Shown: positions 1 to 34,176 of the stretch, one piece after another
How the letters are laid out: each line of letters begins with the position of its first letter
How positions within the stretch are numbered: position 1 is the first letter of the stretch
NCBI GenBank assembly: GCA_003223165.1
Contig: QHXZ01000010.1
Coordinates: forward strand, 1-34,176
Length of the DNA: 34,176 nt
From: Acidobacteriota bacterium
GTDB taxonomy: Bacteria; Acidobacteriota; Polarisedimenticolia; Gp22-AA2
Direction of reading: 5' to 3'
The notes under the pieces: model-generated
What the model was told of the DNA's origin: nothing
Database searches by the model: none
What the model saw: only the letters and a program-made list of their open reading frames with translations
Translations under genes and position numbers: made by a program

Positions 1-1756
1 GGACGCCCCAGATGAGCGTCTGCGCGTAGGCCATCTGCTGCTGGGTGAGGAGCGCGCTTCCGGACAGCCAGCCGCCGCCCCACAGGACCCCCTGGTTCCA
101 GGGGACGGTCTCGCCCGCGATGGTGGACTGCGGCAGCGGCAGCCGCTGGGAGGCCAGCTTCTGCCCCAGCAGCAGCGACCCGGACCTGTTGCTCAGGGCG
201 CGCGCCACTCTCACCGCGCCGTCGATGTTGACCAGCCCGGCCCCCTGCTCGAAAAGGTCCGGCCCGTCCATCATCTGGGCGGTGTACATCAGGATCGTCC
301 TGACCAGGTTCGGCGTCAGGGAGGGGTTCGCCTGCAGCATCAGGGCCACCGCCCCCGACACGACCGGCGCCGCCATCGAGGTGCCGCTCAGGAGCATGTA
401 GCGTCCCTCGCGCGGGTTGCCGGTGTAGACGTGCACCTCCGGGTGGCGCAGCACGATCTGGTTCTGGTAACGCTCCAGCGACACCACGCCCACCCCCGGC
501 GCGACAAGATCGGGCTTGGCGAGGTCGTCGTAGACGATCGCGCCCGTCTCGGGATCGACCGAGCGCGAGCGCGTCGGCCCGCGTGACGAGTAGCGCGCCA
601 CGGTGTCGTCCGAGCGCGCGTCGGTGCCATGCGTGTTGGTGGCGCCGACGGTGATGGCCGCCGGCGAGATGCCCGGCGAGGTGATGCCGCCGTAGACCTT
701 GTTGCCGTTCGGGTCGACGCCGAAGTTGCCGGCCGCGGCGACGACCACCAGGCCCGCGAGGGTGGCACGCTCGACGGCCTGGCACAGCGGATCATCCCGG
801 AACGACTCGACCGGCGGGGCCGCCAGCGACAGGTTGAGGACCCGGATGTTGTAGGCCTGCCGGTTGGCGATGGCGAAGTCGATGGCCGCGATGACGCCGC
901 TCAGCCTGCCGTGGCCGGACTCGTCGAGGACCCTCAGGCTCAGGAGACTGGCGCCCGGCGCGATGCCGGCGTAGCCGCGGGGCAGCTGGGACGAGCTGCT
1001 GCCGTTTCCGGCGATGATGCCGGCGACGTGCGTCCCGTGGCCGTACGGATCGTACGCCGCGCCGCTGCCGACGAAGTCGACCGACGCCACCGTCCGCCGC
1101 TGGCCTCCGCTGCGGAGATCGAAGTGGTCCGCGTCGATTCCCGAGTCGATGACCGCGACGCCGATGCCGCTGCCGTCGTAGCCGTTGGAGGCGCTCGACG
1201 GCCAGCCCGCCTGCAGCGAGTAGACCAGGCTGGCGCCCGTGGCGGCCTCGAGATGGCTCGCCATGCCGTCCACTGGCCGGTCCGGCGTGATGTAATCGAG
1301 GCTCGAGCTCTCGGTCAGCGAGGCGACCGACCCGGCCGGAAGCTCAAGGACCATCTGGTGCACCGACGGGTAGCGCCCCTTCACCTCGCCGCCGAGAGCC
1401 AGGATCTGGTTCTCGACATCCTGCGCGTTGAAGCCGTGGAGCGTCGCCACCAGCCGGATGCGCTCGGCGGGCGATCGTCCCTTGATCTGCTCGACGAGGT
1501 CAGGCGCCAGCCGCGCCGGCCCCTGGTTGCCGTGCGGTTTCCCATGGTTGCCGGCCGGGTTGCCGGTCGGGTTTCCCGCCGGGTTGATTGCGGGGTTCCC
1601 AGGGGTGCCGGCGCCAGGTCGGGAGGAGGGGGACGACCCCGGATCGGCCATGGCAGGGCCGACGCCAAGGGCGACGATGAGTAAGATGACGAGGGAAACG
1701 TACGAGCCGCGGAGGATCGATTGCGAGAACCGTTTCATCAAGGCCGCTGGTCTCAC
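1..1756 (-). CDS. Secreted subtilisin-like (S8) serine protease, C-terminus beyond the window
   Basis: Translating the minus strand gives a pre-pro subtilase that runs off position 1. An N-terminal hydrophobic signal segment (SYVSLVILLIVALGVG) is followed by a low-complexity Asn-Pro-Gly stretch (repeats of the type NPAGNPTGN), an inhibitor-I9-like propeptide region, then the catalytic domain. The triad is intact: Asp in AVIDSGID, His in YGHGTHVAGI and Ser in LSGTSMAAPV; the oxyanion Asn lies in VVAAAGNFG. The product should be an exported peptidase that degrades extracellular or surface protein; the substrate is unknown. I chose the GTG at 1756 because GGAGG lies 8 bases upstream of it. The in-frame ATG at 1738 is the alternative, but it is about 26 bases from that Shine-Dalgarno sequence. 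The gene sits directly behind a c-di-GMP riboswitch and a sigma-54-like promoter. Family assignment is firm; the start is moderately sure. Confidence 0.93.
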   Translation of the reverse strand, partial: MRPAALMKRFSQSILRGSYVSLVILLIVALGVGPAMADPGSSPSSRPGAGTPGNPAINPAGNPTGNPAGNHGKPHGNQGPARLAPDLVEQIKGRSPAERIRLVATLHGFNAQDVENQILALGGEVKGRYPSVHQMVLELPAGSVASLTESSSLDYITPDRPVDGMASHLEAATGASLVYSLQAGWPSSASNGYDGSGIGVAVIDSGIDADHFDLRSGGQRRTVASVDFVGSGAAYDPYGHGTHVAGIIAGNGSSSSQLPRGYAGIAPGASLLSLRVLDESGHGRLSGVIAAIDFAIANRQAYNIRVLNLSLAAPPVESFRDDPLCQAVERATLAGLVVVAAAGNFGVDPNGNKVYGGITSPGISPAAITVGATNTHGTDARSDDTVARYSSRGPTRSRSVDPETGAIVYDDLAKPDLVAPGVGVVSLERYQNQIVLRHPEVHVYTGNPREGRYMLLSGTSMAAPVVSGAVALMLQANPSLTPNLVRTILMYTAQMMDGPDLFEQGAGLVNIDGAVRVARALSNRSGSLLLGQKLASQRLPLPQSTIAGETVPWNQGVLWGGGWLSGSALLTQQQMAYAQTLIWGV

Positions 1757-1804
1757 TTTGGTCGCCTCCTGGAACAGCAACGAGACGGATGAGGGTCACC
1801 ATCT

Positions 1805-1879
1805 CGTTGGCAACCCGGCCGTCTCTGAGAGACCCGCGGCTTTCCGTCCCACCCTCGCGGATGGTTTGGCTTTACAACG
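1805..1879 (-). promoter_or_regulatory. Cyclic-di-GMP-I (GEMM) riboswitch aptamer in the protease leader
   Basis: Read on the minus strand, the segment carries the GEMM signature: CCAAACC, a hairpin, then GGGACGGAAAGCC. P1 closes perfectly as CGTTG (1879-1875) with CAACG (1809-1805). The next stem is CCATCC/GGGTGG, capped by a GCGA tetraloop of the GNRA class. The third helix includes GTCTC-TCA-GAGAC, followed by GGCCGGGTTGCC, the usual receptor-side GG...CC element, here with an apparent compensatory C-G change. In my alignment to the Vibrio Vc2 aptamer, the base equivalent to specificity position G20 is G. That fits c-di-GMP rather than the A20-type variants that bind cGAMP. About 48 bases separate it from the protease GTG. 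I see no poly-U terminator, so translational control (masking of GGAGG) is the likelier mode. The fold is read by eye, not computed. Confidence 0.9.
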
Positions 1880-1894
1880 GTCGGCTTCCCTATC

Positions 1895-1909
1895 GCAACC
1901 TCGATGCCA
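1895..1909 (-). promoter_or_regulatory. Candidate sigma-54 (-24/-12) promoter for the protease
   Basis: The minus strand reads TGGCATCGAGGTTGC. This has the TGGC-N7-TTGC spacing of RpoN promoters, with the invariant GG and GC in register. Transcription would begin near 1884, only about 5 bases before the P1 helix of the riboswitch, which is where a riboswitch transcript should start. No equally good sigma-70 promoter was seen between this element and the aptamer. The match is one base off the common TGGCAC core and was found by eye in GC-rich DNA, so it is a strong candidate rather than proof. Confidence 0.6.
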
Positions 1910-1966
1910 TCGATCCACTTTCTCTGTGCACCTTCGCGGTCGCGACTCCCAAGCCGATGAGACGCT

Positions 1967-1982
1967 GAGACTTGCGAGTCTC
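1967..1982. promoter_or_regulatory. 16-base inverted repeat, candidate activator site
   Basis: GAGACT-TGCG-AGTCTC is a perfect 6-base inverted repeat with a 4-base spacer. It lies about 83-98 bases upstream of the predicted sigma-54 start, a normal place for the upstream activating sequence of an NtrC-family enhancer-binding protein. No such activator gene is in the window. The role is inferred from position only. Confidence 0.4.
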
Positions 1983-2227
1983 GATTCGGCTGGAGCCACC
2001 GTCCCCGATCGCCCGACCGTCGGAAAGCTGCCGTGGCGCAGGGACCAGCTCCTGCACACGCCGTGCTCTGAGGATGGTCAGTGGACCTCTGGAGCGGCGA
2101 CTAAACATAGCCTTTGTATCGACTTAAGTGGCGTGTACAGGGTACAGCCCGCAGTGGGAGCGGGATGTCCAAGGAGTGGTCAGGAGGTCGGGGCATCGGG
2201 CGGGTCGGACCCTTTCGCGCCGCCCGC
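1983..2227. other. Intergenic spacer between protease promoter and accD promoter
   Basis: Part of the 559-base gap between the divergent protease and accD genes. Short open frames cross it on both strands, but none has a recognisable product or ribosome binding site. A small inverted repeat (GTAC-AGG-GTAC near 2136) is visible. I see no RNA gene or mobile element. Confidence 0.5.
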
Positions 2228-2256
2228 TTGACCGGCTCCTTCCTTCCAGATATGAT
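2228..2256 (+). promoter_or_regulatory. Sigma-70 type promoter for accD-folC
   Basis: TTGACC and TATGAT are separated by exactly 17 bases. The predicted start near 2263 leaves a leader of about 53 bases before the accD ATG. This is one of the better consensus matches in the window. Confidence 0.65.
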
Positions 2257-2315
2257 CCCGGGCAATACGGTCCCCTTCCCCGGAGAGCCTGGAGCAACAG
2301 GAGACCCTGGATCTG

Positions 2316-3344
2316 ATGGACATCGCGTGGTTTAAGAAAATCCGCAAGCCCAAGCAACCGGTCGAGAACCGCCGCATGCAGGTGCCGGAGGGGCTCTGGG
2401 TCAAGTGCAACTCCTGCAAGGAAATCATCTACAAGAAGGAAGTCCTCAGGAACTCCAACGTCTGCCCGAAGTGCAACTACCACTTCCGCATCTCGGCGCG
2501 CGAGCGCCTGGCCGCCCTGTTCGACGAGGGCCGCTACCAGGAAGTCGACACCGACATCTACTCGATCGACCCGCTCAGGTTCCGGGACGTGAAGCCCTAC
2601 AAGGACCGCCTGCGCGAGTACCGCGAAAGGACCGGCCTCAACGACGCCGTGATCAACGCCCGGGGGACGATGGGCGGGTTCCAGGTGACCCTTTCCGTCA
2701 TGGAGTACGGATTCATGGGCGGCTCTATGGGGTCGGCGGTCGGCGAGAAGGTCACCCGGGCCGTCGAGCGCTCGCTGGACGAGCGCATACCCCTCGTCGT
2801 CATCTCCTGCTCGGGCGGGGCGCGGATGCAGGAGGGGGCTCTGTCGTTGATGCAGATGGCCAAGATCGCCGCGGCCCTCGGCAAGCTCCACGAGGCCGGC
2901 ATACCGTACATTTCGGTCCTGACCGATCCGACGGCCGGAGGAGTGACCGCCTCCTACGCCATGCTGGGCGACCTGAACATCGCCGAGCCGAAGGCGCTCA
3001 TCGGCTTCGCCGGGCCACGGGTGATCGAGCAGACGATCCGCGAGAAGCTGCCGGAGGGGTTCCAGCGCTCCGAGTTCCTGCTCGAGCACGGCATGCTCGA
3101 CTTCATCGTCGAGCGGCGGGAGATGCGTGAGATCCTGATCAAGTGCCTCAAGTTCCTCGTCAACACCGAGGCCCTGGCCGCCTCCGCCCCGGCCGCCGGT
3201 TCCTCGACCGCCGCCGCGGGATCGTCCGGCGGAGCGGTGCAGGATTCCGAGGCCTCCGGCCAGATGGCTCGCAGCCGCGAGCCTCTTCCTTTCCCGACCT
3301 CGATCGTCGCCCGCAAGCAGGCCCAGCCACCCGAAATCCGCTAG
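2316..3344 (+). CDS. accD: Acetyl-CoA carboxylase carboxyltransferase subunit beta
   Basis: AccD, with AccA, moves carboxyl from biotin carrier protein to acetyl-CoA to give malonyl-CoA, the first committed step of fatty acid synthesis in the cytoplasm. The N-terminus carries the AccD zinc ribbon, with cysteines at residues 31, 34, 50 and 53 (CNSC...CPKC). The crotonase-like carboxyltransferase domain follows, with the motif [11 protein letters not shown] and the segment [13 protein letters not shown]. At 342 residues it is about 40 longer than E. coli AccD; the excess is an Ala/Ser-rich C-terminal tail from about residue 282, probably disordered. An AGGAG-like site (2298-2303) precedes the ATG. 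accA is not adjacent, as is common. folC starts 6 bases after the stop, so the two are co-transcribed. Confidence 0.96.
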
Positions 3345-3350
3345 GACGGC

Positions 3351-4727
3351 ATGACCTACCTGGAGGCGCTTGACTACCTCGGCTCGCTCGAGAGCCTCGG
3401 CATCCGGCCGGGGCTCGACCGGATCCGGGCCCTGCTGTCACGGCTCGGCGACCCCCAGGACGAATTCCCCTCGGTTCTGATCGCCGGCACCAACGGCAAG
3501 GGATCCGTCGCCGCCTACCTCTCTTCCATCCTGGCGGCCACGCTGACCTCGGGCGAGACCTGCGTGCAGCGGCCGTCGGGCTTCGGCGCCGGCGTCTACA
3601 CCTCGCCCCACCTGGTCCATTTCGAGGAGCGGATCGTCGTGGCAGGCGAGCCGATCTCCGAGGAGGAGGTCGCCGCCCTGACCGCCGAGGTGCGCCGCGC
3701 CATCGAAGCGGAGCGGGCATCCGGCGGCGACTCGCCGACCTACTTCGAGGCGACCACCGCCCTCGCCTTCCTGCACTTCGCCCGCCGCCGGGTGCCGATC
3801 GCCGTCCTCGAAGTCGGCATGGGGGGCCGCTTCGACGCCACGAACGTCGTGACGCCCCTCGCCTGCGCCATCACCCCTATTTCGATGGATCACACGCAAT
3901 GGCTCGGCGACACCCTGGCCGCCATCGCCTCGCAGAAGGCCGGTATCGTGAAGCCCGGCGTCCCCTGCGCCCTCTCGCGGCAGACGCCCGAGGCTCTGGA
4001 GGTGATCCGCGCCGAGGCGGCCCGGGTCGGCGCGCCGCTGATCCTGGCCGGCGACTGCGACGTGCGGCCGGCCGATGCCGATCGTGCCGGCGGCCGGGAC
4101 ACTCACGGCGGCACGCGCTACCCCGACCCGCCGGTCTTCTCCCTGCGGACCCCCTCCGGCGGCCGCCTGGACCGGCTGGCGATCCCCCTGCACGGCGACC
4201 ACCAGGTCGAGAACGCCGTCGTGGCGGTCCTGCTCGCCGAGCAGATTGCGCGCCGCGGCTTTTCCTCCATCGATGCGAAGACGATCACCTTCGGCCTGGC
4301 CCGCGCCTCCTGGCCCGGCCGTCTCGAGCTGGTCCCCGGCCGTCCGGAGCTCCTGCTCGACGGTGCCCACAACCCGGCCGGCTGCGAAACGCTGGCCGCC
4401 TATCTGCGCGACCACCAGCCGGGCCGGCGCCTCGCCCTCGTCTTCGCCGCCATGAAGGACAAGCCTGCCGACGCCATGCTCGGCATCCTGGGTCCCCTCG
4501 TGAGCCGCCTGATCCTGACCTCGCTGCCCGTCGCGCGCGGCGAATCCCCTCATGTCCTGAGGCGCATGGCCGCCCAGCTCCAGCACGACGCCGAGGTCGC
4601 GCCGACCGTCGAAGAGGCGCTCGATCTGGCCCGCCGCGCCGCCGGCGCCGACGGCTTGGCCGTCGTCAGCGGGTCGCTCTATCTCGTGGGGGAGGTGAAG
4701 AGAGCGCTGGCGGGGTCGCGTCGCTGA
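3351..4727 (+). CDS. folC: Bifunctional folylpolyglutamate synthase / dihydrofolate synthase
   Basis: FolC adds glutamate to dihydropteroate and to folates, which retains them in the cell and makes them usable by one-carbon enzymes. The Mur-ligase fold is clear: the ATP loop GTNGKGS at residues 46-52, the Mur-ligase segment LEVGMGGRFDATNV, the HTQ/LG element around SMDHTQWLGDTLA, and the C-terminal domain motif LLDGAHNPAG. Length (458 residues) is normal. It follows accD by 6 bases with only a weak ribosome binding site, so translation is probably coupled. The accD-folC pair is found in many bacteria. The product supports the folate supply that TrmFO (23389-24726) also needs, although the two genes are not linked in an operon. 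Confidence 0.95.
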   Translation: MTYLEALDYLGSLESLGIRPGLDRIRALLSRLGDPQDEFPSVLIAGTNGKGSVAAYLSSILAATLTSGETCVQRPSGFGAGVYTSPHLVHFEERIVVAGEPISEEEVAALTAEVRRAIEAERASGGDSPTYFEATTALAFLHFARRRVPIAVLEVGMGGRFDATNVVTPLACAITPISMDHTQWLGDTLAAIASQKAGIVKPGVPCALSRQTPEALEVIRAEAARVGAPLILAGDCDVRPADADRAGGRDTHGGTRYPDPPVFSLRTPSGGRLDRLAIPLHGDHQVENAVVAVLLAEQIARRGFSSIDAKTITFGLARASWPGRLELVPGRPELLLDGAHNPAGCETLAAYLRDHQPGRRLALVFAAMKDKPADAMLGILGPLVSRLILTSLPVARGESPHVLRRMAAQLQHDAEVAPTVEEALDLARRAAGADGLAVVSGSLYLVGEVKRALAGSRR

Positions 4728-4732
4728 AGTCG

Positions 4733-4746
4733 ATGCGGGCCCGCAT
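4733..4746. repeat. Short palindrome between convergent genes
   Basis: ATGCGGGCCCGCAT is a perfect 14-base palindrome in the 42-base gap where folC and the histidine kinase converge. As RNA it would form a 5-bp stem with a GGCC loop. There is no U tract, so a terminator role is only possible, not shown. Confidence 0.25.
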
Positions 4747-4769
4747 GCCCTTCAGCCGCCGGGCTCGGT

Positions 4770-6425
4770 TCAGCCGCGGTCGATCGCCTCGTTCGCACCG
4801 GCCTCCGTCGCCGGCAGAGAGAAGCGGAAGGTGCTCCCTCGGCCGACCTCCGAGTCGAGGGTGATCGTGCCCCCGTGGCTCTCGACAATCCTTCTACAAA
4901 TCGCCAGCCCCATGCCGGTGCCGGGATACTCGTCCTTCCGGTGCAGCCGCTCGAAGATCCTGAAGATCCGGCCGAAATGCTCCGGCGCGATGCCCAGGCC
5001 GTTGTCGCGCACCGAGAAGACGATGGTCTCTCCCCTCCGTCGCGCTCCGACATGGACGCTGGGCGTCTCGTGCCCTCGGAACTTGATCGCGTTGTCGATG
5101 AGGTTCTGGAACAGCGTGCTGACCTGGAGCTCGTCGGCCTTGACGGAGGGCAAGGGATCGTGCGTGACGGAGGCCCCGCTCTCGCGCATGGCGAGGCGCA
5201 GGTTCTCGAGCGCCTTCGTCAGCGCCGTCTCGCAGTCCGCCCGCCCTGGAGCGCCGTGCGACGCCGACGCCCTGGAGTAACACAGGAGCCCGTCGAGCAG
5301 CTCGCGCATCCGCGTGGCCCCGCCGACGATGAAGCGTACGTACGCCCGTGAATCGTCGTCCAGGAGGCCCTCGTTCCGGCTCGCCAGGAGCTCGGAGAAG
5401 CTGGCCACCATCCTGAGCGGCTCGCGGAGATCGTGAGAGGTGACGTGGGCGAACTGCTCCAGGTCGGCGTTGTGGCGTGCCAGGACCTGCGCGTGGCGCT
5501 CCAGCTCCTGCTGCGCGCGCACGCGCTCCGAAACCAGCGAGGCCAGGAGCAAGGACATGGTCGAAGTGACGCCCAGGAACGCCTGCAGCAGGAGGAGGAA
5601 CGCGTTCTGTTCCGCCGCGCTGGGCGACCCGAGGCCGCGCAGTGTGCCCCAGACGGCGATCCCTGCCAGCAGGAGGTTCGCGGTCGCGGCCTCCCGCGAG
5701 CCGAAACGGAACGCCGCCCAGAGGAGCGGCGGGATGCACAGGAAGGAGAGCGGGTGGTTCCCCGCGGCGTTCCAGGGAAAGGGGCCGAAGGCTCCCAGGG
5801 CCACGAGGGCCAGCGACGAGAGCAGGAGGACCGCTTCCGCCGACCGCGATCGGCCCCGTGCGATCCTCCGGCTGCCGCCCCACAGGATGAGCGGCGGGGC
5901 GACGATCAGGGCGCCGCCCAGGTCCCCGAGCCACCAGGTGAGCCAGACGGTGCTCCAGCTGCCGCGGCCGGCGAGTCCCCCGAGCCCCAGGTTCGCGACC
6001 CCTATCGTGGCGCTCACGGTCGTGCTGGCGACGGCGGCCAGCACGTACTTGAACACGCCCTGCGGGCGGTCGAACGCCTCCCTGCCGCGCGCGAAACGGG
6101 TCACGAGGTAGCCGCCCACCAGCCCTTCCAGGGTGTTTCCGATCGCGATGCCGATCGAGGTCGCCGTCGTGCCCGCCGTGAGGAGATTGACCAGGAACGC
6201 GCCGAGCAGGATGCCCGGCCAGGCGTTCCGGCCGTAGATCAGGAACGCGGCCATGGCGATGCCGGTCGGGGCCCAGACGGGTGTGGCGCTCGGGTTGACG
6301 AGGGCGAGCAGGAGGCCCAGCTTGCCGGCGCACAGGTAGGCCAGCGCCAGCGCAAGGCTCACCAGCGGCGTCACCGGTGAGCGGGCAGGCTCGCCTTCAG
6401 CCTCCGCTGCGATCGGCCGTTCCAT
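4770..6425 (-). CDS. MASE1-domain membrane sensor histidine kinase
   Basis: A 551-residue sensor kinase. Residues about 18-300 form a multi-pass hydrophobic MASE1-type sensor (early motif PVWAPTGIA, typical of that family). A short coiled linker rich in Glu, Arg and Gln follows, then a HisKA dimerisation domain with phospho-acceptor His331 in VTSHDLREP. The ATPase domain follows: N box NLIDNAIKF, G1 DNGLGIAP, F box FRIFERLH and G2 GTGMGLAI. The HisKA/ATPase half resembles phytochrome-like kinases that often pair with Rcp1-type receivers. The ATG at 6425 lies 29 bases inside the preceding GGDEF-EAL gene, so the two are one transcript, and the kinase probably phosphorylates its receiver domains. 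The ligand is unknown. Confidence 0.92.
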   Translation of the reverse strand: MERPIAAEAEGEPARSPVTPLVSLALALAYLCAGKLGLLLALVNPSATPVWAPTGIAMAAFLIYGRNAWPGILLGAFLVNLLTAGTTATSIGIAIGNTLEGLVGGYLVTRFARGREAFDRPQGVFKYVLAAVASTTVSATIGVANLGLGGLAGRGSWSTVWLTWWLGDLGGALIVAPPLILWGGSRRIARGRSRSAEAVLLLSSLALVALGAFGPFPWNAAGNHPLSFLCIPPLLWAAFRFGSREAATANLLLAGIAVWGTLRGLGSPSAAEQNAFLLLLQAFLGVTSTMSLLLASLVSERVRAQQELERHAQVLARHNADLEQFAHVTSHDLREPLRMVASFSELLASRNEGLLDDDSRAYVRFIVGGATRMRELLDGLLCYSRASASHGAPGRADCETALTKALENLRLAMRESGASVTHDPLPSVKADELQVSTLFQNLIDNAIKFRGHETPSVHVGARRRGETIVFSVRDNGLGIAPEHFGRIFRIFERLHRKDEYPGTGMGLAICRRIVESHGGTITLDSEVGRGSTFRFSLPATEAGANEAIDRG

Positions 6426-8712
6426 CGCCCTGGTCGGATGCCGCGGGGCCGTGGCCGTCGCCCGGTGCGGCCGCGCTCCAGCGCTGGAAGGTCCCCGTGC
6501 CGGCGCGGAGCAGCTCGGCGCACGCCTCGGCGGGGAGAGGCGCGCCGAAGTAGGGTCCCTGCATCTGGTCGATCTGGTGCCGCATGAGGAAGGAGACCTG
6601 CTCCGCGCTCTCGACGCCCTCCGCGACCACCGTCATCTGGAGATTGTGGGCCATGGCGATGATCGCCGACACGATGGCCGCGTCGTCGGGCTCGATCGCC
6701 ACGTCGCGGATGAACGACCGGTCGATCTTGACGCTGCCGAACGGAAAGCTCTTGAGGCGGCGCAGGGAGGCGTAGGCGGTGCCGAAGTCATCGACGACGA
6801 TGCGGATCCCCATTTCGTGCAGCCCGCGCAGCGTCTTGAGCGCCGTCGCCTCGTCCTTGGTGATCGCCTCTTCGGTCACTTCCACTTCGAGGCGCAGCGG
6901 GTCGAGGCCGGTCTCCGCCAGGACGCGCCGGAACGTCTCGAGCAGCGCCCGGCCCTGGTGCAGCTGGCGGTAGGAGAGGTTGACCGAAACGCGCAGCGGC
7001 TGCAGGCCCGCGATCTGCCAGGCCCGCCCCTGCGCGCAGGCGCGCCGCAGGACCCACTCGCCTATCCCGGCGATAAGGTCGGTCTCTTCCGCCAGGCGGA
7101 GGAACTGCGCGGGGTAGACCAGCCGCTGGTCCGACCGTCGCCAGCGGACCAGCGCCTCGAGGGCGATGACCTTGCCGGTGACGGCGTCGATGGTCGGTTG
7201 AAAGTGAAGCACGAGCTCGTCCCGCTCGAGGGCCCGCCGCAGCCCTTCGATCAGCGCCAGTCTCTCCGAGGCCTGGGCGCTCGCGGCGGGCGAGTAGAAC
7301 TGGCAGTTGGCCCGCCCCTGTTCCTTGGCGCGGTACATCGCCGCATCGGCGTTCTTGACCAGGGTCTCGGCCCCCTCCCCGTCGTACGGGTAGAGGCTGG
7401 CGCCGATGCTCACCGTCAGGGCCAGCTCGCGCTCCTCGAGGACGAACGGCGATGCGAAGGCTTGCATGACCTTGTCGGCCACCGCCGTCATGTCCTCGAC
7501 CCGCGTGATCTCCGGGAGCAGGATCGTGAACTCGTCGCCGCCGACGCGGGCCACGGTGTCGCTGGCCCGCACGCACCCCCTGAGGCGCGCCGCCACGTGC
7601 ACCAGGAGCTCGTCCCCCACGGTGTGCCCCAGGGTGTCGTTGATCTTCTTGAAATGATCGAGGTCGAGGAAGAGCACCCCCAGGGTCTGCTTGTTGCGGC
7701 GGGCGTGCTCCAGGGCCTGGCTCAGCCGGTCGTGGAACAGGATGCGATTGGGCAGATCGGTCAGGCCGTCGTGATGGGCCAGGTAGCGGACCAGCCTCCC
7801 CGAGCGCATGCGCTCGATGGCGTGCGCCACCGCCCGCAGCAGCAGGTCGCCGCCGAACTTCCCCTTGACCAGGTAGTCCTGGGCGCCCTGCCGCAGCGCC
7901 TTGGCGGCGACCTCCTCGTCGCCGAGGCCCGTCATCACGACGAGCGGCACGCCGGTCGCCTGGGCGTGCAGGGTGGCGAGCGTTTCGAGGCCCTGGCTGT
8001 CCGGCAGGGAGAGATCGAGCAGCACCGCGTCGAAGCTCTCCTCGCCGAGGCACCGCAGCCCGTCGCTCAGCCTGCCGACATCCACGAGCGCGACGTCGTC
8101 CCTGCCCGAGCCGTCGATCATCTCGCGCACCAGGCGGGCGTCTCCGGCATTGTCTTCCACCAGGAGGATCTTCAGGCTTGCGGCATCGCCGGCCTCGGCC
8201 GTCGCCTCCCGGACGCCGGGCGCGGCTTCCGGCCGATCGGGAGGCCTCTCCTGGTTCGGCGCGGGGTGCAGGCCCGGCAGCGTCACCTGGGTCAGCCAGA
8301 AGTCGCCGATCGCCCTGATGGTCTCCAGGAACTCGCTCCACTGGAGAGGCTTGGTGACGTAGCAGTTCGCCTGGAGCTCGTAGGCCCTGTTCCGGTCGCT
8401 CTCGGCGCTGGAGCAGGTCAGGACGACGACCGGGATGCTCTTGAGCTCCGCGTCGCCCTTGAGCTCTGCCAGCAGCTCGCGGCCGTCCTTCCTGGGCAGG
8501 TTGAGATCGAGCAGGATCAGGTCGGGGCGCGGCGCGGCGGCGTCCTTGCCTTCCCGCCGCAGGAACTCCATCGCCCGCACGCCATCGGCGGCCCAGTGCA
8601 GGCGGCTCCTGAAAGCCCCGTCTTTCAGGGCCTCCGCCGCGAGGCGGGCATCTCCAGGATTGTCCTCCACCAGGAGGATCTCGACGAGTCTCTCGGAAGC
8701 CGGGCGCTCCAT
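6397..8712 (-). CDS. Dual-receiver GGDEF-EAL protein (c-di-GMP synthesis/degradation)
   Basis: 771 residues in four domains. REC1 (about 8-135; phospho-acceptor Asp69 in LILLDLNLP) is Rcp1-like. REC2 (about 180-298) has Asp233. GGDEF (about 305-470) keeps GGDEF at 391-395 and an inhibitory I-site RASD at 382-385. EAL (about 485-730) keeps EAL at 519-521, NLS, EVTEE, DDFGT, KID and AEGVE. Both catalytic domains therefore look competent: diguanylate cyclase and phosphodiesterase in one protein, switched by phosphorylation. The ATG at 8712 has AAAGGA at good spacing; an in-frame TTG at 8748 would add 12 residues and is less likely. The gene overlaps the MASE1 kinase and follows the polysaccharide operon, so that synthase is a plausible target of its signal (inference). 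Confidence 0.95.
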   Translation of the reverse strand: MERPASERLVEILLVEDNPGDARLAAEALKDGAFRSRLHWAADGVRAMEFLRREGKDAAAPRPDLILLDLNLPRKDGRELLAELKGDAELKSIPVVVLTCSSAESDRNRAYELQANCYVTKPLQWSEFLETIRAIGDFWLTQVTLPGLHPAPNQERPPDRPEAAPGVREATAEAGDAASLKILLVEDNAGDARLVREMIDGSGRDDVALVDVGRLSDGLRCLGEESFDAVLLDLSLPDSQGLETLATLHAQATGVPLVVMTGLGDEEVAAKALRQGAQDYLVKGKFGGDLLLRAVAHAIERMRSGRLVRYLAHHDGLTDLPNRILFHDRLSQALEHARRNKQTLGVLFLDLDHFKKINDTLGHTVGDELLVHVAARLRGCVRASDTVARVGGDEFTILLPEITRVEDMTAVADKVMQAFASPFVLEERELALTVSIGASLYPYDGEGAETLVKNADAAMYRAKEQGRANCQFYSPAASAQASERLALIEGLRRALERDELVLHFQPTIDAVTGKVIALEALVRWRRSDQRLVYPAQFLRLAEETDLIAGIGEWVLRRACAQGRAWQIAGLQPLRVSVNLSYRQLHQGRALLETFRRVLAETGLDPLRLEVEVTEEAITKDEATALKTLRGLHEMGIRIVVDDFGTAYASLRRLKSFPFGSVKIDRSFIRDVAIEPDDAAIVSAIIAMAHNLQMTVVAEGVESAEQVSFLMRHQIDQMQGPYFGAPLPAEACAELLRAGTGTFQRWSAAAPGDGHGPAASDQGDGTADRSGG

Positions 8713-8783
8713 CGAGCGTCCTTTCCCTGTCCCGCGCTCCCTGTCCAAAGGTTGAGCGCGGCCATTCCCCCCGGGCGTGATTT

Positions 8784-8854
8784 CCCCGACGCGTCCGGGG
8801 ACCGACGGGCTCCGTCGGCCGCTCTGTGCAGCAAAGAATCACGTATCTCTTTGC
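8784..8854. other. Structured leader of the GGDEF-EAL transcript (three hairpins)
   Basis: Three inverted repeats lie in the roughly 160-base leader. GCAAAGA/TCTTTGC (8831-8854) is a perfect 7-bp stem with a 10-base loop. CCGACGG/CCGTCGG (8802-8818) is a perfect 7-bp stem with a 3-base loop. CCCCG/CGGGG (8784-8800) is a 5-bp stem. None is followed by a U run. They could be a leader regulator. They do not match a riboswitch class I know. Confidence 0.35.
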
Positions 8855-8878
8855 TCCAGCAGATGTTGCGCCACGATC

Positions 8879-8906
8879 AATATAAGGCTGATCGCTTAGA
8901 ACGCAA
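8879..8906 (-). promoter_or_regulatory. Sigma-70 type promoter for GGDEF-EAL / kinase operon
   Basis: On the minus strand TTGCGT (8906-8901), 16 bases, then TATATT (8884-8879). It lies in the 246-base gap after the glycosyltransferase stop, so the signalling pair can be transcribed apart from the polysaccharide operon. The predicted start is near 8872. Confidence 0.5.
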
Positions 8907-8958
8907 GCCCGTGGCGGGTTTCAGAGGATGTGTGCGGCGCGCCCGGCCGCAGCGCCCG

Positions 8959-10407
8959 TCAGATACGCCGCGCGGCGGGTGCAGGAGGGGGGGCCGTGCG
9001 GAACCCCTGCCGCTCCATCCGGCCCCAGGCGCGGCGGCGCAGGAGGAAGTCCCAGAAGGCCTTCACCTTGAAGAGGGAGAGGACCTGCCGGTATCCGAAG
9101 TTCTCCAGGATGCCGAAGAGGACGAGCGTCGCCAAGTGCTGCCAGCCGGGGTAGCGGCGGAAGGAGATCTCCTCCAGCAGAACGGCGGCGACCGACAGGA
9201 AGACCCCGAAGAAGACGGCGAAGACCAGGAAGAGAAGGAAGAAGTCGGCGTTCAGGAGACCCAGCCACCAGGAGAGGGCGAGCATCGCGTAGCCCAGGAT
9301 CTCGATGAACGGCCCCAGCGTCTCGAACAGGACGAAGTACGGCAGGGCGATCGTGCCGATGACGCCGAAGCGGGGGTTGAGGATCATCCGCTTGTGGCGC
9401 CAGAGGCTCTGCAGGAGACCGCGATGCCAGCGATTGCGCTGGCGGGCCAGGACGCGGAAGGTGGAGGGCACCTCGGTCCAGCAGACCGGGTCGGGGACGA
9501 AGACGATGCGGTAGGGACGTCCCCGGCGGTTCAGGGTCTCGTGCAGCTTCAGGACCAGCTCGAGATCCTCGGTCTCGGACCAGCGATCGTAGCCGCCCGC
9601 GGCGATCACCTCGGCCTTGCGGTACAGGCCGAAGGCGCCGGAGATGATCAGGAGAGATCGCAGGGTGCTCCAGCCGATGCGGCCGCTGAGGAACGCGCGC
9701 AGGTACTCGACCACCTGGAAGATCGGCAACGGCTTCCTGGGAAGGCCGATGCGCGCCACGCGTCCCTCGCGCACCTCGCAGCCGTTGGCGATGCGCACGA
9801 TGCCGCCGACGGCGACCATCTCCTGGGGATGCTCCATGAACGGTTTGACCACCCGCAGGAGGGCGTTTTCTTCGATGATCGAGTCGGCGTCCACCGAGCA
9901 GTAGAGCGGGTAGCGCGACACGTTGATGCCGGTGTTCAGCGCGTCGGCCTTGCCGCCGCGCTCCTTGTCCACGACCGTGAGGTTCGGCACCTCGAGCGTG
10001 CCGTAGATGGCGCGCACAGGGCCGGTCGGCAGGGTGCGACGGTAGATCTTGTCGGTGCGCTTCATGTCGAACGTGCCGACCAGGCGCTGCAGGGTGTCGT
10101 CCTTCGAGCCGTCGTTGACGACGATCACCTCGAACTGGCCGTAGTTCACGTTCAGCAGCGAGCGCACCGTCTCGACGATGGTGCGCGACTCGTTCCGGGC
10201 CGGGACGAGGATCGACACGGGCCAAGTCATGTCGGACTTCAGGATCTGCTCGTAGTCTGAGAAGAAGGTCCCCTTGACGAAGCGCACCACCTCGACGAGC
10301 GACACCAGGAAGAGGACGACGTAGACCCCGTTGAGCAGGGCGAAGTAGTAAATCACCCAGCGGTTGAAGGCCAGGACGATCTCCGGCAGCAGCATGTCCG
10401 GCGTCAC
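8959..10407 (-). CDS. Processive GT2 glycosyltransferase, exopolysaccharide synthase
   Basis: A 482-residue inner-membrane family 2 glycosyltransferase of the cellulose synthase / PNAG synthase type. It polymerises an NDP-sugar and moves the chain across the membrane. About two N-terminal membrane segments (residues 15-45) precede the GT-A domain with VNDGS (Asp99), SVDADS (Asp173, Asp175), the TED motif (279-281) and Q323-RNRW. Four or so membrane segments follow (about 345-445). There is no C-terminal PilZ domain, unlike BcsA. The GTG at 10407 has GAGGGGGA just upstream; the ATG at 10395 is the alternative. It lies 22 bases after the HEAT gene. Its sugar cannot be named from sequence; E. 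coli YaiP, next to yaiO, is a conceptual relative. Confidence 0.92.
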   Translation of the reverse strand: MTPDMLLPEIVLAFNRWVIYYFALLNGVYVVLFLVSLVEVVRFVKGTFFSDYEQILKSDMTWPVSILVPARNESRTIVETVRSLLNVNYGQFEVIVVNDGSKDDTLQRLVGTFDMKRTDKIYRRTLPTGPVRAIYGTLEVPNLTVVDKERGGKADALNTGINVSRYPLYCSVDADSIIEENALLRVVKPFMEHPQEMVAVGGIVRIANGCEVREGRVARIGLPRKPLPIFQVVEYLRAFLSGRIGWSTLRSLLIISGAFGLYRKAEVIAAGGYDRWSETEDLELVLKLHETLNRRGRPYRIVFVPDPVCWTEVPSTFRVLARQRNRWHRGLLQSLWRHKRMILNPRFGVIGTIALPYFVLFETLGPFIEILGYAMLALSWWLGLLNADFFLLFLVFAVFFGVFLSVAAVLLEEISFRRYPGWQHLATLVLFGILENFGYRQVLSLFKVKAFWDFLLRRRAWGRMERQGFRTAPPPAPAARRI

Positions 10408-10429
10408 CGCGTCCCCCTCACGAGGCCCC

Positions 10430-11650
10430 CTACGCCGGGCGCTGCAGGATCTTGAGCAGCGCCAGGCGCACGCCCTCCTGGGCATGATCGATCGCCTGCT
10501 GCGTCAGATGGTCCACGCGCTCCAGCCGGATGATCTTCTCCACGAAGCCGATGGCGGCCTCGCGCCGCGCCGGGTCGGCCGAGGCGAGGTCGGCCAGGTA
10601 CTCGTCGATGATGCGCCCCTCCTCGAGCTGCGCCACCGCCTGGTGCCGGGCGTAGGTGTCGTCCGCGTCGAGCATGCGGATGAGCGCGTCGCGGCCGGCC
10701 GGTCCCACGAGGCGCAACGCCTCGGCCGCGTTGGCGCGCACCCACCACTGGCGATCCTTGAGCGCCTCGCACAGCGCGGCGATGGCGCCCTGGCCGCCCA
10801 CGCGCCCGAGCGCCTTCGCCGCCATGGCCCGCACGGGCCATTCCGGGTCGCGCAGCGCTTCCGTCAGGTCGGCGGCGAAGCCGGGGTCGCCGACGTGCCC
10901 CAGGGCGTTCGCCGCGCGGGCGCGGATGTCGGGGTGTGGATCCTTGAGCGCCTTGCGGATGAGGCCGGCCGCCTTGAGGCTGCGGATGCGCCCGAGCACG
11001 TCGAGGGCCGAGATGCGCGCGAGGTGCGGCAGGCTGTCGTAGGCCGCCAGCAGCTCGTCCACCGCTTCGGTCCCGGTGCCGATCAGGATCTCCGCCACGC
11101 GGATCGCCGACCAGCGGCTGGGGTCGGTCAGGGCCAGGACCAGAGGGCGGATCGACGTGGTGCCGCGGATGATCCCCAGGGCGCGCGCCGCGCGGATGCG
11201 CACCTCGCCCATCGGGTCGTTCATGGCGGCGACCAGCGGCTCGGCGGCGGCGCGGCTGCGCATCAACCCGAGCCGCTCGGCGGCCTCGGCCCTCTTCCAC
11301 CAGCGCTGCGACCTGAGGTGCAGGATCGAGACGCGCACCGAGCCGAGCGCCTCGAAGGCGGCCGTGATCCGATCGCGCGATTCTCCCTTGACGACGCGCG
11401 CGGCGTCGAGCAGGGCCGCTTCCGCCAGGCGCCGGTCCCGGCGGGACAGCGGCTTCGGCAGGTAGTCGAGGATCGCACGGTGGCCCGTGGCGTTGGCATA
11501 TTCATAGATGGCCGGCTCGAGGAGGGCACGGCGGCGGCGGTCGAGCGCCTCGCGCATCTCGCGCAACGCCTTGTTGAAGGCGATCAGCAGCGCCAGGCCG
11601 CCCAGCAGGGCGCCGGTTCCGGCGATCAGGCGGATCAGGAGGTCGTGCAA
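10430..11650 (-). CDS. Membrane-anchored HEAT-repeat protein of the polysaccharide operon
   Basis: A 406-residue protein with one N-terminal membrane helix (about residues 3-24, GTGALLGGLALLIAF). A strongly basic stretch follows (DRRRR), which by the positive-inside rule puts the rest in the cytoplasm. From about residue 115 to the end there are seven or more HEAT-like repeats with the pattern VRxxAAxALG (for example VRIRAARALG, IRARAANALG, VRAMAAKALG). HEAT solenoids bind proteins, so a scaffold between synthase and receiver is likely (inference). The start is not an ATG: the best candidate is the TTG at 11650, which has GGGGGA about 5 bases upstream and overlaps the receiver stop by 16 bases. 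A much longer open frame upstream is only a shadow of the receiver gene. Confidence 0.85.
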   Translation of the reverse strand: MHDLLIRLIAGTGALLGGLALLIAFNKALREMREALDRRRRALLEPAIYEYANATGHRAILDYLPKPLSRRDRRLAEAALLDAARVVKGESRDRITAAFEALGSVRVSILHLRSQRWWKRAEAAERLGLMRSRAAAEPLVAAMNDPMGEVRIRAARALGIIRGTTSIRPLVLALTDPSRWSAIRVAEILIGTGTEAVDELLAAYDSLPHLARISALDVLGRIRSLKAAGLIRKALKDPHPDIRARAANALGHVGDPGFAADLTEALRDPEWPVRAMAAKALGRVGGQGAIAALCEALKDRQWWVRANAAEALRLVGPAGRDALIRMLDADDTYARHQAVAQLEEGRIIDEYLADLASADPARREAAIGFVEKIIRLERVDHLTQQAIDHAQEGVRLALLKILQRPA

Positions 11651-12045
11651 CCGGTCCCCCCCGGCGCGGTGCGCTCCAGGATCTTTCGGATGCGCGCCAG
11701 AAGCTCCTGCGTGCTGAACGGCTTGATCATGTAATCGTCGGCGCCGAGGTTCAGCGCCTTGACCACGTCCTCCTCGCGATCCTTGACCGAGAGGATCAGG
11801 ATCGGGACACGGCGCGTGGACGGATCGTCCTTCAGGCCGTTGATCACCTCGAAGCCGTCCTTGTACGGCATCACCAGATCGAGCACCACGAGCCTCGGCA
11901 GGAGCGAAGCCGCCATCCGCAGCCCCGCCTCGCCGTCCTCCGCCTCGTGCACCTCGTACCCGTTGTGCGCCAGGAGCGTGCCGACGAACCGGCGGATGAT
12001 CGGGTCGTCGTCCACGATCAGGATGCGCGCCTGTTCTTTCCCCAC
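11635..12045 (-). CDS. Single-domain (CheY-like) response regulator
   Basis: A 136-residue receiver with no output domain. The acidic cluster is Asp12-14, the phospho-acceptor Asp56 (VVLDLVMP), the switch Ser86 (LILSVKD) and Lys108 (MIKPF), so phosphorylation should work. The start is GTG at 12045 with AGGAGG about 4 bases upstream. It is translationally coupled to the HEAT gene. A stand-alone receiver inside a polysaccharide synthase operon suggests that it acts by binding a partner, most simply the HEAT protein or the synthase. Its kinase is not certain; the MASE1 kinase at 4770-6425 is the nearest candidate. Confidence 0.92.
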   Translation of the reverse strand: MGKEQARILIVDDDPIIRRFVGTLLAHNGYEVHEAEDGEAGLRMAASLLPRLVVLDLVMPYKDGFEVINGLKDDPSTRRVPILILSVKDREEDVVKALNLGADDYMIKPFSTQELLARIRKILERTAPGGTGCTTS

Positions 12046-12100
12046 CGCCCCTCCTGTCCCGGCCTGCGGCGCGCCCTGGCGCCGCCCCGGGCGGCATCGT

Positions 12101-13843
12101 TCAGAACCTCATGTGGAAGACGAGCCCGGACCGGGTCGAGGTGAACCCGGTGGCCACCTGCAGGGCATAGTCGCTGCGCAAGTAGAAGGCCTCCAGCCGC
12201 GCTCCCCCGCCCAGCCCCACGCCGAACGCGGCGTACCCGGCCGATACGCGATCGTTGTTCCCGGCCCCCGGCGCCGACCCCGCGTTGGTGCTGAAGTTCT
12301 GCCGGCCGTAGGTCCCCTCGATGCGCCAGGTGATCCGGCCGTGGTGGTAGTCGTCCCCGACCGCCACCGTCAGGAGCTCCGAGTCGTAGCGCAGCGGGTC
12401 GAAGTAGGCATCGTCCTTGTCCTCGTTGAAGGTGCGGTAGCGGACATCGAGGGTCGCGGTGACCCGGGCATGCGCCGGCGGCAGGCGCCACTCCAGGGCC
12501 GCCGAGGCCGACTTGCGCGCGTTGCCGTCGGAATAGGAGCCGTATCCACCCGCCCCCGACAGCATCCAGGCCGGCCTGAAGCGGTACTCCAGGCGCAGAT
12601 CGGCGCTGTCCACCTTGATGCCGCGATCGATGAGCGGCGCGGTGTCGATCAGGGCCTCGCGCGCGCCGGACCCGGCCACCGTCAGGCGCGGACCGACCGT
12701 CCAGCGGATGAAGCCACCGCCGACCGCCACGCTGCGCGACGTTCCGTCGAAATCCTCCTCGTGGGCCGCGCCGAGGCGGGCGTGGAAGGTCAGCGGGCCG
12801 AGGAGGCGGGACGTCACCCCCGCCATGAGGACCTGGGCGCGCGCCTCGACCACCGAGTCGACCGGCAGAGCCGCCAGCGCCTGCGAGGCCGCCAGCGGAT
12901 CGCCCTTGCACAGACCGATCGTCCGGCAGCGGTACTCGGCCAGGTAATCGGAGAACGCGATGCGGACCGAGGTCTGCGGCTCGGCCATGAAAGTACAGGC
13001 GGCCGTGCCGGCATCGAGGCGGTTGCTGTCGTTGTCGCTGCGCCGGAAGGCGTCCAGGTCGCCGCTGGGCGCGAGCGATCGGTGGATCTCCTCTTGAAGC
13101 TGGCGCGCTTCGCGGCTCTCGGGATGGTCGAGCACCAGGTTGTCGGCCTGCTCGCGGGCCGAGCGGTCGAGCCCCTGCCAGTGGTGGATCTGGGTCATGC
13201 CGATGCGCGCCTCGAGGTTGCCCGGATCGGCCCGCAGCACGTCGCGGTAGAAGGCGCCGGCGCGGTGCAGCTCGCCCTGCCAGGCCAGCAGGCGAGCCCG
13301 GCCCAGGTGCGCCTGGATCGATTCGAGGCGCCGATCCTCCATGCCGCGGTAGACGGCGTCGGCATCGGCGTAGCGGCCCCTCCAGCCGAGGGCCTGCCCC
13401 AGGCCGAGGAGCACGCGCGGGTCGTCGGGGTACCTGGCGCGCAGATCTTCGTACGTCCCGATCGCTTCCCGCAGATCGTTGTGCCATGAGAGGACCTTGG
13501 CCAGCTCGAGCGACAGGTCGAGATCCCCGGGGGCCAGCGCCAGGGCGCGGCGGTAGCTGCCGATCGACTCCTCGAGGTCGCCGTCCCAGGACTGGAGCAA
13601 CGCCAGGCGCCGCAGGGGATGGACCGCCTCGGCCCCCGACCGGAGGGCCTCCTCGTACAGGCGGCGCGCCTGCCCGTATTCCTCGTGCGCGAAGGCGGCG
13701 TCCGCATCGCGGATCAGATCGGCGACCGGACGGGCGGGCGCCGGGCTCTCCGGCGCCGGCGTCCCGGGCGCGGCCTCGCCGGCCGCCGCCCCCGGAGCGA
13801 GGCCGGCGAGCAGCAGCGCCGCGAGCCACACGCCGCGCCTCAT
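12101..13843 (-). CDS. TPR protein with YaiO-type outer-membrane beta-barrel
   Basis: 580 residues: a signal peptide (1-22, ending AGAAAGEA), five or six TPR units (about 40-255), then an outer-membrane barrel (about 285-580) of alternating amphipathic strands that ends in Phe (FHMRF), the usual last residue for barrel insertion. The layout matches the export porins PgaA and BcsC (periplasmic TPR plus barrel), and the barrel resembles the YaiO family. Its likely job is to take the polymer from the periplasm through the outer membrane. The ATG at 13843 overlaps the stop of the upstream gene (TGATG), and GGAGG sits 7 bases before it. A GTG one codon earlier is possible. A 55-base gap separates it from the receiver gene. 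Confidence 0.88.
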   Translation of the reverse strand: MRRGVWLAALLLAGLAPGAAAGEAAPGTPAPESPAPARPVADLIRDADAAFAHEEYGQARRLYEEALRSGAEAVHPLRRLALLQSWDGDLEESIGSYRRALALAPGDLDLSLELAKVLSWHNDLREAIGTYEDLRARYPDDPRVLLGLGQALGWRGRYADADAVYRGMEDRRLESIQAHLGRARLLAWQGELHRAGAFYRDVLRADPGNLEARIGMTQIHHWQGLDRSAREQADNLVLDHPESREARQLQEEIHRSLAPSGDLDAFRRSDNDSNRLDAGTAACTFMAEPQTSVRIAFSDYLAEYRCRTIGLCKGDPLAASQALAALPVDSVVEARAQVLMAGVTSRLLGPLTFHARLGAAHEEDFDGTSRSVAVGGGFIRWTVGPRLTVAGSGAREALIDTAPLIDRGIKVDSADLRLEYRFRPAWMLSGAGGYGSYSDGNARKSASAALEWRLPPAHARVTATLDVRYRTFNEDKDDAYFDPLRYDSELLTVAVGDDYHHGRITWRIEGTYGRQNFSTNAGSAPGAGNNDRVSAGYAAFGVGLGGGARLEAFYLRSDYALQVATGFTSTRSGLVFHMRF

Positions 13844-16734
13844 CACGGCCCCTCCCGCGAGGCTGCCGCCTGCCGATCGAGCGACTCGAACGCCTTCTTG
13901 AGGATCGCCCAGGATGCCTTCTTCTCGATGCGGTACGACGGGCGGTCCCAGCCGCGCCAGGCGTACAGCGGCAGGTCGGCCGCGGCCAGGTGCGCGGCCG
14001 CCGGAAGCCGATCGGCGAGACGCGCCTTGAGCGGTGTCTCGCCCCCGGGGGGCGCCTCGGGCTTGACGGCCGTGGCGTAGAAACGGAACCCGGGCGTTTC
14101 CACGGTGCCGATGGAGCGCAGATCGTTCGGGTCGTCATGGAGGACGCGGCGCGAGGAGGGGTCGGTGACGTTGAGCAGCCCCCAGCCGATGCGGGCCTCG
14201 ATGAAGCTGCCGGAAACACTCGCTTCCCAGTCGGCGAGCGTGGTGTAGTCCGGGTCGCGCGGGTCGATCGAGCCCCGCCGCAGCGGCGATCGGCTGGAGC
14301 CCTGCGCGGGAAACAGGGTGCCGTCCCGGCCGATGCGCCGGCGGTTGGTCTCGACCCGGATCTCCATGAAGCGTCCGTCGGCGTTCTCCACCGACTGGTA
14401 GGGGCGGTGGTAACGGTGCGTGAAGATGTCGTAGGGGGGATCGACCAGCAACCGGCTGGTGTCGTCGCCGTCGAAGATCAGGCAGAATTCCAGGCCGGCC
14501 GGGGAGGGGACGCTTTCCTCGACGGGCATCCTGTGGTCCCCGCGCCTGGCGTCGTAGGTGTCGATGCCGATCAGGTAGCTCGCGTCGCGCCAGTCGGGCG
14601 ACCCGTCCCCGTCGGCATCCAGCTTCGCGACCTGAAGGCGGATGTAAAGATAGGCCTCGTCGGAAGTGACCGCAAGAGCCCGCAGGGTCCGTGCCGCGTC
14701 GTGTCCGTCGGCGAATGAACGCAGCGGCCCTCCCTCGCGCTTCACGGCGAGGGGAGCCACGTCACGCCAGTCCTCGCCCCGCCCATCGATCGCCACCTTC
14801 CAGCCGCTCGCCCCGGGACGCGCCGCCAGCACGCCGTAGTTCTGCTCGGGATCGAGCACGTTGAGCCAGAGCGGATTGCGCTCGTAGGGGATCTCGAACT
14901 CGGCCACCAGCCAGTTGCGCTTGAACCATTCGTCCAGAAGCGAGAAGAGGATCCCTCCCGCCAGGCCCGCCTCGCGCACATCCCGCATCAGCCGCGCGTC
15001 GATCTCCCCTTGCGCGCGTTCGTCGTGCCCCCCGTGGTTCCACCCCTGCGGCTGCAGGTGGGCGATGCCGCGGCTGCTCGGCACGCCGAGTTCGGCGATC
15101 AGGATCGGCTGCTCGCCGTGGTGCCGCGCCAGGTCCCGCAGGTAGCCGATGTAGCTGCTCGGGCCGAGGCTGTCGTGGGCCTTGAGGTAGCCGGGGTCGA
15201 GGTTCATGAAGTCGGGATAATAAGGATACGCGTGGTAGGTGGCGAACAGGCCGCCCTGCGCCGCCGGCAAGGCGTGGATGCGCGCCGCGTCGACCCCGAC
15301 GGCGTCGTTGTCGTATTCCTGGATGGGCCCCGGCGGAGGGGGCTCCCCGAGGCGGCGCCGCAGAGCCTCTTCCTCGGCGACCGTCGCCTCGGTCGGGTGC
15401 GACAGCGGATCGAGCGTCGGCCAGTTCACGAACGACACCGGGCGCTGCTGGCGGTAGCGCCCGGTCTCGTAGGCGACGGTGAAATCGAGGATGGAGGCGA
15501 GCCAGCGTTCGAAGCGGGTCGCCCCCTCCTCCGGGCGGGTCTCGAAATACGCCCCGACGAACGAGCCTCCCCCCGGACCGGCCACGCTCCCGTCTTCCCT
15601 CGCGTCGTACCGCGCGACGGAGAACGGCTCCCACTCCCTGCCCACGAGGAACGCCAGGAGGCTCGACGAGACGTCGGCGCGGTAGGAGCCCGAGGCGCGG
15701 CCCGGACGCGGGGGGAGATCGAGGTTGCCGTGCACCGCGTCGACCACGCGCCGGATTTCCTCCCGGAACCCGTCGAGGAAGGGAGGGGCGTCGTAGTCGT
15801 GGTCCTCCGGCAGCTCGGTCCAGACCCCCTGCACCAGCCAGAGACGCCCCCTCCCCTCGCGGTTGTGCTGCGCCAGGGCGGAGTAGAAGGCGGGCGGCAG
15901 AAGGGTGTAGAGGCGGACCGTGTTGGCCCCCATTCCGGAGACCAGGTCGAGCCAGCGGGCGTAGGTCTCCGGGTCCGCGGGGAACTCGGCCGGGAACCGC
16001 CCCGGCAGGGCGACCCCCATGTTGATCCCCTTGACGAAGAGGGGCCGCGGGACGCCCGCGTCCAGGACCCACAACTGCCGCTCTCGGGCGCCCGCCACGA
16101 CCTCGATCGGCGTCGCGTCCGGCACGGGCGGCCGCGGGCGCGATTCCTTGATCAGGCCGCCGGCCGCGAGGACCTGGTCGAGGAACCCCTGGGCCTCGGC
16201 GTCCGCCGGCTCGAGGGCCAGGGCCCGGCGGAAGCGATCGGCCGCCTCGGTGAGCCGGCCGAGATCGCGCAGCGCCAGGCCCGATCCCTTGAGGGCGTCG
16301 GCGTTCCTGGGGTCGCGGCGCAGGACCTCCTGGAAGCGTCCGAGCGCGGCGGGCGCCTTTCCCTGGCGCAGCAGGACATACCCCAGGCCGACGCGTGGCT
16401 CGATGGCGCGCGCATCGAGGACCAGCGCGGCGCCGAACTCGCTGCCGGCGTCCTTGTCGGCGCCGCCGCGCAGCTGGCACCAGCCCGCCAGGGTGTGAAG
16501 CGCGGCGCTCCAGCCGCTCGTCGCCGCGGCACGCCGCACCGCCTCGAGCGCCTCGGTGAAGCGGCCCCCGCGGTAGAGGCGGAGCGCCTGCTGGTAGGCA
16601 TCGTCCTCCGGCACCGTCGGCCGCGCCGCCGCCCGGGCGTGCGCGGTCAGCAGGGCCAGACCGAACAGAAGGAGAAGCAACGCGAGCGGCAAGGCGGGGT
16701 CGCCGTGGACAGGACGCCAGAACGTCGGGGTCAC
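13843..16734 (-). CDS. Exported TPR protein with glycoside-hydrolase-like TIM barrel and C-terminal beta domain
   Basis: 963 residues. A signal peptide or anchor lies at about 14-36 (LALLLLLFGLALLTAHA). TPR repeats span about 43-190. A barrel related to clan GH-A hydrolases spans about 225-620, with GINMG at its start, MGANTVRLYT, a possible acid/base Glu367 in GREWEP, and a possible nucleophile Glu548 in ILIAELG. A C-terminal region (about 640-890) with AYLYIRLQV and YLIGIDTYD resembles CBM9-like or DOMON-type beta-sandwiches. It is the first gene of the operon and overlaps the barrel porin gene. By analogy with BcsZ and PgaB it may trim or modify the polymer in the periplasm (inference). 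The start is GTG 16734 (GGTGAGG about 8 bases away); the open frame continues upstream without sense. Confidence 0.82.
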   Translation of the reverse strand: MTPTFWRPVHGDPALPLALLLLLFGLALLTAHARAAARPTVPEDDAYQQALRLYRGGRFTEALEAVRRAAATSGWSAALHTLAGWCQLRGGADKDAGSEFGAALVLDARAIEPRVGLGYVLLRQGKAPAALGRFQEVLRRDPRNADALKGSGLALRDLGRLTEAADRFRRALALEPADAEAQGFLDQVLAAGGLIKESRPRPPVPDATPIEVVAGARERQLWVLDAGVPRPLFVKGINMGVALPGRFPAEFPADPETYARWLDLVSGMGANTVRLYTLLPPAFYSALAQHNREGRGRLWLVQGVWTELPEDHDYDAPPFLDGFREEIRRVVDAVHGNLDLPPRPGRASGSYRADVSSSLLAFLVGREWEPFSVARYDAREDGSVAGPGGGSFVGAYFETRPEEGATRFERWLASILDFTVAYETGRYRQQRPVSFVNWPTLDPLSHPTEATVAEEEALRRRLGEPPPPGPIQEYDNDAVGVDAARIHALPAAQGGLFATYHAYPYYPDFMNLDPGYLKAHDSLGPSSYIGYLRDLARHHGEQPILIAELGVPSSRGIAHLQPQGWNHGGHDERAQGEIDARLMRDVREAGLAGGILFSLLDEWFKRNWLVAEFEIPYERNPLWLNVLDPEQNYGVLAARPGASGWKVAIDGRGEDWRDVAPLAVKREGGPLRSFADGHDAARTLRALAVTSDEAYLYIRLQVAKLDADGDGSPDWRDASYLIGIDTYDARRGDHRMPVEESVPSPAGLEFCLIFDGDDTSRLLVDPPYDIFTHRYHRPYQSVENADGRFMEIRVETNRRRIGRDGTLFPAQGSSRSPLRRGSIDPRDPDYTTLADWEASVSGSFIEARIGWGLLNVTDPSSRRVLHDDPNDLRSIGTVETPGFRFYATAVKPEAPPGGETPLKARLADRLPAAAHLAAADLPLYAWRGWDRPSYRIEKKASWAILKKAFESLDRQAAASREGP

Positions 16735-16833
16735 CCCCACACCCTCACCGGCATCGATCTGCAGAACGGGATCGGGAAGAGCTGGATGACTGCCCACGGC
16801 GCCCCCGCGCCGCGCCATCCCGGGCCTGCGCTC

Positions 16834-16863
16834 CTTATATCGCACAGGCGCCTTCCTTGACAA
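16834..16863 (-). promoter_or_regulatory. Promoter of the polysaccharide operon
   Basis: On the minus strand TTGTCA (16863-16858), 18 bases, then TATAAG (16839-16834). The predicted start near 16827 gives a leader of about 90 bases. Its -35 hexamer overlaps that of the divergent dprA promoter. Confidence 0.55.
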
Positions 16864-16886
16864 GCGCGGCCTGCTTTGAGTAAGGT
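16857..16886 (+). promoter_or_regulatory. Promoter of dprA
   Basis: Consensus TTGACA (16857-16862), 18 bases, TAAGGT (16881-16886). The predicted start is near 16893, about 26 bases before the ATG. It is back to back with the polysaccharide operon promoter, sharing the TTGACAA core. Confidence 0.55.
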
Positions 16887-16918
16887 TTCGGACCCTCCGC
16901 GTCGGCTGCGAGGTTCGG

Positions 16919-18031
16919 ATGTTGGGATCGGCCCTGCGCTGGGCCGCCTGGAACCTTCGATTCGCCGGCCAGCCCGGATCGCGGCGGGCTCTCTTCCCCC
17001 GGGACGACAGCTCGGGCGCCCGTATCCTGGCCCTGGAGTCCATCCCCGGCCTTCTCGGCCCCGGATGGGAGGAGACGGCCCGCGACGAGCTGCAGCGCGC
17101 GCGGCGTTTCGGCGCCGGCGTCCTGACCATCGAGGACGACGGCTACCCGGAGCTGCTCCGGCTCTCCTCGGATCCACCGCCCTTGCTCTACGTCTGGGGC
17201 GATCTGCGTCCTCAAGATATGCTGGCGATCGCCGTCGTCGGATCGCGGCGTGCGACACCGCACGGGGTGCGCGTCGCGCACCGGGTGGCGAAGGGAGCCG
17301 CCGGTGCCGGCTTCACGGTGGTCAGCGGCCTGGCGCGCGGCATCGACGCCGCTTCCCACCGCGGCGCCCTGGAGGGCGGCGGCCGCACCCTCGCGGTCCT
17401 CGGGTCGGGCCTGGACCGGATCTACCCGGTCGAGCATCTAAGGCTGGCCGAAGTGATCGCCGGGCGGGGCGCCGTGCTGAGCGAGTTCCCCTTCGGCACC
17501 GGACCACTGCCACGGCACTTCCCGGAGAGGAACCGGGTGATCGCCTGGCTCTCCTGGGCGACGGTCGTGGTGGAAGCGGCCGACGGCAGCGGGTCGCTGA
17601 TCACGGCCGGCCTGGCGGCCGAGGAGGGGCGCCTGGTGCACGCGGTGCCGGGCCCGGCCGGCGCCCCCGAGGCGGCGGGGACGAATGCCCTCCTGCGGGA
17701 GGGCGCCCTGGTCTGCCGCGGATGGGAGGACGTTCTGGAGGACCTGGCGCCGCAGGTTGTCGAGGCGGCGCGGGCCTTCGCGCCCGCGGGCGCCGCCGTG
17801 AGCGGGGCCCCGGACGGGCCGGCGCGGCCGCGCGGCGACCTGTGCGCTTCGCTGTCGCCCGAGGCGCGGCGCGTGCTCGACCTCATCCCGGCGGTGCGCG
17901 GCATCGGCATCGAGCGCCTCGGGGAGGGCAGCCGGCTGGCGCCGGGGCCCCTCCTGGCGATCCTGCTGGATCTCGAGCTGCGCGGCCTGGTGCGCCAGCT
18001 TCCGGGCCGCCGTTTCCTGTCGCGGACTTGA
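16919..18031 (+). CDS. dprA: DNA processing protein A (natural transformation / DNA protection)
   Basis: DprA binds incoming single-stranded DNA and loads RecA during natural transformation. The Rossmann-like core has the family marks: YPELLRLSSDPP, VGSRRAT, SGLARGIDAASH, GSGLDRIYP, SEFPFGT, FPERNRVIA and the GSLITA segment. A C-terminal winged-helix (about 310-370, ARRVLDLI...) is present. At 370 residues the length is usual, but the N-terminal SAM-like region looks shortened: only one helix-hairpin-helix-like stretch (IPGLLGPG) is visible where many homologues have two. The ATG at 16919 has a GAGG about 5 bases upstream. The frame stays open into topA in another phase, which is a shadow. 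dprA followed by topA is a frequent arrangement. Confidence 0.93.
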   Translation: MLGSALRWAAWNLRFAGQPGSRRALFPRDDSSGARILALESIPGLLGPGWEETARDELQRARRFGAGVLTIEDDGYPELLRLSSDPPPLLYVWGDLRPQDMLAIAVVGSRRATPHGVRVAHRVAKGAAGAGFTVVSGLARGIDAASHRGALEGGGRTLAVLGSGLDRIYPVEHLRLAEVIAGRGAVLSEFPFGTGPLPRHFPERNRVIAWLSWATVVVEAADGSGSLITAGLAAEEGRLVHAVPGPAGAPEAAGTNALLREGALVCRGWEDVLEDLAPQVVEAARAFAPAGAAVSGAPDGPARPRGDLCASLSPEARRVLDLIPAVRGIGIERLGEGSRLAPGPLLAILLDLELRGLVRQLPGRRFLSRT

Positions 18032-18056
18032 AATATTTGACAGGGGACTATATTTA
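18028..18056 (+). promoter_or_regulatory. Promoter of topA
   Basis: TTGAAA overlaps the dprA stop codon; 17 bases later comes TATTTA. This AT-rich island stands out in GC-rich surroundings. The predicted start near 18063 leaves a leader of about 30 bases before the TTG start, so topA can be expressed apart from dprA. Confidence 0.55.
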
Positions 18057-18093
18057 TCGAACGATAGCACGTCACGAAGCGAGGAGAAGGCAC

Positions 18094-20586
18094 TTGGGCA
18101 AGTCGCTGGTCATCGTCGAATCGCCGGCCAAGGCCAAGACCATCAACAAGTTCCTTGGCCGCAACTTCACCGTCAAGGCCTCGATGGGCCACGTGCGCGA
18201 TCTGCCCAAGAAGAAGCTGGGCGTCGACGAGAAGCGCGACTTCAAGCCGACCTACGAGATCCTCCCCGGCCGCAAGAAGGTCATCGACGAGTTGATCAAG
18301 GCCGCCGGCACGGCCGACAAGGTCTACCTGGCCCCCGACCCCGACCGCGAGGGAGAGGCGATCTGCTGGCACCTGTCGGAGATCCTGAAGAAGACGAACA
18401 AGAACCTGCACCGCGTGATGTTCAACGAGATCACCAAGCGCGCGGTGGCCCACGGCATCGAGCACCCGGCCAAGATCGACCTGCACAAGGTCGACGCGCA
18501 GCAGGCGCGGCGCATCCTCGATCGCCTGGTCGGCTACAAGATCAGCCCCCTCCTGTGGGACAAGGTGCGGCGCGGCCTCTCGGCGGGGCGCGTGCAATCG
18601 GTCGCCCTGCGCATCGTGGTCGAGCGCGAGCGGGAGATCCGGGCCTTCAAGCCGGAGGAGTACTGGACCCTGGCCGCCCTGCTGGAGGGGAAGGAGCCGC
18701 CCCCCTTCGAGGCCCGCCTCATCAAGGTCCGCGACAAGAAGGCCGACCTCAAGAACCAGCAGGAGACCGAGGCGATCGTCGGCGCCCTGAAGGGCGCCGC
18801 CTTCGTGGTGCGCTCCGTCGAGGCGAAGGAGAAGAAGAAGAACCCGGTCCCGCCCTTCATCACCAGCAAGCTGCAGCAGGACGCCTCGCGCAAGCTGGGC
18901 TTCACCGTCAAGAAGACGATGACCCTGGCGCAGAGGCTGTACGAAGGGATGGACCTGGGAGACATGGGGACGGTCGGTCTCATCACCTACATGAGGACCG
19001 ACTCGACGCGCGTCGCCCCCGAGGCCCTGCAGGAGGTGCGCGACCACATCGTCAAGGCGCACGGGGCGGAGTTCCTCCCGGACGAGCCGCGCGTCTACAA
19101 GGTCGGCAAGATGACGCAGGGGGCCCACGAGGCGATCCGCCCGACCTCCATGGAGCTGGCGCCGGAGCTGGTGAAGCGCTACATCCAGAAAGACGAGTAC
19201 CTGCTCTACAGCCTGATCTGGAACCGCTTCGTCGCCTCGCAGATGAAGCCGGCGATCTTCGACGTGACCACCGCCGACATCGAGGCGGGGCCGTGCCTCT
19301 TCCGCGCCACCGGGTCCAGGATGCGCTTCGCCGGCTACCTGGCGGTCTACCAGGACATCGTCGAGCGCGACCGCAAGGACCCCTCCTCGCAAAAGGAGGG
19401 CGCCGATCCCGAGGAGGACGACGCCAGCCGCATCCTGCCGCCGCTGGCCGAGGGGGACCGCCTGCGCCTGCAGAAGCTCGACCCGAAGCAGCACTTCACG
19501 CAGCCGCCGCCCCGCTTCACCGAGGCCTCGCTGGTCAAGGAGATGGAGGAGAACGGCATCGGCCGGCCCTCCACCTACGCCAGCATCCTGGCCACGCTGC
19601 AGAACCGGGAGTACGTCGAGAAGGTCGACTCGAAGTTCGTGCCGAGCGAGCTGGGGATGACGGTCACCGACCTCTTGGTGGGCCACTTCGGCGACATCGT
19701 GGACGTGAAATACACCGCTCGCATGGAGGAGGAGCTGGACGAGATCGAGGAGGGGCGCCTCGACTGGGTCGACGCGCTGAAGGAGTTCAACACCCAGTTC
19801 GCCAAGGACTTGAAGTCGGCCGCCAGGAACATGGAGAACATCAAGACCAAGGAGGAGCCGACCGACCGCACCTGCGAGAAGTGCGGCAAGCCGATGGTGA
19901 TCAAGTGGGGCCGCTACGGCCGCTTCATCGCCTGCTCCGGCTACCCCGACTGCAAGAACACGCAGGAGATCGGGGCGACCAACGGCAACGGCGCAGGGGG
20001 CGGCGCGATGGGCGGCTCGTCCGGGGCCGCCCCCGGATCGGAGGCCGCCGTGATTCCCGAGGACCACGGCACCTGCGAGAAGTGCGGCTCGAAGATGGTC
20101 CTGCGCAAGGGGCGCTTCGGCCCCTTCATCGCCTGCTCGGCCTACCCGAAGTGCCGCAACACGAAGAAGATCGCCATGGACAAGGAGGGTCGCATCACGG
20201 TCACCCGCAAGCCGGACCGGATGCTCGACGAGCCCTGCCCGCAATGCGGCAAGCCGCTGGCGGTGAAGGACGGCCGCTTCGGCGAGTTCACCGCCTGCTC
20301 CGCCTACCCGGAGTGCAAGTACATCAAGCTGAAGGAGGTCGGCCTCGACTGCCCGCGCGACGGGTGCGGGGGCCGCATCGTCGAGCGCCGCTCGCGCCGC
20401 GGCCGGGTCTTCTTCGGCTGCAGCAACTACCCCAAGTGCGACTTCGTCACCTGGTACCGCCCGATCGCCGAGTCCTGCCCCTCCTGCGGCAAGGCGTACG
20501 TCCTCGAGAAGATCACCAAGAAGGACGGCACCACCCACTTCTGCGACAACGAGGGGTGCGGATTCAAGAAGGCGGTCAACGCCTGA
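18094..20586 (+). CDS. topA: DNA topoisomerase I (type IA)
   Basis: An 830-residue enzyme that relaxes negative supercoils through a 5-prime phosphotyrosine intermediate. The TOPRIM domain opens with VIVESPAKAKTI and has the metal triad Asp82, Asp84, Glu86 in PDPDREGE. The catalytic tyrosine is Tyr299 in GLITYMRTDST. Other family marks are LSAGRVQSVALR and NGIGRPSTYA. The C-terminus holds five zinc-ribbon or topoisomerase C-terminal repeats: four regular Cys4 units (each CxxC...CxxYPxC-like, one with the variant CPRDGCGG) and a last shorter one (CPSC...CDNEGC). The start is TTG at 18094, preceded by GAGGAGAAGG; no ATG fits the conserved N-terminus. The stop lies 11 bases inside the end of the convergent glycosyltransferase gene. 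Confidence 0.97.
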   Translation: MGKSLVIVESPAKAKTINKFLGRNFTVKASMGHVRDLPKKKLGVDEKRDFKPTYEILPGRKKVIDELIKAAGTADKVYLAPDPDREGEAICWHLSEILKKTNKNLHRVMFNEITKRAVAHGIEHPAKIDLHKVDAQQARRILDRLVGYKISPLLWDKVRRGLSAGRVQSVALRIVVEREREIRAFKPEEYWTLAALLEGKEPPPFEARLIKVRDKKADLKNQQETEAIVGALKGAAFVVRSVEAKEKKKNPVPPFITSKLQQDASRKLGFTVKKTMTLAQRLYEGMDLGDMGTVGLITYMRTDSTRVAPEALQEVRDHIVKAHGAEFLPDEPRVYKVGKMTQGAHEAIRPTSMELAPELVKRYIQKDEYLLYSLIWNRFVASQMKPAIFDVTTADIEAGPCLFRATGSRMRFAGYLAVYQDIVERDRKDPSSQKEGADPEEDDASRILPPLAEGDRLRLQKLDPKQHFTQPPPRFTEASLVKEMEENGIGRPSTYASILATLQNREYVEKVDSKFVPSELGMTVTDLLVGHFGDIVDVKYTARMEEELDEIEEGRLDWVDALKEFNTQFAKDLKSAARNMENIKTKEEPTDRTCEKCGKPMVIKWGRYGRFIACSGYPDCKNTQEIGATNGNGAGGGAMGGSSGAAPGSEAAVIPEDHGTCEKCGSKMVLRKGRFGPFIACSAYPKCRNTKKIAMDKEGRITVTRKPDRMLDEPCPQCGKPLAVKDGRFGEFTACSAYPECKYIKLKEVGLDCPRDGCGGRIVERRSRRGRVFFGCSNYPKCDFVTWYRPIAESCPSCGKAYVLEKITKKDGTTHFCDNEGCGFKKAVNA

Positions 20587-22483
20587 TCCGGGCCGCCCCT
20601 TGCGCGGCGCCGCCGATGTCCCTCAGGATGTCATCGAAGCGCGGCACGCCGGAGTTCAGGGCCTTCCCTTTCAGCAGCAGGTCGCGCGCCTCGACGGTCT
20701 CGCCGCGGTCGTAGTGCAGGCGCGCCAGGGACAGCCAGGCGTCCACGAGCGACGGATCGATCTCCAGCGCGCGCCGATACTCCTGCATCGCCTCGTCGAT
20801 CGACTCGCGGGCATGCCCGCGATCGGCCAGGGCCTTCTGGCGCATGAGGTCGGCCAGCCCCTGGTGCGGGTAGGCGAGCCCCGGCGCCACTTCCACGACC
20901 CGCCGCAGGCTCTCCTCCGCCTCGGGGTAGCGGCCCAGCCGGATCAGGAGCCGCGCCTGGTTGTTCCAGACCTCCCCCATCGAAGGGTCCTCGGCCAGCG
21001 CGGCGCGATACGCGGCGATCGCCGCCTCCGGCTGACCCTGCGCCTCGAGGGCCTGGGCGACCATCCAGTGGTCGCGCCCGTGGTTGTAGTGCACCAACGG
21101 CAGGCCGGTGATGACGGCGAGCGGCACGAGGCCGGCCAGGAGCGGCCGCACCAGGGCCCAGCGACGCTCCCGGAGGCCGTCGTACAGCGCCACCAGCGTG
21201 TCGGCCGCGAACAGGATCAGCACCGGCGCCGCCGGCAGGCGGAAGCGGTCGCAGACGAAGAGCAGCGCCACGCTCGCCCCGTACAGGACCAGGAAGAGCG
21301 CTGGGGCCAGCGTCCGCCGGTCGCGCCGCGCGATCGCCAGGCCCGCGCCGACGAGGCCGAGCGGCCCGACCAGCCAGAATCCGGCCGGGAACATGCGCAG
21401 GGCCGCGAACTGCGAACGGAAGAACCCGAAATCGAGGACGTTCGGGATCTCGGCGTGGTTCACGAGGAGCAGGATCTTTCGCCCCAGGAGACGCAGCGCG
21501 GCGAGCGGATGCTGCGCGACGTACGCCAGCGTTTCCTCGCGCCAGTAATCGTCCGCCTCTCTCGCGCTCAGCGCGCGGCCGAGCGCCAGCGACGCGAAGT
21601 GCACGCTGCCTTCGCCGAGGTCGTAGAGACGCAGCGTCTCGTGCGCCCGATCCGACCAGGGCTCCCGGAAAGTGCCGTCGGAGCGCGGGCCGTTGCCGAT
21701 CGCCAGGTTGACGCCGCTGCTGGCGCTGATCAGGAAGTCGCCCCGCGTCGCCGAGGCGTTGCGCGCCATGACCGGCAGGAGGACCGCCGCGATGCCCGCG
21801 CCCAGGGCGAGCAGGCCCCGCAGGAGCGTCCCGGCGCCGCTCCGCTCCATGCCGGCGGACGGCGGCGCGAGCTCCGGCGAAGGGTGGCGCGCCGTGCGAC
21901 CCGCCAGCCACCAGCCGAACGGGATGGTCGCCGCCAGGACCAGCAAGTTCGGCTTGTCGGATGCTCCCAGGCCGCAGGCCAGGCCGCACAGCAGGGCGGT
22001 GCCGGCGCGACCGGTGCGGGCGAAGCGGGCGGCGGCCAGCAACGCCGCGACCACGGCGAAGACCGTCCAGGAGATCATCAGGATCTGCCCCTCGGCGAAG
22101 ACGAAGGGGCCGTAGAGCCCGGCGATGACCGCGGCCACCAGGGCGCGGCGCCCATCGAAGATCTCGGTGCCGAGCCGCCAGATCAGGTAGCAGGTGAGCG
22201 CCCCGAGCAGGACCTGGACCAGTTGCGCGGCGACCGGCCGGGCTCCGGCGATGGCATCGATCGCCGCCAGCATGTACGGATAGAGGGTGCTGCCGTAGAA
22301 GGGAGGCGCGCTGCCGACCACGTCCCCCGCGAGGATCTGCTGGGCCCGCTCGTGATAGATACGCAGGTCGCCCAGGAGGAAACCACCCAGGGGCGAGGCG
22401 TGCAGCTGCGCGAGGTAGAGAAGGCGCAGCGCCAGGACGACCAGCAGGAAGCGCACGAGCGCTCCCGGCGCTTTTCTATCCAC
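20576..22483 (-). CDS. GT-C type membrane glycosyltransferase with C-terminal TPR repeats
   Basis: About 635 residues. Roughly a dozen membrane segments occupy the first 450 residues. The first outer loop has an Asp (LGDLRIYHERA), as in protein O-mannosyltransferase / ArnT-like (GT39/83) enzymes that use polyprenyl-phosphate sugars. The last 160 residues are four TPR units (for example AIAAYRAALAEDPSMGEVW and EYRRALEIDPSLVDAWL). Its probable role is transfer of sugar to a protein or glycan outside the inner membrane; donor and acceptor are unknown. I prefer the GTG at 22483, which overlaps the upstream stop by 8 bases and has a GAGG; two ATGs at 22555 and 22558 would make an 80-base overlap. 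Its 3-prime end overlaps topA by 11 bases in the opposite sense. Confidence 0.82.
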   Translation of the reverse strand: MDRKAPGALVRFLLVVLALRLLYLAQLHASPLGGFLLGDLRIYHERAQQILAGDVVGSAPPFYGSTLYPYMLAAIDAIAGARPVAAQLVQVLLGALTCYLIWRLGTEIFDGRRALVAAVIAGLYGPFVFAEGQILMISWTVFAVVAALLAAARFARTGRAGTALLCGLACGLGASDKPNLLVLAATIPFGWWLAGRTARHPSPELAPPSAGMERSGAGTLLRGLLALGAGIAAVLLPVMARNASATRGDFLISASSGVNLAIGNGPRSDGTFREPWSDRAHETLRLYDLGEGSVHFASLALGRALSAREADDYWREETLAYVAQHPLAALRLLGRKILLLVNHAEIPNVLDFGFFRSQFAALRMFPAGFWLVGPLGLVGAGLAIARRDRRTLAPALFLVLYGASVALLFVCDRFRLPAAPVLILFAADTLVALYDGLRERRWALVRPLLAGLVPLAVITGLPLVHYNHGRDHWMVAQALEAQGQPEAAIAAYRAALAEDPSMGEVWNNQARLLIRLGRYPEAEESLRRVVEVAPGLAYPHQGLADLMRQKALADRGHARESIDEAMQEYRRALEIDPSLVDAWLSLARLHYDRGETVEARDLLLKGKALNSGVPRFDDILRDIGGAAQGAARIRR

Positions 22484-23192
22484 CGGCCTCGTCCTCGAAG
22501 CGGCACTCCGGCTCCGCCCTTTCGTCGCCGGCCCCGCCGCCCGCGCCGCTGGCATCATCGCCCTCGCCGGCTTCGCATTCCAGGAGCTGGAAGCGCCCCG
22601 TCGCTTCGTTCCACTGGATCCGGAGCGGTCCGCCGGAGCCGGCGCGCGCGCGGCCGCCGGGGGTCTCGACGATCGGCGTGAGCGCCAGCGCGACGTGATC
22701 CGCCTCGGCCTCGGGCCAGCCGCTCCAGCCGATGATCCGGCCCCGGGTCCCGACCTCGCGCAAGTCGACGAGCCGCCCCCGCGAGCCGCGGATCTCCTGG
22801 TCCACCACGAGCGCGGTCAGGACCTCGTTGTCGTGAAGCAGGAGGATGCGCACGCGCGAGGCGACGAAGCCGAGGCGGTCGGGGCAGAAGCCGCCGCGCG
22901 CGCATGCTTCTTTCACCAGGGCCAGCGTCCGGCCGTCGAGCGGCTCGGCGATCACCGCCTCGCGCCCCTCCTCGGCCCCCAGGCGGACCGCCGCGATCAC
23001 CGAGAAGCGGTCGAGGTCGAGGGCGCGCTTGAGGCGCGCCAGATCGGCCCCGTTGACGACCCCCGGCACCGCGTCCCCGTACTTGACGCCGCCCTCGACG
23101 CCGATCCACGCCGCGAGCGCGCAGGCCAGGACGGCCGACGGCAGGAGAGCCGGCGAAGGCAGGTTCGGCGAGCGCGAATGGTTCCGCTTCAT
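22476..23192 (-). CDS. Exported or membrane-anchored protein of unknown function
   Basis: A 238-residue protein I do not recognise. A basic N-terminus and a hydrophobic stretch (residues about 16-32, LLPSAVLACALAAWIGV) indicate a signal peptide or anchor. The remainder is a mixed alpha/beta domain with two cysteines close together (ACARGGFCPDR), a conserved-looking RGRIIGWSGW segment, and an acidic Gly-rich tail. The ATG at 23192 is preferred over an upstream GTG-type start because the signal peptide then sits at the N-terminus; the ribosome binding site is weak. It overlaps the GT-C glycosyltransferase start by 8 bases, so the two probably act together, perhaps as a periplasmic partner of the transferase (inference). 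Confidence 0.7.
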   Translation of the reverse strand: MKRNHSRSPNLPSPALLPSAVLACALAAWIGVEGGVKYGDAVPGVVNGADLARLKRALDLDRFSVIAAVRLGAEEGREAVIAEPLDGRTLALVKEACARGGFCPDRLGFVASRVRILLLHDNEVLTALVVDQEIRGSRGRLVDLREVGTRGRIIGWSGWPEAEADHVALALTPIVETPGGRARAGSGGPLRIQWNEATGRFQLLECEAGEGDDASGAGGGAGDERAEPECRFEDEAGG

Positions 23193-23301
23193 GCCCACAA
23201 GATAGCGCCCGCGCCGACGCGAATCCACTTCAAGTCGTTGTCCCGACGTGACATGCCGCCGGGAGTGCCGCCGGCGCCCGTCCTGGCCCGCCGCGGGGGC
23301 G

Positions 23302-23310
23302 TGCTATAAT
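23302..23310 (+). promoter_or_regulatory. Extended -10 promoter for trmFO
   Basis: TGC-TATAAT is a perfect -10 hexamer with the extended TG motif. No convincing -35 hexamer is seen, which extended -10 promoters can do without. The predicted start near 23317 leaves a leader of about 72 bases. Confidence 0.5.
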
Positions 23311-23388
23311 CCGCCCCTTCGTCGACAGAAGCCCCGCGCCACGGTCCTCGCGCGGAGGATCACACGTCAGCGCGCGCGGAGCGGAGAG

Positions 23389-24726
23389 ATGGCCGAGAAA
23401 CGGATCCTGATCGTCGGCGGGGGATTGGCCGGCTCCGAGGCCGCCTGGCAGGCGGCGCGCCGGGGCCTGCGCGTCGATCTGTTCGAGATGCGCCCGGTGC
23501 GCGGCACCCCCGTCCACCGCGGCGCCGATCTGGCCGAGCTGGTCTGCTCCAACTCCCTCAAGTCGAACCTGATGGACACCGCCTCGGGCCTTCTCAAGGA
23601 GGAGATGCGGCGCTGCGACTCGCTCATCATCAAGGTCGCGGACCGGGTGAAGGTGCCGGCCGGCGGCGCGCTGGCGGTCGACCGCGAGCAGTTCGCCCGC
23701 GGCGTCACGGAGGCGCTCGAGGCGCTGCCGAACGTGCGCGTCGTGCGCGAGGAGGCGCGCGCCATCCCCGAGGAGGGGCCTTGCATCCTGGCGACCGGAC
23801 CGCTCGCCTCGGACGCCATCGCCCAGGCGATCGCGGCGTTCACCGGCAAGGACTACCTGTACTTCTTCGACGCCATCTCGCCGATCGTCGAGGCCGACAG
23901 CATCGACCGCGGCAAGGTCTTCCCGGCCTCGCGCTACGGCAAGGGGGGCGACGACTACCTCAACTGCCCCTTGAGCGAGCCGGAGTACGACCGCTTCTAC
24001 GAGGCGCTCCTGGGCGCGGCCGAGGCCCCGACGCACGAGTTCGAGAAGGGGATCCACTATTTCGAGGGGTGCCTGCCGATCGAGGAGATGGCGCGGCGCG
24101 GGCGCGAGACGCTGCTCTTCGGGCCGATGAAGCCGGTCGGGCTGGTCGACCCGCGCAGCGGCCGGCAGCCCTTCGCCGTGGTGCAGTTGCGCCAGGACAC
24201 CCTCGCCGCCGACTTCTACTCGATGGTCGGCTTCCAGAACCATCTCAGGTTCCCGGAGCAGATGCGGGTGTTCCGTCTGATCCCGGGGCTCGAGCGGGCC
24301 GAGTTCCCGCGCCTCGGGCAGGTGCACCGCAACTCCTACATCAACGCCCCGGCCATCCTGCTGCCGACCTTCCAGGCCCGGCGCCGGCGGGACCTCTTCT
24401 TCGCCGGCCAGATCTCGGGTGTCGAAGGGTACCTCGAGTCGGCCGCTTCGGGCCTCATCGCCGGCATCAACGCCGCGCGCCTGGCCGACGGAGCGCCCCC
24501 GCTCATCTTCCCGGCCACGACCGCCCTCGGGGCGCTGTCGCGCTACATCTCCTCGGCCGACCCGGGGAACTACCAGCCGACCAATATCGCCTTCGGGCTG
24601 CTGCCGCCGCTCGCCCAGGAGATCCGCGACAAGCGGCAGAAGAAAGCGGCCGTCGTGCGCCGCGCCCTGGGCGACCTCGAGACCTTCCTGGCGCAGTCGA
24701 TCGCCGCGGGCGTCCCGGCCCGGTAG
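23389..24726 (+). CDS. trmFO: Folate/FAD-dependent tRNA (uracil-54-C5) methyltransferase
   Basis: TrmFO makes ribothymidine at position 54 of tRNA using methylene-tetrahydrofolate and FADH2. The 445 residues begin with the FAD-binding loop GGGLAGSEAAW. The two functional cysteines of the family are present: Cys53 in LVCSNSLKS and Cys228 in YFEGCLPIEEM (Cys53 and Cys226 in B. subtilis). Other family marks are FEMRP, NRNS-like QVHRNSYINAP and GQISGVEGYLES. An ATG at 23389 preceded by GCGGAG gives the canonical N-terminus; the frame is open further upstream without similarity. TrmFO is typical of Firmicutes, alpha- and deltaproteobacteria and Acidobacteriota, in place of TrmA. xerC, often next to trmFO, lies 5 kb downstream. 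Confidence 0.96.
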   Translation: MAEKRILIVGGGLAGSEAAWQAARRGLRVDLFEMRPVRGTPVHRGADLAELVCSNSLKSNLMDTASGLLKEEMRRCDSLIIKVADRVKVPAGGALAVDREQFARGVTEALEALPNVRVVREEARAIPEEGPCILATGPLASDAIAQAIAAFTGKDYLYFFDAISPIVEADSIDRGKVFPASRYGKGGDDYLNCPLSEPEYDRFYEALLGAAEAPTHEFEKGIHYFEGCLPIEEMARRGRETLLFGPMKPVGLVDPRSGRQPFAVVQLRQDTLAADFYSMVGFQNHLRFPEQMRVFRLIPGLERAEFPRLGQVHRNSYINAPAILLPTFQARRRRDLFFAGQISGVEGYLESAASGLIAGINAARLADGAPPLIFPATTALGALSRYISSADPGNYQPTNIAFGLLPPLAQEIRDKRQKKAAVVRRALGDLETFLAQSIAAGVPAR

Positions 24727-24796
24727 GCGCCCCCGCCCCGTCCGTCCCTCGGTCATGACGATTCCGTAAGGCGCGCCGCGAAACAGGAATTGTCCC

Positions 24797-24826
24797 TTGA
24801 TGGCGCCTCGGCCGGGACCCTAGATT
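24797..24826 (+). promoter_or_regulatory. Sigma-70 type promoter for the gene at 24857
   Basis: TTGATG, 18 bases, TAGATT. The predicted start near 24833 leaves a short leader of about 24 bases that includes GGGGGG as ribosome binding site. Confidence 0.45.
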
Positions 24827-24856
24827 GCCCTCTGGCCGGAGCGCAGGGGGGACGGC

Positions 24857-25447
24857 GTGACCCAAGGACGGACGGCACGAGCGGGCGGACGCGGGCAGGC
24901 GGCGCGCGCGGCGCTGCTTCTGGCGCTGCTGGCGGGCGCAGGTCCGGCGGCGGGCGCGGAGCGGGCCGTTGAAGCCCGGGTGACGAAGCGCTATCCGATC
25001 GCGGGGCACGGCGTCCTGGTGATCGACGTGCCGGCTTCCTGGAAGGACCAGGTGGTACCGGCGCCGAACAACCTGACGATCATCTTCGCCGCCGGGTCGG
25101 CCGGCTCCTCGTCCATCGCCCTCAACCTGATGCAGAACCCCTCGTTGCCGAAGGGATTCAACAGCGCGGAGAACATCCGCGTGGCCCTCTCGGGCGTGGC
25201 CAATCGCATGGCGCTGGCCAGCAACGCGACGAAACCCGGCCTCGAGTCGATCCGCGGCACCTCCGGCGCCGGCTACTACTTCTCGACCCGCTTCCACGCC
25301 ATGCGCTCCGGAGACCTGACGAACCTGACGCAGGGCCAGCTCGGCCTCATCGACATGCTGCTCACCTTCAATGTCTTCTCCCAGGACCCCGACACCCTCC
25401 GCGACGCCGTGACCATGGTGCGCGAGGCCCGATGGTCCGATCGCTAG
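24857..25447 (+). CDS. Secreted protein of unknown function
   Basis: A 196-residue protein I do not recognise. Residues 1-33 form a signal peptide (basic start, LLLALLAGAGPAAGA, cleavage near AGA-ERAV). The mature part has no cysteine and looks like an alpha/beta domain with segments GVLVIDVPASWKDQV, SSIALNLMQNP and GYYFSTRFHAM. The first of these recalls small proteins that begin 'Y.. .G... l.vPegW' and bind or export small ligands, but this is too vague to name. The start is GTG at 24857 after a GGGGGGA tract. It has its own promoter, is followed by a convergent phosphatase gene, and appears monocistronic. Confidence 0.72.
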   Translation: MTQGRTARAGGRGQAARAALLLALLAGAGPAAGAERAVEARVTKRYPIAGHGVLVIDVPASWKDQVVPAPNNLTIIFAAGSAGSSSIALNLMQNPSLPKGFNSAENIRVALSGVANRMALASNATKPGLESIRGTSGAGYYFSTRFHAMRSGDLTNLTQGQLGLIDMLLTFNVFSQDPDTLRDAVTMVREARWSDR

Positions 25448-25475
25448 GAGCCTGTCCTGGCCGCCGTCCCGATCG

Positions 25476-26246
25476 TCAGGCCAGAAGATCGGCCACCGAA
25501 TCCATGACCAGGTCCGGCGGCGGCCCGCGGCGCTCGAGAGCGCCGCTTTCGGTCGTGCCGGTGAGCACGATCGCCGTGCGGCAGCCGGCGGCGGCGCCGC
25601 CGGCATGATCCGCCTCCAGGTCGTCTCCCACCACCAGCACGTCCCCGGCGGAGAGACCGAGGTCCTCGAGGGCCAGGGTGAAGAAGGCCGGCGCCGGCTT
25701 CCCGACCAGCTCGGCGGCCGTGCCGGTGGCGTGCTCGAGCGCGGCCACGAAGGGGCCGGCGTCGAGCACCGGCCGGCCCGTGCCTGGATCCCAGAAGCGG
25801 TTCTTGTGCAGGGCCAGGAGCGCCGCGCCGTCGCGGATCCACCAGAAGGCCTGGTTGAGCCGCTCCCAGGTGAAGCCGCTTCCCAGGTCCCCCAGGACGA
25901 CCCACTCCGGCCGCGTGGTGTCCTCGGCGACCCCTTCGAAGTCCTCGCGCGCCTCCGGCGGGACCAGCAGCGCCGCGCGCGTACGCCCCGACGCCAGGAT
26001 GCGCCGCCGCGCCAGGGTGCAAGGGGCCAGGATCTCGCGGTCCTCGACCGCGAGCCCGGCCTGGCGCAGGACGGCGCCGGTCGCCGAGCGGGGACGCCGC
26101 GTGGTGTTGGTGGCCAGGCGGAACGGCACGCCGCGCTGGCGCAGGCGTTGCAGCGCCTCCGGCGCGCCCGGGATCGCCCGGTCGTTCCGCAGGAGGGTCC
26201 CGTCGATGTCGAGCAAGGCACCCCGCACGCCGTCGATCCACGCCAT
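25476..26246 (-). CDS. HAD-IIA family phosphatase (NagD / LHPP-HDHD2-like)
   Basis: 256 residues with all HAD motifs: I LLDIDGTLL (nucleophile Asp13, acid/base Asp15), II ATNTT, III VGKPAP (Lys), IV VVGDDLEADHAG. A C2-type cap lies between motifs II and III, as in subfamily IIA. The spacing and ending resemble the LHPP/HDHD2 branch, whose members hydrolyse phospho-sugars, phospholysine or pyrophosphate; the substrate here cannot be told. The ATG at 26246 is preceded by GGAGG at 8 bases; an earlier in-frame start at 26306 would overlap the divergent gene. It is divergent from the methyltransferase gene with only 47 bases between, so the two promoters must share that gap. Confidence 0.88.
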   Translation of the reverse strand: MAWIDGVRGALLDIDGTLLRNDRAIPGAPEALQRLRQRGVPFRLATNTTRRPRSATGAVLRQAGLAVEDREILAPCTLARRRILASGRTRAALLVPPEAREDFEGVAEDTTRPEWVVLGDLGSGFTWERLNQAFWWIRDGAALLALHKNRFWDPGTGRPVLDAGPFVAALEHATGTAAELVGKPAPAFFTLALEDLGLSAGDVLVVGDDLEADHAGGAAAGCRTAIVLTGTTESGALERRGPPPDLVMDSVADLLA

Positions 26247-26293
26247 CTCCGCCGCCTCCGGAAAGTGGCCCACAAACGTGTAGAGTTGGGGGC

Positions 26294-27136
26294 ATGGACC
26301 CGACATCCCCCTGGGCCTTCAAGGATACCCCGTCCCGCGGGATCCCGGGCGATCCGTTGGCCGCCTGGTTCGCCGCCCTCGAAGCCCGTCACCTGGAGCG
26401 CCTGACGTTCCAGGAGGTGCGGCGCGCCCTGCAGGCCCTCTCCTCCCTCTACGTCGAGCGGCGCGGGCGGCTGGCCTCGGGCGCGGCGCTCGAGAGCGAG
26501 GGCAAGCGGGCCGCCTTCGCGCTGTTCTACGGCCCGCTCCACTTCCTGGTCGTGCGCGGCATCGTCCGCGCCCTCGGCGCCTCGTCCCCCCCGCCGGGGC
26601 GCATCGTCGATCTGGGGTGCGGCAGCGGCGCGGCCGGGGCCGCCTGGGCCCTCGAGGCGGGGGGCCGCCCGGAGATCCTGGGCGTGGACCGGAGCGCCTG
26701 GGCCGTGCAGGAGGCCGCCTGGACCTACCGCGCGCTCGGCCTCGCCGGCGCCGCGCGCCGGTGCGACCTGGCGCGCCTTCCCTTGCCTGGGCGCGGCGGC
26801 GCGATCGTGGCGGCCTTCACGGTCAACGAGCTTCGACCGCCGTCCCAGGAGCGGCTGCTTGCGAGGCTGCTCGAGGCCGGGCGGCGCGGGGCGCACGTCC
26901 TCCTGGTCGAGCCGCTATCGCGCCGCTCGGTCCCCTGGTGGGACGCCTGGTCGGAAGTCTTCCTGGCGGCGGGGGGCCGCGCCGATTCGTGGAGGCTGCC
27001 GGCCGCTCTGCCCGAGCGCTGGCGCCTGCTCGACCGCGCGGCCGGGCTGGATCACCGCGAGCTGACCGGCCGATCGCTGTGGCTCGTCAGCGCGGAGGCT
27101 GGTTCAGGATCATCCAGTAGAGCCCCAGCTCGGTGA
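26294..27136 (+). CDS. Class I SAM-dependent methyltransferase, possibly Rsm22-like
   Basis: A 280-residue Rossmann-fold methyltransferase. Motif I is [12 protein letters not shown] (104-115), the acidic end of strand 2 is LGVDRS, and motif IV is [11 protein letters not shown]. An all-helical N-terminal part with SSLYVERRG precedes the fold. The N-terminal helical region ahead of motif I and the VNEL segment recall Rsm22-type putative rRNA methyltransferases, but the zinc-binding cysteines of that family are not obvious, so the name is only a suggestion. Its last 17 codons run antisense into the response regulator gene (50-base overlap) and encode a Ser-rich tail ([12 protein letters not shown]) that looks like read-over rather than conserved sequence. 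Confidence 0.82.
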
Positions 27137-27527
27137 CCGACTTGATGAACTTGTCGAAGTCGACCGGTTTCACGATGTAGCTGTTCACCCCGAGCTTGTA
27201 GCTCTCCACGATGTCGCGATCCTCCGCGGATGAGGTCAGCACGACGACCGGAATGGCCTTGGTCCGGGGGTCCGCCTTGATGCGCCGCAGGACCTCCAGG
27301 CCATCGACCTTGGGAAGCTTGAGGTCCAGAAGAACGACCTTCGGTGTCCTGTTCGGCTTGCCGGAGGACGCCTGCGGGAACAGGAACTCGAGGGCCTCCA
27401 CGCCGTCCTTCACCCAGAGGACCTTGTTGGCCAGGTGGTTCTTGGTCAGCGCCCGAAGCGTCAGCTCGCCGTCGTTGGCGTCGTCCTCGACCAGGAGGAT
27501 CTCGACTTCGCCTTTGTCGATCGTCAT
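27087..27527 (-). CDS. Rcp1-type single-domain response regulator
   Basis: A 146-residue receiver with phospho-acceptor Asp68 (VVLLDLKLP), switch Thr98 (VVVLTSS), Lys120 (YIVKP) and acidic residues [10 protein letters not shown]. The inserts EALEFLF and the C-terminal helix [14 protein letters not shown] are hallmarks of Rcp1-like receivers, which pair with phytochrome-like or hybrid sensor kinases. The first receiver of the GGDEF-EAL protein is of the same type. No kinase gene is adjacent, so the partner may be the MASE1 kinase at 4770-6425 (inference). The start is ATG 27527 with GGTGAG close by; the frame continues upstream through the promoter and is not coding there. Confidence 0.92.
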
Positions 27528-27560
27528 GAGCTCACCGCGCCTGGAGGAGCCGTCAGCTGG

Positions 27561-27590
27561 ATCATAGGGTCCGGACGGCGGTCGCGGCAA
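27561..27590 (-). promoter_or_regulatory. Promoter of the Rcp1-type regulator
   Basis: On the minus strand TTGCCG, 18 bases, TATGAT. It sits directly after the terminator of the lipoprotein gene. The predicted start near 27554 gives a leader of about 27 bases. Confidence 0.5.
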
Positions 27591-27630
27591 CAAAAAGAGG
27601 GAGCGAAGGCCCTTGGGCCTTCACTCCCTC
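27590..27630 (-). terminator. Rho-independent terminator of the lipoprotein gene
   Basis: On the minus strand GAGGGAG and CTCCCTC flank GAAGGCCC/GGGCCTTC with a two-base AA loop and one T-G pair, giving a stem of about 16 bp, followed at once by CTTTTTG. This is the clearest intrinsic terminator in the window. It ends transcription from the lipoprotein and insulates the response regulator. Confidence 0.92.
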
Positions 27631-27689
27631 TCATCTCGCCGCCCGATCTACCCCTGGGAACCCGGGGCGCGGCGGGGCTTGCGGGGACG

Positions 27690-27950
27690 TTACGGCTGCT
27701 TCGGCGCCTGCTGGTCCTGCGCGGGAGCCGGGGCCTGCTGCTGGGACGGAGCGGCCGTGCCCTCGGCGGGCGCGGCGGCGGAGTCGGCGGGCGCGGCCTG
27801 CTGCTGGCCGTCGGCCGGGGCCGGGGCCTGCGAGGTCTCCGTCGCCGGCTTCGTGGTGTCTTGCGGCGGCTGCGACGAGCAGGCGATCGCGAGCAGGACG
27901 ATGAAGGCCGAAGCGCAGACAACGACGATCTTTCTGAAGTTCTTGGCCAT
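27690..27950 (-). CDS. Small Ala/Pro/Gln-rich lipoprotein
   Basis: An 86-residue protein: a lipoprotein signal (KNFRKIVVVCASAFIVLLAIAC, residues about 3-24; here the cleavage Cys follows LLAIA), then SSQPPQ and a wholly low-complexity tail of Ala, Pro, Gln, Thr and Asp (repeats like APAPA and QQQAPAP). There is no folded domain, so it is probably an extended, surface- or envelope-tethered polymer. The residues after Cys are Ser-Ser, so it would not be held in the inner membrane by the E. coli Asp+2 rule. GGAGGTGA lies 8 bases before the ATG. It is monocistronic, with a near-consensus promoter and a strong terminator, which suggests high expression. No family is recognised. Confidence 0.85.
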   Translation of the reverse strand: MAKNFRKIVVVCASAFIVLLAIACSSQPPQDTTKPATETSQAPAPADGQQQAAPADSAAAPAEGTAAPSQQQAPAPAQDQQAPKQP

Positions 27951-28002
27951 GGTCGGGTTCACCTCCCTCCAAAATGTGTCGGGACTGGACAAAACGGGCG
28001 CC

Positions 28003-28032
28003 ATCCTAGGCGATCCCGGGTCGGGCTGTCAA
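28003..28032 (-). promoter_or_regulatory. Strong sigma-70 promoter of the lipoprotein gene
   Basis: On the minus strand consensus TTGACA (28032-28027), 18 bases, TAGGAT (28008-28003). The predicted start near 27997 gives a 46-base leader that ends in an excellent ribosome binding site. Confidence 0.7.
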
Positions 28033-28054
28033 ACGGACCCCTTCGGAAAACCGC

Positions 28055-29692
28055 TCAGGACACCGATTCCGCGATATCGCGCTCGAGAGCCTGGAACGAC
28101 CTCAGGTACTCGCGCCGTTCCGCCTTCAGGCGCTCGATGATCGCGGCGTACTCGTCCTGCCTTCCCTGCCGGGCGTACAGCGCGCGCGGCTGCAGCAGCT
28201 GCTCGCCCTCGCCCCCGATGCCCGGCACCGACGAGGCGATCTCGTAGCCGAAGTCGGGGTCGCGTTCCCAGCGGATGCTCCCCTCGGCGATCGCCTTCAC
28301 GACGGCGCTGCTCTGCTCGATGCCGACCTTCATGCTGCGCGCCTCGTCCTCGCCGCCCCCGATCCGCCCGGTGTTCATCAGGTAGACCTCCATGGGGTTC
28401 TTGCGCAGGAGCTCGAGGAAGCGGTTCCCCTGCAGGCTGTGGTCGAGCGGGAAGAACGGGTTGGTCCCCGGGATGCGCAGGAACCGGCCCGCCTCCTCGG
28501 CGCCGCCGGCGCTCGTCCCCCTGGTCTCGCCGAGCATGAAGTAGGCCGCCGCCTGCGCGCCGTGGAGGCGCGCGACCGCGGGGATGACGTTCTCGTTGCG
28601 GTTGAGGATGAGCAGGAGGTCGGCCTTGCGGATGCCGCGCGCGTCGCCGGCCCCTTCGATATCGGACATGTGGAACACCGCCCGCCCGTTCTGGGTATAG
28701 GAGGTGTCGAAGAAGTCGATGTCGGCCCCCGTCTGCGACACGTTCTCGAGATAGGAGCTCGGCTTCAGCACGGCGCGGTAGATCGCCGGCTCGGTCCTCT
28801 CCGCCAGCCCGAAGGTCTTCGCGAAGCAGCCGTTCTCGGTGGCGTGGACCCGTCCGTCCGGCATCAGCGCCAGGAAGTCGTCCTGCACCGGCTGCGAGTC
28901 GTTCTGGCGCGTGAAGGTCGTGGTCGTCTTGCCGGTGCCCGACATCCCGATGATGAGCGCGACGCGCCGCCTGTCGCCCACCGGGATGATCTTGCACCCC
29001 GCGTGCATCGCCAGGCCGCCGCGGTCGTAGACCAGCTTGTTCCACATCCTGAGGCCGCCCTTCTTCGACTCGCCGAAGTAGTCCGAGTTGAAGACGCGCG
29101 TGATGCGGCGCTCGAGGTCGGCCGCGATCAGCCGATCGCTGGGGAACCCCGCGGCGACCAGGTTCGGGGTATAGATCACCGTCAGCTCGGGATCGAAGGA
29201 AGCCTCGGCGTTTTCGAGGGGGTAGTAGAGGATCTGCTGCATGGCGGCGATGTTGGCGTTGGCTGCCTCGATGATCAGGCGGGTCGGGGTGCGGAACGCC
29301 TCATCGTTCCCGATGTAGCCGTCCACCACCAGCATGTCCCGCGAGGCGATGTACTCATCTTGAAGGCGCGCCATCCGCTCGCCCTCGGACCGGCTCATGG
29401 TCAGCCCGCTGTGCAGCCCGGGATCGTCGGTGACCACGAAGGTCGAGGACTTGCTGCGGGAGGCGACGCGCGTCTGCACGTTGACGTTGCCGTGCCGCGT
29501 CGTGCGGCAGTTCGGCATGCGCTCCGTGAGCCTGCGCAACTCCTCGGGCGCGGGACGGAACAGGACGCTACGGGGCTTGACCGGCAGGGCGATCATCGAG
29601 GATGCGACATAACCCCTTTCTTTGTAAGCGTTACGCGCGTCCGCCTCGCTCGGCGCCTGCTTCAAGCGATCCCCCCGTGCGGGGCGTCCCAT
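28055..29692 (-). CDS. Phosphoenolpyruvate carboxykinase, ATP-type family (divergent)
   Basis: 545 residues. PEP carboxykinase converts oxaloacetate plus ATP to phosphoenolpyruvate and CO2, the entry to gluconeogenesis. Key elements of the ATP-type enzyme are seen: GESKKGG (metal-binding lysine pair, 210-211), a His in LAMHAG (230), the P-loop GMSGTGKT (249-256), and a kinase-2 acidic pair (Asp271-272 in VQDDFLAL), followed by ENGCFAKT and the Arg in QNGRAVF. The usual GDDEHGW motif is replaced by QDDFLAL, and residues after the P-loop are TTTFTRQN rather than LSxDP. It belongs to a divergent branch, so the nucleotide or reaction may differ. The ATG at 29692 (GCAGGGG before it) is chosen because a promoter at 29722-29750 would start RNA downstream of the earlier ATG at 29719. 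Confidence 0.88.
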   Translation of the reverse strand: MGRPARGDRLKQAPSEADARNAYKERGYVASSMIALPVKPRSVLFRPAPEELRRLTERMPNCRTTRHGNVNVQTRVASRSKSSTFVVTDDPGLHSGLTMSRSEGERMARLQDEYIASRDMLVVDGYIGNDEAFRTPTRLIIEAANANIAAMQQILYYPLENAEASFDPELTVIYTPNLVAAGFPSDRLIAADLERRITRVFNSDYFGESKKGGLRMWNKLVYDRGGLAMHAGCKIIPVGDRRRVALIIGMSGTGKTTTTFTRQNDSQPVQDDFLALMPDGRVHATENGCFAKTFGLAERTEPAIYRAVLKPSSYLENVSQTGADIDFFDTSYTQNGRAVFHMSDIEGAGDARGIRKADLLLILNRNENVIPAVARLHGAQAAAYFMLGETRGTSAGGAEEAGRFLRIPGTNPFFPLDHSLQGNRFLELLRKNPMEVYLMNTGRIGGGEDEARSMKVGIEQSSAVVKAIAEGSIRWERDPDFGYEIASSVPGIGGEGEQLLQPRALYARQGRQDEYAAIIERLKAERREYLRSFQALERDIAESVS

Positions 29693-29721
29693 CACGCCCC
29701 TGCTTGAATGTGTGAGCATGC

Positions 29722-29750
29722 TTTTTACCCCGTGAAGATGGAGATGTCAA
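29722..29750 (-). promoter_or_regulatory. Promoter of the PEP carboxykinase gene
   Basis: On the minus strand consensus TTGACA (29750-29745), 17 bases, TAAAAA (29727-29722). The predicted start near 29715 rules out the ATG at 29719 and points to the ATG at 29692. It lies in the 90-base divergent gap with xerC. Confidence 0.6.
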
Positions 29751-29782
29751 GGAAGAACCGGCCGTCGGATAGAATCGGGACG

Positions 29783-30796
29783 ATGGATCACGTCGGCGAC
29801 TTCCTGAGGCACCTCCAGTTCGGCGTCAACGCCTCGCCCCAGACGGTGCGTTGCTACCGGGCCGACCTCGACGAGTTCCAGTCCTTCCTGAGGACGCGCC
29901 TGCTGCACGGGGCGCGCGCCTCCCTGACGGCCGTCGATCACCTGGCGGTCCGCGCCTACCTCTCCTTCCTGCACGCGCGCGGCGTCAGCCGGGCCACGGT
30001 CGCCCGCAAGCTCGCCTCCTTGCGCTCCTTCTACCGCCACCTGGTGCGCGGCGGCGTGCTGGCGCGCAGCCCCGCGGCGCTGGTGGCCACCCCCAAGGCG
30101 GAGAAGCGGCTTCCCCATCCGATGACGCGGGATGAGGTAGAATCGCTGCTCGACTCCGCCTTCGGCATGAGCGTGCGGGACATGCGTGATCGGGCGATCC
30201 TCGAGCTGCTGTACGCGACCGGCATCCGCGTCGGAGAGCTGGTCGGCGCCGATCTGGGGGACCTCGATCTGGGCGGGCCGGACGGTGACGGCATGCTGCG
30301 GGTGCTCGGCAAGGGGAGGAAGGAGCGGATGGTGCCGGTCGGGACCAAGGCGGTCGCGGCCCTGCGAGCCTACCTGGGCCTGCGCCGGGAGCTGAGCGGC
30401 GCGCCGCGCCGGCCGCGCGGGGGCTCGGCGGGAGGTCCCCCCGGACGCCGGGCGGGTGACCGCGACGCGCTCTTCCTCAACGCGCGCGGGGGGCGGCTGA
30501 CCGACCGCAGCGTGCGGCGCATCCTCGACGCGCGCCTGCGGCGCGCCGCGGTGCTCACCCACGTCTCGCCCCACTCGCTGCGCCATTCCTTCGCCACGCA
30601 CATGCTCGACGCCGGCGCCGATTTGCGCTCGATCCAGGAGCTGCTCGGCCATGCCTCGCTGTCCACCACGCAGAAGTACACGGCGGTCACCACGCGCCGC
30701 CTGCTCGAGGTCTACAACCGGGCCCACCCCCGCTCGGGCCGCCGGCCGCCTCCTCGCCCCCCCGGGACGCCGGGCCCCTCAGGAGCCGCGCGATGA
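29783..30796 (+). CDS. xerC: Tyrosine recombinase XerC
   Basis: A 337-residue site-specific recombinase of the chromosome-dimer resolution type, acting at dif with XerD. A SAM-like core-binding domain (about 1-95) precedes the catalytic domain with all six residues: Arg149 (TGIRVGEL), Lys177 (GKGRKERMVP), His264 and Arg267 (HSLRHSFATHML), His290 (LLGHASLSTT) and Tyr299. It is some 35 residues longer than usual, because of an Arg/Gly/Pro-rich insertion (about 203-228) in the catalytic domain and a Pro/Arg tail. An ATG at 29783 is preceded by GGGA; a TAGAAT hexamer at 29769-29774 would make it nearly leaderless. The stop overlaps the start of the next gene (ATGA). It could be a XerD or integrase-like paralogue, but no phage genes are near. 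Confidence 0.93.
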   Translation: MDHVGDFLRHLQFGVNASPQTVRCYRADLDEFQSFLRTRLLHGARASLTAVDHLAVRAYLSFLHARGVSRATVARKLASLRSFYRHLVRGGVLARSPAALVATPKAEKRLPHPMTRDEVESLLDSAFGMSVRDMRDRAILELLYATGIRVGELVGADLGDLDLGGPDGDGMLRVLGKGRKERMVPVGTKAVAALRAYLGLRRELSGAPRRPRGGSAGGPPGRRAGDRDALFLNARGGRLTDRSVRRILDARLRRAAVLTHVSPHSLRHSFATHMLDAGADLRSIQELLGHASLSTTQKYTAVTTRRLLEVYNRAHPRSGRRPPPRPPGTPGPSGAAR

Positions 30797-31824
30797 GCCG
30801 CAGGCGGCGCGACACGCAGATCCTCGCCCGGCGCAAGGGGCGGGCGCGGCGCAGCCGCCGGCCGGTGGTCTGGCCGATCGCCGGCACGGGCGCCAAGGGC
30901 GGCGCGGCCCGCCCGCAGGCCGGACGGGTCGTGACCCTGACGGCGGCGCGCCGCAGGGCGGCGGCGCGAAAGCGGCTGCAGAAGGGGACGCGGAGCGCGC
31001 CCGCCCTGCCGATCGACGCGGAGCGCTCTGCCGCGGACTTCCATCTGGCCGCCTGCGTTTCCTGCGCGCGCGCCGGCGGACGCGTCATCATGGACTACTG
31101 GGGCAAGCGCGGCAGCTTCGCGGTGCACGAGAAGGGGCGCAACGACTACGTCACCATCGTGGATCGCGAGGCCGAGGCGGCGATCCTGCGCCTCGTCCGC
31201 GACCGTTTCCCGGACCACGCCATCATGGCCGAGGAATCGGCCCCCACGGAGGGCACGGTCGGGTACCGGTGGTACATCGATCCCCTCGACGGCACCACCA
31301 ACTACGTCCACGGCTATCCGCTGTTCAGCGTCTCGGTCGCCGTCGCCGACCCGCAGGGGATGCGAGCGGGCGTGGTCTACGACCCGCTGCGCGACGAGAT
31401 GTTCTCCGCCGCCCGCGGCGCCGGGGCCTTCCTCAACGGCGAGCCGATCCGCATCGCGCCCGTCGAGAAGCTTTCCCAGGCCCTGCTGGTCACCGGGATC
31501 CCGTTCCGCTCCCTGTCCCGCCTCGACCCGTACGTGGCCTCGTTCAAGGCCTTCATCCAGAACGCCGCCGGCATCCGCCGCGACGGCTCCGCCGCGATCG
31601 ACCTGGCCTACGTGGCCTGTGGCAGGCTGGACGGCTTCTGGGAGATGGCGTTGTCCCCTTGGGATGTGGCGGCGGGCAGCCTCATCGTGCAGGAGGCGGG
31701 GGGGTTCGTCAGCGACTTCCAGGGGCGGGACGACTACCTGGCCAGCGGGGACATCGTGGCCGCGGGACCACAGGTGCACGCCGACATGCTGCGCATCATC
31801 AAGGACTGCTACCGAAAGGCGTAG
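30793..31824 (+). CDS. Inositol-monophosphatase family protein (SuhB-like) with basic N-terminal extension
   Basis: The catalytic part (from about residue 78) is a metal-dependent sugar-phosphatase fold: DYVTIVDREAE, metal ligands in AEESAP (Glu147-148), DPLDGTTN (Asp163, Asp166) and SPWDVAAG. It would hydrolyse inositol-1-phosphate or a related phosphomonoester; in E. coli, SuhB also takes part in rRNA transcription antitermination. Unusually, about 75 residues precede it, very rich in Arg, Lys, Ala and Gly (MSRRRRDTQI...ARRRAAARKRL) and probably disordered and nucleic-acid binding. The ATG at 30793 overlaps the xerC stop (ATGA) and has AGGAG at 7 bases, so the extension is likely translated. 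343 residues against about 265 for the family. Confidence 0.9.
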   Translation: MSRRRRDTQILARRKGRARRSRRPVVWPIAGTGAKGGAARPQAGRVVTLTAARRRAAARKRLQKGTRSAPALPIDAERSAADFHLAACVSCARAGGRVIMDYWGKRGSFAVHEKGRNDYVTIVDREAEAAILRLVRDRFPDHAIMAEESAPTEGTVGYRWYIDPLDGTTNYVHGYPLFSVSVAVADPQGMRAGVVYDPLRDEMFSAARGAGAFLNGEPIRIAPVEKLSQALLVTGIPFRSLSRLDPYVASFKAFIQNAAGIRRDGSAAIDLAYVACGRLDGFWEMALSPWDVAAGSLIVQEAGGFVSDFQGRDDYLASGDIVAAGPQVHADMLRIIKDCYRKA

Positions 31825-31835
31825 AGCGTCTGGAG

Positions 31836-31861
31836 GGCCGGACGCTTCAGGCCGTCCGGCC
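31836..31861. terminator. Hairpin between convergent genes
   Basis: GGCCGGAC (31836-31843) pairs perfectly with GTCCGGCC (31854-31861) across a 10-base loop. It sits 12 bases after the phosphatase stop and overlaps the last codons of pdxA, so it could serve both directions. No U tract follows on either strand, so efficiency is uncertain. Confidence 0.4.
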
Positions 31862-32899
31862 GGCGCCCGGCGCGAGGCGGGCCGCCAGCAGGATCGCCTC
31901 CGCCAGGCTGCCGGGGTCGGCCGTGCCGCGGCCGGCGATCTCGTAGGCCGTGCCGTGGTCGACCGAGGTGCGCAGGAAGGGCAGGCCGAGGGTCATGTTG
32001 ACGGCGCCGCCGAAGGAGCGCGCCTTGACCGCGATGGTGGCCTGGTCGTGATAGAGGGCCAGGACCGCGTCGAACTCTCCCCTGGCGGCCCGCACGAAGA
32101 GGGTGTCGGCCGGGAAGGGGCCCGAGACGTTCGCCCCCGAGGCGCGGGCCGCCTCGACCGCCGGCACCAGGATCTCCCGCTCCTCGGTCCCGAACATCCC
32201 CCCCTCGCTGGCGTGCGGGTTGAGCGCGCAGACCGCGATGCGCGGGTCCCCCCCGAACCACCGGCGGTACTCGGAGCGGGCGAGCGCGAGGCGCCGTTCG
32301 ATCGCGCCCTGCGCCAGCGAGGCGATCGCCTCGCGCAGCGCCTGATGGACGGAGAGCAGGATGACCTTGAGGTCGCGCGATACGAACATCATGGCAACCT
32401 GGTCGCGCTCCAGGCCGCAGAGATCGGCCAGAAGCTCGGTGTGGCCCGGATAGTCGTGGCCGGCCAGGCGCATGGCCGTCTTGCTCAGGGGGGCGGTGGC
32501 GACGGCGCTCGCCACGCCGCCACGCACCAGCGCCACCGCCTGCTTGACGTACATGACCGCGCTGCGCCCTCCGGCCGCCGTCGCACCGGGGGCGGAGGGG
32601 GTCTCGGGGCGGTTGCGCATGTCCTGAAAGGCGGGCCCGGAAGGCCAGCCCGCCACCGCCAGGCCGTCTCCCTGCTTGGAGCCCCATTCCTGCGACGAGC
32701 GCGACACCTCCGGCCAGGATGCCGGGTCGCCGCCGGTCCCGCCCGGCAGGCCCCGCGCCACCCCCAGCAGGTGCTCGCGGTCGCCGATCAGCAGGGGGCG
32801 ACAGGCCTCGAGCACGGCAGGCGACTGGGCTGCCTTGAGACAGATCTCCGGTCCGACCCCGAACGGGTCGCCGGTGGTCACGGCGATGATCGGCTTCAT
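31847..32899 (-). CDS. pdxA: 4-hydroxythreonine-4-phosphate dehydrogenase
   Basis: PdxA oxidises 4-phosphohydroxy-L-threonine in the DXP-dependent route to pyridoxal phosphate. Conserved pieces are TTGDPFGVGPE (usually GDPAGIGPE), ATAPLSK, the metal and substrate site DYPGHTELLA, ALNPHASEGG (usually NPHAGE), ALYHDQ and SVDHGTAYEIAGRGTA. The 350-residue length is slightly long because of a non-conserved insertion (about 55-105). The ATG at 32899 gives the canonical N-terminus; its ribosome binding site is weak. It lies 61 bases after hfq in the same direction, so the two may share the promoter at 33504-33532. PdxA and its paralogue PdxA2 are similar; the window cannot separate them fully. Confidence 0.93.
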   Translation of the reverse strand: MKPIIAVTTGDPFGVGPEICLKAAQSPAVLEACRPLLIGDREHLLGVARGLPGGTGGDPASWPEVSRSSQEWGSKQGDGLAVAGWPSGPAFQDMRNRPETPSAPGATAAGGRSAVMYVKQAVALVRGGVASAVATAPLSKTAMRLAGHDYPGHTELLADLCGLERDQVAMMFVSRDLKVILLSVHQALREAIASLAQGAIERRLALARSEYRRWFGGDPRIAVCALNPHASEGGMFGTEEREILVPAVEAARASGANVSGPFPADTLFVRAARGEFDAVLALYHDQATIAVKARSFGGAVNMTLGLPFLRTSVDHGTAYEIAGRGTADPGSLAEAILLAARLAPGAGRTA

Positions 32900-32960
32900 C
32901 GGTTGGAGCGTCCGGCGGTGCGGACCATGGAACGGACGGCCGGTCGGGTGATGGAGGCTC

Positions 32961-33356
32961 TCAGATACCGTCGGAGCTGGTCGACTTGCCGCCCTCCAGC
33001 TCCTCGGCCTTGTACATGTACTTGATGCAGTCCTTCATCACCATGAGATTGGGCGCGCCCTGCCGGTTGACCTTGATGCAGTTGCGGTCGTACCACTCGA
33101 TGACACCGCGGAGCTCCTCGCCGTCCTTGAGGACGACGACCATCGGAGTCCGGCTGTTCATCTGCTTGAGGTAGTAGAACGCCTCCGCATTGGTCTGCTC
33201 CGGAGGGACCTGCTTCCGCCGCGGCTGGCGGGGCGAGAGCCTGTCCTTGAGCTCCGAAAGGTTGGGCCGGATCAGCTTGCGGTTCGCCTGATCGTCACCC
33301 CTCCGCTCCGGGGCACCGGCTACCGGCTCTTGATTTCCCGTATCGTAACGACGCAT
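32961..33356 (-). CDS. hfq: Divergent Hfq / Sm-like RNA chaperone
   Basis: 131 residues. The C-terminal half (about 55-116) reads as an Hfq-type Sm fold: a helix [17 protein letters not shown], Sm1 strands [20 protein letters not shown] and Sm2 strands with [13 protein letters not shown]. Compared with E. coli, ESFDQF becomes EWYDRN and the YKHAIST element becomes MKDCIKY, so the U-binding His of the KH motif is missing. The first 55 residues are a polar, basic extension ([19 protein letters not shown]) not found in typical 70-100 residue Hfq. Hfq binds sRNA and mRNA; this one would be a non-standard member. The ATG at 33356 has GGGAGA 10 bases upstream. The gene symbol is given for family, with moderate certainty. 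Confidence 0.78.
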
Positions 33357-33503
33357 TGAAGCGAGTCTCCCGCTCGTGAGAGAACCTGTCTCGAAGATCC
33401 CGCCCGGGGCCCCCGACAGGAGAGCGCGGCCCCGCGCAGACCCTGCACCAGAGTCACCGCAACGTTCCGGCTGGTTAAGGTCTGGAGACGCGAAACTGCG
33501 TTC

Positions 33504-33532
33504 ATGCTATCACAGGTCCGCGCGGTTTCCAA
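33504..33532 (-). promoter_or_regulatory. Promoter of hfq-pdxA
   Basis: On the minus strand TTGGAA (33532-33527), 17 bases, TAGCAT (33509-33504). The predicted start near 33497 leaves a leader of about 140 bases rich in short GC stems, long enough for post-transcriptional control. Confidence 0.5.
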
Positions 33533-33571
33533 CACGCAGATGCTCCGGCGCACGGGCACCGCGGATCCCCA

Positions 33572-34176
33572 TCAGGGGCGCTCGGGCGGGGGCTCGGGCG
33601 GGGGCTCGGACTTGGCGGTGAGGGGAGAAACCACGAGGAACTTCTTGTACTTGGGCATCACCTCGACCTGGCTCTCCTTCCAGAGGCGGCGCAGGTACGT
33701 GTCGTAGCGCGGGCGGAATTTCTCCAGACGGACGGAGTCGTAGATGGCGTCATGCACCTCCGCCGGGGTCTTGACCACCTTGGGCGTCTTGTTTTCGAGG
33801 CGGACGAGGTGGAACGAGCGGCCGGTGTCGATCGGGTCGCTCACCTCCCCCTCCTGCAGCGCAAAAACGGCCGCGGCGATGCCGGCGTGCAGGTCGGAGG
33901 CGGGCAGCGGGCCCAGGAGCCCTCCCGAGTCCTTGGTCCCCGCTTCCGAGTAGCGCTTCACGAGGTCCACGTAATCGGCGCCGCCCTTCCATTCGCGCAC
34001 GATCCCCTGGGCGCGCGACAGCGCCTCGGCCCGCGTGGCGTCCTCGTAGAACAGGACGATCTCCCGGAAGGTCACCGTGGGAGCCGTCTCGTATTCTTTG
34101 TGGTGCTCGTCGTAGTGGTCTTGGATCTCGCGCTCGCTCACGCTGATCTTGCGCTTGACCTCGTAGTTGATGACCT
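33572..34176 (-). CDS. Parvulin-type peptidyl-prolyl isomerase / SurA-like foldase, N-terminus beyond the window
   Basis: The reading frame is open through position 34176 (…VINYEVKRKISVSEREIQDHY), so the GTG-like start at 34141 is internal and the gene begins outside the window. The 201 residues seen comprise the helical SurA-type linker (VSEREIQDHYDEH) and one parvulin domain (about TVTFREIVLF to HLVRLENKTP), with the landmarks YSEAGTKDSGGLLG and FALQEGEVSDPI. A helical tail and a Pro/Glu-rich end (PPPEPPPERP) follow. The function is folding of outer-membrane or secreted proteins in the periplasm, useful for the barrel protein at 12101-13843. The next gene downstream, hfq, is 215 bases away with its own promoter. 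Confidence 0.9.
   Translation of the reverse strand, partial: VINYEVKRKISVSEREIQDHYDEHHKEYETAPTVTFREIVLFYEDATRAEALSRAQGIVREWKGGADYVDLVKRYSEAGTKDSGGLLGPLPASDLHAGIAAAVFALQEGEVSDPIDTGRSFHLVRLENKTPKVVKTPAEVHDAIYDSVRLEKFRPRYDTYLRRLWKESQVEVMPKYKKFLVVSPLTAKSEPPPEPPPERP

Follow-up and report, generated by a model that had tools for sequence, protein, structure and literature searches.

Several described polysaccharide secretion systems resemble parts of the locus analyzed here. PgaABCD, which makes poly-beta-1,6-GlcNAc in E. coli, shares with it a GT2 synthase, a TPR and beta-barrel exporter, an extracytoplasmic hydrolase-type protein, and arrangement in one apparent operon, and the Bcs system (BcsA/B/Z/C, BcsG) shares a processive GT2 of the same fold, the TPR-barrel protein BcsC, and the hydrolase BcsZ, with BcsG belonging to the PF00884 superfamily. 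A GT2 and a YaiO-type barrel also occur together in the E. coli yaiS-yaiP-yaiX-yaiO locus. In structure, the GT2 part most closely resembles the hyaluronan synthases (Chlorella virus HAS and animal HAS1), at 14 to 16% sequence identity; we know of no HEAT partner for HAS, nor, to our knowledge, has a role been assigned to HEAT subunits in polysaccharide synthases. In NfrAB, the E. coli phage N4 receptor, a GT2 and an outer membrane protein secrete a polysaccharide under cytoplasmic control, and NfrB senses c-di-GMP via its own MshEN domain (PMC8669469). Clostridial Ccs (PMC7710045) and Gram-positive Pel (PMC7112168) are monoderm export systems that operate without an outer membrane part.

The stretch of DNA analyzed, hereafter the window, comprises 34,176 nucleotides from an Acidobacteriota bacterium (contig QHXZ01000010.1, assembly GCA_003223165.1), and the original prediction saw in it a five-gene exopolysaccharide machine separate from the known ones. 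We consider it probable that the locus encodes a system for synthase-dependent polysaccharide secretion whose core is a synthase of two proteins, with a HEAT-repeat protein as a subunit and a stand-alone receiver (REC) as the likely switch.

A five-gene locus and its distribution

All five genes lie on the minus strand. The first (13843..16734) encodes a predicted extracytoplasmic protein of 963 amino acids, in which Pfam recognizes TPRs, and AlphaFold and Foldseek a glycosidase-like (beta/alpha)8 barrel followed by a C-terminal beta-sandwich; it has a GTG start and a hydrophobic N terminus, with an in-frame upstream ATG at 16818 as a possible alternative. Its stop overlaps the ATG (TGATG) of a 581-amino-acid TPR and outer membrane beta-barrel export protein of the PgaA/YaiO type (12101..13846, start at 13846/13843), identified by Pfam TPR matches and by a PgaA model that spans TPRs and barrel. 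A 136-amino-acid CheY-like REC protein follows (11635..12045; PF00072, E=3.5e-28), and the end of its gene is overlapped by 16 bp by the TTG start of the gene for a 406-amino-acid HEAT-repeat protein with one N-terminal membrane helix (10430..11650; PF13646, E=3.5e-34). The last gene, for a 482-amino-acid processive GT2 polysaccharide synthase with membrane helices (8959..10407; PF13641, E=1e-21), begins 22 bp past the HEAT stop. Coordinates, domain matches, and relatives agree on five intact genes in this order, as first described, and because relatives are 45 to 83% identical in the GT2 and 29 to 64% in the glycosidase-like protein, the genes can be taken as real. Divergent dprA, from 16919, marks the upstream edge of the set. 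Since the genes overlap or lie close together, the arrangement suggests one operon; the single promoter proposed for it was not borne out, in that a scan of the operon start for the sigma70 consensus, the only type covered, gave no match.

A c-di-GMP riboswitch was sought at the operon start and was found neither there nor in seven relatives. Elsewhere in the window, a c-di-GMP-I-GGC riboswitch (1805-1879, minus strand, 65.6 bits) lies just upstream of an S8 subtilase gene (2-1780, same strand). Downstream of the GT2 gene, on the same strand, two further genes follow: the first (6397-8748) encodes a response regulator that combines a pair of REC domains with GGDEF and EAL, the second (4770-6425) a MASE1 histidine kinase. 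Together they might provide the REC protein with a signal locally. The EAL gene was rejected as part of the system, as its position beside the operon is not conserved in the class, and membership in a defense system was set aside, as it drew only generic HEAT and REC matches.

Next to dprA-topA, the order of glycosidase, barrel, REC, HEAT, and GT2 is kept in the family, the order, and part of the class, with GT2 identities of 63 to 83% in most carrier genomes at these ranks. In other classes of the phylum the REC-HEAT-GT2 core persists at about 45% GT2 identity, and this core is syntenic in many phyla, so the co-occurrence on which the original prediction depended does extend across genomes. 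What changes is the size of the unit: the locus is real and its near relatives look alike, but the five-gene form is one local version only. Only the HEAT-GT2 pair is obligate; REC accompanies it frequently (146 of 176 loci), and barrel and glycosidase vary by lineage.

The GT2 family was detected in 60 of 297 sampled genomes of the window's phylum (about 20%) at E<=1e-60. At E<=1e-100, it occurred in 21/200 sampled genomes of Bacillota (10%), 13/299 of Pseudomonadota (4%), 20/117 of Halobacteria (17%), and 50/198 of Bacteroidota (25%). Among named genomes searched with a profile of diverse GT2s, relatives came from Bacillota, Actinomycetota, Bacteroidota, Gemmatimonadota, Elusimicrobiota, Bdellovibrionota, Myxococcota, Spirochaetota, Pseudomonadota, and haloarchaea. 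One contig labeled as a Klebsiella pneumoniae metagenome-assembled genome (L110) also carries the cassette, and its label is probably a binning error.

The synthase and its HEAT partner

Loci were picked by GT2 similarity alone, and a HEAT gene was counted when it lay on the same strand within 150 bp of the GT2 gene or was fused to it. By this measure the same HEAT family accompanied the synthase in 175 of the 176 bacterial and archaeal loci with room for neighbors: 20/20 in the class, 20/20 in the phylum, 75/76 in named genomes, and 60/60 in a held-out set of Bacillota, Pseudomonadota, Halobacteria, and Bacteroidota left out of HEAT-model building. These counts take in related genomes and are not independent events, though the groups span two domains of life. 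In the one exception (L107), the HEAT gene is 6 kb away, the sole nonadjacent HEAT-model match in 9,644 open reading frames. Approached from the other direction, the 297 genomes of the phylum yielded 67 HEAT matches of full length: 61 were next to a GT2 of the family and 3 next to a divergent one, and 3 had no GT2 neighbor.

Some members of the HEAT family have other neighbors. In L269-L271 they stand beside divergent GT2s (188-274 bits), and in one genus (L272-L274) three HEAT genes without a GT2 lie beside a deoC-like gene. The class also contains a second, divergent GT2 followed by a giant HEAT protein of 1,212 amino acids (L062 2042-5677, L063 2635-6276).

Five natural proteins (L140, L146, L148, L222, L225) fuse HEAT and GT2 into a single chain; because they group together in the tree, they may go back to one event. 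A sixth fusion (L218) runs from an anchor helix through glycosidase, membrane helix, and basic stretch to HEAT, a segment order that would put the glycosidase outside and the HEAT repeats in the cytoplasm. The window HEAT protein likewise has an N-terminal membrane helix followed by a basic stretch (RRRR), and its solenoid is probably cytoplasmic. The six fusions tie glycosidase, HEAT, and GT2 into one machine and leave the contact surface unspecified. With near-universal adjacency, they lend strong support to the earlier suggestion that HEAT is a synthase-associated subunit, and we are highly confident that HEAT and GT2 form one functional unit.

The synthase itself has the marks of a polymerase. 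D99, the DxD motif (173-175), ED (280-281), and Q323-R-x-R-W327 are invariant in an alignment of 12 diverse family members. In an AlphaFold model of a relative's HEAT-GT2 fusion, computed as a single chain without PAE (pLDDT 82, pTM 0.72), the GT2 part has hyaluronan synthases as its nearest PDB folds, followed by cellulose and chitin synthases. A membrane GT2 with the motifs and fold of processive synthases places the locus among synthase-dependent secretion systems. Curated models rank PgaC best, at 121.8 bits against a cutoff of 422, and CelA reaches 36 bits against 699. In a quick maximum-likelihood tree, one branch (SH-aLRT 95) separates all 52 HEAT-linked GT2s from E. coli PgaC, YaiP, NfrB, BcsA, and other GT2s; several of these outgroups have long branches. 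The GT2 model of the family gives E. coli YaiP 66 bits, whereas members range from about 420 to 820.

Neighbors and fusions give clues to the polymer in some lineages. In Paenibacillaceae and relatives, a UDP-glucose dehydrogenase near the cassette forms a cluster of 12 loci (e.g., L118 12347-13804) and a GlmS a cluster of 6 (e.g., L125 13651-15504), which would fit a polymer of amino sugars and uronic acids there. In two Bacteroidota (L259 9231-12683, L260 940-4455), the GT2 is fused to a multihelix PF00884 domain of the sulfatase/phosphoethanolamine-transferase superfamily, which would fit a decorated polymer in those organisms. Neither clue identifies the product of the window organism.

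Receiver, glycosidase, and export barrel

The window REC protein has the acidic pocket, acceptor Asp, and Lys, and it carries no output domain. Across the family, a same-strand REC lies within 4 kb of the GT2 in the 146 loci counted above and is absent nearby in the other 30. Upstream RECs mostly retain the acceptor Asp (161 of about 180). REC follows the GT2 in a number of Bacillota, mostly Paenibacillaceae (L105, L111, L113, L116, L118-L120, L123, L124, and others). Among 21 such downstream RECs, again mostly from Paenibacillaceae, 13 carry Glu in place of the acceptor Asp, which may mimic a constant "on" state. Some RECs belong to REC-GGDEF-REC proteins, and a fusion search returned no REC-HEAT or REC-GT2 chain. 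Mesorhizobium has the order kinase, REC, REC, YaiO protein, HEAT, and GT2, with a gene for an Hpt protein on the opposite strand, an arrangement that suggests posttranslational control of the machine.

The barrel of the glycosidase-like protein gave no match above cutoff in Pfam, NCBIfam, or PDB sequences. Its AlphaFold model (pLDDT 80, pTM 0.86) was ranked by Foldseek closest to GH157, then to GH2 and GH5. Invariant E367 and E548 stand at the ends of strands 4 and 7 of the barrel, if model strands 170-175 and 355-360 are counted as its 4th and 7th (the two residues are E178 and E359 of the modeled part). On this model the protein is predicted to be a glycoside hydrolase of the clan GH-A (4/7) type from an unnamed family. 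The family is also present in Bacillota, haloarchaea, and other phyla; it accompanies only 48 of the 176 loci, and we think it likely that the enzyme acts on the polymer. Its specificity could reveal what that polymer is.

The TPR and barrel protein has a signal-like N terminus and ends in Phe. Its barrel is weakly recognizable: Pfam PgaA_barrel gives E=0.0044, below the cutoff, the PgaA model scores 63 bits versus 367, and models for YaiO (TIGR04390/PF19413) give 16.8 bits versus a cutoff of 32, compared with 170 and 202 bits in relatives. Clear YaiO barrels occupy the same place in relatives of the locus. Where named genomes offered sufficient flanking sequence, a barrel of the YaiO or PgaA type accompanies 26 of 34 diderm loci, compared with none of the 29 loci from monoderms or archaea (Fisher P=5e-11, with the diderm/monoderm label assigned from organism names); the remaining 8 diderm loci had no barrel by the models used.

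A model, its rivals, and the known systems

We propose that the GT2 would use nucleotide sugars at the cytoplasmic face of the membrane to build a glycan and, in the manner of hyaluronan and cellulose synthases, move the chain across in a channel of its own, a role suggested by its fold and motifs. The HEAT protein, tethered by one helix at the cytoplasmic face and docked on the GT2, may be an obligate scaffold or gate. A kinase would phosphorylate REC, which in turn may switch the synthase via HEAT. In diderms the polymer would leave through the periplasmic TPRs and the outer membrane barrel, a part that, by gene distribution, monoderms and archaea do without, and the extracytoplasmic glycosidase may trim, release, or clear the polymer, a role comparable to that of BcsZ or of the PgaB hydrolase domain. 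Our confidence differs among these steps. That the system makes a secreted polysaccharide is very likely. That REC switches synthesis by phosphorylation through HEAT strikes us as evenly balanced: gene order and a REC without an output domain point to this step, and it is weakened by the loci that have no REC nearby and by the want of any REC fusion.

The main competitor to such a switch would make HEAT an assembly or stability factor and let REC act elsewhere, for example on a cyclase or regulatory partner. REC is indeed neither universal nor ever fused to HEAT, and nearby REC-GGDEF-REC fusions could work by producing c-di-GMP. We nonetheless regard this as rather unlikely, given that the window REC has no output domain, that its gene overlaps the HEAT gene, and that the Mesorhizobium order suggests posttranslational control. 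A glycosyltransferase modifying a membrane lipid or protein, rather than an export polymerase, has in its favor that XrtG/XrtP-associated enzymes are among the distant matches; the processive fold, the Q-x-x-R-W motif, the restriction of the export barrel to diderms, and the presence in the operon of a protein that resembles a glycosidase and carries an export signal make it very improbable.

It is also improbable, if less so, that the locus is a divergent Pga system in which the GT2 is PgaC and the TPR barrel PgaA, with the glycosidase in place of PgaB and HEAT in place of PgaD. PgaC and PgaA are the best curated models for synthase and barrel, and some Paenibacillaceae carry GlmS close to the cassette, but both scores fall far under their cutoffs, the HEAT-linked GT2s occupy the side of the branch without PgaC, and the GT2 family extends into archaea. 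Moreover, Pfam and NCBIfam scans of window proteins gave no match to a model for a deacetylase, PgaB, or PgaD. The two-protein synthase of HEAT and GT2 remains our preferred reading. Its most ambitious form, a separate unrecognized class common to bacteria and archaea in which HEAT is an obligate subunit and phosphorylated REC docks on it as an on/off switch, is offered tentatively, at slightly less than even confidence.

Should the preferred reading hold, many species would possess a system that exports an undescribed polysaccharide, has a HEAT subunit, and possibly links two-component signaling directly to polymer synthesis. The kind, synthase-dependent secretion, is known; the HEAT-coupled class appears to be undescribed in the open-access literature, where our search (preprints and most subscription journals lay outside its scope) found no description of a HEAT-GT2 pairing. 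Two candidates were rejected as the same system: a Zetaproteobacteria stalk cluster, which has a T2SS-E-like domain fused to the GT2 and a BcsB-like protein, and a mention of HEAT in Xanthomonas fuscans, which concerns an unrelated effector.

At the genomic level, a separate polysaccharide system, as originally proposed, is well supported: the GT2 falls outside PgaC, BcsA, NfrB, and YaiP, and its accessory genes differ from those of described Pga, Bcs, and Pel loci. Unlike PgaABCD, the new system has HEAT and REC, has no PgaB deacetylase or PgaD, and occurs also in monoderms and archaea. Compared with Bcs, it has a HEAT subunit and another hydrolase family and has no PilZ domain or BcsB, neither of which matched any window protein scanned, although its Bacteroidota members carry the GT2-PF00884 fusion, from the superfamily of BcsG. 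The yaiO-yaiP pair, named originally as the only parallel, holds for the barrel, which many members have in its YaiO form. The synthase does not fit the parallel: YaiP scores low and lies outside the tree group, and the yai locus encodes a deacetylase and an acyltransferase but neither HEAT nor REC. NfrAB likewise has no HEAT, and NfrB groups apart from the HEAT-linked family. The hyaluronan synthases come closest in fold, and the UDP-glucose dehydrogenase and GlmS genes of some Paenibacillaceae loci add to the likeness. Ccs and Pel have other accessory genes, with HEAT in neither as described (PMC7710045, PMC7112168). If REC does act on HEAT, this switch would be the phospho-signaling counterpart of c-di-GMP/PilZ control.
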